A program made the position numbers and the translations under genes. A DNA stretch of 64,000 nucleotides from Saccharothrix syringae (GTDB lineage: Bacteria; Actinomycetota; Actinomycetes; Mycobacteriales; Pseudonocardiaceae): positions 8,618,001 to 8,682,000 of the forward strand of contig NZ_CP034550.1 in the NCBI RefSeq assembly GCF_009498035.1. Reading direction: 5' to 3'. This document shows positions 1 to 64,000 of this stretch, piece after piece (the first letter of the stretch is position 1; each line of letters begins with the position of its first letter). The notes beneath the pieces were generated by a model. It searched no databases and was not told the origin of the DNA. It worked only from the letters and a program-made list of their open reading frames with translations.

Positions 1-44
1 GGCGTAGTTGCCGGCAGCAGGACGCGGAACACGGAGGACGGCAG

Positions 45-1016
45 ATGCCGAAGGCAGTGGTGGTGCGCACGACGGGTGGCCCCGAGGCCCTGGAGTTCGG
101 CGACGTCGAGGTGGGGCCGCCCGGCGCCGGGCAGCTGCTGGTGGACGTGGCGGCGGCGGGGGTGAACTTCATCGACTGCTACCACCGGGAGGGCCGCTAC
201 CCGGTGCCGCTGCCGTTCACCGTGGGCCTGGAGGGCACGGGCCGGGTCGCCGCGGTCGGCCCGGACGTGGCGGGCTTCGCGGTGGGCGACCGGGTGGCGT
301 GGGCGCAGGCGCCGGGCAGCTACGCCGAGCAGGTCGTGCTCGACGCGGCGAACGCGGTGCCGGTGCCCGACGGGGTGGACGACGACACGGCGGGCGCCCT
401 GCTGCTCCAGGGCCTCACCGCGCACTACCTGGTCGCGTCCACCTACCCGGTCCGACCGGGTGACGCGGTGCTCGTGCACGCCGCCGCGGGCGGGGTCGGG
501 CTGCTGCTGGTGCAGCTGGCCAAGGCCCGCGGCGCGCGGGTGATCGGCACGGTGTCCACCGAGGCCAAGGAGGCGCTGGCGCGCGAGGCGGGCGCCGACG
601 AGGTGATCCGCTACGACCGGGTCGACTTCGCGCCCGAGGTGCGGCGGCTGACCGACGGCGCCGGGGTCGCGGCGGTCTACGACGGCGTGGGCCGGACCAC
701 GTTCGACGGCAGCCTGTCCGCCCTGCGGCCGCGCGGGGTGCTCGCGCTGTTCGGCGGTTCCAGCGGCGCGGTGCCGCCGGTCGACCCGCAGCGGCTCAAC
801 CAGGCCGGTTCGGTGTTCCTGACCCGGCCGTCGCTGGGCGCGCACGTGGCCACCCGCGAGGAGCTGGAGTGGCGGGCGGGCGAGCTGTTCGCGGCCGTCG
901 CGGACGGGTCGCTGCGGGTGCGCGTCGGCGGGCGCTACCCGCTGGCCGAGGCGCGCCGGGCGCACGAGGACCTGGAGGGCCGCCGCACCACGGGCAAGCT
1001 GCTCCTGCTCCCCTGA
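45..1016 (+). CDS. qor: NADPH:quinone oxidoreductase (zinc-independent MDR family)
   Basis: The 323-residue protein has the layout of the quinone oxidoreductase branch of medium-chain dehydrogenases. An N-terminal GroES-like domain is followed by a Rossmann domain with the AAGGVG nucleotide-binding motif near residues 147-152. Zinc-ligand cysteines of alcohol dehydrogenases are not seen. The family reduces quinones or enones with NADPH in the cytoplasm. A GGAGG site lies 7-8 bases before the ATG. It is convergent with the FKBP gene across a strong hairpin. Its position beyond ctaB and tkt matches the mycobacterial order. The substrate is unknown. Confidence 0.88.
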   Translation: MPKAVVVRTTGGPEALEFGDVEVGPPGAGQLLVDVAAAGVNFIDCYHREGRYPVPLPFTVGLEGTGRVAAVGPDVAGFAVGDRVAWAQAPGSYAEQVVLDAANAVPVPDGVDDDTAGALLLQGLTAHYLVASTYPVRPGDAVLVHAAAGGVGLLLVQLAKARGARVIGTVSTEAKEALAREAGADEVIRYDRVDFAPEVRRLTDGAGVAAVYDGVGRTTFDGSLSALRPRGVLALFGGSSGAVPPVDPQRLNQAGSVFLTRPSLGAHVATREELEWRAGELFAAVADGSLRVRVGGRYPLAEARRAHEDLEGRRTTGKLLLLP

Positions 1017-1033
1017 CCCCCGGAGAACCGGCT

Positions 1034-1064
1034 GAGGGCCCCGGCGCGCGTCGCCGGGGCCCTC
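1034..1064. terminator. bidirectional terminator hairpin
   Basis: A perfect 13-base-pair stem (gagggccccggcg with its complement) closes a 5-base loop between the convergent ends of qor and the FKBP gene. There is no long T run, as is usual for high-G+C actinobacterial terminators. Confidence 0.75.
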
Positions 1065-1071
1065 GGCGGTC

Positions 1072-1689
1072 TCAGCTCCCCTGGACCTCGACGGCGTCCA
1101 CCACGAAGACCAGCGTCTCGCCGGGCTGGATCTCGCCGCGGCCGTTGGGGTAGCCCAGGTCCGGCGGCACGACCAGCAGGCGCCGACCGCCCTGCTTGAG
1201 GCCGATCAGGCCCTGGTTCCAGCCCTGGATGACCTGGGCCTGGCCGACGTTGGCCACCTCGAAGGGCTGCCCGCCGTCCCACGAGGACTGCTGGGTGCGG
1301 CCGTCGCGGAAGGTGGCCAGCACGTAGTGGATCGAAGCGGTGGAGCCGGGCCTGATCTCCGGGCCGGTGCCCTCGACCAGGTCCTCGACCACCAGGCCGT
1401 CCTGCGGCGTGCAGCCGGTGGGCACGGTGATGCTCGGCTCCTGCCCCGGCGCGCCGCTCACCTGGTACTGGGACACCTCGCACGGCGGGCCGCTCGGCTC
1501 GGGCAGGGCGGACCCGCTGTCGGCGGACCCGCTGTCGTTCGTGGGCACGGCCTGCTCCTGCGCCGGGACGGTCGCGGAGGGGGTGTTGGTGAGGGTGGAC
1601 GGGCGGTCACTGGCGGTGCACGCGGTGAGCGCCAGACCGGCGGACAGCAGGGATACGAGGGCCAGGGCCGTACGGCCGACAGTACGCAT
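1072..1689 (-). CDS. FKBP-type peptidyl-prolyl cis-trans isomerase lipoprotein
   Basis: This 205-residue exported protein starts with a lipoprotein signal peptide ending in the lipobox LTAC, with the acylated cysteine at residue 24. A Ser/Pro/Ala-rich linker follows, and the C-terminal half is an FKBP domain. Family hallmarks are visible: IHYV, VIQGWNQGLIG, and the closing LVFVVDAVEV strand. The family isomerises prolyl bonds during folding of secreted proteins, here at the outer face of the membrane. Single gene, divergent from the cassette that begins at 1911. Confidence 0.88.
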   Translation of the reverse strand: MRTVGRTALALVSLLSAGLALTACTASDRPSTLTNTPSATVPAQEQAVPTNDSGSADSGSALPEPSGPPCEVSQYQVSGAPGQEPSITVPTGCTPQDGLVVEDLVEGTGPEIRPGSTASIHYVLATFRDGRTQQSSWDGGQPFEVANVGQAQVIQGWNQGLIGLKQGGRRLLVVPPDLGYPNGRGEIQPGETLVFVVDAVEVQGS

Positions 1690-1910
1690 GGTTGCCGAGC
1701 CTAGGACGCGCCCTCTCGCGGCGCGCCGCAGGGCCCACCAGCAGGCCCAACGCCATCACGGGGCGTTGTCATTGATCTCCGATTGAATCCGCAAACGTGC
1801 CACGAATTACCGCTATCGCCGTTGCGTACCGGCGCGTACAGTTACTGCGCGCACTTGATCGGATACCGAGAGCATTCGCCCGATCGAGTGTCAGTTGAGG
1901 AGGTGACACC

Positions 1911-2918
1911 GTGTCCGCGGAGCCGAAGGGCGTCCGCAGCAACATGTTGCAGGAATTGTTCTGGACCCGCACGGGGCTGTTGCTGCTGACCCTCGTCGTG
2001 ATCTCCGGGACCTGCCTGGTCATTTCCGGTTCACTGCCCGCGGGCGGGGTGCGCAACTTCCTCGCCGCCGCGGGCAACGGCACCATGATCTCGGCGGTGG
2101 TCGGGTTCTGGCAGACCCTGATCACCAGCTCGGCCGCGCGCCGGGCCCTGGTGGAACCGGTCGTCGAGGAGAGCCGCAGGGCGTTGCGCGACCTCACCGC
2201 GGAGTACCGGGCGCTCGACCGCGAGTTCTTCCCCAGCCACGTGTTCGAGCCCACCGCCCGACCCGACCCGGCGTTCAACCAGGTGATGATGCAGGACCTG
2301 GAGCGGACCCGGCTGTACGCGTTCCGCGGGTTCGCGGGCCGGTACGCGGCCTGCCGGCTGCTGCTGTCGCAGACCGAGTGCGAGCTGCGGGCCGTCCTGG
2401 CGGACCCGAGGGACGAGGACGCGATCAGCGGGCGGGCCCGCTACCTGCTGCGGCACGAGGGCGCCGACGGCGACTACGACACGATCGTGGCGCGGCTGCG
2501 CGACCAGGTGCACGTCGGCCTGGTCGGGCTGTTCCTGGCCCGCGGCCGCTGCTCGCGGGTGGACCTGACCATCGTGTCGGACCCGCCGCTGGACCGGTTG
2601 GAGCTGTTCGACGACAGCGTGTGGCTGACCCTCTACAGCAACACGAGCGCGGACGTGGTGCGCCTGTACCCGCGCACGCTGAGGTTCACGGAGGGCTCGT
2701 TCATCTACGGGATGGAGCGGGCCGAGTTCCTGCGCATCAGCAATTCCAAGGCGGGGCTCCACCTCGTCATCACGCCGGGCACCACCCGGGCCGATTTCCT
2801 CGCCCTGTTCGAGAAGATCACCGGGACCCCGCTCACCGAGGACGGGTTCCGGTCGCTCGAAGCGAAGTTCCACGCCTTCCGCAAAGAATTCTCCGCCTCC
2901 GCTCAGTTGGGGAGCTGA
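1911..2918 (+). CDS. two-TM membrane protein with a soluble C-terminal domain, unknown function
   Basis: I do not recognise this 335-residue protein with certainty. Two hydrophobic segments near residues 17-42 and 49-73 precede a helical stretch and a soluble C-terminal domain. The soluble part contains LRAVLADPRDE, ARYLL, ELFDDSVWLTLYSN and YPRTLRFTEGSFIYG, which recall the phospholipase-D-like sensor domains (DUF5919 type) attached to some actinobacterial regulators. No HKD catalytic motif is present. The GTG start is supported by a perfect AGGAGGTGA site at 1898-1906. The cupin gene starts 6 bases after the stop, so the two are probably one operon, with the HD gene as a third member. Confidence 0.7.
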   Translation: MSAEPKGVRSNMLQELFWTRTGLLLLTLVVISGTCLVISGSLPAGGVRNFLAAAGNGTMISAVVGFWQTLITSSAARRALVEPVVEESRRALRDLTAEYRALDREFFPSHVFEPTARPDPAFNQVMMQDLERTRLYAFRGFAGRYAACRLLLSQTECELRAVLADPRDEDAISGRARYLLRHEGADGDYDTIVARLRDQVHVGLVGLFLARGRCSRVDLTIVSDPPLDRLELFDDSVWLTLYSNTSADVVRLYPRTLRFTEGSFIYGMERAEFLRISNSKAGLHLVITPGTTRADFLALFEKITGTPLTEDGFRSLEAKFHAFRKEFSASAQLGS

Positions 2919-2924
2919 TCAACC

Positions 2925-3572
2925 GTGCCCACCGAGTCCACCGGGTCCTCCGCGCTCGCGGAGCTGTCCTCGCTCATCTCCGTGGCCGACCCCCCTGTCG
3001 TCGACCACTGGGGCCACGTCGAACGGCGCTTCCGGGAGTGGGCGGCCCGGCCCGGGCTGCGGGAGGGGCTGCGCGAGTACCTGCGCTCCCTGTCCCCGCG
3101 GGAGCAGATGCGCCTGGTGGCCCGGTCGCGCGAGACCACGACCCACTTCGCGTGGTGCCTGCGCGACGAGCCGGCCGAGCCGTTCACGTTCTGGCTGCAC
3201 GAGTACAAGCCGCAGCGCGACTGGCGGCTGGGTTATGCCGATTCCGTCCACAACCACCGCTACCACTTCTGCACGATCATCCTACAAGGCTTCTACCTGC
3301 ACGAACGGTTCACCGCGGAGGTGGCCGAGGACGGCCGGGAGATCCTGTCGACCGAGCTGCTGCGCAGCGCCGAGGCGGTGGAGGGCTGCACGGGCACGAT
3401 GCTGGCCCACCAGTTCCACCGCATCCCCAAGGCCGCCGACGACACCCTGACGTTCCTGGTCAAGTCCCGCGCGGTGCTCCCGTGGAGCCTCAGCTACGAC
3501 CCCGACACCCGCACGAGCCACCGCCACGTGCCCGTGGAGGCGAGGCTGGAGGACCTGACGAACACCCTGTAA
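2925..3572 (+). CDS. cupin-fold protein, cysteine-dioxygenase-like
   Basis: The 215-residue protein carries the cluster HNHRYHF at residues 109-115 and a later HQFHRI, consistent with the metal-binding histidines of a single cupin barrel (motifs 1 and 2). The N-terminal 70 residues are helical and unassigned. Cupins of this kind are often metal-dependent dioxygenases or small-molecule sensors; the substrate cannot be told here. The GTG start lies 6 bases after the upstream stop, so it is read with the membrane protein. The HD-domain gene follows after about 56 bases. Confidence 0.7.
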   Translation: MPTESTGSSALAELSSLISVADPPVVDHWGHVERRFREWAARPGLREGLREYLRSLSPREQMRLVARSRETTTHFAWCLRDEPAEPFTFWLHEYKPQRDWRLGYADSVHNHRYHFCTIILQGFYLHERFTAEVAEDGREILSTELLRSAEAVEGCTGTMLAHQFHRIPKAADDTLTFLVKSRAVLPWSLSYDPDTRTSHRHVPVEARLEDLTNTL

Positions 3573-3628
3573 CCGCCGCGAACGATCACGGCCCGCCCGT
3601 ACCATGGCCCACCCGACGGGAGGGTCCA

Positions 3629-4297
3629 ATGAGTACTGTCACGGCGAGCACAGGCCAGGCCGGCGCGGTGTCGGCGCAGGCGATCTCCGAGGTGGGGCGC
3701 GAGGTGTGGCGGCTGTGCCGCGACCTGGCGCCGAAGCTGCAGTTCCACGGCTGGCACCACGTCAGCTTCGTGCGCGACAAGGCGGTCCACTTCGCCCGGC
3801 GCAACGGCGCGGACGTGCCGCTGGTCGAGGTGGCCGCCCTGGTGCACGACGTCAACTACATGGTCAGGCGCAACTCGCTGCCCGTGGACGGGCGGGCGCT
3901 GCGGCTGGACATCCTGGCCCGCGCGGGCGTGCCGGAGCACGTCGCGCACCGGGTGGACCGGGTGGTAGAGGAGGCCGAGATGCGCACCCGGCACCGCGGC
4001 ATCTCGCGGGAGGCGCAGGCCCTGTCCGACGCGGACACCCTGTTCAAGGCGCTGCCGGTGACGCCGGTGGTGCTGGCGCCGCGCTACCTGGAGGAGAACG
4101 GGATCACGCTGCGGGAGCTGGCGCACAAGATCGTCGGCGAGCAGCGGGCCAAGCACGACGAGGGCTACTACTTCTACGACCCGGAGGCGGCGGCCACCTA
4201 CTCCAGGTGGGCGACGGCCAACCTGGAGCTGTGGTCGTGCATCGTGGAGTCGCTGGACGACCCGACCGTCACCGAGCTGCTGTCGGCGGTCTCCTGA
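3629..4297 (+). CDS. HD-domain phosphohydrolase
   Basis: The 222-residue protein shows HGWHH at residues 40-44, the LVHDV doublet at 71-75 (HD at 73-74) and a later ALSDADTLFK, matching the H...HD...D metal ligands of the HD superfamily. HD enzymes usually hydrolyse phosphomonoesters, phosphodiesters or nucleotides. The ATG was chosen because GGGAGGG lies just upstream at 3619-3624; the frame is also open far to the left without a better start. It follows the cupin gene and ends at a terminator shared with ctaB. The natural substrate is unknown. Confidence 0.8.
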   Translation: MSTVTASTGQAGAVSAQAISEVGREVWRLCRDLAPKLQFHGWHHVSFVRDKAVHFARRNGADVPLVEVAALVHDVNYMVRRNSLPVDGRALRLDILARAGVPEHVAHRVDRVVEEAEMRTRHRGISREAQALSDADTLFKALPVTPVVLAPRYLEENGITLRELAHKIVGEQRAKHDEGYYFYDPEAAATYSRWATANLELWSCIVESLDDPTVTELLSAVS

Positions 4298-4316
4298 CGA
4301 CGTCGTGTGCACGGAG

Positions 4317-4372
4317 CGTGACGGGCCGCCCGCAGCGTCACCCGCAGGTGTGCGCGGGCGGCGCCCGTCACG
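4317..4372. terminator. terminator hairpin between HD gene and ctaB
   Basis: Arms 4317-4333 and 4354-4372 are complementary except for a two-base bulge (cgtgacgggc then cgcccgc). The structure sits between two convergent genes, so it probably ends transcription from both sides. Confidence 0.65.
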
Positions 4373-4375
4373 TCG

Positions 4376-5299
4376 TCAGAACGGCCAGCCGAGCACCGGC
4401 AGGCCGAGCACGGCGTCCACGGCGAGGCCGCAGAACACCAGCATCAGGTACAGGTTCGACATGTGGAAGAACTTCATGGTGTTGGTCGACCCGCCGCGCC
4501 GCACGACCCCGTGCAGCCGGTGCGCGAACACCGCGAACCACACGCCCGACGCGGCGGCCACGGCCAGGTAGACCCAGGAGGTCACCGGCGCCAGCAGCAG
4601 CGTGCACAGCACCGTGATCCAGGAGTAGATGACGATCTGCCTGGTCACCTGCTGCGCCGTGGCCACCACGGGCAGCATCGGCACGCCCGCCCGCGCGTAG
4701 TCCTCCTTGAACTTCATCGCGAGCGCCCAGGTGTGCGGCGGCGTCCAGAAGAAGATCACCCCGAACATCACCAGGGCCTGCCACTCCACCGTGCCGGTCA
4801 CCGCGGACCAGCCGATGATCACCGGCATGCAGCCGGCGATGCCGCCCCAGATGATGTTCTGCGAGGTCCGGCGCTTGAGCACCAGGGTGTAGACGAAGAT
4901 GTAGAACAGGATCGTGGCCACCGCGAACACGGCCGACATGAGGTTCGTGGTCAGCCACAGGAAGGCGAAGGCGACCACGCCGAGCACGATGCCGAAGATC
5001 AGCGCGTTGCGCGGCGGGATCGAGTCCTTCGCCAGCGGCCGGGCGCTGGTGCGCTTCATCACCGAGTCGATGTCGGCGTCGACGTAGCAGTTGAGCGCGT
5101 TGGCCGAGCCCGCGGCCAGGGTGCCGCCCGCCAGGGTGCAGGCGATCAGCCACAGCGGCGGCAGGCCGCGGGCGGCCAGCAGCATCGCCGGGATCGTGGT
5201 GATCAGCAGCAGCTCGATCACCCGGGGCTTGGTCAGCGCCACGTACGCCCCGACCACCTGTCGGGGCGACCGCGCCGGGGCCTCGGTGACGGCACTCAT
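4376..5299 (-). CDS. ctaB: protoheme IX farnesyltransferase (heme O synthase)
   Basis: This 307-residue polytopic membrane protein belongs to the UbiA prenyltransferase family. It has [11 protein letters not shown] near the N-terminus and the polyprenyl-diphosphate motif [15 protein letters not shown], plus the conserved TPPHTWALA and [15 protein letters not shown] loops of heme O synthases. It farnesylates heme B for cytochrome oxidase. The frame stays open 70 codons further upstream, but the ATG at 5299 is preceded by GAGGAG and gives the normal N-terminus. It is divergent from tkt, as in mycobacteria. Confidence 0.95.
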
Positions 5300-5339
5300 C
5301 GCAGGGCGCTCCTCGTCGGTCAAGGGGATTGAGCAGATC

Positions 5340-5478
5340 GTAACCGCGCGTTCCCCGGGGAGCCCGTTCGGGTACTCCCCGAACGCACGAAGCCCGCTGT
5401 GCGTACACCCACAGAGCGAGCTGTAGCACAAGCGTCCGTTCGCCGGACTAGGCTGGCCGGCGGACCTTGGTAACCGCG
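5340..5478. promoter_or_regulatory. repeated gtaaccgcg motif in the ctaB-tkt divergent region
   Basis: The 9-base sequence gtaaccgcg occurs at 5340-5348 and again at 5470-5478 in the same orientation, one near each gene of the divergent pair. A related gttaccgcg lies in front of gap. Seen directly; a role as a binding site for a shared regulator is a guess. Confidence 0.3.
5365..5385. promoter_or_regulatory. inverted repeat in the ctaB leader
   Basis: Perfect 8-base arms cgttcggg and cccgaacg flank a 5-base spacer, 66 bases upstream of the ctaB start. It could be an operator or an RNA hairpin in the leader. Confidence 0.35.
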
Positions 5479-5555
5479 GATCGGACCCGACGGGAACGAT
5501 TAAGTTCACCGCCAGCCGTCACCCGCCGCCTACGTGAGTTTGGAGCTGGAAGTCA

Positions 5556-7649
5556 GTGTCCGTCACCGATGACATTGCCCGGTTGACCGAAGCCCACCTG
5601 CCCGACGACTGGACCGATCTCGACAGGCGCGCCGTCGACACCGCCCGCGTGCTGGCCGCGGACGCCGTGCAGAAGGTGGGCAACGGCCACCCCGGCACCG
5701 CGATGAGCCTCGCGCCGCTGGCCTACACCCTGTTCCAGCGCGTGATGCGGCACGACCCGGCGGACGGCGACTGGCTCGGCCGCGACCGGTTCGTGCTCAG
5801 CGCGGGCCACTCCAGCCTGACGCTCTACATCCAGCTGTTCCTCAACGGCTACGGCCTGGAGCTGGACGACCTCAAGTCGCTGCGCACGTGGGGCTCGAGG
5901 ACCCCGGGCCACCCCGAGCACCGCCACACCCCCGGCGTGGAGATCACCACCGGCCCGCTGGGCCAGGGCCTGGCCTCCGCGGTCGGCATGGCGATGGCCG
6001 CCCGCCGCGAGCGCGGCCTGCTCGACCCGGAGACCCCGGTCGGCGACAGCCCGTTCGACCACCACATCTTCGTCATCGCCTCCGACGGCGACATCGAGGA
6101 GGGCGTGACCAGCGAGGCGTCCTCGCTCGCGGGCACGCAGAAGCTCGGCAACCTCACGGTGATCTACGACGACAACAAGATCTCCATCGAGGACGACACC
6201 ACCATCGCGCTGTCCGAGGACACCGCCAAGCGCTACGAGGCGTACGGCTGGCACGTGCAGGTCGTCGAGGGCGGCGAGAACGTCACCGGCATCATCGAGG
6301 CGCTCAACAACGCCAAGGACGAGGTCGACCGGCCGTCGTTCATCCTGCTGCGCACGGTCATCGGCTACCCGGCGCCGAACAAGCAGAACACCGGTGCCGC
6401 CCACGGCGCCGCGCTGGGCGCCGACGAGGTGGCCGAGGTCAAGCGGATCCTCGGCTTCGACCCGGAGCAGACCTTCGAGGTCGCGCCCGAGGTGCTGGAG
6501 CACACCCGCGCGGTGGTCAAGCGCGGCGAGCAGGCCCGCGCCGAGTGGCAGAAGTCGTTCGACGCGTGGGCGCACGCCAACCCGGAGCGCAAGGCGCTGC
6601 TGGACCGGCTGCTGGCCGACGAGCGGCCCGAGGGCTGGGTCGACGCGCTGCCGTCCTGGGACCCGGACCCCAAGGGCGTGGCCACCCGCAAGGCGTCCGG
6701 CGAGACGCTGAACGCGCTGCGCGACGTGCTGCCGGAGCTGTGGGGCGGCTCGGCCGACCTGGCCGAGTCGAACAACACCACGATGAAGGGCGTCGACTCC
6801 TTCGGCCCCGAGTCGATCTCCACCAAGATGTGGTCGGCCAACCCGTACGGCCGCACGCTGCACTTCGGCGTCCGCGAGCACGCCATGGGCTCGATCCTCA
6901 ACGGCATCGCGCTGCACGGCCCGACCCGCCCGTACGGCGGCACGTTCCTGGTGTTCAGCGACTACATGCGCCCGGCGGTCCGGCTGGCCGCGCTGATGAA
7001 GTCGCCGGTCGTCTACGTGTGGACGCACGACTCCATCGGCCTCGGCGAGGACGGCCCGACGCACCAGCCGGTCGAGCACCTGGCCGCGCTGCGCGCGATC
7101 CCGGGCCTGGCCGTGGTGCGCCCCGGCGACGCCAACGAGACCGCCGCGGCCTGGAAGGCGGCCGTCGAGCGCCGCAACGGCCCCGTCGGCCTCGCGCTGA
7201 CCCGGCAGAACCTGCCGGTGCTGGCCGGGACCAAGGAGAAGGCCCTGGAGGGCGTCGCCCGCGGCGGCTACGTGCTGGAGGGCGAGGGAGAGCCGGAGCT
7301 GGTCCTCATCGCCACCGGCTCCGAGCTCCAGATCGCGGTCGAGGCCCGGAAGGTCTTCGAGTCCGAGGGCGTTGCCACCCGTGTGGTGTCCATGCCGAGC
7401 GTGGAGTGGTTCGACGCGCAGGACGAGGCGTACCGCGAGAGCGTGCTGCCGTCGTCGGTGAAGGCGCGCGTGGTCGTCGAGGCGGGCATCGCCCAGCCGT
7501 GGCACCGGTTCGCCGGCGACGCGGGCGAGATCGTCTCCATCGAGCACTTCGGCGCCTCCGCGGACTACCAGACGCTGTTCCGCGAGTTCGGCTTCACGAC
7601 CGAGAACGTCGTCGCGGCGGCGCGCCGGTCGCTGTCCCGCACCCGCTAA
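5556..7649 (+). CDS. tkt: transketolase
   Basis: The 697-residue protein is a full-length transketolase. The thiamine-diphosphate motif begins at [15 protein letters not shown] and ends near [25 protein letters not shown] near the N-terminus and the C-terminal [15 protein letters not shown] are typical. It moves two-carbon units between sugar phosphates in the non-oxidative pentose phosphate pathway. The GTG start has GGAG-like sequence about 8 bases upstream and begins [15 protein letters not shown]. It is first in a six-gene operon, with tal 27 bases downstream. Confidence 0.97.
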
Positions 7650-7676
7650 GAGACCTCTTCCAGGGGAGATGACGAG

Positions 7677-8789
7677 ATGAGCAGCAACCCACTGGCCGAC
7701 CTCAGCGCGGCGGGCGTGTCCATCTGGCTGGACGACCTGTCCCGCGAGCGCCTGAACACGGGCAACCTGGCCAACCTGATCGCCGAGCACAACGTGGTCG
7801 GCGTGACCACCAACCCGACGATCTTCGCGGCCGCCCTGGCCAAGGGCTCGGCCTACGACGAGCAGGTCCGCGAGCTGGCCGCCCGCGGCGCGGACGTCGA
7901 CGCCACCGTGCGCGAGGTCACCACGACCGACGTGCGCAACGCGTGCGACCTGTTCCGCGACGTCTACGACGCCACCGACGGCGTGGACGGCCGGGTGTCC
8001 ATCGAGGTCGACCCGCGCCTGGCCAACGACACCGAGCGCACCGCGGCCGAGGCGCTCGACCTGTGGAAGACCGTCGACCGGCCCAACCTGATGGTCAAGA
8101 TCCCCGGCACGGTCGAGGGCCTGCCCGCGATCACCCGGACCCTGGCCGAGGGCGTCAGCGTCAACGTGACGCTGATCTTCTCCGTCGAGCGCTACCGCGA
8201 CGTGATGGAAGCCTTCATCGCGGGCCTGGAGCAGGCCAAGGCCAACGGCCACGACCTGCGCACCATCCACTCCGTGGCCTCGTTCTTCGTGTCGCGTGTG
8301 GACACCGAGATCGACAAGCGGCTCGACGCGCTGGACGACCCGCGCGCCAAGGACCTGCGCGGCAAGGCGGCCATCGCCAACGCCGTGCTGGCCTACGCGG
8401 CCTACCAGGAGACCTTCCAGGGTGCCCGCTGGGAGGCGCTGGCCGCCGAGGGCGCCCGCGCGCAGCGTCCACTGTGGGCCTCCACCGGCGTCAAGGACCC
8501 GGCCTACTCGGACACGCGCTACGTCGACCGGCTCGTGGTGGGCAACACGGTCAACACGATGCCCGAGAAGACGCTGCACGCGGTCGCCGATCACGGCAAG
8601 ATCGAAGGCGACACCGTGACCGGGCAGGCCGCCCAGGCGCAGGAGGTCTTCGACGGGCTCGTCGAGGTCGGCATCGACCTGGACGACGTGTTCATCGCGC
8701 TGGAGACCGAGGGCGTGGACAAGTTCGAGAAGTCGTGGGCCGAGCTGCTGGACACGGTGACCGGACAGTTGAACCAGGCCAAGGGCTGA
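7677..8789 (+). CDS. tal: transaldolase
   Basis: The 370-residue protein matches the actinobacterial transaldolase subfamily. The Schiff-base lysine lies in [11 protein letters not shown] and is followed by the family strand [11 protein letters not shown]. It exchanges three-carbon units between sugar phosphates and works with transketolase, encoded directly upstream. A GGGGAG site precedes the ATG. pgi follows 13 bases after the stop. Confidence 0.96.
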
Positions 8790-8802
8790 GGACAGGACTG
8801 AC

Positions 8803-10419
8803 ATGAGCCAGGTGATCTCCGTGGAGATCGTCCGCACACCGAACCAGGAGCAGGTCGACACCGTCATCGGTGACCTGGTCCGGGACTCGGCGCCGAGCAA
8901 GCTCACCGCCGCCGACCCCACCCTGTGGGGTCCGGCGGCCGAGTCGGAGGCGTCGATCCGCCTGGCGTGGACGACGCTGCACGAGACGTCGCGCCCGCTG
9001 GTGGCCGAGATCACCGCGCTGCGCGAGGAGCTGCTCGCCGAGGGCGTGGACCGCGTGGTCCTCGCCGGGATGGGCGGCTCCTCGCTGGCACCCGAGGTGA
9101 TCACCGGCACGGCGGGCGTGCCGCTGGTCGTGCTCGACACCACCGACCCGGGCCAGGTCGCCGACGCGCTGGCGGGCGACCTGGAGCGCACCGTGCTGGT
9201 GGTGTCGTCGAAGTCGGGCGGCACCGTCGAGACCGACAGCCACCGGCGGATCTTCGAGGAGGCGTTCACCGCCGCGGGCGTGGACGCCGCCTCGCGGATC
9301 GTCGTGGTGACCGACCCGGGCTCGCCGCTGGAGGCGGCGTCCCGGGAGGCGGGTTACCGAAGGGTGTTCCTGGCCGACCCGCACGTGGGCGGCCGCTACT
9401 CGGCGCTGACCGCGTTCGGCCTGGTCCCCGCGGGCCTGGCCGGCGCGGACGTCGGCGCGCTGCTGGACGAGGCGGCCGCGGCGGCCCCGCTGGTCGCCGC
9501 GGACTCGCCGGACAACCCGGCCGTGGTGCTGGCCGCCACCTTCGCCGTCGCGCACGCGCACGGCGCGGAGAAGGTGGTGTTCGCGGACACCGGCTCGGGC
9601 ATCTCCGGGTTCGGCGACTGGGCGGAGCAGCTGATCGCCGAGTCCACCGGCAAGGACGGCACCGGCCTGCTGCCGGTGGTCGTGGAGGGCCCGGGCGCGC
9701 CCGGGTTCGTCGACGCCGGCTCGGACGCCACCACCGTGGCGATCGGGCCGGCCACCGGCTCGTCCACGCTGTCCGTGCAGGGCCCGCTCGGGGCGCAGTT
9801 CCTGGTGTGGGAGTACGCGACCGCGCTGGTGGGCCGCGTGCTGGAGATCAACCCGTTCGACCAGCCGGACGTGGAGGCGGCCAAGAAGGCGGCCCGGTCG
9901 CTGCTGGACTCCCCCGCCGCGTCGTCGGCGTCGCCCGCGTTCACCGACGGCCCGATCGAGGTCTACCCGAGCGAGGGCTGGCTGTCGCCGGACGTCAAGA
10001 CCGTCGCCGAGGCGATCCGGGCGCTGGTGGCCGCGGCGCCCGCGCACGGCTACCTCTCCGTGCAGGCATACCTGGACCGGGTCGACGACTCCTCGTTCGC
10101 CCTGGTCCGGCCCGAGCTGGCGCGGCGCGCCCACCTGCAGACCACCTTCGGGTGGGGGCCGCGGTTCCTGCACTCCACCGGCCAGTACCACAAGGGCGGC
10201 CACCAGAACGGCGTGTTCCTGCAGCTCACCGGTGCCTCGGAGACGCAGCTGGACGTGCCCGGCCGCCCGTACGACCTCAGCACGCTGCAGCTGGCGCAGG
10301 CGCTGGGCGACGGCCAGGTGCTGGCCGAGCGCGGGCGCCCGGTGCTGCGGCTGCACCTGACCGACCGCGTCGCCGGGCTGGCGCAGCTCGTCGAGGCAAT
10401 TCAGGAGGATGGTTCGTGA
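8803..10419 (+). CDS. pgi: glucose-6-phosphate isomerase
   Basis: The 538-residue protein is a divergent phosphoglucose isomerase of the type found inside actinobacterial pentose phosphate operons. GMGGSSLAPEV and SSKSGGTVET are SIS-domain signatures, and GQYHKGGHQNG lies near the C-terminus. It interconverts glucose-6-phosphate and fructose-6-phosphate and so links glycolysis to zwf. Its TGA overlaps the GTG of zwf. Some family members have been called bifunctional transaldolase/isomerase when fused; here the two are separate genes. Confidence 0.9.
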   Translation: MSQVISVEIVRTPNQEQVDTVIGDLVRDSAPSKLTAADPTLWGPAAESEASIRLAWTTLHETSRPLVAEITALREELLAEGVDRVVLAGMGGSSLAPEVITGTAGVPLVVLDTTDPGQVADALAGDLERTVLVVSSKSGGTVETDSHRRIFEEAFTAAGVDAASRIVVVTDPGSPLEAASREAGYRRVFLADPHVGGRYSALTAFGLVPAGLAGADVGALLDEAAAAAPLVAADSPDNPAVVLAATFAVAHAHGAEKVVFADTGSGISGFGDWAEQLIAESTGKDGTGLLPVVVEGPGAPGFVDAGSDATTVAIGPATGSSTLSVQGPLGAQFLVWEYATALVGRVLEINPFDQPDVEAAKKAARSLLDSPAASSASPAFTDGPIEVYPSEGWLSPDVKTVAEAIRALVAAAPAHGYLSVQAYLDRVDDSSFALVRPELARRAHLQTTFGWGPRFLHSTGQYHKGGHQNGVFLQLTGASETQLDVPGRPYDLSTLQLAQALGDGQVLAERGRPVLRLHLTDRVAGLAQLVEAIQEDGS

Positions 10420-11960
10420 CTGCGCCTGCCGCCAAGCGCAATCCACTGCGGGACCCCCGGGACAAGAGGCTCCCGCGCATCGCCGGCCCCTCCGGCCTGG
10501 TGATCTTCGGCGTGACGGGTGACCTGTCGCGCAAGAAGCTCATGCCCGCCATCTACGACCTGGCCAACCGCGGCCTGCTGCCGCCGGGCTTCGCGCTCGT
10601 CGGCTTCGCCCGCCGCGACTGGGCCGACCAGGACTTCATGCAGGTCGTGCACTCCGCGGTGAAGGAGCACGCCCGCACGCCGTTCCGGCAGGAGGTCTGG
10701 GACCAGCTCGCCGAGGGCATCCGGTTCGTCCAGGGCACCTTCGACGACGACCACGCGTTCGACACCCTGGCCACCACCCTGGCCGACCTGGACCGCGAGC
10801 GCGGCACGGGCGGCAACCACGCGTTCTACCTGTCGGTGCCGCCCAGCGCGTTCACCACGGTGGTCAACCAGCTCAAGCGCGCGGGCCTGGCCACGCCGCC
10901 GGCGGACAGCCCCGGCCAGTGGCGCCGCGTGGTGATCGAGAAGCCGTTCGGCCACGACCTGGCCAGCGCCAAGCAGCTGAACAAGACCGTCAACGACGTC
11001 TTCCCCGAGGAGTCGGTGTTCCGCATCGACCACTACCTCGGCAAGGAGACGGTGCAGAACATCCTGGCGCTGCGCTTCGCCAACCAGCTCTACGAGCCCA
11101 TCTGGAACGCCAACTACGTCGACCACGTGCAGATCACCATGGCCGAGGACATCGGCCTCGGCGGTCGCGCGGGCTACTACGACGGCATCGGCGCGGCCCG
11201 GGACGTGATCCAGAACCACCTGCTCCAGCTCCTCGCGCTGACCGCGATGGAGGAGCCGGTGTCGTTCCGGCCGAGCGACCTGCGCGCGGAGAAGGTGAAG
11301 GTGCTCTCGGCGACCCGGGCCATCGACCCGTTCGACGAGACCACCGCCCGCGGCCAGTACACCGGCGGCTGGCAGGGCGGGCAGAAGGTGCCCGGCCTGC
11401 TGGAGGAGGGCGGGTTCGCCAAGGACTCGACCACCGAGACCTACGCGGCGATCACCTGCGAGGTGAACACCCGCCGCTGGGCGGGCGTGCCGTTCTACCT
11501 GCGCACCGGCAAGCGCCTGGGCCGCCGCGTCACCGAGGTGGCCGTGGTGTTCAAGCGGGCGCCGCACCTGCCGTTCGACGACACCGCGACCGAGGAGCTG
11601 GGGCAGAACGCCCTGGTCGTGCGGGTGCAGCCGGACGAGGGCGTGACCATGCGGTTCGGCTCGAAGGTGCCGGGCAACTCCATGGAGGTCCGGGACGTCA
11701 CGATGGACTTCGGCTACGGCCACGCGTTCACCGAGTCCTCCCCCGAGGCGTACGAGCGCCTGCTGCTCGACGTGCTGCTGGGCGAGCCGTCGCTGTTCCC
11801 GAAGAACGACGAGGTCGAGCTGTCCTGGGAGATCCTCGACCCGGTGATCCGGCACTGGGCCGCCAAGGGCGAGCCGGAGAAGTACAAGGCGGGCACCTGG
11901 GGCCCGGCGTCGGCGGACGCGATGCTGGCCCGCACCGGCAGGAACTGGAGGCGTCCGTGA
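10416..11960 (+). CDS. zwf: glucose-6-phosphate 1-dehydrogenase
   Basis: The 514-residue protein has the N-terminal nucleotide-binding motif VIFGVTGDLSRKKL and the active-site peptide RIDHYLGKETVQN. It oxidises glucose-6-phosphate to 6-phosphogluconolactone and makes NADPH. The GTG start overlaps the pgi stop in a GTGA and has AGGAGGA at 10403-10409. Upstream in-frame sequence is antisense-like noise inside pgi. opcA, its assembly partner in actinobacteria, overlaps the end by 4 bases. Confidence 0.96.
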   Translation: MTAPAAKRNPLRDPRDKRLPRIAGPSGLVIFGVTGDLSRKKLMPAIYDLANRGLLPPGFALVGFARRDWADQDFMQVVHSAVKEHARTPFRQEVWDQLAEGIRFVQGTFDDDHAFDTLATTLADLDRERGTGGNHAFYLSVPPSAFTTVVNQLKRAGLATPPADSPGQWRRVVIEKPFGHDLASAKQLNKTVNDVFPEESVFRIDHYLGKETVQNILALRFANQLYEPIWNANYVDHVQITMAEDIGLGGRAGYYDGIGAARDVIQNHLLQLLALTAMEEPVSFRPSDLRAEKVKVLSATRAIDPFDETTARGQYTGGWQGGQKVPGLLEEGGFAKDSTTETYAAITCEVNTRRWAGVPFYLRTGKRLGRRVTEVAVVFKRAPHLPFDDTATEELGQNALVVRVQPDEGVTMRFGSKVPGNSMEVRDVTMDFGYGHAFTESSPEAYERLLLDVLLGEPSLFPKNDEVELSWEILDPVIRHWAAKGEPEKYKAGTWGPASADAMLARTGRNWRRP

Positions 11961-13300
11961 TCATCGACCTGCCCTCGACGACCACGTCGCAGGTCAACAG
12001 CAAGCTGGTGCAGATCCGGGAGGAGGGTGGCGCGGTCACCCTCGGCCGGGTGCTGACGCTGGTCATCGTGACCGACGACGGCGCGAAGACCGAGGAGGCC
12101 GTGGAGGCGGCCAACGACGCCAGCCGCGAGCACCCCTGCCGGGTGATCGTGGTGGCCCGCGGCGCCCGCAAGGCCGCGCCGCGGCTGGACGCGCAGATCC
12201 GGGTCGGCGGCGACGCCGGCGCGTCCGAGGTGATCGTGCTGCGGCTGTACGGGGAGCTGGCCAACGAGGGCGCGTCCTGCGTGGTGCCGCTGCTGCTGCC
12301 GGACACCCCGGTGGTGGCGTGGTGGCCGAGCGACGCGCCGGCCGTGCCCGCCGACGACCCGATCGGCCAGCTCGCCCAGCGCCGCATCACCGACGCGGCG
12401 GCCGAGAAGAACCCGATCAAGGCGCTGGAGCAGCGGCGCACCGGGTACGCGCCGGGTGACACGGACCTGGCGTGGACGCGGTTGACGCTGTGGCGGGCGA
12501 TGATCGCGTCGGCGTTCGACCTGCCGCCGTACGAGAAGGTCACCGAGGCCGAGGTGAGCGGGGAGAGCGACTCCCCGTCGACCGACCTGCTGGCGGCGTG
12601 GCTGGCCGCGTACCTGAAGGTGCCGGTGAAGCGGTCGAAGGCGGTGCGCGGCGAGGGCATCGTCGACGTGCGGCTGGTGCGCCGGTCCGGTGAGGTGGAG
12701 CTGTCGCGGCCGGACGGGAAGGTCGGCACGCTGACCCAGCCCGGTCAGCCGGAGCGGCGGGTGGCGCTGCAGCGGCGCCAGGTGCGGGACTGCCTGGCCG
12801 AGGAGCTGCGCAGGCTCGACCCGGACGAGGTGTACGAGACGGCGCTGAAGTCGCTGGGCAAGGTGGTGCGCGGGCGGACCGCGGCCAAGGCGCCCGCGGT
12901 GCCGCGCGGCAAGGGCAGGCCGGCGCCGGCGAAGGTGTCGCCGGACCACAAGCCGGTGGAGGCGGGTGCGGACGAGGCCGCGGTCCGGACGACCGCCGAC
13001 GCGGAGACCGAGGTCTCGACGTCGCAGGACCGGAAGGTCGCGTCGGCCCGGGACGGCAAGGGCTCGGCGGCGCGGGACGGCAAGGCCCCGGCCAAGGCGC
13101 CCGCCAAGGCCGCCGACACCGCCGCGCCGACCGCGTCGGTCGCGGCCGCCGCGGGCAAGGGCCCGGCCAAGGCGGCGAAGACCCCGGCCAAGGCCGCCAA
13201 GTCCAAGTCCGGCACGGGCTCGGCTTCCGGTTCCGGCTCGGCTTCGGGTTCGGGTTCGGGGAAGGCGTCGGCCAAGTCCAAGGCGAAGGCGGGTTCGTGA
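11957..13300 (+). CDS. opcA: OpcA, glucose-6-phosphate dehydrogenase assembly protein, with a long Lys/Ala/Ser/Gly tail
   Basis: The first 300 or so residues match OpcA (MIIDLPSTTTSQV, VPLLLPDTPVVAWWP, DLAWTRLTLWR). OpcA helps assemble or activate actinobacterial Zwf, which is encoded just upstream with a 4-base overlap. From about residue 305 to 447 the protein becomes a low-complexity tail rich in Lys, Ala, Pro, then Ser-Gly repeats, and ends KSKAKAGS. OpcA proteins I know end near residue 300, so the tail is an unusual basic, probably disordered extension. pgl overlaps by 4 bases. GGAGG precedes the GTG start. Confidence 0.93.
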   Translation: MIIDLPSTTTSQVNSKLVQIREEGGAVTLGRVLTLVIVTDDGAKTEEAVEAANDASREHPCRVIVVARGARKAAPRLDAQIRVGGDAGASEVIVLRLYGELANEGASCVVPLLLPDTPVVAWWPSDAPAVPADDPIGQLAQRRITDAAAEKNPIKALEQRRTGYAPGDTDLAWTRLTLWRAMIASAFDLPPYEKVTEAEVSGESDSPSTDLLAAWLAAYLKVPVKRSKAVRGEGIVDVRLVRRSGEVELSRPDGKVGTLTQPGQPERRVALQRRQVRDCLAEELRRLDPDEVYETALKSLGKVVRGRTAAKAPAVPRGKGRPAPAKVSPDHKPVEAGADEAAVRTTADAETEVSTSQDRKVASARDGKGSAARDGKAPAKAPAKAADTAAPTASVAAAAGKGPAKAAKTPAKAAKSKSGTGSASGSGSASGSGSGKASAKSKAKAGS

Positions 13301-14046
13301 CCAAGCCCGAGGTGGTGGTGCACCGCGACGGCGACCTGCTGGCCGCCGCCGCGGCTGCCCGCCTGGTGACCGCCCTGGTGGACGCCCAGACCGCGCGCGG
13401 CACGGCGCACCTGGTGCTGACCGGCGGCCGGACCGGCATCGCGGTGCTGGAGCAGCTGCGCGCCACCCCGGCGCGGGACGCGGTGGACTGGTCGCGGGTC
13501 GAGCTGTACTGGGGTGACGAGCGGTTCCTGCCGTCCGGCCACCCCGAGCGCAACGAGACCCAGGCGCGCGAGGCGCTGCTGGACCACGTGCCCGTGCCCG
13601 CCGGGCGGGTGCACGTCGTGGAGCCGTCCGACGGGCGGTTCGGCGACGACCCGGACGCGGCCGCGGCGGCGTACGCCGAGGTGCTGGCGGGCCTGGGCGA
13701 CGGCGCGGTGCCGTCGTTCGACGTGTGCCTGCTGGGTGTCGGGGAGGAGGGGCACGTCGCCTCGGTGTTCCCCGACTCCCCCGCGGTGCGCGAGCGCGAG
13801 CGCCCGGTCGTGGCGGTGCGGGACTGCCCCAAGCCGCCGCCGACCCGGGTGAGCCTGAGCCTGCCCGCGATCCGGGCGTCGCGCCAGGTGTGGCTGATGA
13901 CCACCGGCGCGGCGAAGGCGGAGGCCGTGGCCGCCGCCCTGACCGGCACCGCCGAGGCCGACCTGCCCGCGGCCGGCGCCGTGGGCACCGAGCGCACCCT
14001 CTGGCTGCTCGACGCCGCCGCGGCGGCGAAGGTGCCCTCGGAGTAG
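13297..14046 (+). CDS. pgl: 6-phosphogluconolactonase
   Basis: The 249-residue protein is a DevB-type lactonase. LTGGRTGIAVLEQL, the VELYWGDERFLPSGHPERNETQ block and LLGVGEEGHVASVFP are family signatures. It hydrolyses the product of Zwf to 6-phosphogluconate. The GTG start overlaps the opcA TGA. It is last in the operon, and a strong hairpin follows 6 bases after the stop. The next enzyme, 6-phosphogluconate dehydrogenase, is not in this window. Confidence 0.95.
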   Translation: MTKPEVVVHRDGDLLAAAAAARLVTALVDAQTARGTAHLVLTGGRTGIAVLEQLRATPARDAVDWSRVELYWGDERFLPSGHPERNETQAREALLDHVPVPAGRVHVVEPSDGRFGDDPDAAAAAYAEVLAGLGDGAVPSFDVCLLGVGEEGHVASVFPDSPAVRERERPVVAVRDCPKPPPTRVSLSLPAIRASRQVWLMTTGAAKAEAVAAALTGTAEADLPAAGAVGTERTLWLLDAAAAAKVPSE

Positions 14047-14052
14047 TTCCCC

Positions 14053-14087
14053 ACCGACCGGGTGGCCACCTCGGCCACCCGGTCGGT
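14053..14087 (+). terminator. terminator of the pentose phosphate operon
   Basis: A perfect 15-base-pair stem (14053-14067 with 14073-14087) closes a 5-base loop and is followed by a pyrimidine tract with several T. It ends the tkt-pgl operon. Confidence 0.85.
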
Positions 14088-14214
14088 CCTTCTTCCCCGG
14101 TGTCCGGAGAACGGACGTTCGCGCTCGCAATTTGTTCGCCGCCCCCGCGTCCCTTTTCCGTGATCAGGCAGTCTCGGAGGGTGGGCGAGCGGGTCGGAGG
14201 CGAAGGGGCGGGTC

Positions 14215-15477
14215 ATGCCAAGCGCGATGGCGACGCAGTACGGTGAGGACCGGCGGACAGCTGACTCGGGAGGTCCGACCCTGGCCGGCGACGCTGTGGA
14301 GAGGCTTCCCGGCGGTCGGGTCAACGGCGTTCCGACCGGTCGGGTGCCGCGGGCTGCCCGGGGATGGGTCGCGCGGTACCGGCAGTGGGCGTTCGACGTG
14401 GCCGCCGTGGCGATCGCGGCGCTCGACGTGTGGCTGCGGGTGGTGCCCGAGGCCGAGACGTACAACCACGTGCTGTCGGTCGTGGCCGTGGTGGCGGTGG
14501 CGCTGCGCCGGCGGTTCCCGTTCCTGGTGGTGCTGCTGACCGTGCCGGGGTTCCTGGCCGGGTGGGCGCAGCTGGCGGCGATGATCGCGCTGGGCACGCT
14601 GGCGCGGCGGAAGCTGCTGACGGCGCAGACGTACGTCGCGGCCGGGCTGGTGTGGTTCAGCCGGTTCTTCCTGTGGCCGGCGTCGGAGTTCACGGCGCTG
14701 ACGTGGCAGACCCACGTGCACGACGCGATCTACGGTTGCCTGGTGGCCGGGATGCCCGTGGCGATCGGGTTGCTGGCGCACGCGCGGGAGGAGCTGTCGG
14801 CGCGGATCTCGGAGCTGGCGGTGAGCCGGGAGCGGGAGCGGTCGCTGCACGCGCGGGCCGTGCGGGCGGACGAGCGGGCGCGCCTGGCCCGCGAGATGCA
14901 CGACGTGGTGTCGCACCAGGTGAGCCTGATCGCGATGCAGGCCGGTGCGCTGCGGGTGGCGGTGGAGGACCCGAAGGCCAAGCAGGTGGCGGGCACGATC
15001 CGGGCGCTGAGCACGAGGACCCTCGACGAGCTGCGGCAACTGGTGAGCGTGCTGCGCACCACCAACGGCGACGACTCACCCCAGCCGAGGGTGGAGGACC
15101 TGCCGCAGCTGATGGCGACGGCGGGGTTCCCGACAACCCTCGTGGTGCACGGCGAGGTGGCGAACCTGCCGGGCCCGGTGTCCGGTGCGGTGTACCGGAC
15201 GGTGCAGGAGGCGCTGACGAACGTCAGGAAGCACGCGGACGGCGCCCCCACCCGGGTCCTGATCACGTATGACACGAACGTGTTGTACGCGGAGATCCGC
15301 AACGAAGCCCCGGCCCACCGGCAGGACAATGGGGGCCTGCCCGGTGGCGGGCACGGGCTGGTGGGGCTGCGCGAACGAGCCACCCTGCTGGACGGCGAGT
15401 TCGCGGCGGGGCCCACGGAGGACGGGGGGTACTTGGTGCGGGTGACGTTCCCGGTGACGAGGTCGCTGGACAACTGA
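14215..15477 (+). CDS. sensor histidine kinase, HisKA_3 (DesK/NarL-partner) type
   Basis: The 420-residue protein has hydrophobic membrane segments in residues 55-190, a short coiled region, then the dimerisation box LAREMHDVVSHQVS with the phospho-acceptor histidine near residue 228. The ATPase domain has EALTNVRKHA and GGGHGLVGLRERA. Such kinases normally phosphorylate a LuxR-type response regulator encoded next door. None is seen here, since the next 1.2 kb is decayed sequence, so it is an orphan in this window. The start is uncertain; a second ATG lies 12 bases inside. Confidence 0.88.
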   Translation: MPSAMATQYGEDRRTADSGGPTLAGDAVERLPGGRVNGVPTGRVPRAARGWVARYRQWAFDVAAVAIAALDVWLRVVPEAETYNHVLSVVAVVAVALRRRFPFLVVLLTVPGFLAGWAQLAAMIALGTLARRKLLTAQTYVAAGLVWFSRFFLWPASEFTALTWQTHVHDAIYGCLVAGMPVAIGLLAHAREELSARISELAVSRERERSLHARAVRADERARLAREMHDVVSHQVSLIAMQAGALRVAVEDPKAKQVAGTIRALSTRTLDELRQLVSVLRTTNGDDSPQPRVEDLPQLMATAGFPTTLVVHGEVANLPGPVSGAVYRTVQEALTNVRKHADGAPTRVLITYDTNVLYAEIRNEAPAHRQDNGGLPGGGHGLVGLRERATLLDGEFAAGPTEDGGYLVRVTFPVTRSLDN

Positions 15478-15676
15478 CCCCTACACGATGGGGTGATGGA
15501 TGTACGGAAACACCGTTACCGTCCCTCGGTTGGAACATGAGGAAACCCGACCACACCCCTGGCACAGCACCCCGCCCCCTCCCTCAACGAACACCGGACG
15601 ACGACCACCCCCAGCCGACACGACCCCCACCCCAGCCGACACGACCCCAGCAGCCGACACCCTCAACGACACTCCC

Positions 15677-15736
15677 CCTCCGCGACACCCACCTCCGCGA
15701 CACCCACCTCCGCGACACCCACCTCCGCGACACCCA
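15677..15736. repeat. 15-base tandem repeat, four perfect copies
   Basis: The unit cctccgcgacaccca is repeated four times without a mismatch. Fifteen bases is a multiple of three; on the minus strand the repeat would encode GVAEV, but no supported gene contains it. Confidence 0.9.
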
Positions 15737-16367
15737 CCTGGCGGCAGACCACCGGCCCCAGCACCCAGCCACCTGCTTGACGCAGCCGACGCAAGGACCG
15801 CAGCAGCGACTCCGGGTACGCGAGCGTGAACAGCAGCACCTCGCTGCCCGCGCTCACCGCGACCAGCGCCGCACCGCCCACGCCCCAGCAGCTCGCGCCT
15901 GGCAGTCCGGACGCCGGCGGGTCTCGGGGGACGCGGGTGGCGTGCCGGGCAGCGCGGGCACGTAGGCCAAGGCGGTCCTGGGTGCCGTGAGGGTGAGGTG
16001 GGTCGTGGCCGGGTCGCCTTGGCCCGCCTGGACCGGCTTGCTCAGGTCGGCGGGTAGGAGGGGAGATCGCGGGCCGGGTGGTGGGCGGCACGGCTGGCAG
16101 CGGCGCGGCGGTCAGGGTTGCGGCCAGGGCGAACCAGTGGACGGGTTTGGGGTGGGGTTGGGACCTCGGCCGCGGGGACAAGCGTTTGCGCGCCCAGTTT
16201 GTGCCGGAAGTGCTGGGGTTCTACCGGGGGGGTGCTGGGGATTCCGCGAGGGTGGCGCGCACCGGTGCGTTCAGGGGGCGCGGTGAGACGGCGGCGTGGG
16301 TGCCGGCGAGGTCGGTGGCGACGGTCTCGCGGTAGCGGGCTCGGGGGCCCGTTCGACGCCCCGCCCG

Positions 16368-16662
16368 TGTGACCCCCGATCCGGTGAACCGCGACCACAC
16401 CGTGCCACCGTCGAGCTTTTCCGTCACCAGGAAGTGTTCGCCGTGGACCTGCACGTAGTCGTAACCCGGCACGGTGTGCGGACGGTCGAGCCGCGCCAGT
16501 AACCGGGCCGTGGGCGGGGCGCTCGCCGATCCGGGCGTCCTCGGCCAACGCGCTGGCCAGGGACTTGACCGCCACCACCCTACCCGGCGGTCGGTGGACC
16601 GCCTCCTGCACCAACGCAGCCGAGCCGGCCGCCGACGTCTTACCCGGGCAGTGCGGCGACAC
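16368..16662 (-). pseudogene. Ser/Thr protein kinase relic (N-lobe only, frameshifted)
   Basis: One minus-strand frame gives PPGRVVAVKSLASALAEDAR, the glycine-loop end and catalytic-lysine strand of a bacterial Ser/Thr kinase. A second frame then gives ARLDRPHTVPGYDYVQVHG and FLVTEKLDGGTVWSRFTGSG, the following strands up to the hinge. The join requires a frameshift and the helix C region is missing. The HRD and DFG parts of the C-lobe are absent, since similarity stops after GGTVWSRF. It cannot encode an active kinase. The intact gene at 16672 begins right beside it on the same strand. Confidence 0.7.
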
Positions 16663-16671
16663 CCGGCGCGG

Positions 16672-17478
16672 TCACGCGCCGCCGCCGGGCACGGGGCGGG
16701 CGATGCGCTGGGTCGCCTCGGGGTCGACCGGAGGGTCGAGAGGCGGGTCGGCGGGGTGCGGGGTCAGGCAGCCGAGGGCGAACGCGGCGGCGGCCGCGCC
16801 GAGGATGAACAGGACCTCGGTGGCGGGCGAGGGTGCCATGACGCGCAGCGCGGACAGCGAGATGACGGCGACCAGGCCGGTGCCGACGCCGGCGGGCAGG
16901 AACCGGGTGGCGCGCCGCCACCGGCTGGCCGGCAGGCGTCGCCGGGCGAGGGCGACGAGCGCCGCCACCCACGCGAGCGCGGTCAGGCCGAGCACCGCCA
17001 GGCCGAACACCCCGTACACCGACCACACCGACCCGCGCACGTCAGCGGTCGTCGCCACGCCGGCGATGACGTCGCGGTTGACGTCCAGCACCTCCAGCGC
17101 GGTGGGCAACAACCCCGTGGCCTGGCCGCCCAGTTGGCCCAGGTCGAGGACGAAACCGCGGGTGACGCTCTGCCCGGCGGGCACGTCGAACGGCAGGGTG
17201 GTGTCGTAGGAGAAGAACGTGAGGGCGAGCGCGGTGCCGGAGACCCTGATCGCCTTGACGTGGTGGACGGTGTCCCCTCCGTTGTGGACGGTCACGTCGA
17301 TCCTGGGCGCGGCGGCCGGGTCGAGGACGAGGGTGTCCCGGCCGACCGGTGTTCCGTCCACTGTGGCGTGGACGGTGACGTCGCCGCCGTCGGCGTGGGC
17401 CGGGGTGATCCCCGAGAGGATCCCGCACAGGAGCAGTGGGACGAGGCTGCTCATAATGCGTCTCACAGGGCACCTCAT
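16672..17478 (-). CDS. exported Ig-like membrane protein, unknown function
   Basis: The 268-residue protein starts with a signal peptide (VRRIMSSLVPLLLCGILSG, cleaved near AHA-DG). An extracellular beta-rich domain follows (DVTVHNGGDTVHHVKAIRV), then three membrane segments and a short proline-rich cytoplasmic tail. I do not recognise a named family. The start is placed at the ATG at 17478; a second ATG at 17454 would still leave a good signal peptide, and neither has a strong ribosome site. It is divergent from another exported Ig-like protein only 31 bases away, so the two probably share a control region. Confidence 0.7.
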   Translation of the reverse strand: MRCPVRRIMSSLVPLLLCGILSGITPAHADGGDVTVHATVDGTPVGRDTLVLDPAAAPRIDVTVHNGGDTVHHVKAIRVSGTALALTFFSYDTTLPFDVPAGQSVTRGFVLDLGQLGGQATGLLPTALEVLDVNRDVIAGVATTADVRGSVWSVYGVFGLAVLGLTALAWVAALVALARRRLPASRWRRATRFLPAGVGTGLVAVISLSALRVMAPSPATEVLFILGAAAAAFALGCLTPHPADPPLDPPVDPEATQRIARPVPGGGA

Positions 17479-17509
17479 GGTGGGGAGCGGACTGGTCCGG
17501 GAGTTCGGT

Positions 17510-18439
17510 ATGCGATCGGCAGGAACACTAGCTTTACTCGGCGCCCTGGTATACGGCGTCACGGCGCTCGTAGCGACACCGGTATCCGCGCAGCAGCAGC
17601 AGCAGCCGTCGGCGACGGCGGCGGTGAGCCCTGCCTCGGGTCCGGTGGGAACGTCGTTCACGGTGAGCTGGGCGAACCTGTACCTGGACCCGGATTGCCA
17701 GGACTACTCGGTGCGGCTGGTGTGGGACTCGGGTCAGGTGGTGGGCTCGGGTCGGCACTCGGGCCGGGGGCGTGGTTCGGGCACGGGGACCGTGCCGGCG
17801 GGGGCGTCGGCCGGTGCGCACCGGGTGACCGTCCGGCCTTCGTGCGCGGCGACGGGTGCGCCGTCGGCTTCCTTCTCGGTGACCGTGCCGCCGACCACGA
17901 CGACGACGCCGGCGGTCACCACCACCACGACGACGACCGCTCCCCCGCCGACCACGACCACCACCCAGCCGTCGCGGACGACGACCACGACCACCACGAC
18001 CACCACGACGACGACCAGTGCGACGACCACGACGGACAGCGCGCCGTCCGGGACCGGGACGACGACGCGGCCGTTCGACGGGGACGGCGCGCTCACCCTG
18101 GACCGGGACAACGTGCAGCCGGGTGACCCGCTGACCGCGACCGGCACGGGGTGCACGCCGGGGTCGGAGGTCCGGCTCAGCTCGCTGGGCGAGGACGTGG
18201 GCACGGCGCGGGCCGACGGGTCGGGGACCTTCAGCACGCGGGTCGAGTTCCGGACCGTCCAGCCGGGTCGCCACGTGATCCGCGCGGACTGCGGCGTGGT
18301 GCTGGTGGGCAGCGTCGACGTGGCGCTGACCAGCTCGACCGGCGGGACCACGTCGACGCTGGTGGTGCTGGTGTTCTTCGTGCTGGCGGGTGCCTTCCTG
18401 GTGCGCCGCCAGTTCGCCGGCCTGTTCGCCAGGGGCTGA
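17510..18439 (+). CDS. cell-surface protein with a threonine-rich stalk and C-terminal membrane anchor
   Basis: The 309-residue protein has a signal peptide (ending TPVSA, followed by five Gln), an Ig-like domain with VSPASGPVGTSFTV, a long threonine stalk including a run of 13 Thr, a second small beta domain (LTLDRDNVQPGDPLTATG) and a C-terminal membrane helix with a basic end. This is a wall-spanning surface protein; the stalk may be glycosylated. The ATG at 17510 has GGGAG upstream; an in-frame ATG at 17477 would overlap the divergent gene. A strong terminator follows. The role is unknown. Confidence 0.75.
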   Translation: MRSAGTLALLGALVYGVTALVATPVSAQQQQQPSATAAVSPASGPVGTSFTVSWANLYLDPDCQDYSVRLVWDSGQVVGSGRHSGRGRGSGTGTVPAGASAGAHRVTVRPSCAATGAPSASFSVTVPPTTTTTPAVTTTTTTTAPPPTTTTTQPSRTTTTTTTTTTTTTSATTTTDSAPSGTGTTTRPFDGDGALTLDRDNVQPGDPLTATGTGCTPGSEVRLSSLGEDVGTARADGSGTFSTRVEFRTVQPGRHVIRADCGVVLVGSVDVALTSSTGGTTSTLVVLVFFVLAGAFLVRRQFAGLFARG

Positions 18440-18447
18440 ACGAAAGA

Positions 18448-18475
18448 TGGCCCCGCGGGATAACCCGCGGGGCCA
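18448..18475. terminator. bidirectional terminator hairpin
   Basis: A perfect 12-base-pair stem (tggccccgcggg) with a 4-base ATAA loop lies between the convergent ends of the surface-protein gene and rbpA. Confidence 0.85.
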
Positions 18476-18514
18476 CCACCCGGCCTCGGAGGACCGGGTC
18501 ACGCCATCCCCCGA

Positions 18515-18859
18515 CTAGGGCTCTTCGCGCTGCTTGCGCAGCTTGTTGAGCGCCTCTTCGAGGATCGCCTCGCCGTCCGCGTCGGAGCGGCGCTCCTTCA
18601 CGTACGCCAGGTGCGTCTTGTACGGCTCGTTGCGCGGCGGAGCAGGCGGTGCCTGCTCGTCGCGCCCCGCCGGGAGACCGCACCGGGGGCAGTCCCAGTT
18701 CTCCGGGATCTCCGCCTCGACCGCGAACGACGGCCTGGACTCGTGCCCGTTCGCGCACCAGTACGACACCCGACGTCGGGGCGCGGACTCGCCGCGTTCC
18801 GATTCGCCCATCGGGCCTGCGCCGACGCGGGTACCGCGAATCGCGTTACCACCAGCCAT
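18515..18859 (-). CDS. rbpA: RNA polymerase-binding protein RbpA
   Basis: The 114-residue protein has the RbpA layout: an N-terminal MAGGNAIRGTRVGAGPMGE, the CANGH...CPRCG zinc-like core (second pair WDCPRCGLPAGRD) and the C-terminal sigma-interacting helix (THLAYVKERRSDADGEAILEEAL). RbpA binds the primary sigma factor and RNA polymerase and stabilises the open complex; it is specific to actinobacteria. Single gene ending at a shared terminator; secG lies upstream on the same strand. Confidence 0.97.
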   Translation of the reverse strand: MAGGNAIRGTRVGAGPMGESERGESAPRRRVSYWCANGHESRPSFAVEAEIPENWDCPRCGLPAGRDEQAPPAPPRNEPYKTHLAYVKERRSDADGEAILEEALNKLRKQREEP

Positions 18860-18903
18860 CGACCCTCACACCCCCACCACGTGGTTTCCCTGTATCCGTC
18901 AGG

Positions 18904-19134
18904 TCAGAGCTTGAGCAGCAGCCCGATCCCGACGATGGCGATGACCCAGACCGCGCCGACGAACAGCGTCAGCCGGTCGAGGTTCTTCTCCACCACGCTG
19001 GAACCGGACAGGCTCGACTGCATACCGCCGCCGAACAGCGAGGACAGACCGCCGCCGCGCCCCCGGTGCAGCAGCACCAGCAGGATGAGCAGCAAACTGG
19101 AGACGATCAACAGGATCTGCAGGAACAGGATCAT
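18904..19134 (-). CDS. secG: SecG subunit of the protein translocase
   Basis: The 76-residue protein has two membrane helices separated by the loop HRGRGGGLSSLFGGGMQSSL that is typical of SecG. It assists the SecYE channel in protein export. It lies downstream of tpiA on the same strand after about 90 bases, the order found in other actinobacteria. Confidence 0.95.
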   Translation of the reverse strand: MILFLQILLIVSSLLLILLVLLHRGRGGGLSSLFGGGMQSSLSGSSVVEKNLDRLTLFVGAVWVIAIVGIGLLLKL

Positions 19135-19223
19135 TTCTTCCTCGCTGTCAGGCAGGTGACGCCACAGAGTACCCGGTCAACTGCCGACCGTGGACCACTG
19201 CCGCGGGAGTGCGTGTCAACCGA

Positions 19224-20011
19224 TCAGGGTAGAGGGCCGCCGGCGGCGAGCGCGCACAGCTTGGCGAACTCGTCCGCGTCCAGGCTCGCTCCGCCGACGA
19301 GGGCACCGTCGACGTCCTTCTGGGCGACCAGCTCGGCGATGCTGCCCGACTTCACCGAACCGCCGTAAAGCACCCGAACGGCCGAGGCGACGTCCTCGCC
19401 GTGGAGCTCGGCGAGCTTGGCGCGCAGGGCGGCGCAGACCTCCTGCGCGTCCGCGGCCGAGGCCACCTTGCCGGTGCCGATGGCCCAGACGGGCTCGTAG
19501 GCGATGACGACGTCGCGGACCTGCTCGGCGGACAGGCCGGCCAGGCCCGCCACCAGCTGGTCGGTGCAGAACCGCACGTGGTCGCCGGCCTCGCGGACGT
19601 CGACCCGCTCGCCCAGGCAGAAGATCGGGGTGATGCCGTGCTTGAGCGCGGCCTTGACCTTCTTGTTGACCAGGGCGTCGTCCTCGTGGTGGTACTCGCG
19701 CCGCTCGGAGTGGCCCACGGTGACGTAGGAGCAGCCGAGCTTGGCGAGCATCGGGCCGGACACGTCACCGGTGTAGGCGCCGGAGTCGTGCGGCGAGAGG
19801 TCCTGCGCGCCGTACTTGAGCAGCAGCTTGTCGCCGTCGACGAGGGTCTGGATGGACCGGATGTCGACGAACGGCGGCAGCACCGCGACCTCGACCTTGG
19901 CGAAGTACTTCTCCGGGAGGGAGAAGGCGATCTTCTGCACCAGGGCGATGGCTTCCAGGTGGTTGAGGTTCATCTTCCAGTTGCCCGCGATGAGGGGCTG
20001 GCGCGCGGCCA

Positions 20012-20012
<1 letters not shown>
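19224..20012 (-). CDS. tpiA: triosephosphate isomerase
   Basis: The 262-residue protein begins [17 protein letters not shown] and carries the catalytic histidine block [16 protein letters not shown] and the glutamate loop [11 protein letters not shown]. It interconverts dihydroxyacetone phosphate and glyceraldehyde-3-phosphate. Its ATG overlaps the pgk stop by a single base, so translation is coupled in the gap-pgk-tpiA operon. Confidence 0.97.
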
Positions 20013-21175
<1,163 letters not shown>

Positions 21176-21194
21176 AGCGAGTGTCCCGTACCGC

Positions 21195-22244
<1,050 letters not shown>

Positions 22245-22359
22245 TCAGTCGTGGGCTGGACCAGGCAGCCGTGGTCAGCCTAGCCTCCGCGCTGAGGCCC
22301 TGGTCACTCGCATCACCAGCATCTCTTTATCGAGCAAGAAAATCCAGCTCGACGGTCTT

Positions 22360-22375
22360 GTTACCGCGAAGTAAC
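22360..22375. promoter_or_regulatory. palindrome upstream of gap
   Basis: gttac and gtaac arms flank cgcgaa (16 bases). It lies about 160 bases upstream of gap in the least G+C-rich part of this divergent region, and is related to the gtaaccgcg repeats beside tkt. Possible operator. Confidence 0.35.
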
Positions 22376-22447
22376 AGGAGCAACGCCCGATCTCCCTCAC
22401 GGGGCGCCGCGCCCGCGCCCCGCCGACCGAGGTGCGGTGACCGCCGC

Positions 22448-22557
22448 ACCCTGCGCCGCCCGACCGGGGTGACACACCGTGTCCGACCGGGCAGTACGAG
22501 GTGTTCGGCCGTATGACATGCGATGTTCGAACGGATGACAGGCGTGGTTCGAACGCT
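22448..22557 (+). repeat. degenerate 22-base-period array (copy 3 of the family)
   Basis: Units start at 22448 (weak), 22470, 22492, 22514 and 22536. The 10-base cores include tgacacaccg, tgacatgcga and tgacaggcgt. The 12-base partners include tgtccgaccggg, tgttcggccgta, tgttcgaacgga and ggttcgaacgct. Spacing is exactly 22 each time. It is the same family as the arrays at 29812 and 36842 but more diverged. It lies in the 473-base divergent space between gap and the acyltransferase gene, which otherwise holds only the palindrome at 22360. Confidence 0.65.
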
Positions 22558-22672
22558 TCGTGGATCACGGAACGTCAACAAGCGGGCAACAGACACCCAA
22601 TCGCTCTACAAGAGGACCTCACGATCGGCTTATGCTTCGCCGCTTCCATCCGAACTCCCGTGGTGGTGCGCA

Positions 22673-24751
22673 GTGGCGTTGGCAACCGGCGAGTCGACCC
22701 CCGCGGCGGCGGCGACTCCCGCGAGGCCGGGCGGTTCCACCGCCCGCGGCGACATCCAGGGCCTGCGGGCGCTCGCGGTGGCCCTGGTGGTCTGCTACCA
22801 CCTGCGCCCCGACTGGCTGACCGGCGGCTTCGTCGGCGTCGACGTCTTCTTCGTCATCTCCGGCTTCCTGATCATCGGCACGCTCACCGGCGAGGCGCGG
22901 CGCACCGGCCGGGTCCGGCTGCTCGCCTTCTACGCGCGCCGCGTGCGCCGGCTGCTGCCCGCCGCCACCGTCGTGCTGGTCGCCACCACGGCCGCGGCGC
23001 TGGCGCTGTTCCCGCTGTCGCGGCAGTCCGACGTGCTGCGCGAGGTGGTCTTCTCCGCGCTCAACGCGCAGAACTGGCTGCTGGCCGTGCTGTCCAACGA
23101 CTACGGGCACGCCGGGGTCGGCGCCTCACCGGTGCAGCACTTCTGGTCGCTGGCCGTGGAGGAGCAGTTCTACCTGGTCATCCCGCTGGTGCTGCTGGGC
23201 GCCTGCGCCCTGGCGGCGCGCCGCGGCGGCCGGCCCGCGCGGTACGCGGCGGCGGCCGTCGGCCTGATCACGGTCGCCTCGTTCGCGTTCTCGGTGTACT
23301 ACACGCCGCTCGACCACGGCGCGGCCTACTTCATCACCCCCACCCGCATGTGGGAGCTGGGCATCGGCGGCCTCGCCGCGATGGCCGCGCACCGGCTGCG
23401 CCCGGGTCGGGTGCAACGCGCGGCACTGGGCTGGGGCGGCCTGGCCGCGGTGCTGGTCAGCGCGGTCGTGTTCACCACCGACCTGGTCTTCCCCGGCTGG
23501 GTCGCGGCCGTGCCCGTGCTCGGCACGGCCGGCATGCTGGTCGCCGGGCTGGAGCGCAACGCCCTGTCGCGGCTGCTGGGCGTGCGGCCGCTGACCTACG
23601 TCGGCGACATCTCCTACAGCCTCTACCTGTGGCACTGGCCGGTGGTCGTGCTGCTGCTGGAGGTCTCCGGGCGCACCGCGCTCAACCGCTACGAGGTGCT
23701 CGCCGCCGGCGCCGCGAGCCTGGTCCTGGCCGCCCTGTCCACGCGGTTCGTGGAGGCACCGTTCCGCCGCTCGCCCCGCCCCCGGTTCCGGGCCACCTAC
23801 GCGCTCGGCGCGGGCCTGGTCGCACTGAGCGTGGCCGTGGCGTCGACCGGGTGGGCGGTGGCCGAGGCCGAGCTGGCCGGGCTGCGCGGCCAGTCCGCGC
23901 TCGACGCCGACCACCCCGGCGCGCTGGCCCTGGACCCGGTCGACCCGCGGCCCGTCCCGCCGGGCGTGCCGCTGGTGCCCGCGGTGTCGGTGGCCGCCGA
24001 GGACGTCCCGTTCCGCGGCCTGACCGGCGACTGCGGCATCCACGACTTCACCGCCCCGCCCGAGGCGTGCACCTACGGCCGCCCCGACGCGCCCCGGACC
24101 GTCGTCGTCGTGGGCGACTCGCACGCCGGGCAGTACAGCACCCCGCTGGGCGAGTTCGTCCGCCTCGACGGCGGCGGCCGGTGGCGGGTCAAGGTGATGA
24201 TCCGCAACGGCTGCCCGTTCAACGCGGTGCCGCCGGCGGAGTCCGGCTGGCCCCTGGAGGACTGCGCCCGGCAGAACGCCGCGCAGCTGGAGGCGCTGCG
24301 CGCCATGAAACCGGACCTGGTGGTCACCTCGGCGATGTCGCCCGAGTCCTACCGCGACGACCTCAAGTGGGGCTGGGAGTCCACCGCCCGCATGGTCGAG
24401 GGCTACCGGACCATGCTGACCGCGCTGTCCGACGCCCACATCCCCGTCGCGGTGATCCGCGAGCTGCCCAGGCCCGCGCGGCCCGTCGTGGCCTGCCTGG
24501 AGCGCAACCCGCGGCAGCCGGGCGCCTGCGACACGCCCCGCGCCGAGGCGCTGCCCCCGACCTCGCCGCTGGTCGAGGCCGCCACCGGGATCGAGGGCGT
24601 GTCCGTGGTCGACCTCACCGACTGGATCTGCCGGGCCGACACGTGCCCGGCCGTGGTCGGCAACGTCGTCGTCTACCGCGACAACCACCTGACCGACACC
24701 TACGCCAAGTCCCTGGCCGGACCGCTGCTGACCGCCCTCGGCCTGCGCTGA
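22673..24751 (+). CDS. acyltransferase-3 / SGNH membrane protein (OafA/YrhL type)
   Basis: The 692-residue protein starts with an acyltransferase-3 domain: GDIQGLRALAVALVVCYHL, then FVGVDVFFVISGFLI and about ten membrane segments to residue 400. The C-terminal part is a periplasmic SGNH hydrolase-like domain with VVVVGDSHAGQYS. These proteins O-acylate cell-envelope or exopolysaccharide sugars. The GTG at 22673 is the best start although its ribosome site is weak; the frame runs 150 bases further upstream into array 3. Monocistronic, convergent with whiA. Confidence 0.88.
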   Translation: MALATGESTPAAAATPARPGGSTARGDIQGLRALAVALVVCYHLRPDWLTGGFVGVDVFFVISGFLIIGTLTGEARRTGRVRLLAFYARRVRRLLPAATVVLVATTAAALALFPLSRQSDVLREVVFSALNAQNWLLAVLSNDYGHAGVGASPVQHFWSLAVEEQFYLVIPLVLLGACALAARRGGRPARYAAAAVGLITVASFAFSVYYTPLDHGAAYFITPTRMWELGIGGLAAMAAHRLRPGRVQRAALGWGGLAAVLVSAVVFTTDLVFPGWVAAVPVLGTAGMLVAGLERNALSRLLGVRPLTYVGDISYSLYLWHWPVVVLLLEVSGRTALNRYEVLAAGAASLVLAALSTRFVEAPFRRSPRPRFRATYALGAGLVALSVAVASTGWAVAEAELAGLRGQSALDADHPGALALDPVDPRPVPPGVPLVPAVSVAAEDVPFRGLTGDCGIHDFTAPPEACTYGRPDAPRTVVVVGDSHAGQYSTPLGEFVRLDGGGRWRVKVMIRNGCPFNAVPPAESGWPLEDCARQNAAQLEALRAMKPDLVVTSAMSPESYRDDLKWGWESTARMVEGYRTMLTALSDAHIPVAVIRELPRPARPVVACLERNPRQPGACDTPRAEALPPTSPLVEAATGIEGVSVVDLTDWICRADTCPAVVGNVVVYRDNHLTDTYAKSLAGPLLTALGLR

Positions 24752-24823
24752 GGCCCGGCGCGGCCCGGACGGGCCCGAAGGCCGCCCCGGTGCCCAGGAC
24801 CCCGGCGGCCCGGGCCCCGGTGC

Positions 24824-25810
24824 TCAGACCTCGGCCTCCAGCATGTCCGCGGTCACCGCGGACTCCGTGTCGGGCATGCCCAGCTCGCGGGCCCGCTTGT
24901 CGGCCATCGCCAGCAGCCGCCGGATGCGGCCGGCCACCGCGTCCTTGGTCATCTGCGGCTCGGAGAGCTGCCCCAGCTCCTCCAGCGACGCCTGCCGGTG
25001 CGCCAGCCGCAGCGCGCCCGCCGCGGCCAGGTGGTCCGGCGCCTCGGGCCCCAGGATCTCCAGCGCCCGCTGCACGCGCGCCGCCGCCGCCACCGCGGCC
25101 CGCGCCGAGCGCCGCAGGTTCGCGTCGTCGAAGTTCGCCAGCCGGTTGGCCGTGGCCCGCACCTCGCGGCGCATCCGGCGCTCCTCCCAGGCCAGCACGC
25201 TGTCGTGCGCGCCCAGCCTGGTCAGCATCGCGCCGATCGCGTCGCCGTCCCGGATCACCACCCGCTCCGCGCCGCGCACCTCCCGCGACTTCGAGCCGAT
25301 GCCCATCCGCCGCGCCGCGCCGACCAGCGCCAGCGCCGCCTCCGGCCCGGGGCAGGTCACCTCCATCGACGACGACCGGCCCGGCTCGGTCAGCGAGCCG
25401 TGCGCCAGGAACGCGCCGCGCCACGCCGCCTCCGCGTCGCACACCCCGCCGGACACCACGGGCGCGGGCAGGCCGCGCACCGGTCGGCCGCGCGGGTCCA
25501 GCAGCCCGGTCTGCCTGGCCAGGCCCTCGCCGTCCTTGACCACGCGCACCACGAACCGGGTGCCCTTGCGCAGGCCGCTGGAGGTGATGGTGAACACGTC
25601 GGACTGGTGCCCGTACAGCTCGTGGATCTCGCGGCGCAGCCGCCGGGCCGTCGAACCCAGGTCCAGCTCCGCCTCGACGACCACCCGGCCGCCCACGATG
25701 TGCAGGCCGCCCGCGAACCGCAGCAGGGACGCGACCTCCGCCCGGCGGCAGCAGGTCTTGGAGACGGCCAGCCTGCTCAGCTCGTCCTTCACCGCAGACG
25801 TCATCGCCAC
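24824..25810 (-). CDS. whiA: sporulation/cell-division regulator WhiA
   Basis: The 328-residue protein begins [14 protein letters not shown] and combines an N-terminal degenerate LAGLIDADG homing-endonuclease fold with a C-terminal helix-turn-helix ([23 protein letters not shown]). In Streptomyces WhiA acts with WhiB to switch on septation genes. It is the last gene of the uvrC-rapZ-yvcK-whiA operon and its start overlaps the yvcK end by 10 bases. Confidence 0.97.
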
Positions 25811-26832
25811 GGTGCCTCGCCTCCCCTGGTCGTGCGATCGTCGGACAGGGTTGTACTCGACGCCCCGCCGGCCCCTTCAGCGGGGCCGTCCAACGCCCGC
25901 CGGATGCTCGACGCCAGCGCGACCGGGTCGTGGCGGTCCGCCGTGCCCGCCGCGGCGACCGGCGCGAGGTGCGCCTCGGCCCCCAGAGCTGCGGCGGCGC
26001 GCCGCAGGCGGTCCGGCACCGGCACCGCGCCGGTGTCCGCGATCACCGCGTCCACGCGCAGCCGCGGCGCGTGCGCGCACAGCACGTCCAGGTGCAGCTC
26101 CGGGGAGAAGCCCTCGGTTTCGCCCGGTTGGGGGACGAGGTTGAGCACCACGACCTTGCGCGCGGAGGTCCGCGTCAGCGCGTCGTGCAGCTCGGGCACC
26201 AGCAGGTGCGGCAGCACGCTGGTGAACCACGAACCCGGCCCGAGGAGCACCACGTCCGCGTCCAGCACCGCCTGCACCGCCTCCGGGCAGCCGCGCGGCG
26301 GCTCGCCCGACCCGCGCGGCCCGTGCAGGCGGATGCGCTGCACGCGCCCCGGCGTGGTGGCCACCGCGACCTGGCCGCGGATGCGGCGCACCACGTCGGC
26401 GTCGTCGTCCAGGCCCGTCACGTCGGCCTCGATCTCCAGCGGCTCGGTGCACATGGGCAGCACGCGCCCGCGCACGCCCAGCAGCCGGCCCGCCTCGGCC
26501 AGCACCGCCACCGGGTCGCCCAGCTGCTCCAGCAGGCCCGCCAGCACCAGGTTGCCCACCGCGTGCCCGGCGAGCGCGCCCGTGCCGCCGAACCGGTGCT
26601 GGAACAGCTTCGCCCACAGCGCGCTCGACTCGTCCGCGCCGGCCAGCGCCACCATCGCCTTGCGCAGGTCGCCGGGCGGCAGCAGGCCCAGCTCGCGGCG
26701 CAGGCGGCCCGAGGAACCGCCGTCGTCGGCGACCGTCACCACGGCCGTCACGTCGTCGGTCACCCGGCGCAGCGCGGTCAGCGTGGTGTGCAGCCCGCGC
26801 CCGCCGCCCAGCGCGACAGCTCTGCGGCTCAC
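25801..26832 (-). CDS. yvcK: YvcK/CofD-like protein (gluconeogenesis factor family)
   Basis: The 343-residue protein has [17 protein letters not shown] and [12 protein letters not shown] at the N-terminus and [14 protein letters not shown] in the middle, all family hallmarks. YvcK homologues bind UDP-sugars and affect cell-wall synthesis and growth on gluconeogenic carbon. The GTG at 26832 overlaps the rapZ TGA (GTGA), which decides the start. The C-terminus ends with a Gly/Ala/Ser-rich tail. Confidence 0.94.
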
Positions 26833-27712
26833 TCGCGTCCCAGATCCCGGTGGACGACCTTGACCGCCATGCCGTCCTCGTTCGCCAGGCGCGCCGCCAG
26901 CTCCTCGGAGATGGCCACGCTGCGGTGCTTGCCGCCGGTGCAGCCCACCGCCAGCGTCAGGTACCGCTTGCCCTCGCGCCGGTAGCCGGCGCCGATGAGC
27001 CGCAGCAGCTCGTGGTAGCGGTCCAGGAACTCCTCCGCGCCCTCCTGGGTCAGCACGTAGTTCCGCACGTCGCCGTCCAGGCCGGTCTGCTCGCGCAGCT
27101 CCGGGATCCAGAACGGGTTCGGCAGGAACCGCACGTCCATCACCAGGTCGGAGTCCATCGGCAGACCGTACTTGTAGCCGAAGGACAGCACCGTGACGCG
27201 GGTCCGCGCGGCCGCCTCGCTGCCGAAGGTGTCCTCGATCTTGTTGCGCAGCTGGTGCACCGACAGGGCCGAGGTGTCCAGCACCAGGTCGGCCTCCTCG
27301 CGCAGCGGCGTGAGCAGGACCCGCTCGGCCTCGATGCCGTCGGCCAGCCGGCCGTCGCCCTGCAGCGGGTGGCCGCGGCGGACCGCCTCGAACCGCCGGA
27401 TCAGCACGTCGTCGGTGGCCTCCAGGAACAGCACCTTCGGCTTGTAGCCGCGCGCGTCCAGGTCCTTGATCACCGCCGCCAGGTCGTCGGTGAACGCGCG
27501 GCTGCGCACGTCCATGACCACCGCCACCCTGGTGATGGCGCCCCTGGCCTGCGCGCCCAGCTCCACCATGGTGGCGATCAGCTCGGGCGGCAGGTTGTCC
27601 ACCACGAACCACCCGAGGTCCTCCAGGCACTTCGCGGCGGTGCTGCGGCCCGCGCCGGACAGGCCGGTCACCACCGCGACTTCGATGCCGGACTTCCCGC
27701 CGGCCGGTGCGC

Positions 27713-27716
<4 letters not shown>
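26829..27716 (-). CDS. rapZ: RNase adapter RapZ-like nucleotide-binding protein
   Basis: The 295-residue protein has a Walker A motif [12 protein letters not shown] at residues 19-30 and the C-terminal block [19 protein letters not shown] typical of the RapZ/YvcJ family. In E. coli RapZ binds small RNAs and RNase E; in actinobacteria the role is not settled. It overlaps uvrC and yvcK by 4 bases each, so the operon is tightly coupled. Confidence 0.94.
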
Positions 27717-29653
<1,937 letters not shown>

Positions 29654-29811
29654 GCGACAAGCCTACGTGCGGGCACCGACAAGCGATCGCGTGGTTCGGT
29701 TCACCCGGTTCGGTGGGCGCGCGCCCCGGACCCGCGACGGGTGGTCGCGGGGCCGGGTCGGCGGGGTCGGTGGCCCGGGGTTCGGGGTCCGGCGTCCGGG
29801 GTCCGGGTGCG

Positions 29812-29997
29812 GGGTTCGCGGTGCCGGAGTGGAGGACACGCGGTGCCGGAGTGGAGGACACGCGGGTCTTGGGCGTTGAACTCGCGGGTGCCGGACGTTC
29901 GACACGGGAGGCGTGAACGTTCGACTCGCGAGGGCTGGGCGCATGACACGCGGGTCCTGGGCGCATGACACGCGGGGGGTGGGTGCGTGGCAGGCGG
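29812..29997 (+). repeat. 22-base-period intergenic array (copy 1)
   Basis: Eight units start at 29834, 29856, 29878, 29900, 29922, 29944, 29966 and 29988, each exactly 22 bases after the last; a ninth, weak unit is at 29812. The cores in order are ggacacgcgg twice, gaactcgcgg, cgacacggga, cgactcgcga, tgacacgcgg twice and tggcaggcgg. The 12-base remainders vary more and often end in gcgtt or gcgca. A period of 22 is not coding. It fills most of the gene-free space between the first Rieske gene and uvrC; 29654-29811 is only G-rich. Confidence 0.9.
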
Positions 29998-30009
29998 GGG
30001 TGGGGTGGG

Positions 30010-30474
30010 TCAGGCCAGGACTACCTGGCCGTTCTCCACCTTGACCGGGACCTCGGTGAGGCCGGTGGTAGCCGGGCCCTTGGCCAGTGAGCCGTCGGCG
30101 GCCTTGAACTGGCTGCCGTGGGCCGGGCAGGTCATGGTGCCGTTCTCCGGCGGGGCGACCGTCACGCCCTGGTGGGGGCACGTGGCGTCGTACGCCTTGA
30201 CCGCGTCGCCGGTGCGGACCAGCACGAGCGGCTTGCTGGTGGCGGGGTTGCCGGCCACCAGGCCGCCGCCGTCGGGCACGTCGGCCAGGGCCGCGATGGG
30301 GGGCGCACCGGCCGTGCCGGTCCCCGCGGTGCCACCGGAGGTGCCGGTGGTGCCACCGCCGGACGTGCTCGGCTCGCCGCCGCACGCCGCGAGACCGCCG
30401 GGGACCGCGAGCGCGACCAGCAGGCCGCACAGCGCCGAGCGACGGGACAGCCCTGTTTTCTCCGTTGAACTCAA
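30010..30474 (-). CDS. Rieske [2Fe-2S] lipoprotein, TTG start
   Basis: The 154-residue protein has a twin-arginine-like signal (GLSRRSALCGLL) ending in the lipobox LAAC (cysteine near residue 31), a Ser/Gly/Thr linker and a Rieske domain with CPHQGVTV and CPAHGSQF as the two cluster loops. It is probably a membrane-anchored electron-transfer protein outside the cytoplasm. The start is the TTG at 30474: GGAGG lies 7 bases upstream, while the longer frame has no signal peptide. A paralogue lies 100 bases upstream on the same strand. Confidence 0.85.
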   Translation of the reverse strand: MSSTEKTGLSRRSALCGLLVALAVPGGLAACGGEPSTSGGGTTGTSGGTAGTGTAGAPPIAALADVPDGGGLVAGNPATSKPLVLVRTGDAVKAYDATCPHQGVTVAPPENGTMTCPAHGSQFKAADGSLAKGPATTGLTEVPVKVENGQVVLA

Positions 30475-30574
30475 AACCGGTCCTCCGCTACGTGGTGGTG
30501 GGTCGTTCGGGTACACACGCAATACGACGGCGCGTGAAGCCGGGTTCAACAACTCCCGCCCAATGGGACCTTCT

Positions 30575-30967
30575 TCAGGAAAGCAACACATCGCCCCCGG
30601 AAACCACGACCGGGACCTCTTCCAGGCCCCGCGGCGACGGGCCGGACAGCACCGCGCCGGAAGCCGGGTCGAAGGTGCTGCGGTGCGTCGGGCAGGTGAT
30701 CGCGCCGGCGGCGGGAGGGTTCACCGTCGTGCCCTGGTGCGGGCAGGCCGGGTTGAACGCGCGGACGACCGCGTCCGAGGGCCTGACCAGCAGCAACTGG
30801 CCGTTGCCCGCCACGTCGACCAGCGCGCCGGAACCGACCGGGACGTCCCCCAGCCCGGCGATCCGGTCACCCGGGCGGGCGGAGCCGACACCCGGCCGGC
30901 GGGTGGGCGCGGCGGTGCCGCAGGCGGTCAGGGCGAGCAGGCCGCACAGCAGCGTTCTCCGGTCCAC
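30575..30967 (-). CDS. second Rieske [2Fe-2S] lipoprotein
   Basis: The 130-residue protein is a shorter paralogue of its downstream neighbour. It begins VDRRTLLCGLLALTAC, a short signal with twin arginines and a lipobox (cysteine near residue 16), then a Rieske domain with CPHQGTTV and CPTHRSTF. The GTG at 30967 is the only start that places the signal at the N-terminus; the ribosome site is weak. It probably shares a promoter with the first copy. In the second cluster loop the residue after CPTH is Arg instead of the usual Gly, which is odd and might change the cluster site. Confidence 0.75.
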   Translation of the reverse strand: MDRRTLLCGLLALTACGTAAPTRRPGVGSARPGDRIAGLGDVPVGSGALVDVAGNGQLLLVRPSDAVVRAFNPACPHQGTTVNPPAAGAITCPTHRSTFDPASGAVLSGPSPRGLEEVPVVVSGGDVLLS

Positions 30968-31100
30968 CGGTCCATCTTCGCCGATGGCGAGTGGATCAAC
31001 GCGGCCGGCCGGATGGAGCAGCGCCGGGTGGCGAGTGCGGTGAGGTGAGTGCGGCGAGGTGGGCGCGGCGAGGCGAGGCAGCGCGGGCGCGGCAGGGCGA

Positions 31101-31200
31101 GCGGGGCAAGCCGGGGCGGAGCGGGGCAAGCCGGGGCGGAGCGGGGCAAGCCGGGGCGGAGCGGGGCAAGCCGGGGCGGAGCGGGGCAAGCCGGGGCAGG
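31101..31200. repeat. 20-base tandem repeat, five copies
   Basis: The unit gcggggcaagccggggcgga is repeated five times at 31101, 31121, 31141, 31161 and 31181; only the last differs (in its final bases). Ten GGGG tracts on the plus strand give it G-quadruplex potential. It lies in the 591-base space upstream of the second Rieske gene. Confidence 0.92.
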
Positions 31201-31230
31201 GCGAGGCAGGCGAGGTGGGGCGGCCAGGCG

Positions 31231-31281
31231 GGGCGAGGCGCGGCGAGGCGAAGCGCGGCGAGGCGAAGCGCGGCGAGGCGG
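31231..31281. repeat. 15-base imperfect repeat (gcgaggcgaagcgcg)
   Basis: Three or so copies of a 15-base unit cgaggcgaagcgcgg follow the 20-base repeat after a short G-rich spacer. Low-complexity, no coding signal. Confidence 0.7.
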
Positions 31282-31297
31282 GGGGCATGGCAGCCGG

Positions 31298-31342
31298 ACC
31301 GGGCCGTCGGACCGCTCCGCAGTGGCGGTCCGACGGCCCGGT
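31298..31342. terminator. large perfect hairpin
   Basis: An 18-base-pair perfect stem (31298-31315 with 31325-31342) closes a 9-base loop. It is about 215 bases past the minus-strand gene ending at 31559, so it may end that transcript or shield the Rieske genes. No T run follows. The rest of 31343-31558 shows nothing recognisable. Confidence 0.6.
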
Positions 31343-31558
31343 GGCCGGCGCCCCGGGCCGTCCGGTCGTCGGCAGACCCGGGGCGCGTGTCCGGTGACCC
31401 GGATCGGAGCGCCCCCCGCAGCGGCGCACCGCACCGGGCAGCCGGAGTTCCGGCGCGTCCCCTCCCCGGCGGTCACCCGGAAGGGTGATCCGGGGGACCA
31501 CCCGGCCGGCATGTCGGGCCGGTGCCGGGACGGCGGGGAGGGGGCGACCCGGTAGGGG

Positions 31559-32050
31559 CTACCGGTCCTGCGCCACGGCGGTCCGGGCCAGGGCCAGCAC
31601 CGCGGTGAACGGCGGGAACCAGTGCCGCGAGTGCGACGGCGGGTTCGCCCACCTCAGCGACCCGTAGCGGGTCATGGTCGGCGGCAGGGCGATGCGCTGC
31701 GGCGAGCGGACGAACTGGACCTCCGGCGGCGCCTTCAGGTGCGTCGGCAGCAGCGCCACCAGTTCGGCGAGGAAGATCCAGTGCTCCCGCGGCCCCGGGA
31801 TCACCGTGACCGGGCCGGCCAGCATGCGGGCCTTGAGGTCGGCCAGCACCCGCGAACCGATGCGGGCGGGCATGGCCAGGGCGGTGGTGGCGGGCCCGAG
31901 CGGCAGGAAGACGCCCTGCTCGGTGATGGAGACCTTCCAGCCCAGCAGCCGGTAGCCCGCGATGGCCTCACCCAGTGCCCGCTGGTGCGCGCGGTCGCGG
32001 GGCCCTGACCTCGGGCCGTGGTCGGCGGTGGTAGCGGCGGTGATGCTCAT
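31559..32050 (-). CDS. hypothetical protein next to an XRE regulator
   Basis: I do not recognise this 163-residue protein. It is globular with no membrane segment; motifs visible are RALGEAIAGYRLLGWKVSI near the N-terminus, PREHWIFLAEL in the middle and HWFPPFTAVLALARTA at the end. The general pattern recalls actinobacterial proteins with a primase-polymerase-like fold, but no catalytic acidic pair is evident. The ATG at 32050 has GGGAGGAA 7 bases upstream. It is divergent from the XRE regulator at 32320 and may be under its control. Confidence 0.65.
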   Translation of the reverse strand: MSITAATTADHGPRSGPRDRAHQRALGEAIAGYRLLGWKVSITEQGVFLPLGPATTALAMPARIGSRVLADLKARMLAGPVTVIPGPREHWIFLAELVALLPTHLKAPPEVQFVRSPQRIALPPTMTRYGSLRWANPPSHSRHWFPPFTAVLALARTAVAQDR

Positions 32051-32246
32051 CTGTCGTTCCTCCCCGGGTCGGGTGGAGCGGGCGGGTGCGGAGCCACGGG
32101 GTCGACCAGGCGCCGCCTCCTCGCAGGGTCGGTCCGCGCGGGGCCCGCCACCACACCGTCGTCGGTTGAGGTCCATGCACCGTACGTATGCCGCTCATCC
32201 ACCACCCGGCGTCACCGGCCACCCTTCCGGGGACCTACTTCGCCAT

Positions 32247-32261
32247 ATGCATGAAATGCAT
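32247..32261. promoter_or_regulatory. atgcat-gaa-atgcat operator candidate
   Basis: Two ATGCAT palindromes separated by gaa form a 15-base element in the divergent space, directly before the predicted -35 of the XRE gene. It stands out in a high-G+C genome. Autoregulation by the XRE protein is a guess. Confidence 0.45.
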
Positions 32262-32288
32262 GGACTCCTGATCACATCTCTATACACT
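32261..32288 (+). promoter_or_regulatory. promoter of the XRE regulator gene
   Basis: TGGACT at 32261-32266 and TACACT at 32283-32288, 16 bases apart, resemble a primary-sigma promoter. Transcription would start near 32295, 25 bases before the ATG. The -35 overlaps the palindromic element. Confidence 0.5.
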
Positions 32289-32319
32289 GATGACCACGCT
32301 CAGTGACGGGGAGCGAACC

Positions 32320-33876
32320 ATGGGACGGAAAGCCAGGAGAGCTGCCACCACCAGGCGCGCATGCCCGTCGTGCGGGGCGTTGATCGCCGCCGACAACCCC
32401 GATCAGCTCTGCCAGCGCTGCCGGCGCACCGCGGGCGCCGAGCTCCACGGCCCGCCCCGCGTCCCGGAGGACTTCTGGGACCACGAGGCGATGGCCGCCG
32501 CGTTCTCCGACCGGAACATGGGTGCGCTCCTCGCCGCCTACCGGCACCACCCCCAGCACGTCAGTCGCGTCACCCAGGACCGCATGGCGTCCTGGCTGGG
32601 GATCTCCCAAGCACAGCTTTCGCGGTACGAGACCGGTGAGAACCCGATCGACCGGATCGACCGCCTGCGCCACTTCGCGCGGGTGCTCGGCGTCCCCGGC
32701 GACCGGCTGTGGTTCGACCGCGTCGGAATCCCAAGCCAGGCGGGCCCCGACCGTGGTGCCCCGCCCGATGTGCTCGTCGCGGCGTGGGACGCGTCGAGCA
32801 TAGCCAGATCGGTCGAGGAGACTGCGAGGAACGACTTGGCGATCAGCAGACGAGCGGCGCTCTCCGGAGCCGCCGCGGTGGCGATGGGTACCTCACTGGT
32901 GGAGCCCCTGCAACGGTGGCTCCACCCCTTGCAGCCCCTGTCCCGGTGGTCGTCCGCCGGGGCGATCAGCGAGGAGGAGCTGGCCGCGCTGCAGCACGTC
33001 GCCGACGGGCTGCGCGGGTGGGGCGGACGTGGCGGGTACGGGCTGGCGCGCAAGGCGGTGCTCGGGCAGTTGGAGGAACTGGCCGAGCGGCTGACGCGCG
33101 CACCCGCGGCCCCGACCACGGAGCGGGCCTTCTTCATCGGCGCGGAGCTGTCCAAGGTCGCGGCGAGCATGTCCTGGGACGCGGGCATGCACGACGCCGC
33201 GCAGCGGTACTACGTGCTGGGCGTGCGCATGGCCAAGGCCGGGCGCAACGACCCGTTCGCCGCGCTGTGCCTGGCGGCGATGGCGCGGCAGATGTTCGAC
33301 TTGGGCCGCTCGGAGGACGGCCTGGAGCTGGTCCAGCTGGCGCAGTACGGCACCAGGCGCACCGCGACGCCCACCCTGCAGGCGTTGCTGCTGACCCGCG
33401 AGGCGTGGGCGTACGCGCAGATGGGCCGGGTGCGGGAGTTCCACCGGGCGGTCGGGCAGGCGCAGGACAGCTTCGCCCAGCGGCGGCCCGGCTCCGACCC
33501 GTGGTGGCTGGACAGCTTCGACGAGGCGGAGCTGGAGGGCGTGATCGGGGCCCGGATGCGGGACCTGGCCGCGCACGACCCGGCGCAGGCCGAGCAGGCC
33601 GAGCGGCACATCCGGCGGGCGCTGAGCCTGCGGGACCCGTCGCGGGTGCGCAACCGGGCGTTCGACGTCATCGGGCTGGCCCGCACGAAGATGGTCGCGG
33701 GCGAGCCGGAGGAGGCGTGCGCCCTGATCCAGCAGGTGCTGCCGAAGGCGGCGGGCCTGGCGTCCGGGCGGGTGGTGCGCAAGCTGCAGGACTTCGCCAA
33801 GGAGGCCGAGCGGCACCGGGACCTCGCGGTGGTGCGCGACACCCGTGAGGCGATCCGGGGACTGCGGACGGCCTGA
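32320..33876 (+). CDS. XRE-family regulator with N-terminal zinc ribbon and TPR-like C-terminus
   Basis: The 518-residue protein begins with a CxxC pair (C15, C18) and a second (C31, C34), a zinc ribbon. A helix-turn-helix follows near residues 70-125 (DRMASWLGISQAQLSRYETGENPI). The remainder to the C-terminus is helical with TPR-like repeats (FFIGAELSKVAASMSWDAG, AAQRYYVLGVRMAKAG, HIRRALSLRDPSRVRNRAF). Such proteins sense peptides or partner proteins through the TPR part. The ATG at 32320 has GGGAG upstream; an earlier ATG at 32290 is too close to the promoter. The SLOG gene starts 2 bases after the stop. Confidence 0.82.
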   Translation: MGRKARRAATTRRACPSCGALIAADNPDQLCQRCRRTAGAELHGPPRVPEDFWDHEAMAAAFSDRNMGALLAAYRHHPQHVSRVTQDRMASWLGISQAQLSRYETGENPIDRIDRLRHFARVLGVPGDRLWFDRVGIPSQAGPDRGAPPDVLVAAWDASSIARSVEETARNDLAISRRAALSGAAAVAMGTSLVEPLQRWLHPLQPLSRWSSAGAISEEELAALQHVADGLRGWGGRGGYGLARKAVLGQLEELAERLTRAPAAPTTERAFFIGAELSKVAASMSWDAGMHDAAQRYYVLGVRMAKAGRNDPFAALCLAAMARQMFDLGRSEDGLELVQLAQYGTRRTATPTLQALLLTREAWAYAQMGRVREFHRAVGQAQDSFAQRRPGSDPWWLDSFDEAELEGVIGARMRDLAAHDPAQAEQAERHIRRALSLRDPSRVRNRAFDVIGLARTKMVAGEPEEACALIQQVLPKAAGLASGRVVRKLQDFAKEAERHRDLAVVRDTREAIRGLRTA

Positions 33877-33878
33877 CG

Positions 33879-34361
33879 ATGCGGGTGGGTGTGACAGGGC
33901 ACAGCAAACTGGTGCCCGAGTGCGTCGACGCCGTGCGGGCGGCGATCCGCGAGGCGTTGGAGGCCGAGGCGGCGGGCGGGTCATCCCTGGTCGGGGTGAC
34001 CTGCCTGGCGCCGGGCGCGGACCAGCTCTTCGCGCGGGTGGTGCTCGACCTCGGCGGGCGGGTGGAGGTCGTGCTGCCCGCCACGGACTACCGGGACCGG
34101 CTCAAACCGGAGAAGCGGGCCGCCTACGACGAGCTGCTGGCCAGGGCGCACGTGGTCAGCGTGCTGCCCAACGAGCTGTCCGGGCGGCACGCGTACGTGA
34201 TGGCCAACGAGCGGATGCTCGCCTCGGTGGAGCTGCTGGTCGCGGTGTGGGACGGGCAGCCGCCCGACGGGCGCGGCGGCACCGCGGACGTGGTGGAGAC
34301 GGCGCGGGCGTCGGGCGTGCCGGTGGTCGTCGTGTGGCCCGAGGGGGCGCGCAGGGGGTGA
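33879..34361 (+). CDS. SLOG-superfamily protein (Rossmann-like nucleotide sensor/hydrolase fold)
   Basis: The 160-residue protein begins MRVGVTGHSKLVPECV and contains LAPGADQLFARVVLDLG, ATDYRDRL and ELLVAVWDGQPPDGRGGTADVVETA, the pattern of the SLOG/DprA-LOG-like fold. Members bind or cleave nucleotides and sense nucleotide signals in several conflict systems. It begins 2 bases after the XRE gene, so the pair is certainly co-transcribed. The actual ligand is unknown. Confidence 0.72.
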   Translation: MRVGVTGHSKLVPECVDAVRAAIREALEAEAAGGSSLVGVTCLAPGADQLFARVVLDLGGRVEVVLPATDYRDRLKPEKRAAYDELLARAHVVSVLPNELSGRHAYVMANERMLASVELLVAVWDGQPPDGRGGTADVVETARASGVPVVVVWPEGARRG

Positions 34362-34371
34362 CCGCGCGATA

Positions 34372-34390
34372 GCGGACACCGGCTGTCCGC
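34372..34390. promoter_or_regulatory. palindromic operator in front of the WYL regulator
   Basis: gcggaca and tgtccgc flank ccggc, a perfect 7-base inverted repeat ending 1 base before the ATG at 34392. Similar GGACA...TGTCC palindromes commonly precede YafY-type WYL regulator genes, so this is probably its own operator. Confidence 0.6.
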
Positions 34391-34391
34391 G

Positions 34392-35366
34392 ATGGCCGGC
34401 AGACTCGGCGTCGTGCTGGAGACCTCCGCCCGACTGCTCAAGCTGTTGTCGCTGCTCCAGGTCCGCCGCGACTGGACCGGGGCGGACCTGGCCGGGCGGC
34501 TCGGCGTGGACGTCCGCACCGTCCGCCGCGACGTGGACAAGCTGCGCACCCTCGGCTACCCGGTGAACGCCTCGCCCGGCGTGGCGGGCGGGTACCGGTT
34601 GGGCGCGGGCGCCGAGCTGCCGCCGCTGCTGCTCGACGACGACGAGGCGGTGGCCGTGGCGGTCGGGCTGCGCACCGCGGCCAACGGGACCGTGGCGGGC
34701 ATCGAGGAGACCTCGGTGCGGGCGCTGGCGAAGCTGGAGCAGGTGCTGCCCTCGCGGCTGCGGCGGCGGGTCAACGCGCTCCAGGAGCACACGGTGTCCC
34801 TGGCGCCGACCGTGAGCCGGGTGGACTCGGGCACGCTCACCGCGATCGCCGGCGCGTGCCGGGACAACCAGCGGCTGCGGTTCCCCTACGCCGGGCGGGA
34901 CGGCGCCACGCGCCGGCACGTGGAGCCGCTGGGCCTGGCCCACACCGGGCGGCGCTGGTACCTGGTGGCGTGGGACGTGGACCGGGGCGACTGGCGGACG
35001 TTCCGGGTGGACCGGATCGAGGCCGAGCCCACGCCGGGGGCCCGGTTCACGCCCCGCGAGCCACCCGCCGAGGACCTGGCGTCGTACGTGTCGCGGCAGC
35101 TGTCCGTGGCGCCCTACGCGCACGAGGCGCGGCTGGTGATGCACGCGCCGTACGAGGTGGTGGCGGCGCGGACCTCGCACACGTCGGTGCACCTGCGGCG
35201 GATCGACGACGAGCGCACGCTGCTGACCGTCGGCACGCCGTCGCTGGCGGGGCTGGGGCCGTGGATCGCGATGATCGGGGTGGACTTCGAGGTCGAGGGC
35301 CCGGAGGAGCTGAAGGAGCACTTCCGGGCCCTCGGCGAGCGGTTCCTGCGGGCGGCCGGGCCCTGA
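34392..35366 (+). CDS. YafY-type HTH/WYL-domain transcriptional regulator
   Basis: The 324-residue protein has an N-terminal winged helix (DWTGADLAGRLGVDVRTVRRDVDKL), a linker, and a WYL domain (LRFPYAGRDGATRRHVEPLGL and GRRWYLVAWD) with a C-terminal extension. WYL domains bind small ligands or nucleic acids. An alternative GTG at 34413 would give MLETSARLLKLL, the more usual N-terminus. The palindrome just before the ATG leaves little room for a ribosome site, so the message may be leaderless or begin at the later GTG. Its target may be itself, since no partner gene lies downstream; the next gene is convergent. Confidence 0.85.
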   Translation: MAGRLGVVLETSARLLKLLSLLQVRRDWTGADLAGRLGVDVRTVRRDVDKLRTLGYPVNASPGVAGGYRLGAGAELPPLLLDDDEAVAVAVGLRTAANGTVAGIEETSVRALAKLEQVLPSRLRRRVNALQEHTVSLAPTVSRVDSGTLTAIAGACRDNQRLRFPYAGRDGATRRHVEPLGLAHTGRRWYLVAWDVDRGDWRTFRVDRIEAEPTPGARFTPREPPAEDLASYVSRQLSVAPYAHEARLVMHAPYEVVAARTSHTSVHLRRIDDERTLLTVGTPSLAGLGPWIAMIGVDFEVEGPEELKEHFRALGERFLRAAGP

Positions 35367-35370
35367 GCCC

Positions 35371-36711
35371 TCAGGACCGCGTGCGGGCCAGGCGGTAGGC
35401 GGCGGACCCGATCAGCTCCAGCGACACCTGGAGGCGTTCGGGGCTCACGTTCTGCGCGATGGTGTCCTCGGGGGTGTGGTAGAGCGGTTCCAGCTCGTGC
35501 GGGCCGCCCTCGCCGCGCCAGCTGAAGTTCGCCGCGGCGATGCCGCGCTCGTGGAACGGCACGTGGTCGCTGCTGCCGCGCGGCACCGGGCCGTGCACCC
35601 GTGCGCCGTAGCCGAGGCGGGCCGCGGCGGCGGCGACCTCGGCGGTGGTGGCGTTGGCGCCGCCGTCGACCGACAGCAGCCAGTAGGCGGTGGCCGGGCC
35701 GTGGCTGGTGGCGACCATGTCGTTCTGGAAGACGCCCGCGATGCGGCCGGCCTCGGCGTCGGTGAGCTGGCCGACGTAGTGGCGGGAACCGATCAGGCCC
35801 TGCTCCTCCGAACCCCACAGGGCGAACCGGAGCGCCCGGTGGGTCGGCAGGTAGCGCAGCACGCGGGCCAGCTCCAGGGCCAGGACGGTGCCGCTGCCGT
35901 CGTCGTTGGCGCCGGGCGAGCCGGGGACGGTGTCGTAGTGGGCGGTGATCATGACCACGCCGTGGTCGGGGCCGCCGCGGAAGGTCGCCGGGCGGTCGGC
36001 GATGACGTTGTACGAGGTCAGGCCGGTGTGGTGGGTGGTGTTGACGGTGACCGTGACCGGACCGGCGGCGCGCAGCCGCTCCACGTGCACCTGCGCGATG
36101 CCCAGCACGGGCACGGCGACGTTCGCGGTCAGGGCGGGCGAGAACGCGCCGGTCTTGCCCGCGGGCGGGGTGGACACCCGGCCGACCAGCACCGCCACCG
36201 CGCCCAGCCGGACCGCGTCGAGCACGGCGGTGGAGCCGGTGGGCACGTTCACCAGCAGCGCGACCTTGCCGGTCAGGTCGGCGGGCGGGGTCGCGCCGGT
36301 GTCGAGGTCGACCACCTCGCCCGACGCGGAGGCGCCGAGGGCGCCGAAGCGGGAGGCCGCGGCGTGCCAGGTGTCCCGGCCGACCAGCAGGGTGGACAGG
36401 TACTTGTCCGGTGCGGCGAACGGCTGGAGCGTCACCTGGTAGCGCAGGTCGCGCAGCACGCCGGCCAGGTAGTCGCGGGCCCGGTGCTCGGACTCCGTGC
36501 CGCCGATGCGCAGGCCGATGCGGTCGCTGAGCACGCGCAGGTGCTCCAGCGCCCTGCGCGCCCGCACCCGACCCACCACCGGGTAGTCGCCCAGGCCGAG
36601 GTCCGGCGCCCCCGACGCGCCGGGCCGCTGGGCCAGGGCCGCCGGGTTCAGGCCGAGCGTGACCACGCCCGCCGCCGCGGCGGCGCCGGTGAGGAGTGAA
36701 CGTCTGCGCAT
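35371..36711 (-). CDS. Tat-exported M28-family zinc aminopeptidase
   Basis: The 446-residue protein begins MRRRSLLTGAAAAAGVVTLG, a twin-arginine-type signal peptide. A protease-associated insert (residues 120-220) separates the N-terminus from the M28 catalytic domain. Metal ligands are visible in HYDTVPGSPGANDDGSGT, WGSEEQGLIG and the late SSDHVPFHERG. It should release N-terminal amino acids outside the cell. It is convergent with the WYL gene (4 bases apart). The second 22-base array lies upstream. Confidence 0.9.
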   Translation of the reverse strand: MRRRSLLTGAAAAAGVVTLGLNPAALAQRPGASGAPDLGLGDYPVVGRVRARRALEHLRVLSDRIGLRIGGTESEHRARDYLAGVLRDLRYQVTLQPFAAPDKYLSTLLVGRDTWHAAASRFGALGASASGEVVDLDTGATPPADLTGKVALLVNVPTGSTAVLDAVRLGAVAVLVGRVSTPPAGKTGAFSPALTANVAVPVLGIAQVHVERLRAAGPVTVTVNTTHHTGLTSYNVIADRPATFRGGPDHGVVMITAHYDTVPGSPGANDDGSGTVLALELARVLRYLPTHRALRFALWGSEEQGLIGSRHYVGQLTDAEAGRIAGVFQNDMVATSHGPATAYWLLSVDGGANATTAEVAAAAARLGYGARVHGPVPRGSSDHVPFHERGIAAANFSWRGEGGPHELEPLYHTPEDTIAQNVSPERLQVSLELIGSAAYRLARTRS

Positions 36712-36841
36712 GAGCGGCCCCCCGGGGTTCGTCGATCACCCGAACCTAGGCAGGCCCCCCGACCCGGACAAGCCGCCGATGGCGCACACCCGCTCCCCCG
36801 ATGGAGCCACGCCGACCAGCGGACTCCCCTGCCCCCACCGG

Positions 36842-37012
36842 CCACACGCGGTGCCGGACCGGAGGACACGCGGTGCCGGAGTGGAGGACACGCGCGGCTT
36901 GAACGCATGACACGCGCGGCTTGAGCGCATGACACGCCGCAGTTAAGTGCTCGATCCCGGGCGTGTCATGCGTTCGGCACCGGCGTGTCATGCGGTCGGG
37001 ACCCGCGTGTCA
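36842..37012. repeat. 22-base-period intergenic array with opposed arms (copy 2)
   Basis: Forward cores start at 36842, 36864, 36886, 36908 and 36930 (ccacacgcgg, ggacacgcgg, ggacacgcgc, tgacacgcgc, tgacacgccg), each exactly 22 apart. After a diverged unit at 36952, the same core appears inverted at 36959-36968, 36981-36990 and 37003-37012, also 22 apart. The whole therefore forms a forward arm facing an inverted arm. It occupies the 337-base space between the M28 peptidase and the PH-domain gene; 36712-36841 holds nothing else recognised. Confidence 0.9.
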
Positions 37013-37048
37013 TGCGGTTGGGGGTGGTGAGTTCTACATTCGGAGGGG

Positions 37049-39859
<2,811 letters not shown>

Positions 39860-39869
39860 CGTTCCTCCT

Positions 39870-40883
39870 CTAGCGGTCCGGGACTGCGGAGACCCGCACG
39901 TCCGGTCCGCACATGCTGACCTGCTCCACGACCATCCCCACCGCACCGGCGACCGCCGACACCCCGGTGTCCCGCATGGCGGGAGCACCGGAGCCCGACA
40001 ACCTCGGCACGAGGTACGCGAGCACCCGGTCGACGCGGCGCGCTGCGGTGAAGGCACCCGCCAGGGTAGGCCCGCCCTCCAGCAGCACGTCGACGACACC
40101 GCGCCGGGCCAGCTCGCCCAGCACCACGTCGGGGTCGTGCGTGCGCACGTGCACGGTCTCCGCCTCGTCGTCCAGGACCCGGGCGCCGGCCGGCAGGTCG
40201 CCGGTGCCGACGACGACCCGCAGCGGCTGCCGGGCCGGTGCCGGCCCGGGACCGGTGGGGCGCGCGGTCAGCCGGGGGTCGTCGACGCGGACCGTACCGG
40301 TGCCGACCACGACCGCGTCCACTTTGGCGCGCAGGTCGTGGGACTCGGCGCGGGACTCGGCGGAGCCGATCCAGCGGCCGGTGCCGTCCGCGGCGGCCAC
40401 CCGGCCGTCGAGCGTGGCGGCGTACTTCCAGGTCACGTGCGGCCGGCCGGTGCGGGCGAAGTGCAGCCAGGCGCGCAGCGGGCCGCGCTCGACCTCCTCG
40501 GCGAGCAGCCCGGACCCGACCTCGACGCCCGCGGCGCGCAGCGCGTCGGCTCCCCCGGCGGCGCCCGGGTTGGGGTCGGCCACCGCGTGCACCACCCGCG
40601 CGACGCCCGCGGCCAGCAGGGCCCCGGTGCACGGCGGGGTGCGGCCGTGGTGGTTGCAGGGCTCCAGGGTGACCACGGCGGTGCCGCCGCGGGCGCGGTC
40701 CCCGGCCCGGGCGAGGGCGACGACCTCGGCGTGGGCCTGGCCGGGCGGCCGGGTGGCGCCCTCGCCGACCGGTTCGCCGCCGGCGTCCAGGATCACGCAG
40801 CCGACCGGCGGGTTGGGGCTCGTGGTGCCCCGCACCCGCTCGCTCACCGCGATGGCCCGCGCCATCGCCTCCGCCGGGGTCAC
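39870..40883 (-). CDS. ribD: bifunctional riboflavin deaminase/reductase
   Basis: The 337-residue fusion has the deaminase half with HAEVVALAR and [12 protein letters not shown] (zinc ligands) and the reductase half with [18 protein letters not shown] and [13 protein letters not shown]. It carries out the two middle steps of riboflavin synthesis. The ATG lies 4 bases inside the end of rpe, so translation is coupled. Confidence 0.96.
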
Positions 40884-41545
40884 CGGGCGCGGGCGGCCTG
40901 CTGGCGCAGCCGCTCCAGGGCCGCGCCGGGGTCGGCGGCGTCGTAGACCGCGGAACCGGCGACGAAGCAGTCGACGCCCGCCTCCGCGGCCCGGGCGATG
41001 GTGTCCTCGTTGATGCCGCCGTCGATCTCGACGACCAGCCTGAGGTGGCCGGTGTCGACCAGGCGGCGCGCGGTGCGGACCTTGTCCAGCACCTCGTCCA
41101 TGAACTCCTGGCCGCCGAACCCGGGCTCGACCGACATGACCAGCAGGGTGTCGTAGTGCTTGAGCACGTCCACGTAGGGCTCCAGCGGCGTGCCCGGCTT
41201 GAGCGACAGGCCCGCCTTCGCGCCGGCCGCGCGCAGGTCCTTCGCCAGCGCCACCGGGTCGTGCGCGGCCTCCACGTGCACGGTCACGTTGTGCGCGCCC
41301 GCCTCGGCGTACCCGGTGGCCCAGCGGTCCGGGTCGTCGATCATCAGGTGGCAGTCCAGCGGGATGTCGGTGGCCTTGCGCAGCGACTTCACCACGGGCA
41401 GGCCGATGGTCAGGTTGGGCACGAAGTGCGCGTCCATCACGTCCACGTGCAGCCAGTCCGCGCCGGCCACGGCGGCGGCCTCGTCGGCCAGGCGCGCGAA
41501 GTCCGCGGACAGGATGCTCGGGGCCATCATCGGCTCGTTGACCAC
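40880..41545 (-). CDS. rpe: ribulose-phosphate 3-epimerase
   Basis: The 221-residue protein has [35 protein letters not shown] and [20 protein letters not shown], the TIM-barrel signatures. It makes xylulose-5-phosphate and feeds the transketolase encoded elsewhere in this window. Start GTG at 41545 without a clear ribosome site; an ATG at 41530 is equally possible. It is first in the riboflavin operon, linking pentose phosphates to a ribulose-5-phosphate-consuming pathway. Confidence 0.95.
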
Positions 41546-41730
41546 GGCTGGGGAGTCTAGGCTTCCGCGCTCGGGCCGCCCCCTCCGGGACTTGTGTTCC
41601 AGCCCACTACCCGATCGCGTGGTTTCCCGCTCCGACGTGCCTTTTTCGACTACTCACGCGGGTAGTTCCCTGCCGCTGCGGCGCGGTTTACGTTCTGGTG
41701 CGGGGATTGGGCGCACTGGGGAGTGTGGGG

Positions 41731-42366
41731 ATGAATGCCGAATTCCGCCGTCGCGTCGCGCTGGTCACCGGCGCCTGTTCGCAACTCGGCGGCGAGGTGG
41801 TGGAGGCGCTGGCCCGGCGCGGCGCGCTGGTGGCGGCCGTGGACGGCGACGGGCCGCGGCTGGCCGACCTGGTCGAGCGGCTGCGCGGCGAGGGGCTGCG
41901 CGTGGCCGGGCGGCAGATCGACGTGACGTCGGGCGAGGCCGTCGACGCGCTGGTGGACCAGGTGGAGCGGGAGTTCGGGGCGGTCGACGCGCTGGTCGCG
42001 GTGGCGGGCGCGCTGCGGCCCGGGCCCGCGCTGTCGATCAGCGACGAGGACTGGGCGCACAGCTTCCGGGTCAACGTGGACGGGGTGTTCAACGCGTCGC
42101 GGGCGGTGGGGGCGCGCATGGTGGCCCGGGGGCGCGGGACGATCGTGATGGTGCCCGCGCACGCGGTGGCGGTGCCCCGGTCGGGGGTGGCGGCTTACGC
42201 GGCCTCCCGGGCGGCGGCGGTGGCGTTCACCGAGTGCCTGGCCGTGGAGGTGGCGGCCCGGGGGGTGCACTGCGCGGTGGTGGCGCCCGCGGACGTGCGG
42301 CGGGTGGCGGACGAGGTGTGCTTCCTGCTCGGTGACGGTGAGCCGGCGGGCGCCGTGGGGGCTTGA
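41731..42366 (+). CDS. short-chain dehydrogenase-like protein, likely pseudoenzyme
   Basis: The 211-residue protein has a Rossmann fold with VALVTGACSQLGGEVV, LVAVAGALRPGP and FRVNVDGVFNA. The catalytic triad is broken: the YxxxK tyrosine is present but lysine is replaced by arginine (YAASRAA), and the catalytic Ser region reads VMVPAHAV with no serine. It is also about 40 residues shorter than usual at the C-terminus. It may bind a ligand without catalysis. The ATG at 41731 has GTGGGG before it. The gene is divergent from rpe and convergent with the LuxR gene. Confidence 0.78.
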   Translation: MNAEFRRRVALVTGACSQLGGEVVEALARRGALVAAVDGDGPRLADLVERLRGEGLRVAGRQIDVTSGEAVDALVDQVEREFGAVDALVAVAGALRPGPALSISDEDWAHSFRVNVDGVFNASRAVGARMVARGRGTIVMVPAHAVAVPRSGVAAYAASRAAAVAFTECLAVEVAARGVHCAVVAPADVRRVADEVCFLLGDGEPAGAVGA

Positions 42367-42512
42367 GGTTGTGGGGGCTGTCGGGGCTTGAGGCGTCCGG
42401 GCTGTGCAGGGGCCCCCGCCTGGGGGTGCCTGTTCTCGATCCTGCCGGCGGGGGACGACGTTCCGGGGCGGCGCGGGCGCGGTCTGCGGACAACCGCGGT
42501 CCCGGCCGCGGG

Positions 42513-45500
42513 TCAGACGGTCGAGGTCTCCTGCTGGTGCGTGAACCGGGCCAGTTCGACCCGCGAGCTGATGCCGAGCTTCTTGAAGATCCCCCGGAGG
42601 TGGTAGTTCACCGTGTGCGGGGACAGGTAGAGCTGCTTGGCCACCTGCCGGTTGGTCAGCCCGGCGCCGACCAAGCGCGCGATGTCGCGCTCCGGCCCGG
42701 ACAGCCGCTGCCAGCCCGCGCCGTCGCCCGGCTGGGCGTGCCCGGTGCGCCTGCGCAGCCGCGCGGCCTCGCCGTCCGCGCCCATCCGCTCGAAGACCCG
42801 CAGCGCCAGCGCGGTGTGGGAGGCGGCGCGGTCGGCGTGCCCGGTCTCGGCCAGCAGCACCGCCAGGTCCTCGTTGGCGTTGGCCTTCGCCCACGGGTGC
42901 ACGTGCCGCCCCGCCGCCGCCAGCAACCCGTCCACGTCGCGGTCCAGCAGCGCCCGCGCGTGGGCGGCGGCCACCGCCGCGGTCGGGAAGCCCGGGTTGT
43001 TCACGGCCAGCTCCTCGGCCGCGGCCACCACGTCGCCGGCCAGCTTGTCGTCGTCCACGGCCAGCGCGAGCCGGACCAGCCAGGCCGCCGCGCCCGGTTC
43101 CTCGATCAGCATGCGCCGGGTGGCACCGGGGTCGGCCAGGCGCTCGCGGACCTGCTCAGCCGCGCGGTCGTGACCGCCCTGAGCGTGCCCGAGCAGCAGC
43201 TCCACCCAGTCGTACTGGCCGGAGTGCAGCACCGCCTCCCCCGCGGCCAGGTCGGCCCGGTAGCGGCGCACGTGCTCGGCCGCCGCGGTGACCTCGCCCC
43301 GGTGCAGCGCCACCGTGGCCAGCACCGTGGAGGCGAGCGGCACCAGCAGCCGCAGGCCGCGGTCGCGGGCCGCGGCCAGGCCCTGCCGGGCCGCGACCTG
43401 GGCCTGCGCGAGCCTGCCCGCCTGGGTGAGCACGCGGGCGCGGGCGATCGTGCGGGCGGCGGGCGCGCCGGTGGTCACCGCGTCGTCCACGACGGCGCCG
43501 TCGCCGCGCACCAGGCGCTCGGCGTCGTCGAACTCGCCCAGCGCCGACAGCTTCAGCGCGAACGCCACCGACGACTGCGACTGCCACCACGCGGTGGGGC
43601 GGTCCAGCTCCCAGCGGGTGGACTCGCGGCCCCAGTACACGCCCTCGGCGAGGTTCCCGGCGCTCCACTCCAGGCACGAGTGCACGGTCGCGGCCATCAC
43701 CACGTCCGCGTCGCTGACCTCGCGGTCGCGGACGGTCAGCATGGACAGGGCGTGCGCGCCGGCGCGGGCACCGGTGGCGAAGTACAGCGACAGCAGCCGG
43801 CCCGCCTCGGCCAGCCGGCGCAGCGGGCCCGGCACGCCCGCCGTGATCCGCACCTGCTCGGTCTCGGCCACCGCGTCGGCCGGGCGGCCGTCGGCCAGCA
43901 GGATGCCCGCCAGCACGACGCGCAGCTCCGCGGCGGCGGCCGGGTCCAGGCGGGTGGTCAGGCTGTCCCGGGCCAGCGCGATGGCCGCGCCCAGGCGGCC
44001 GTTCGCGGCCAGGGCGCGGACGTCGCGCACGGCCGCCGCGCCCCGGGTGCTCTCCTCGATCTCGGTGGGGTCCGGGGGCGGGGCGGGAGCCGGGGGTTGG
44101 GTGAGGGTCGGGAGCTGGGTGTTCGGGGAGCGGGTGGGGGTCGGGAGCTTGGCGGGGTCCAGGAGCCGGGCGGGGCGCGGGGGCTGGACCTGGTCCGCGG
44201 GCTGGACCTGGTCCGGGGGCGCCGCAAGCGGCGGGGGCACGCCGGGGGCCGAGGGCACGCCAGGGGCCAGGGGCACGCCGGGGGTCGAGGGCGCTGCGGG
44301 GCTCGGAGGCTGGGCGGGGTCGGGGGCCCGGGCCGGGTCGGGGGCCCCGGTGAGGTCCAGGGGTCGGGCGGGGTTCGCGGCCGGCGGCACCGCCGCGTCG
44401 TGGCGCAGGGCGCGCAGCACCGGCTCGGGGATCGACGCGACCACCGCACGCCACACCAGTTCCGAGCCGAACTCCAGCCGCTCGCCGGTGGACACCACCA
44501 GGCCCGAGGCGATCACCTCGTCCACGGTCAGCAGCAGCGCGGCGGTGGTCTCGCCCATCATCGCGGCCGCCTCGTGCAGCGGGAACGACCGGCCGATCAC
44601 CGCGGCGACCCTCAGCAGCTGGGTGGCCTTGGCGGGCAGGGCCGCGACCCGGCCGCGCACCAGGTCGACCACCCGGGCCGGCAGCCGGGCGTCGCGCAGC
44701 CACGCCTCGTACCGCGCGTTCGGCCGGGCGTGGTGGGCCCGGGAGTCCTGCGGCAGGGGGTCGTGCACGCGGGGGTCGTGCCACTGGGAGGTGTGCAGCA
44801 GGGGGTCGTGCAGGAGGGCGTCGTGCAGGAGGGCGTCGTGCAGGAGGGGGTTGCGCAGGCGGGGGTCGCGCGGCCGGGTGTCGGGGCGCGGGGCGTCGGG
44901 CCGCGGCGCGTCGGGTGGCGGGGCGTCGCGCAGGCGGGCCACCCCGTCCCGCACGTCCAGCCGGTCCTCCTCGCGCAGGCCGGTGACCAGTTCGGCCACC
45001 AGGCGCGGGTCCCCGCCCGCCGCGGCGGCGAAGGCGGCCAGCTCCGGCGCCGGTTCGGCGCCGAGCACGTCCCGGACCACCCGCTCGACCGCGGCGGCGT
45101 CGACCGGGCCCAGGGGCAGCACCTCGCCGTGCTCGGGCAGGGCCCGGCGGACCGCGGCGCCCGCCTGGTGGCCGAACAGGGCCAGCAGGACGGTGACCGG
45201 GCGCTCGCGCACGTCGGCCAGCAGGGTGAGCAGGGCGGCGGGATCGGCGTGCGCGTGGTCGACGGCGAGCAGCGGGCGGGCGGGGGCGTCGAGTTCCAGG
45301 GTGCGGGCGACCTCGGCCGAGTTCGCCAGTTGCTCGCCGGGCACCAGGACGGCGAGGTAGCCGCGGTCGCGGGCCGCGTGGACCGCTTCTCCGAGCAGGA
45401 AGGTCTTGCCCGAGCACGGCGGGCCGTCGATGGCCAGCAGGCCACCCGGTGTGGACAGGAAGCGGAGAACCGAAGCCCATTCACGATCCCGGCCGTGCAA

Positions 45501-45515
45501 TTTCGACACAATCAA
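42513..45515 (-). CDS. giant LuxR-family ATPase regulator (LAL type) with low-complexity inserts
   Basis: The 1000-residue protein begins with an AAA/STAND ATPase (AIDGPPCSGKTFLLGEAV, Walker A near 32-39) and ends with a LuxR helix-turn-helix (ERDIARLVGAGLTNRQVAKQLYLSPHTVN). TPR-like helices fill the middle. Two inserts interrupt it: residues about 193-271 with LLHDA/LLHDP and PRPDA repeats, and 375-490, a Pro/Ala/Asp-rich run (APDPARAPDPAQPPSPA). Insert repeats arise from 15-base DNA units. Start TTG at 45515 is weak; GTG at 45509 is possible. It follows the flavoprotein by 30 bases on the same strand. Confidence 0.87.
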   Translation of the reverse strand: MIVSKLHGRDREWASVLRFLSTPGGLLAIDGPPCSGKTFLLGEAVHAARDRGYLAVLVPGEQLANSAEVARTLELDAPARPLLAVDHAHADPAALLTLLADVRERPVTVLLALFGHQAGAAVRRALPEHGEVLPLGPVDAAAVERVVRDVLGAEPAPELAAFAAAAGGDPRLVAELVTGLREEDRLDVRDGVARLRDAPPPDAPRPDAPRPDTRPRDPRLRNPLLHDALLHDALLHDPLLHTSQWHDPRVHDPLPQDSRAHHARPNARYEAWLRDARLPARVVDLVRGRVAALPAKATQLLRVAAVIGRSFPLHEAAAMMGETTAALLLTVDEVIASGLVVSTGERLEFGSELVWRAVVASIPEPVLRALRHDAAVPPAANPARPLDLTGAPDPARAPDPAQPPSPAAPSTPGVPLAPGVPSAPGVPPPLAAPPDQVQPADQVQPPRPARLLDPAKLPTPTRSPNTQLPTLTQPPAPAPPPDPTEIEESTRGAAAVRDVRALAANGRLGAAIALARDSLTTRLDPAAAAELRVVLAGILLADGRPADAVAETEQVRITAGVPGPLRRLAEAGRLLSLYFATGARAGAHALSMLTVRDREVSDADVVMAATVHSCLEWSAGNLAEGVYWGRESTRWELDRPTAWWQSQSSVAFALKLSALGEFDDAERLVRGDGAVVDDAVTTGAPAARTIARARVLTQAGRLAQAQVAARQGLAAARDRGLRLLVPLASTVLATVALHRGEVTAAAEHVRRYRADLAAGEAVLHSGQYDWVELLLGHAQGGHDRAAEQVRERLADPGATRRMLIEEPGAAAWLVRLALAVDDDKLAGDVVAAAEELAVNNPGFPTAAVAAAHARALLDRDVDGLLAAAGRHVHPWAKANANEDLAVLLAETGHADRAASHTALALRVFERMGADGEAARLRRRTGHAQPGDGAGWQRLSGPERDIARLVGAGLTNRQVAKQLYLSPHTVNYHLRGIFKKLGISSRVELARFTHQQETSTV

Positions 45516-45545
45516 GACTGCTACGCGTCTCGAGTGGCTGTCAAT

Positions 45546-46160
45546 TCATCGATCAGGCGTGTTACCGCCATTTTCGGTGAATGCGGCGAACGGCCCAACG
45601 CGCTCCAGTTCGCGCAGCACGGCAGGGGGATCCGGAACGAGCAGCACACCGGCGGAACGCAACACGTCCAGGTGACCGTCGAACGCGGGGTGCGCCGCGT
45701 GCTCGGCCGACACCTGCGGCATGACCACCACCGGGGCGCGGCGGCCCAGGCCCTCGCACAGGATGGTGAGGGCCTGGTTGTCGCCGATGCCCAGGGCCAG
45801 CTTCGCGATCGAGTTCGCCGTGGCGGGGGCGAAGGCGTACGCGTCGGGCACCGGGTGCGGTTTCGGCTCGGTGGGCAGGCGCGAGGTCCAGCGCACCGGC
45901 AGGTCGGTGGTCGCGGCGAGGGCGGGCAGGTCCGGTTCGAGCCAGCGGGCGACGGTCGGGGTGAGCGTGACGGCCAGCCGCCAGCCGCGTTCCGCCAGGG
46001 GGCGCGCGAGCCCGGCGACCAGCCACCGCTCGACCCCGCCCGCGGCGGACGCGACCAGGGCCAGGACCGGTCGGCGGGCCGACGCACCGGCCCCGGGCAG
46101 GCCAGCCCCGGGCAGGCCGGTTCCGGGCACGGCCGCCCCAGGTACACCGGCTCCGGTCAC
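45546..46160 (-). CDS. flavoprotein of the HFCD (CoaC-like) family
   Basis: The 204-residue protein has a Gly/Pro-rich N-terminal tail of GXP-like repeats, then VLALVASAAGGVERWL, AYAFAPATANSIAKLALGIGDN (compare PATANLIAK of CoaC) and VVVMPQVSAEH. The family binds FMN and decarboxylates cysteine-containing substrates, as in CoaC or peptide modification. Start GTG at 46160 is the longest; the functional start may be further in. It is followed after 30 bases by the LuxR gene, suggesting one operon. Confidence 0.72.
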   Translation of the reverse strand: MTGAGVPGAAVPGTGLPGAGLPGAGASARRPVLALVASAAGGVERWLVAGLARPLAERGWRLAVTLTPTVARWLEPDLPALAATTDLPVRWTSRLPTEPKPHPVPDAYAFAPATANSIAKLALGIGDNQALTILCEGLGRRAPVVVMPQVSAEHAAHPAFDGHLDVLRSAGVLLVPDPPAVLRELERVGPFAAFTENGGNTPDR

Positions 46161-46285
46161 GTCCGCCCCCGATCACACCGATCCAGACCACACCCGCCCG
46201 AAGCACACCTGCCCGAAGCACGCCCGCTCCGGGTCACCCCGGCCCGGAGCCGCGCCGCGCACGCCCCGGAGCACACCGCCCCGGG

Positions 46286-47710
46286 TCAGGCGGGCCGCCG
46301 CAGCAGGGCGCAGAACATCGCGTCCGTGCCGTGCCGGTGCGGCCACAGCTGCACCTGCGGCCCGTCGCCCAGCTCGGGCACGCCGGGGAAGAACTCGCGG
46401 GTGTCCAGCCGCTCCGCCCCGGTCCGCCGGGCCACGTCGGCGACCACGCCCACCGTCTCGGACAGGTGCGGCGAGCACACCACGTACGCCACCACCCCGC
46501 CGGGCCGCACCAGCTCCAGCGCGGCGGTCAGCAGCTCCCGCTGCAACCGCGCCAGCGGCGCCACGTCCGACGGCTGCCGCCGCCAGCGGGCCTCCGGTCG
46601 GCGCCGCAGCGCGCCCAGCCCGGTGCACGGCGCGTCGACCAGCACCCGGTCGAACGAGCCCGCGGGCAGGCCCGACTCGCGGCCGTCGGCGACGTGCACG
46701 GTGATCGGCAGGTCGCCGGCCGCCTTGCGGACCAGCTCCGCGCGGTGCGGCGCCTTCTCCACCGCGTCCAGCCCCGCGCCGGACAGCGCGGCGAGCGCGC
46801 CGAGCAGCACGGCCTTGCCGCCGGGACCCGCGCACAGGTCCAGCCAGCGCTCGTCCGACCCCTCCAGCGGCACCCGGGTCAGCGCCAGCGCGCACAGCTG
46901 GCTGCCCTCGTCCTGCACGGCCGCCAGCCGCTCCCGCACCGGCTCCAGGTCGCCGGGGTCGCCGCCCGCCTCCAGCCGCACCCCGTACGGCGAGTACGGG
47001 GCCGGCTCGCCGCCGGTCATGGCGGCCAGCTCGTCCGCGGTGACCTCGCCGGGCCGGGCGGCCAGGTGCACGGACGGGCGCGCGTCGTCGGCCACCAGCG
47101 CGTCCCGCAGCGGCTCGCCGCGGCTGCCCAGGGCCTCGGCGAACGCCTGCGCGATCCACCTCGGGTGGGCGTTGGCCATGGCCAGGTAGCCGATGGGGTC
47201 GGTGTCCTCGTCGGGCGCGACCTCCTCGACCCAGCCCTGCTCGTCCTGGCCGGTGACGCGGCGCAGCACGGCGTTGGCGAACCCGGCCGCGCCGGAGCCC
47301 AGCTCGGCGCGCACCAGGTCGACGGTCGAGGCGACCGCGGCGTGCGCCGGGACGCGGGTGCGCAGCAGCTGGTAGGCGCCGAGCCGCAGGGCGTCCAGCA
47401 CCGATCCGTCCACTTCGGACAGCGGGCGGTCGGAGCACGCGGTCAGCACGGCGTCCAGCAGGCCCCGGGCGCGCAGGGTGCCGTAGGCCAGCTCGGTGGC
47501 CAGGGCCGCGTCGCGGCCGGTGATGCGCCGCTCCCGCAGCAGGCCGGGCAGCACGAGGTTGGCGTAGGCGTCGCGCTGGCGCACCGCGCGCAGCGTGTCC
47601 AGGGCGGCCAGGCGCGCCGGGTCCTCCTGCGGGGGGCGCGCGGGACCGGTGCGGCGGCGCGGCGGGTGGGGCCCGCGGGGTCGCGAGGGCTTTGACGACC
47701 GCTGGGTCAT
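46286..47710 (-). CDS. rsmB: 16S rRNA (cytosine-967 C5) methyltransferase
   Basis: The 474-residue protein has an N-terminal NusB-like RNA-binding domain (residues 30-170) and a SAM methyltransferase domain with [33 protein letters not shown] and [10 protein letters not shown]. Both catalytic cysteines are present. It methylates 16S rRNA during ribosome assembly. The ATG overlaps the fmt TGA (ATGA). A basic, Pro/Arg-rich N-terminal 27 residues is typical of the actinobacterial form. Confidence 0.94.
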
Positions 47711-48636
47711 GAGATCCGCTCCCTCGCCTCGACGCGGACGCCGCGCGCCCAGTCCGTCGCCGGCATCCGCTTCTTGCCCTGCGCCTGCACCTCGCCCAGC
47801 TCGACCGGCTCGGTGGCCGTGCCGACGAGCACGCGCCTGCGCTCGACCCTGATCTCGCCGGGCGCCAGCTCGTGCTCGCCGTCGACCGGCCGCACCGGGC
47901 CGAGCTTGAGCCGCTCGCCGCGGAACTCGGCCCACGCGCCCGGGTCCGGGGTGACCGCGCGGGCGACCCGGTCCAGCGCGGCGGCGGGCATGCCGAAGTC
48001 CAGCCGCGCGTCGTCCACGGTCACCTTCGGCGCGTAGCTCACGCCCTCCTCGGGCTGCTCGACGGGCCGCAGCGTGCCGTCCGCGATGCCGTCCACAGTG
48101 GACAGCAGCAGCTTGGCGCCGGACTCGGCCAGGCGGGCCAGCAGGTCGCCGGCCGTGTCGCGCTCGCGCACCCGCTCGGTGACCACGCCGAACACCGGGC
48201 CCGCGTCCAGGGCCTTGACGATGCGGAACGTGGTCGCGCCGGTGATGTCGTCGCCGTGCCGCACGGCCGCCTGCACCGGCGCCGCGCCGCGCCACGCGGG
48301 CAGCACGGAGAAGTGCAGGTTCACCCACCCGTGGGTGGGGATGGCCAGGGCGGACTCGGGCAGCAGCGCGCCGTAGGCGACCACCGGGCACAGGTCGGGC
48401 CGCAGCTCGCGCAGCCTGGCCTGGAACGCCGGGTCACCCGCCTTGGGCGGGGTCAGCACCTCGACGCCGTGCTCCTCGGCCAGCGCCGCGACCGGCGACC
48501 GCTCGACCCGGCGACCGCGGCCGGCGGGCGCGTCGGGCCGGGTGACCACGGCCACCACCTCGTGCCGGTCGGACTCCAGCAGCGCCCGCAGCGACGGCAG
48601 GGCCGGCTCGGGCGTACCCGCGAACACCAAGCGCAT
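47707..48636 (-). CDS. fmt: methionyl-tRNA formyltransferase
   Basis: The 309-residue protein has [36 protein letters not shown] and the C-terminal OB-like domain. It formylates initiator Met-tRNA. It lies 130 bases downstream of def, the deformylase that later removes the formyl group, and overlaps rsmB by 4 bases. The 130 bases between them show nothing recognised. Confidence 0.96.
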
Positions 48637-48766
48637 GTCAGGCTCCCCCGGACGGCACGGCTGGACTCCGGTGGGACGGCGGACTGGCTCGGTCGAACAC
48701 TCGCACTCCTCGCTCGGTGGCAGGGCGCAAGTCTAGGAGAGTCCGCCCGGGCCGGCTCGCGCCGAG

Positions 48767-49315
48767 CTAGTTGGCCCCGCCGAACAGCGGGTGCGGCGAC
48801 TGCTTGACCACCGGCACGGCGCCGTCGAACCACGGCTGCTGCCGGATCTCGCGCATCGCCTGCTTGCGGGTCTGCTCGTCCAGGCGGTCCAGGAACAGCA
48901 CGCCGTCCAGGTGGTCGGTCTCGTGCTGGATGCACCGCGCCAGCAGGTCGGTGCCCTCCACCTCGACCGGCTCGCCGTGCATGTTCCAGCCGCGCGCGAC
49001 GACCTGGCGGTGCCGGCGGCAGTCCCAGGACAGGCCGGGGATCGACAGGCAGCCCTCCTGGCCCTCCTGGTACTCCTCGCCGACCACCTCGAAGGTGGGG
49101 TTGACCAGGTGCCCGGCGAACCCGTCGCAGTGGTAGGTGAACACCCGCAGGCCCACGCCCAGCTGCGGCGCGGCGAGCCCGGCGCCGCCGGCGTCGGTCA
49201 TGGTGTCCCACAGGTCCTTGACCAGCTTGCGCAGTTCCGCGTCGAAGTCGGTCACCTCGACGGCGGGGCTGCGCAGCACCGGGTCGCCGAACAGCCGGAT
49301 CGGTTGGACGGTCAC
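48767..49315 (-). CDS. def: peptide deformylase
   Basis: The 182-residue protein has GLAAPQLGVGLRVF, EGCLSIPGL and QHETDHLDGVLF, the three metal-binding motifs. It removes the formyl group from nascent proteins. The GTG at 49315 is preferred because GAGGAG at 49321-49326 is then 5 bases away; the GTG at 49321 would overlap that site. Confidence 0.95.
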   Translation of the reverse strand: MTVQPIRLFGDPVLRSPAVEVTDFDAELRKLVKDLWDTMTDAGGAGLAAPQLGVGLRVFTYHCDGFAGHLVNPTFEVVGEEYQEGQEGCLSIPGLSWDCRRHRQVVARGWNMHGEPVEVEGTDLLARCIQHETDHLDGVLFLDRLDEQTRKQAMREIRQQPWFDGAVPVVKQSPHPLFGGAN

Positions 49316-49365
49316 GCGCACTCCTCGGGGCAGGGCCTGTGACCACCCAGTCTACGTAAGGGGGT

Positions 49366-49641
49366 TCAGTGCCCCGCGTCACCGCCGAGGAGCAGCACGG
49401 CCGCCGCGGCGGCGGCGAGGTGGCCGAGGAAGGCGGCGAGGTGGCCCAGGGAGCGGGCCGCCGCGGTGGTGAGCGCTCCGACCGCGGGTGCTTTGGCCGC
49501 TGGTGCTTTGGCTTCGGGCGCTTTGGCTTCGGGTGCTTTGGCCGTGGATGTTCTCACCGGGAATGCTTTTGACGCGGATGTTTCGACGTCAGGTGAATCC
49601 ACGGCGGGCACCTCGGTCCGGGTGGTGGCGATGGCGATCAT
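49366..49641 (-). CDS. small Ala/Lys/Pro-repeat protein with a hydrophobic C-terminus
   Basis: I do not recognise this 91-residue protein. It begins MIAIATTRTEVPAV, has a repeat of AKAPE/AKAPA units at residues 41-60, and ends in an alanine-rich hydrophobic run (LGHLAAAAAAVLLLGG) that could be one membrane helix. The ATG at 49641 has a strong GGAAGGAG site 7 bases upstream, which is the main reason to call it. It is divergent from the ECF sigma gene 126 bases away, so it may be part of that regulon. Confidence 0.5.
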   Translation of the reverse strand: MIAIATTRTEVPAVDSPDVETSASKAFPVRTSTAKAPEAKAPEAKAPAAKAPAVGALTTAAARSLGHLAAFLGHLAAAAAAVLLLGGDAGH

Positions 49642-49766
49642 GTCGTGCTCCTTCCGTCGCACGTCAGAGGACTTCTTCGGAGCGGGCGCCCCCGCTTTCG
49701 CCGGGTGCGGCGGGCCTCGGGGGAAGTTCGGGTGCAACGCCCCGGCCGGTTCGGCTACCTACAGAC

Positions 49767-50345
49767 ATGATCGGTGCGTCGACGAACCGGCCGGGGGCGC
49801 CGCCGTTACCCGGCACCGATGCGGACCTGTGGCGGCGCGGGGACCGGGCCGCCTTCGCCGCGCTGTTCGACCGGCACGCCGAGGCGGTGTGGAACCACGC
49901 CTACCGGCTGACCGCCTCGTGGTCGCTGGCCGAGGACCTGACCTCGGCCACGTTCCTGGCCGCGTGGCGGCGGCGGGCCGAGGTGACGCTGGTCCGCGAC
50001 AGCGCCCTGCCCTGGCTGTACGCGGTGGCGGGGAACCTGGCGCGCACCGAGTTCCGGCGGGCGGGTCGGTTCCGGCGGGCGTTGCAGCGGGCGTCCGACC
50101 CCGAGGTGGTGCCCGACCACGCCGAGAGCGTCATCGCGTCCGTGGACGACGACCGCGCGCTGCGGCGGGTCCTGGACGTGGTGGCCCGACTGCCCAGGGC
50201 CGAGCGGGAGGCGGTGGAGCTGTGCCTGCTGGGCGAGCTGTCCACCGCCGAGGCCGCGGAGGTGCTGGGGGTCGCCGAGGTGAGCGTGCGTTCGCGGATC
50301 TCCCGGGCCAGGGCCCGGCTGCGCGCCGCGGAGGAGGGACGATGA
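49767..50345 (+). CDS. ECF-type RNA polymerase sigma factor
   Basis: The 192-residue protein has sigma region 2 (AFAALFDRHAEAVWNHAYRL and SLAEDLTSATFLAAWRR) and region 4 (LPRAEREAVELCLLGELS then TAEAAEVLGVAEVSVRSRISRAR). No anti-sigma gene of ZAS type lies next to it, but the downstream gene, overlapping by 4 bases, encodes a single-pass membrane protein that may play that role. No ribosome site is visible before the ATG, so it may be translated from a leaderless message. The regulon is unknown. Confidence 0.9.
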   Translation: MIGASTNRPGAPPLPGTDADLWRRGDRAAFAALFDRHAEAVWNHAYRLTASWSLAEDLTSATFLAAWRRRAEVTLVRDSALPWLYAVAGNLARTEFRRAGRFRRALQRASDPEVVPDHAESVIASVDDDRALRRVLDVVARLPRAEREAVELCLLGELSTAEAAEVLGVAEVSVRSRISRARARLRAAEEGR

Positions 50346-51529
50346 CACTGGAACTGCCACCGCGCCGGCCGCTGCCGCCGCAGGTGCGCGACCGGATGCG
50401 GCGCCGGGTGCTCGGGGTGGGCGGACGCGCGCGCCACCGGTTGTCCGAGGTGGGCGAGCACCTGGTCCTGCCCCTGGCCGCCGCGGCCGTGGCGGGGGTG
50501 CTCGTCGCGGGCGGCCTGTTCGTCGCCCTCCGGTCGTCGCACGCGGGCGACAGCTCGTCCGTGGGGCCGCCGAGCGGGGCGCCCACCTTTCGGTCGGGCG
50601 GCAGACTCGCCGCCCGCACCGACAACCGGCCGGAGGACGCCGACCGGTGCGGGTTCGCGGTGGTGGACGTGTGGTCCACCTTCACGCTGAACGGCCGCCG
50701 GCTCGTCGTGGCCGGCGGTGACCGGTTCTGCGAGCTCACCTACACGCGGGTGAGCCACAACCGGCCCGGGGTGGAGGCGGTGGAGCTGGGGCAGGGGGTG
50801 CTCGCGCTGTGGCGGTCGCCCACGGGCGTGCTGGTGGGGCGGACGCCGGCCGGGGCGGTTCCCCCGGGAGCCGACGCGCCGACGGCCGACCCGCGCGCCG
50901 CGGAGCTGTTCGTGCTGGCCCCGGGACCGGCGCGGGTGGCGTTCGACTTCACCGCGAACGGGCAGGCGGTGCGGGTGGAGGCGGACCTGGACCGGCTGCC
51001 GGGGGCGGAGTGGTCCGACTCGGTCGAGCACCTGCCGCCGGGGGACGCCGTGGTGGCGCGGTGCCTGGACCGGGCGTTGCAGGACGGCGCGACCTGGGTC
51101 GGCGACCCGGGGCGGTGGCTGCCCGGCGCGGACGTCGGGCCGGCCGCCCACCGGGTGCTGCTGCTGCGCGGCGGCGAGGAGGTCGTGTACTGCCAGGTGG
51201 CGGACGACCAGGCCGTCGCGGTGCACCCGGCCAACCGGCCCGGGACCGTCCTGCTGCCGTTCTCGTTCAGGTACCGCGTTGACGGGACGGTCCTCGCCCA
51301 GCCCGACGGGGGGTACGTCGTGCTGGCGGGGACGGTCGACCAGGCGCGGGTGGGGGCGCTGGAGGTGGCCGACTCGCGGGGGGTGGGCGGTCAGGTGTCG
51401 GTGGTGGCGGGCACGTTCGCGGTGTGGATCGGTGGGCAGCCGGTGGTGGGGGGCGCGCCGGACTCGGGGTTCCGGGTGCGGGTGCGCGACCACCGGGGAG
51501 AGGTGGTCTACCAGGACCAGCTTGGGTGA
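50342..51529 (+). CDS. single-pass membrane protein, possible sigma-factor partner
   Basis: The 395-residue protein has a basic cytoplasmic N-terminus (residues 1-40), one membrane helix (residues 41-62, LVLPLAAAAVAGVLVAGGLF) and a large extracellular domain of beta-rich sequence without a recognised motif. No zinc-binding H-x3-C-x2-C anti-sigma motif is visible. The ATG overlaps the sigma-factor TGA (ATGA), which argues strongly for co-translation. A role as anti-sigma factor or signal receiver is inferred from position only. Confidence 0.72.
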   Translation: MTLELPPRRPLPPQVRDRMRRRVLGVGGRARHRLSEVGEHLVLPLAAAAVAGVLVAGGLFVALRSSHAGDSSSVGPPSGAPTFRSGGRLAARTDNRPEDADRCGFAVVDVWSTFTLNGRRLVVAGGDRFCELTYTRVSHNRPGVEAVELGQGVLALWRSPTGVLVGRTPAGAVPPGADAPTADPRAAELFVLAPGPARVAFDFTANGQAVRVEADLDRLPGAEWSDSVEHLPPGDAVVARCLDRALQDGATWVGDPGRWLPGADVGPAAHRVLLLRGGEEVVYCQVADDQAVAVHPANRPGTVLLPFSFRYRVDGTVLAQPDGGYVVLAGTVDQARVGALEVADSRGVGGQVSVVAGTFAVWIGGQPVVGGAPDSGFRVRVRDHRGEVVYQDQLG

Positions 51530-51540
51530 GGGGGGCGTTG

Positions 51541-51741
51541 GCTGGGAGGGCGCTGACTAGGGGGTGCTGGTCGGGGTGCGCTGGGGGTGCGCTGCTGGCC
51601 GGGGCGCTGCTGACCGGGGGCGCTGCTGGCTGGGGGCGCTGCTGGCTGGGGGCGCGCTGACCGGGGGAAGCGCTGACTGGGGGAGGCGCTGACTGGGGGC
51701 GCGTTCTGACTGGGGGCGCGTTCTGACTGGGGGCGCGTTGG
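51541..51741. repeat. G-rich minisatellite
   Basis: From 51691 to 51741 the unit gactgggggcgcgttct (17 bases) is repeated three times, with the last two bases changed in the final copy. The 150 bases before it are variants (ggggcgctgctgg, gcgctgactggg). With the terminator below it fills the 424-base convergent space 51530-51953. Confidence 0.8.
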
Positions 51742-51788
51742 CTGGACCGGGTCCACCTGGATCGGGGGGTCTGGTGGGGCCGGTTCGA

Positions 51789-51839
51789 ACCCGCCCCGCC
51801 CGCGAGGTGAGCATCGGCTCCCCTGCGGGCGGGGCGGGT
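51789..51839. terminator. terminator between the sigma-partner gene and ggt
   Basis: A perfect 15-base-pair stem (acccgccccgcccgc with its complement at 51825-51839) and a 21-base loop lie between two convergent genes. Confidence 0.7.
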
Positions 51840-51953
51840 GGTTGAGCGGGTCGTGGGTGGGCAGGTCGTGGATGGGGCGTGGGCGAGGTGGATGGCGGGC
51901 GGTGGTGCGGTGCCGGCGCGGTGCGGTGCCGGCCTGGTGTGGTGCCCGTCGGG

Positions 51954-53747
51954 TCAGCGGGACGGCCAGACGGCGCGGGCCGCGCCTCCTCCTCGCCTGC
52001 TGGTCTCGGCCGCGGCGCGCCAGCGGCCGTCGGGGAGGCGTTCGACCGCGGTCACGGCGCCGATGTCGGTGGTCTGGGTGAAGCGGTGGCCCAGGGCTTG
52101 CAGGGCCGCTGCCTCCGGGGTGGCCAGGAACGCGGGTTCGGCCTGGGTGCTCGCGGTGTTGCGCTGGGAGGCCCGCGGGGCGGCGATGGCCTGGACGAGG
52201 GGCACGTCGCGGTCCAGGCGCTGGGTGAGCACGTGCAGGACCGTGGTGATGATGCTCGCGCCGCCGGGGGAACCGAGGGCCAGGACCGGCTTGCCGTGGT
52301 CCAGGACGATGGTCGGCGTCATCGACGAGCGCGGGCGCTTGGCGGGACCGGGGAGGTTCGGGTCGGGGACGCCCGGGGTGACCGGGGTGAACGAGAAGTC
52401 CGTCAGCTCGTTGTTGAGCAGGAAGCCGCGGCCGGGGACGACGATGCCGCTGCCGCCCTCCTGCTCGATGGTCAGCGTGTAGGCGACGACGTTGCCCCAG
52501 CGGTCGGCGACGGTGATGTGGGTGGTGTCCGTGCCCTCGTACGGGGTGGCGGCGGGTTCGCCCGCGGTCGCGCACGGGGTCGGGTTGCGCGGGTCACCCG
52601 GGGCGACGGGGCTGGTCAGGGCCTTGTTCGGGTCGATGAGGCACGCGCGGCTGTCGGCGAAGCGCTGCGACAGCAGCTCGCGGGTCGGCACGTCGTTCTG
52701 CGCCGGGTCGCCCACCCAGCGGTTGCGGTCGGCGAAGGACAGGCGGCTCGCCTCCAGGAACCGGTGCAGGTACTGGGTGGGCGTCTCGCCGGCGAGGTCG
52801 GTGGTCTCCAGGACGTTGAGCGCCTCGCCGACCGTGGTGCCGCCGGACGAGGGCGGGGCCATGCCGTAGATGTCGAGGCCGCGGTAGCGGACGCGGGTGG
52901 GCTCGCGGCGCTCGGCGGTGTAGCCGCGCAGGTCGGCGGCGGTCATCTCGCCGGGGCGGACCACGCGGGTGGCGCCGGCGACGACCGGTGGCTGCCGGAC
53001 GGCCTTGACCAGGTCCTGGGCGACGGCGCCGCGGTAGAACTCGTCGATGCCCTTCCGGCGCAGCTCGCGGTAGGTGTCGGCAAGGTCGGGGTTGCGGAAC
53101 GTGCTGCCGATCGCGGGCGGGGTGCCGTCGGGCAGGTACAGCGCGCGGGTCGAGGTGAAGTCGGCGAACCGGGCGGCGTTCTCGGTGACCTGGCGGTTGA
53201 AGGTGGCGTCGACGGTGAAGCCGCGCCGGGCGAGGTCCTCGGCCGGCTTGACGACGCGGTCCAGGGAGAAGGTGCCCCACCGCCGCAGCGCCTGCTCCCA
53301 GGTCTTCGGCGTGCCCGGGACCCCGACCGACAACCCGCTGGTGACGGCCTCCGCGAACGGGATCGCCGCGCCGTTCTCCACGAACAGGTCCGCGTCGGCC
53401 GCGGCGGGCGCGGTCTCCCGACCGTCCACAGTGGAGATCTGATGGGTGCGGGCGTCGTAGTGGACGAAGAACCCGCCGCCGCCGATGCCCGCGGAGAACG
53501 GGTCGGTGACCCCCAGCGCGGCGGCGACGGCGACCGCGGCGTCCACCGCGTTCCCGCCTCGGCGCAGGATGTCGACGCCGATCTGCGAGGCGTCGGGGTC
53601 GACGCTGGCCACCACCCCGCCGCTGCCGACGGCTTCGGGCACGCGGGGCGCCTCGGCGGTGGCGTTCGCGGTGGCGTTCGCGGTGGCGGGCAGGAGTGGG
53701 ACGAGGAGGAGGGATGCGAGGGCGCTGGCGACAGTCGACCGGAGCAT
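51954..53747 (-). CDS. ggt: gamma-glutamyltransferase
   Basis: The 597-residue protein has a signal peptide (TVASALASLLLVPLLPATA), the N-terminal half SVDPDASQIGVDILRRGGNAVDAAVAVA, and the autocatalytic threonine in TDTTHITVADRWGNVVA. It should mature into two chains and cleave glutathione or other gamma-glutamyl compounds outside the cell. Single gene; priA lies upstream across a repeat-rich 514-base space. Confidence 0.94.
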   Translation of the reverse strand: MLRSTVASALASLLLVPLLPATANATANATAEAPRVPEAVGSGGVVASVDPDASQIGVDILRRGGNAVDAAVAVAAALGVTDPFSAGIGGGGFFVHYDARTHQISTVDGRETAPAAADADLFVENGAAIPFAEAVTSGLSVGVPGTPKTWEQALRRWGTFSLDRVVKPAEDLARRGFTVDATFNRQVTENAARFADFTSTRALYLPDGTPPAIGSTFRNPDLADTYRELRRKGIDEFYRGAVAQDLVKAVRQPPVVAGATRVVRPGEMTAADLRGYTAERREPTRVRYRGLDIYGMAPPSSGGTTVGEALNVLETTDLAGETPTQYLHRFLEASRLSFADRNRWVGDPAQNDVPTRELLSQRFADSRACLIDPNKALTSPVAPGDPRNPTPCATAGEPAATPYEGTDTTHITVADRWGNVVAYTLTIEQEGGSGIVVPGRGFLLNNELTDFSFTPVTPGVPDPNLPGPAKRPRSSMTPTIVLDHGKPVLALGSPGGASIITTVLHVLTQRLDRDVPLVQAIAAPRASQRNTASTQAEPAFLATPEAAALQALGHRFTQTTDIGAVTAVERLPDGRWRAAAETSRRGGGAARAVWPSR

Positions 53748-54074
53748 CGTTCTCTTCTACTCCTAGCCGGGGGAAACCTGAACCTCCCGATCGGACGGTC
53801 ACTACTGGGCGATCCGCGCGGTCGGGGCTGGCTGAATCGGTACCGAGGGGTGGGGGCGGTCGCGGCGGCGGGGTCGGGGCGGGGCTGGGGGCGAGGTGTC
53901 GGCCGGGTGCCGGCGGTGGTGCCTGTGGTTCGGGGGCTGGCCGGTTGGTGGCGGTTGGTGGGTGGCGGTTGGTGGTCGGAGCCGCCGGATTTCTGTTCGG
54001 GCGGGAACTTCGGTCTGACAGGACTGGTAGGGAGTTCGGGGGCTGGGCGCTGTGGTCGGGGCGTGTAGGGCCGG

Positions 54075-54258
54075 GCCGGGCGGGGTCGCGCCGGGCCGGG
54101 CCGAGTGGGGCCGGGCGGGCTGGGCTGGGCTGGCTGGGCTGGGCAGGCTGGGCTGGGCAGGCTGGGCAGGCTGGGCAGGCTGGGCTGGGCAGGCTGAGCA
54201 GGGCAGGCTGAGCAGGGCAGGCTGAGCAGGGCAGGCAGGCAGAGCAGGGCAGGGCGGA
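54075..54258. repeat. G-rich minisatellite (gggcaggctg units)
   Basis: Ten-base units related to gggcaggctg and, later, 13-base units tgagcagggcagg are repeated with variation. The sequence 53748-54074 before it has no gene; it includes a small GGTTGGTGG repeat near 53938-53975. Together they fill the space upstream of ggt and downstream of priA. Confidence 0.75.
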
Positions 54259-54261
54259 GTG

Positions 54262-56313
54262 TCAGAGGACTTCGAGCGGGTCGAGTTTTACCCTGACCGC
54301 CTCGGGTTCCTTGCGCGCGCTGCGGACCGACTGGACCTCGCTGAGGATCGCGGCCAGGGCGCGGCCTTCCGTCCTGGCCACGCGGACCAGGGCCCGTTCG
54401 CGGTCCTCGTCCAGGGGGACCGGGCCCAGGACCTCGCCGCTCGGGGGCAGGTGCAGGTCGTCCAGGACGGTGGCCAGCGCATCGCGCGAGCCGTCCACCG
54501 TGGCCATGCGCACGGCCGGGGGGAAGCCCAGTTCCTGCCTGGCCGCCAGCTCCTGCCTGGCGTGCCACACCGGGTCCCAGCGGACCAGGGCCTGGACCGG
54601 GGCCAGGGACGAGTCGGCGATCACGACCACCCGGCCCGCCTCCCGCACCAGGGCGGCGGCGGTCATCCAGCGGCGCAGGGCCTCTTCGGAGGCGCGCAGG
54701 TCGGCGCGGCCCAGCAGGGCCCAGCCGTCCAGGAGCAGGGCGGCGCCGTAGCCGCCGGCTGCGACCGGTTCGGCGCCGGGGGTGGCCACCACCAACGACC
54801 GGCCGCCGGGGACGGTGGACAGCACGTCGTCGCCGCCCGAGGTGCGGACCGGGACGCCGCTGAACGCCCGGCCCAGCTCCTCGGCCGTCCGGCGGGCGCC
54901 GATCACCTGGCCGCGCAGCCGGCGCGAGCCGCAGTTCGGGCAGCGGTACGCCGCCTCCGTGGCACCGCACCAGCGGCAGTACGCCGGTCGCGGCGCGCCG
55001 TCCTGGGTGCCGCCCGGCAGGGCCAGGGGCCCGGCGCAGCGGCGGCAGCGGGCCGGAGCCCGGCACTGGCCGCACGCCAGCGCGGGCACGTAACCCCGGC
55101 GCGGCACCTGGATCAGGACCGGGGTGTCGGCCGACAGCGCGGCGCGCGCCGCGTCGAACGCGATGGACGGCAGCCGCGCCGACCTCGCCGCCGGGTCCTT
55201 CACCTCCTGCCAGTCGTTGTCGCCGACGGCCGCCACGCGCGGCGCCACCGAGCGCAGCGTGTCGCGGGCCGCCACCACCTCGTGCGCCCACCCGCTGTCC
55301 ACCAGCAGCTGGGCCTCGGCGGTCCGCGCGAAACCGCCGACGAGGAACGAGGCACCGGTCAGGTGCGAGCGCTGCACCAGCACGTCGCGCACGTTCGGGT
55401 ACGGCATCCTGGGCTCGGCGTGCAGGTCGTCGCCGTCGTCCCACACCGCGACCAGGCCCAGGTCGTGCACCGGCGCGAACGACGCCCCGCGCGTGCCGAG
55501 CACCACCCGCACCGAGCCCCGCCGCACCGCCAGCCACCGCTTGTACCGCTCGGACGGCCCGAGGTCGGCCGACAGCGTCACCACGCCCGCCTCGCCCACG
55601 AGCGCCGCGCACGCCTCGTGCAGCCGGGCCAGGTCGCGGTGGTCCGGCACGACCACCAGCGCGCCCTTGCCGGTGCTCGCGACCGACGCCACCGCCTCGG
55701 CCAGCCGCGCCGGCCAGTCCTCGGCGGGCAGCGCCTGCCACACCGCCCGGGCGGCCCGGCCGGAGCGCAGTGCGTCGAGCAGCCGGGGGCCGAGCGGGTA
55801 CCGCGCCCAGCCCTCGTCCGACGGTGCCACCGGGACCGGCGCCGGTTCCGGTGACGGCTTGGCCTCCACCCGCGCGTGCCGGGGCGGGATCGCCATGCGC
55901 AGCACGTCGATCAACGACCCCGCGTACCGGTCGGCCACCGCCCGCGCCAGCTCCGCCACCTCGGGCGACAGCACGGGCTCGGGCGAGACCACCCGGTCCA
56001 GGAACGTGAGCTTCCGGCCGTACTCCGACGACTCCGCCCGCTCCAGCAGGTAGCCGTCCACCAACTGCCCCGCGAACCGCACCCGGACCCGGCAGCCGGG
56101 CACCGCGTCCGCGTCCTGCTCGGTGGACACCTGGTAGTCGAACGGTCGGTCGAGGTGGGCCAGCGGCACGTCGACGCACACGCGGGCAACCGGCAGCGAG
56201 GCGGCGGGGACCCGCTCCCCGCGCCTGGTACCAGCCTTGCCCGCCACGGAGGGAGGTCTACCAGAGACGGCGGTGGACACTCGCGCCCCGGGTGGCTCCG
56301 ACAGGTCCGTCAC
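54262..56313 (-). CDS. priA: primosomal protein PriA, helicase motifs degenerate
   Basis: The 683-residue protein has the N-terminal 3'BD domain (VCVDVPLAHLDRPFDYQV, GCRVRVRFAGQLVDGYLL), a RecA-like domain and the zinc region (CGQCRAPARCRRC and CRWCG...CPNCGS). The Walker A, normally GSGKT, reads VASTGKG, and the DEAH-box region reads VWDDGDDLH. Actinobacterial PriA is known to lack helicase function, so it probably acts as a replication-restart scaffold. The start is a GTG at 56313 with no clear ribosome site. It lies between metK and def as in mycobacteria. Confidence 0.88.
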   Translation of the reverse strand: MTDLSEPPGARVSTAVSGRPPSVAGKAGTRRGERVPAASLPVARVCVDVPLAHLDRPFDYQVSTEQDADAVPGCRVRVRFAGQLVDGYLLERAESSEYGRKLTFLDRVVSPEPVLSPEVAELARAVADRYAGSLIDVLRMAIPPRHARVEAKPSPEPAPVPVAPSDEGWARYPLGPRLLDALRSGRAARAVWQALPAEDWPARLAEAVASVASTGKGALVVVPDHRDLARLHEACAALVGEAGVVTLSADLGPSERYKRWLAVRRGSVRVVLGTRGASFAPVHDLGLVAVWDDGDDLHAEPRMPYPNVRDVLVQRSHLTGASFLVGGFARTAEAQLLVDSGWAHEVVAARDTLRSVAPRVAAVGDNDWQEVKDPAARSARLPSIAFDAARAALSADTPVLIQVPRRGYVPALACGQCRAPARCRRCAGPLALPGGTQDGAPRPAYCRWCGATEAAYRCPNCGSRRLRGQVIGARRTAEELGRAFSGVPVRTSGGDDVLSTVPGGRSLVVATPGAEPVAAGGYGAALLLDGWALLGRADLRASEEALRRWMTAAALVREAGRVVVIADSSLAPVQALVRWDPVWHARQELAARQELGFPPAVRMATVDGSRDALATVLDDLHLPPSGEVLGPVPLDEDRERALVRVARTEGRALAAILSEVQSVRSARKEPEAVRVKLDPLEVL

Positions 56314-56519
56314 GACCGCGTTCGGGCAGTGGTGGTCGGGCGCGGTCGGAGCGGGCTGCCGGGGAAGGGCTGTTCGAGGGGTTGTTCGTGGTCATGGGTC
56401 AAGTATCGAACAGGTGTTCGATGGAGGCAAGGTATCTATCGGGTGATCAACTGTCGCGTCCGTTCCACGACCACCACGAATGGCGCGACCACTGCGGATG
56501 GCGCGGACGGCGCGAACGG

Positions 56520-56880
56520 CGCGGCAAGGCAGCCGGGGCGGACAGGGCGGCTGGGCGGGCGGGGTGGCCAGGCAGGCAAGGCAGCCGGGCAGGACGGCCG
56601 GGCAGGCAGGCAGGCAGGCGGGCCGGGCAGGCGGGGCGGGGCGGGCAGGGCAGGACGGCTGGGCAGGACGGCCGGGCAGGCAGGCGGTCGGGCGGGGCGG
56701 GCAGGCGGGGCGGCCGGGCAGGACGGCCGGGCAGGCGGGGCGGGGCGGGCAGGCGGGGCGGGGCGGGCAGGCGGGGCGGCAGGGCAGGACGGCCGGGCAG
56801 GACGGCCGGGCAGGACGGCGGGCGGGCAGGGCAGGCGGGGCGGCCGGGCGGGCCGGGCGGGCCGGGCGGGCCGGGACAGC
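56520..56880. repeat. G-rich low-complexity tract with G-quadruplex potential
   Basis: About 360 bases are built of short variants of gggcaggcggggc and ggacggccgggca. Sub-repeats include the 10-base cgggcgggcc three times near 56840-56870. Runs of GGGG spaced by 1-5 bases near 56735-56775 meet the pattern for quadruplexes on the plus strand. It is between the priA start and the phospholipase relic; 56314-56519 shows no gene. Confidence 0.8.
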
Positions 56881-56899
56881 CAAGGCGGCCGGTGTCGTG

Positions 56900-57545
56900 T
56901 TCACCACAGGGCTGTGGTCGTGCACCGACGACTCCGGTGACATCGAACTCCCCGCGCGCCCCGGCGAACTCGCGCCGGAACCAAATGGGCCCGATCAGCG
57001 TGAACCGGTGGGACGCGCCGGACGCTCACGCACCGGCGTTGCCCGGCGACAACCGCACCGGGTCGCCCACCGCGTGGCCGGACGCGGCTGGTGGAGCAGC
57101 GGCCGGGCGGGCCATGTGCCACCCCTCGCACCGGCATCCGCTGGTCCGCGGGCGGTTCGGGCCACTGGCGCGGCGAGGCCGGTGGCACTGGGCCCGGCTG
57201 GGCGAGCACTGGCGTGCGCAGCCGCCGGTCGAAGTCGAACGCCGGAATCGGATCGCCGCACGCGGTGCGTCGCCACCCGCCGATCTCCGGCGTGGGCACG
57301 CCCAGCTGGCGCTTCAGGAAGCGGGTCGTGGAGGGTGAGGTCGAGCACCTGCGAGTCGATGTACCCGCCGGCGGTCCAGGGCGAGACCGCGGTCGTCGGC
57401 ACACCCGGTCCCGGGGCGGGCGGCGGGGCGTCGCCGGAACTGCCGGCACCCGCCTGGATCGGCATTGGCGCCGGCGACCTGTCCCGCGACGAGGACGCGG
57501 CCCGCGAACCGGCCGTGCCGGGCGGGCACCGGGCACGGCCGCACG
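56900..57545 (-). pseudogene. phospholipase C (phosphocholine-specific type) relic, frameshifted
   Basis: Reading the minus strand, one frame gives GVPTTAVSPWTAGGYIDSQV ending LDLT; after a frameshift near 57325-57335 another gives TTRFLKRQLGVPTPEIGGWR and TACGDPIPAFDFDRR. These match the end of the catalytic domain of the secreted phosphoesterase family. A third frame nearer 56950-57010 gives RLTLIGPIWFRREFAGARGE, similar to the C-terminal repeat domain. The N-terminal catalytic part is missing. At least two frameshifts make it inactive. It lies between metK and the G-rich tract. Confidence 0.75.
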
Positions 57546-57610
57546 CTACCCGAGGTGCTCGGCGGCACGACCGAGCAGACCGAGCACGACTGAACACGAC
57601 CGGAGAAGAA

Positions 57611-57639
57611 CGAGGCCCCGGCACACGGCCGGAGCCTCG
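57611..57639 (-). terminator. metK terminator
   Basis: Arms 57611-57622 and 57628-57639 form a 12-base stem with one mismatch and a 5-base loop; on the minus strand it is followed by TTCTTCT, 19 bases after the metK stop. Confidence 0.75.
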
Positions 57640-57657
57640 CTGAAACCGAATATTCGA

Positions 57658-58860
57658 TCAGGCGCCCGCGGCGGAGCGCAGGTCCACCGCGCGGTCCGTG
57701 TTCTCCCACGGCAGCTCGACGTCGGTGCGGCCGAAGTGGCCGTAGGCGGCGGTCGGCGCGTAGATCGGGCGCAGCAGGTCCAGGTCGCGGATGATGGCGG
57801 CCGGGCGCAGGTCGAACACCTCGGTGATGGCCTGCTGGATCTTCTGCGGGTCCACCGTCTCGGTGCCGAAGGTCTCCACGAACAGGCCCACCGGCGCGGC
57901 CTTGCCGATCGCGTAGGCCACCTGGACCTCGATCCGCGTGGCCAGGCCCGCGGCGACCGCGTTCTTCGCCACCCAGCGCATCGCGTACGCGGCCGACCGG
58001 TCCACCTTCGACGGGTCCTTGCCGGAGAACGCGCCACCGCCGTGCCGCGCCATGCCGCCGTAGGTGTCCACGATGATCTTGCGACCGGTCAGGCCGGCGT
58101 CGCCCATCGGGCCGCCGATGACGAACCGGCCGGTCGGGTTGACCAGCAGCCGGAAGTCGGAGGTGTCCAGGTTCAGCCCCTCGACCTCGGGGGTCACCAC
58201 GTGCTCCCGGACGTCCACGCCCAGCAGCTTCTCCAGGTCGATGCCGTCGGCGTGCTGGCTGGACACCACCACGGTGTCCAGGCGCACCGGCTGGTCGCCC
58301 GCGTACTCGATGGTCACCTGGGTCTTGCCGTCCGGCCGCAGGTAGGGCACGGTGCCGTCCTTGCGCACCGCGGTCAGCCGCCGCGCCAGGCGGTGGGCCA
58401 GGGCGATCGGCAGCGGCATCAGCTCGGGGGTGTCGGTGCACGCGTAGCCGAACATCAGGCCCTGGTCGCCCGCGCCCTGCTTGTCGATGTCGTCGGCGGC
58501 GCCCTCGACCCGCTCCTCCAGGGCGCTGTCCACGCCCTGCGCGATGTCGGGGGACTGCGCGCCGATGGCCACGTTCACGCCGCACGAGTGGCCGTCGAAG
58601 CCCTTGGCCGACGAGTCGTAGCCGATCTCCAGGATCTTGTCCCGCACGATCGAGGGGATGTCGGCGTACGCCTCGGTGGTCACCTCGCCGGCGACGTGGA
58701 CCTGGCCGGTGGTGACCAGCGTCTCCACCGCCACGCGCGAGCGCGGGTCCTTGGCCAGCAGCGCGTCCAGGATCGAGTCGCTGATCGCGTCGCAGATCTT
58801 GTCGGGGTGCCCCTCGGTCACCGACTCGCTGGTGAACAGCCTGCTGGTGTGCTGGCTCAC
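57658..58860 (-). CDS. metK: S-adenosylmethionine synthetase
   Basis: The 400-residue protein has [37 protein letters not shown] and [20 protein letters not shown]. It makes SAM from methionine and ATP. The GTG start has GGGAG 6 bases upstream. The 40 bases between coaBC and metK hold no recognisable riboswitch. Confidence 0.97.
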
Positions 58861-58900
58861 GACACTCCCTACCTAGTCAAGACCTGCGAACGGGCCGAGT

Positions 58901-60163
58901 TTACCCAGCGTCGCCGCTGGTCCCCCGGCCTTTCAGCGAGGAGGAAATGGCGTCCCACACAGCGGACGCCAGTTGTGCCTTCGAGCCGTGCGGCACGGGG
59001 GTCTCGGTGCCGTCGGCGGAGAGCAGCCAGCCGGAGTTGTCCTCGACCTCGAACGCCTTGCCGTCGCCGACGGCGTTGACCACCAGCCAGTCGCAGCCCT
59101 TGCGCTTGAGCTTGGCGCGACCGTACTCCAGCACGTCGGCGCCCTCGTCACCGGTCTCGGCGGCGAAACCGACCACCACCTGGCCGGACCGCCGGGCGGT
59201 GACCAGCTCGGCGAGGATGTCGGCGTTGCGGGTGAGCGCGACGGGTTCGGGGTCCCGATCCGTCTTCTTGATCTTGTGCCCGGCGGTGGCCACCGGCCGG
59301 AAGTCCGCCACGGCCGCGGCCATCACCACCACGTCCGCCGACGCCGCCACCTCGTGCATGGCGACGCGCAGCTGCTCGGCCGACCCGACCCGCACCAGGT
59401 CCACCCCGGCGGGCGTGGCCAGGTCCGCGGTGTGCGCGGCGACGAGCGTCACGCGCGCGCCGCGCTGGGCGGCGACCCGGGCCAGGGCCCAGCCCTGCCT
59501 GCCGGACGAGCGGTTGCCCAGGTAGCGCACCGGGTCGAGCGGTTCGCGGGTGCCGCCCGCGGACACGGCGACGTGCAGGCCCTCCAGGTCGCGCGGCAGC
59601 GCGTCGGGCGCGGCGAGCAGCAGCCGGGCCAGGTCGACGATCTCGGCGGGCTCGGGCAGCCGGCCCTTGCCGGTGTCGCGGCCGGTCAGCCGCCCGCTGG
59701 CGGGCTCGGCCACCACGACGCCGCGCGAGCGCAGCAGCGCCACGTTGGCCCGGGTGGCCGGGTGCTCCCACATCTCGGTGTGCATCGCGGGCACGAGCAG
59801 GACCGGGCAGCGCGCGGTCAGCAGCGTGTTGGTGAGCAGGTCGTCGGCCAGGCCGTGGGCGGCCTTGGCGATCAGGTTGGCCGTGGCGGGCGCCACGACG
59901 ACCAGGTCGGCGGTCTGCCCCAGCTTCACGTGCGGCACCGACGGGACGTCCTCGAACACCCCGGCCCGCACCGGCTGGCCGGACAGCGCCTCGAAGGTGG
60001 CCGCGCCGACGAACTTCAACGCCCCGTCGGTGGGCACGACGCGCACGGAGTGGCCGGACTCGGTGAGCCGGCGCAGCACCTCGCACGCCTTGTAGGCGGC
60101 GATGCCCCCACCCACCCCGAGGACGACCCGGGGGCGGTCGGGGGCCTCGGCGGCCTCGGTCAC
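58901..60163 (-). CDS. coaBC: bifunctional phosphopantothenoylcysteine decarboxylase/synthase
   Basis: The 420-residue fusion has the decarboxylase half ([46 protein letters not shown]) and the ligase half ([20 protein letters not shown] and [12 protein letters not shown]). It performs two steps of coenzyme A synthesis. The GTG at 60163 overlaps the rpoZ stop (GTGA). A frame open upstream has no similarity. Confidence 0.96.
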
Positions 60164-60438
60164 TCGCCCTCGGTGTGCTCGAGGAGACCCGCGTGGATCT
60201 CCCGGAGCGCGATCGACAGCGGCTTCTCGCGCGGGCCCGGCTCGACCAGCGGGCCGACGTACTCCAGCAGGCCCTCGCCGAGCTGGGCGTAGTAGTCGTT
60301 GATCTGGCGCGCCCGCTTGGCCGCGTAGATCACCAGCGCGTACTTCGAGCTGACCTGCTCCAGCAGGTCGTCGATCGGCGGGTTGGTGATGCCCTCCGGG
60401 GAACCCGACAGCGGGCCCAGCTCGGTGTGCGTGGTCAC
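60160..60438 (-). CDS. rpoZ: RNA polymerase omega subunit
   Basis: The 92-residue protein has [20 protein letters not shown] and [20 protein letters not shown], the omega core. It helps fold and assemble RNA polymerase. It lies between gmk and coaBC, as in most actinobacteria, with 4-base overlap to coaBC and 60 bases from gmk. Confidence 0.97.
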
Positions 60439-60498
60439 TCGTCAACGCTCCTGCGGTTGGTGTGCGTTCGGGGTCGTCCCGCGCCTGCCGCGCACGCG

Positions 60499-61101
60499 TC
60501 AGGGCGTGCCGGGCACAGGGCCGACCACCAAGTTTAGCAAGCTCGTGGCGGCGGACCCGACGTCGTGGTTCACCACGACGTCGTCGAACTCGGGTTCGGC
60601 CGCCAGCTCCTCGCGGGCGATCTCCAGCCGGCGGGCCACCACGGCGGGGTCCTCGGTGCCGCGGCCGGTCAGCCTGCCGACCAGGTCGTCCCACGAGGGC
60701 GGGGCCAGCATGACCAGCCGGGCCCCGGGCATCGCGGCCCGGACCTGGCGCGCGCCCTGCAGCTCGATCTCCAGCAGGGACGGCTTGCCGGACGCCAGCG
60801 CGCGCTCGACCGGCGCCCTGGGCGTGCCGTAGCAGTTGCCCGCGAACTCGGCGTGCTCCAGCAGCTCGCCGTCGTCGACCATGCGGCGGAACTCCGCCGC
60901 GTCGACGAAGTGGTAGTGCACCCCGTCGACCTCGCCCGGCCTCGGCCTGCGGGTGGTCACCGAGACGCTGAAGTGGATGTCCGGTCCCCTGCGGCGCAGC
61001 TCGGCGAGCACGCTGGACTTGCCGACGCCCGAGGGCCCGGACAGGACGGTGAGGCGGGGGCGGGCGCGCACGCCCTCCCCCGCCCCGGTGCCATCACTCA
61101 C
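60499..61101 (-). CDS. gmk: guanylate kinase
   Basis: The 200-residue protein has the P-loop [16 protein letters not shown] and the GMP-binding [20 protein letters not shown]. It phosphorylates GMP to GDP. The start overlaps the mihF stop by 4 bases. N-terminal 15 residues are variable. Confidence 0.96.
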
Positions 61102-61415
61102 TCGCCGCTGAACTCGGTGAGCAGCGCCTTGCGCTGCCGCTCACCGAGGCCGCGCAGCCGACGGCTCGGCGCGATCTCCAGGCGCTCCATGATCTGCTGC
61201 GCGCGAACCTTGCCGACGCCCGGAAGGGCTTCGAGCAGCGCGGACACCTTCATCTTGCCAAGGACCTCGTCGCTCTCGGCGGCCTTCAGCACGTCCGTCA
61301 GGGTCGTGCCGCCACGCTTGAGGCGCTCCTTGAGCTCAGCCCGAGCGCGACGAGCGGCAGCAGCCTTCTCCAGCGCTGCGGCCCGCTGCTCCTCGGTAAG
61401 CTGGGGAAGGGCCAC
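61098..61415 (-). CDS. mihF: actinobacterial integration host factor
   Basis: The 105-residue protein has [40 protein letters not shown] and [14 protein letters not shown], the mIHF/sIHF core with its helix-two-turn-helix. It is a nucleoid-associated protein unrelated to the proteobacterial IHF. The GTG start has GGAGGA 4 bases upstream. A predicted promoter lies 50-75 bases upstream. Confidence 0.96.
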
Positions 61416-61461
61416 GATTTCCTCCGTGGTGTGGGAATTTCAATTCTGGATCGGTGCCGCG

Positions 61462-61491
61462 ACCGTACCGAGCGCAATTGCCTGGGTACAA
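61462..61491 (-). promoter_or_regulatory. candidate mihF promoter
   Basis: On the minus strand TTGTAC (61486-61491) and TACGGT (61462-61467) are separated by 18 bases, about 50 bases before the mihF GTG. Nothing else was recognised in the 300-base space 61416-61715. Confidence 0.4.
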
Positions 61492-61715
61492 CGTGGGTCC
61501 CAGTCAGGTGAATCTTTCAGCGCTGGTGTGGTGCGGCGGGTGGTAGTAGTACCAACACCCTCCAACAGGTCCATCACCGCCACCGGTAACGCCCTGCGCA
61601 CGCCGTGTGTGGTATGCGCTCGATGGGGGATGGACCCGTCGGTGGACTGGACCGTACCAGGCACCGTTTGCGCAGGTGAGCGGACCACGCGAAGCGTGTC
61701 GTGATTTGATCGCGA

Positions 61716-62534
61716 TCACATCTCCAGAGCGCGCCGCACGGCGTCCGCCGCGGACCGCAGGGATGCGGTCCCCGGACCGTGCCGCAGCACGTCCCGGGAG
61801 GACGTCGGGAGCACCCCGCGCAGGTCCGCGCCGAACAGCTCGCGCAGGTCCTCGACCGTCCCGCCCTGGGCCCCGAAACCGGGCGCCAGGACGGGTCCGT
61901 GCAGGTCAGACAGGTCGAGGTCGAGCCGGCCGACGGTCGCGCCGACGACCAGGCCGACGTCGCCGAGGGGGTCGGCGCCGGCGTTCGCGCGGGCCGCCTC
62001 GTCGACGATCGACTGCGCCACCGAGCGCCCGTCGGGACCCGTCGCGCGCTGCACCGAGGATCCCTCGGGATTCGAAGTCAACGCGAGTGCGAATATTCCG
62101 CGACCGCTCGCGGCGGCCGCTTCCAGGGCGGGCCGCAGCGAGCCGAACCCGAGGTACGGCGACACGGTGACCGCGTCGCCGGCCAGGGGCGAGCCCTCGG
62201 TGAGGTAGGCCGCGGCGTAGGCGGCCATGGTCGAGCCGATGTCGCCGCGCTTGGCGTCCACCAGGACCAGCGTGCCGGTGCCCCGGAGGTCGGAAATGAC
62301 CCTTTCCAGGACCGCCACGCCTTTCGAACCGTGCGCCTCGAAGAACGCCGACTGCGGTTTCACCACCGCCACCCGGCCCCCGAACGCCTCGACGCAGGTG
62401 AGCGCGAAGCGCTCCAGCCCGGAGGCGTCCTGGGGCAGGCCCCAGGACGCCAGCAGGCCGGGGTGGGGGTCGATGCCGACGCACAGCGGCCCGTGCTCGG
62501 CCACGGCCGCGGCCAGGCGCTGCCCGAACCTCAC
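61716..62534 (-). CDS. pyrF: orotidine-5'-phosphate decarboxylase, type 2
   Basis: The 272-residue protein has [17 protein letters not shown] and the catalytic [22 protein letters not shown]. It makes UMP from OMP. The GTG overlaps the carB stop (GTGA), so it is the last gene of the pyrimidine operon. The mihF operon lies 300 bases away downstream, on the same strand. Confidence 0.96.
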
Positions 62535-64000
62535 CGCTCACCCCGCAGGGCCGCCTGGAGGGCCTGGAGGGGCCGCACGCCGATGTCGCCGCGGATGGCG
62601 GCCTCGATGCCGTGCACGGCCGCCGCCGCGCCCTGGATGGTGGTGACGCACGGGATGTCCTTGGCCACCGCCGCGGTGCGGATCTCGTAGCCGTCCACCC
62701 TCGGCCCGTTGTTGCCGTACGGGGTGTTGATGATCAGGTCCACGGTGCCGTCGAGGATCGCGTCGACCACGTTCTGCTCGCCCTCGAAGTGCTTGCGGAC
62801 CACCGTGCACGGGATGCCGTTGCGGCGCAGCACCTCGGCCGTGCCGCTGGTGGCCAGCACCTCGAAGCCCAGGTCGGCGAGCCGCTTGACCGGGAAGATC
62901 ATGGCCCGCTTGTCCCGGTTGGCCACCGACACGAACACCCGGCCCGAGGTGGGCAGGGAGCCGTAGGAGGCGGTCTGGGACTTGGCGAACGCGGTGCCGA
63001 ACGACACGTCGATGCCCATGACCTCGCCGGTGGACTTCATCTCCGGCCCGAGCAGCGAGTCCACGCCCTTGCCCTCCGGCGTGCGGAACCGGTGGAACGG
63101 CAGCACGGCCTCCTTGACCGCCACGGGGGCGTGCGGGGGCAGCACGGCGCCGTCGCCGGTGGCGGGCAGCAGGCCCTCGGCGCGCAGCTGGGCGATCGTG
63201 GTGCCGAGCATGACCCGGGCGGCGGCCTTGGCCAGCGGCACCGCGGTCGCCTTGGACACGAACGGCACGGTCCGCGAGGCCCGCGGGTTGGCCTCCAGCA
63301 CGTAGAGCACGTCGTCCTTGAGCGCGTACTGGACGTTGATCAGGCCGCGCACCCCGATGCCGCGGGCGATGGCCAGCGTGGAGCGGCGGACGTTCTCCAC
63401 GTCGGTCTCGCCCAGGGTGATGGGCGGCAGCGCGCACGCCGAGTCGCCGGAGTGCACGCCGGCCTCCTCGATGTGCTCCATCACGCCGCCGACGAAGACC
63501 TCCTCGCCGTCGAACAGGGCGTCCACGTCGATCTCGATGGCGTCGTCGAGGAACCGGTCGACCAGCACCGGGTGCTCGGGGCTGACCTCGGTGGCGCGCT
63601 GGATGTAGCCGCCCAGCGACTCCTCGTCGTAGACGATCTCCATGCCGCGGCCGCCGAGCACGTACGACGGGCGCACCAGCACCGGGTAGCCGATCTCGTC
63701 GGCGATGGCCTTGGCCTGCGCGAACGAGGTGGCGGTGCCGTACTTCGGGGCGGGCAGGCCCGCGTCGGTGAGCACCTGGCCGAACGCGCCGCGGTCCTCG
63801 GCGAGGTGGATGGCGTGCGGCGGGGTGCCCACGACCGGCACGCCCGCGTCGGCCAGCCGCCGCGCCAGGCCCAGCGGGGTCTGGCCGCCGAGCTGCACGA
63901 TCACCCCGGCCACGGTGCCCGAGCGCCGCTCGGAGTGCACGACCTCCAGCACGTCCTCGAAGGTCAGCGGCTCGAAGTAGAGCCGGTCGGAGGTGTCGTA
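62531..64000 (-). CDS. carB: carbamoyl-phosphate synthase large chain, C-terminal part (runs off the window)
   Basis: The reading frame is open to the window edge and gives 489 residues of the C-terminal half. The partial sequence has [20 protein letters not shown], a second ATP-grasp domain ([36 protein letters not shown]) and the C-terminal regulatory MGS-like domain ([19 protein letters not shown]). It makes carbamoyl phosphate for pyrimidines and arginine. The rest of the gene is outside the window. Confidence 0.96.

Follow-up and report, generated by a model that had tools for sequence, protein, structure and literature searches.

The window analysed here, a stretch of 64,000 nucleotides of the Saccharothrix syringae chromosome (NZ_CP034550.1, positions 8,618,001 to 8,682,000), contains a tandem array between the stop codon of a gene for a Rieske-domain protein (PF00355; 30010..30591, minus strand) and the start of uvrC (27713..29653, minus strand). 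This array 1 (29813..29988, plus strand) consists of eight 22-bp units with the core GAC[A/T]CGCG in a single direction, which start at 29813, 29835, 29857, 29879, 29901, 29923, 29945 and 29967, all in steps of 22. A weak ninth unit with a GGCAGGCG core (29989..30010, plus strand) is placed 22 from the eighth and ends at the Rieske gene stop codon, which adjoins the array. The distance from array 1 to this stop is 21 nt, and the distance to uvrC, which lies downstream of the array, is 216 nt for the start picked by the gene caller or 159 nt for the GTG at 29653. Exact GACACGCG could be identified in four of the eight units, and the first unit is weak (GGTTCGCG). Lag-22 identity was 0.71 over positions 29812-29997 (186 bases), compared to a window mean of 0.29 (sd 0.055), and no equal value was found anywhere in the window more than 200 bases from array 1. 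The unit starts and the identity values bear out the preliminary description of this locus, in which eight units and a weak ninth at strict 22-base intervals had been reported.

A second array of the same family, array 2 (36843-37011), has two opposed arms: a forward arm with five cores (36843..36938, plus strand; cores at 36843, 36865, 36887, 36909 and 36931) and an opposed arm with three (36960..37011, minus strand; cores at 36960, 36982 and 37004). It adjoins the 3' end of a gene for a bPH_6-domain protein (PF10756; 37049..37498, minus strand), and a Peptidase M28 gene (PF04389; 35371..36666, minus strand) is located downstream of it. A two-unit remnant of the family could be recognized between divergent genes (22515..22558, plus strand). 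Array 2, this remnant and the genome-wide copies rule out that array 1 is unique. No Rfam family matched in the window at gathering scores. Further tandem arrays were observed in the window at 31061-31283, 44740-44939, 51585-51736, 54108-54257 and 56523-56875, with periods of approximately 20, 15, 16, 14 and 13 bases, respectively.

When the 10.93-Mb host genome was searched for pairs of the form GACACGCG N5-35 GACACGCG, 142 matches were obtained, compared to 5 for the reversed pattern, and among the matches listed all but two of the pairs were spaced at exactly 22. The genome-wide search proposed in the preliminary description was therefore positive and a large intergenic family exists; that the repeat might be found at this site only, a possibility raised at the same time, is contradicted by these pairs and by related arrays in other Pseudonocardiaceae. 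Fixed-gap pairs were found in 12 of 25 congeneric genomes, from 10 in G008 up to 268 in G016, none of these genomes having more than one reversed match, and in 12 of the 25 neither exact core formed pairs in notable numbers. Some match was present in 139 of 297 genomes of the bacterial family, many of them at chance level, and at least 10 matches were present in 37, which may include coding repeats besides arrays. In a draw of 296 genomes from the phylum, with no other member of the family, more than 4 pairs at 21 or 22 were found in the host only. A three-core pattern was detected, among the matches listed, in Saccharothrix, Kutzneria, Amycolatopsis, Pseudonocardia, Kibdelosporangium and Labedaea, with a few matches outside the family (among them Trebonia, Cellulomonas, Actinomadura, one Streptomyces and some metagenome bins), part of which are other kinds of repeat. 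In a Desulfobacterales genome (L147 918-969), three GACACGCG cores spaced at 22 lie next to a palindromic repeat that contains TTCCTGC; this locus is probably unrelated.

Related arrays occur in other Pseudonocardiaceae; core and linker drift, and the period is 22 bp or, in some genera, 21 bp. The cores GACACGCG, GACTCGCG and GACTCTCG depend on the lineage, and the linkers vary even more than the cores. Genome G166 contains 316 GAC[A/T]CGCG pairs, mostly GACTCGCG among the matches listed, and the GACTCTCG core forms at least 10 pairs in 11 congeneric genomes, with 136 pairs and zero GACACGCG pairs in G005. A period of 22 is common to the GACACGCG, GACTCGCG and GACTCTCG families. The genus of G249 and G077 has a period of 21, and the spacings in G249 are all 21 or 42 among the matches listed. 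In a set of 30 loci from 14 family genomes, of which loci L196, L198 and L212 are other repeats, 21-bp arrays were found in five further genera and one locus had a period of 20. G222 carries both a 21-bp and a 22-bp family.

The statement that base changes accumulate and the spacing never shifts holds over 862 kb of host sequence, where all 109 successive cores within 9-36 bp of each other are at 22 despite 590 linker substitutions, and the reversed pattern was met three times. Among the named loci, 398 spacings are at 22 and 15 at other values between 15 and 30. A lag scan of host intergenic regions that makes no use of the core, on a sample partly chosen for containing arrays, ranked 22 first (36 of 302 regions), followed by 15 (18 regions). 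Because copying of whole units keeps the period without selection, the junctions between opposed arms carry more weight as evidence than the invariant 22 taken by itself.

With genes called by a simple codon-usage caller, the host sample contains 42 multi-unit arrays, 21 one-way and 21 with opposed arms; the counts do not include nine single-unit matches, of which six are intragenic. Overlap with called genes is 20 nt or less for each of the 42 arrays, which rules out a coding origin. After exclusion of three arrays at stretch ends, 39 were used for placement statistics. In these 862 kb, many stretches of which had been picked for holding arrays and not for gene context, 32 of the 39 are at most 60 nt from a stop codon (7.5 expected), the median distance to the stop is 18 nt versus 175 at random (0/2000), 19 are located between convergent genes (null 6.9; 0/2000) and two between divergent genes (null 7.5; 21/2000). 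In a contiguous 382-kb stretch with 14 arrays, the distance to the stop was 15.5 versus 222 (0/2000) and the excess between convergent genes was not significant (5/14, null 2.8, 273/2000); all seven arrays between tandem genes in this stretch are nearer to the stop than to the next start. The arrays are found just 3' of genes, and their orientation is not tied to transcription (the nine one-way arrays lying between tandem genes split 4 versus 5).

The distances between the innermost cores of '<<< >>>' arrays cluster near 45, 56, 67, 78, 88, 99, 110, 122, 132, 143 and 155. The best period was 10.85 (R 0.88) for 86 '<>' junctions and 10.95 (R 0.88) when one junction was kept per loop cluster (n=29), and the R of neither set was reached in 2000 uniform-distance simulations, which ignore the ancestry shared by many of the junctions. 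The 86 junctions were taken from the named loci (Saccharothrix for the most part, with a few from Kutzneria and Amycolatopsis), from the host and from G010, G016, G166 and G249; the stretches of G010 and G016 had been picked with a pattern that restricts the distances to 83-113. Junctions under 40 were excluded from the fit; among the excluded are nine '<>' distances of 18 which, as far as they were read, belong to Pseudonocardia-type units GACACGCGAGTC with an overlapping forward and reverse core (L142). Clustering the loops with unit sequence included is too coarse, giving 11 clusters and an R of 0.71 at 11 bp. Phasing could be observed in the host alone (13 junctions, R 0.77; 8/2000) and in G249 and G166 alone (13 junctions, best period 10.60, R 0.83; 3/2000). 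Eighty of the 86 junctions are within 1.5 bp of 11k+0.5, which by chance covers 4 of 11 residues, and six (47, 69, 69, 70, 75 and 91) are off the lattice. Among the matches listed, junctions of the GACTCTCG core are on the lattice in 20 of 20 cases in G004 and 9 of 9 in G005. The '><' junctions show fixed offsets particular to them: 8 in all 12 GACTCTCG cases among the matches listed, 28, 50, 71 and 139 in the host, and 66-67 in 8 of 14 cases in G249, the others being 36 to 58.

Loop sequences differ within a length class. The 87-90 class is represented by 27 junctions from Saccharothrix, whose loops are 7-10 nt long and fall into 23 distinct sequences (21 with strands merged), and 17 junctions of the 88-90 class differ in pairwise alignment by a mean of 17.2 substitutions and 1.3 gap events. 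The 11 '><' loops of the 21-bp genus are all 16-17 nt long and little alike, being slightly more alike than shuffles (0.495 versus 0.458, sd 0.009). In Saccharothrix sp. NRRL B-16348 the 8-nt loop AGATCGAC is repeated at L135, L143, L165 and L170 and inverted at L123, and this recurrence, once in inverted form, suggests copying of whole centres. Arm steps of ~11 bp with differing loops favour phase-locked DNA binding over RNA hairpins. In the available part of PMC1762422, the helical repeats fitted in living E. coli are 11.08 and 11.60 bp per turn, values close to the junction step. The equation of 22 bases with two helical turns, made in the preliminary description, holds for a helical repeat of ~11 bp, the value derived from living E. 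coli, and not for one of 10.5.

At orthologous sites the arrays turn over. Upstream of uvrC the array was seen in none of the 19 readable relatives (of 24). A second look gave a lag-22 stretch of 0.75 without cores in G015; with both looks combined, 22 of the 24 relatives were readable at least once, and G019 and G023 never. The region near the uvrC start is similar in many relatives that have no array 1. As none of the readable relatives showed the array at uvrC, a role tied to uvrC is ruled out, and the element that had been linked to uvrC is instead a 3'-end element. In G010 and G016 (L242, L247) the gap upstream of uvrC holds a different repeat, with a 31-base lag (~three turns), near CGCGAGGTCGCGTCG. 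The site that array 2 occupies, next to the 3' end of the bPH_6 gene, carries an array with a 22-bp lag in 11 of the 25 congeneric genomes, host included. These arrays differ in core, linker, length and direction; the period was kept in all 11 arrays of the 22-bp family, as had been anticipated for homologous arrays. The site otherwise holds unrelated repeats in two genomes (lags 19 and 17) and none in twelve. In G006 and G015 (L341, L347) the TGA stop of the bPH_6 gene can be read within a core-like TGAGTCC, so that the array may extend into the end of the gene. At one convergent site in two Saccharothrix species, one has an array of ~180 bp and the other a single worn unit. Some sites persist and their content changes, units are gained and lost, and the lattice stays; the evidence for this is the one convergent case and the bPH_6 site, as BLAST at shared sites is hard to read when arrays align to one another.

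The arrays are best accounted for as runs of sites for a putative DNA-binding protein that would form a protein-bound lattice at gene ends, a reading to which a probability of roughly 0.55 is given. Each 8-bp core would be one site of the putative protein, and the sites would recur every two helix turns. With opposed arms held a set number of turns apart, the bound copies could form one phase-locked complex; two protein-bound arms in fixed phase would need stepped lengths, which a hairpin would not. Cooperative binding is inferred, and the complex would serve as roadblock, insulator or topological element; such a barrier at gene ends might stop read-through or convergent polymerases, or anchor supercoils. 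The earlier interpretation, selection for spacing and cooperative protein binding instead of a simple slipped repeat, is partly supported, in so far as the conserved period and the ~11-bp arm steps with differing loops point to spacing selection and DNA binding over plain slippage, and the binder is a putative protein.

An explanation at the RNA level, by which transcribed arrays form long hairpins and thereby terminate transcription or shield the 3' ends of mRNA, agrees with the position just past stop codons, often between convergent genes, and with folding: the 21 two-armed arrays greatly exceed their shuffles in folding (mean z -11.2), and array 1 also folds better than its shuffles (z -3.5, both strands). 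However, strong folding of two-armed arrays is expected, because any inverted repeat must fold, and the 15 one-way arrays, taken together, have only a small folding advantage over shuffles (mean z -1.2, both strands). Opposing units and linkers show no in-register complementarity beyond the likeness of the whole array (0.704 in register versus 0.682 out of register; 28 arrays up, 22 down, p=0.20), hairpin loops do not need length steps of 11 bp, and Rfam gave no match in the window at gathering scores. A strand-specific RNA signal is ruled out by the uncoupling of orientation from transcription (4 versus 5 of nine). Weak one-way folding, the missing register effect and the uncoupled orientation make a function at the DNA level preferable, and RNA elements are considered unlikely. 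Slightly better placed, and still improbable, is the view that the arrays are dispersed repeats of the REP/MITE type, neutral or selfish, which expand by duplicating units and survive at the sites where they do the least damage. Their patchy distribution, the array not being seen at uvrC in relatives, the shrinkage to one worn unit at a sister-species site, the identical loops in NRRL B-16348 and the higher likeness within arrays (0.68-0.72) than between arrays (0.56) would all fit. On the other hand, an array persists at the bPH_6 site in 11 of 25 congeneric genomes, no match to PF01797, the family of RAYT-type transposases, was obtained in the array-rich G000, G010 and G016 (two in the array-rich G017), and loop lengths are fixed in helix-turn steps with changed sequence, for which we know of no neutral cause.

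Elements of DNA topology like the E. coli BIMEs, bound at gene ends by gyrase or another topoisomerase, are a still weaker candidate. A sequence-specific 8-bp core every two turns is unlike gyrase, for which, to our knowledge, such an arrangement is not known. The excess between convergent genes (19/39, null 6.9), which is not significant in the contiguous 382 kb, and the similar placement of REPs elsewhere, as given in the available part of PMC3733652, speak for them. That the arrays are sites of WhiA is very improbable. The core starts with GACAC, the motif bound by monomeric WhiA with variable orientation according to the available part of PMC3781837, and A is at the fourth base in 68% of 106 tandem host units; whole families, however, use GACTCGCG or GACTCTCG and lack GACAC, and the WhiA targets in that part of PMC3781837 are promoter regions, whereas the arrays are at 3' ends. 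WhiA promoter sites are rejected on these two grounds.

The arrays were also compared with known repeat systems. Like REP/BIME elements, they are many short extragenic copies, mostly 3' of genes, between convergent genes and often in opposed pairs, a placement described for REP repeats in the available part of PMC3733652; unlike them, they have a strict 21 or 22 bp tandem lattice with arms phased by helix turns. The REP/BIME unit, a palindrome of 20-40 bp tagged GTAG or CGTC, was not found, as the unit matrix is non-palindromic on inspection and GTAG is present in the array linker of some species only. A RAYT/REP system is rejected: PF01797 occurs in 5 of the 25 congeneric genomes, with the distribution given above. 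Iteron arrays, which lie within a replication origin next to a rep gene, bind Rep and have units of ~17-22 bp, and they resemble the arrays in being tandem direct repeats about two turns apart; the identity is ruled out by 142 pairs across the chromosome, by the many array loci at gene ends and by the neighbours of the window arrays (Rieske, uvrC, bPH_6, M28), with no rep gene. Bidirectional intrinsic terminators share with the arrays an inverted-repeat structure and a location between convergent genes, often beginning only a few bases from a stop codon. A stable hairpin in each copy, as expected of a terminator, is not seen in the one-way arrays as a group (mean z -1.2), which make up 21 of the 42 multi-unit arrays, and the spacing of arms and loops is that of a helical lattice. 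Satellite or VNTR arrays (MIRU-like) gain and lose units between species, as the arrays do, whereas in the host sample 22 is the only spacing against 590 linker substitutions and loop lengths are nearly fixed. CRISPR is ruled out, as linkers are alike within arrays (0.72 between neighbours of one arm) and are not unique spacers.

Against the protein lattice stand the rotation of successive cores by about 34 degrees at 10.5 bp per turn, the six off-lattice junctions, the shared ancestry of junctions, the 1.3 gap events in the 88-90 class and the folding of array 1 (z -3.5). The convergent excess is also not significant in the contiguous 382 kb, and 12 of the 25 congeneric genomes have no notable pairs, and therefore the function is dispensable. 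More tentatively, and with the odds against it, a family-wide 'gene-end chromatin' is proposed, in which two-turn arrays at gene 3' ends would be occupied by the putative protein in a phase-locked filament or loop. This structure would block transcription from both sides or mark a topological boundary, and the arrays would record the in vivo helical repeat (~10.9-11 bp).

Among the top search results listed from the open-licence PMC literature, no description of the array family or of the helical lattice was found, in agreement with the preliminary description, which knew of no matching family, and the arrays are unmentioned in the available parts of the genome papers PMC3469384 and PMC4210621. 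Intergenic 3'-end repeats are already known (REP/BIME; available part of PMC3733652); the helical lattice is the part not found described. A strict helical rule over up to hundreds of unit pairs per genome points to a DNA-binding system in this family of antibiotic producers, and the arrays could be used directly as bait for the putative binding protein. The junction distances would be a natural measure of DNA twist in vivo. If the arrays block or insulate transcription at gene ends, they would represent a protein-based alternative to hairpin terminators.
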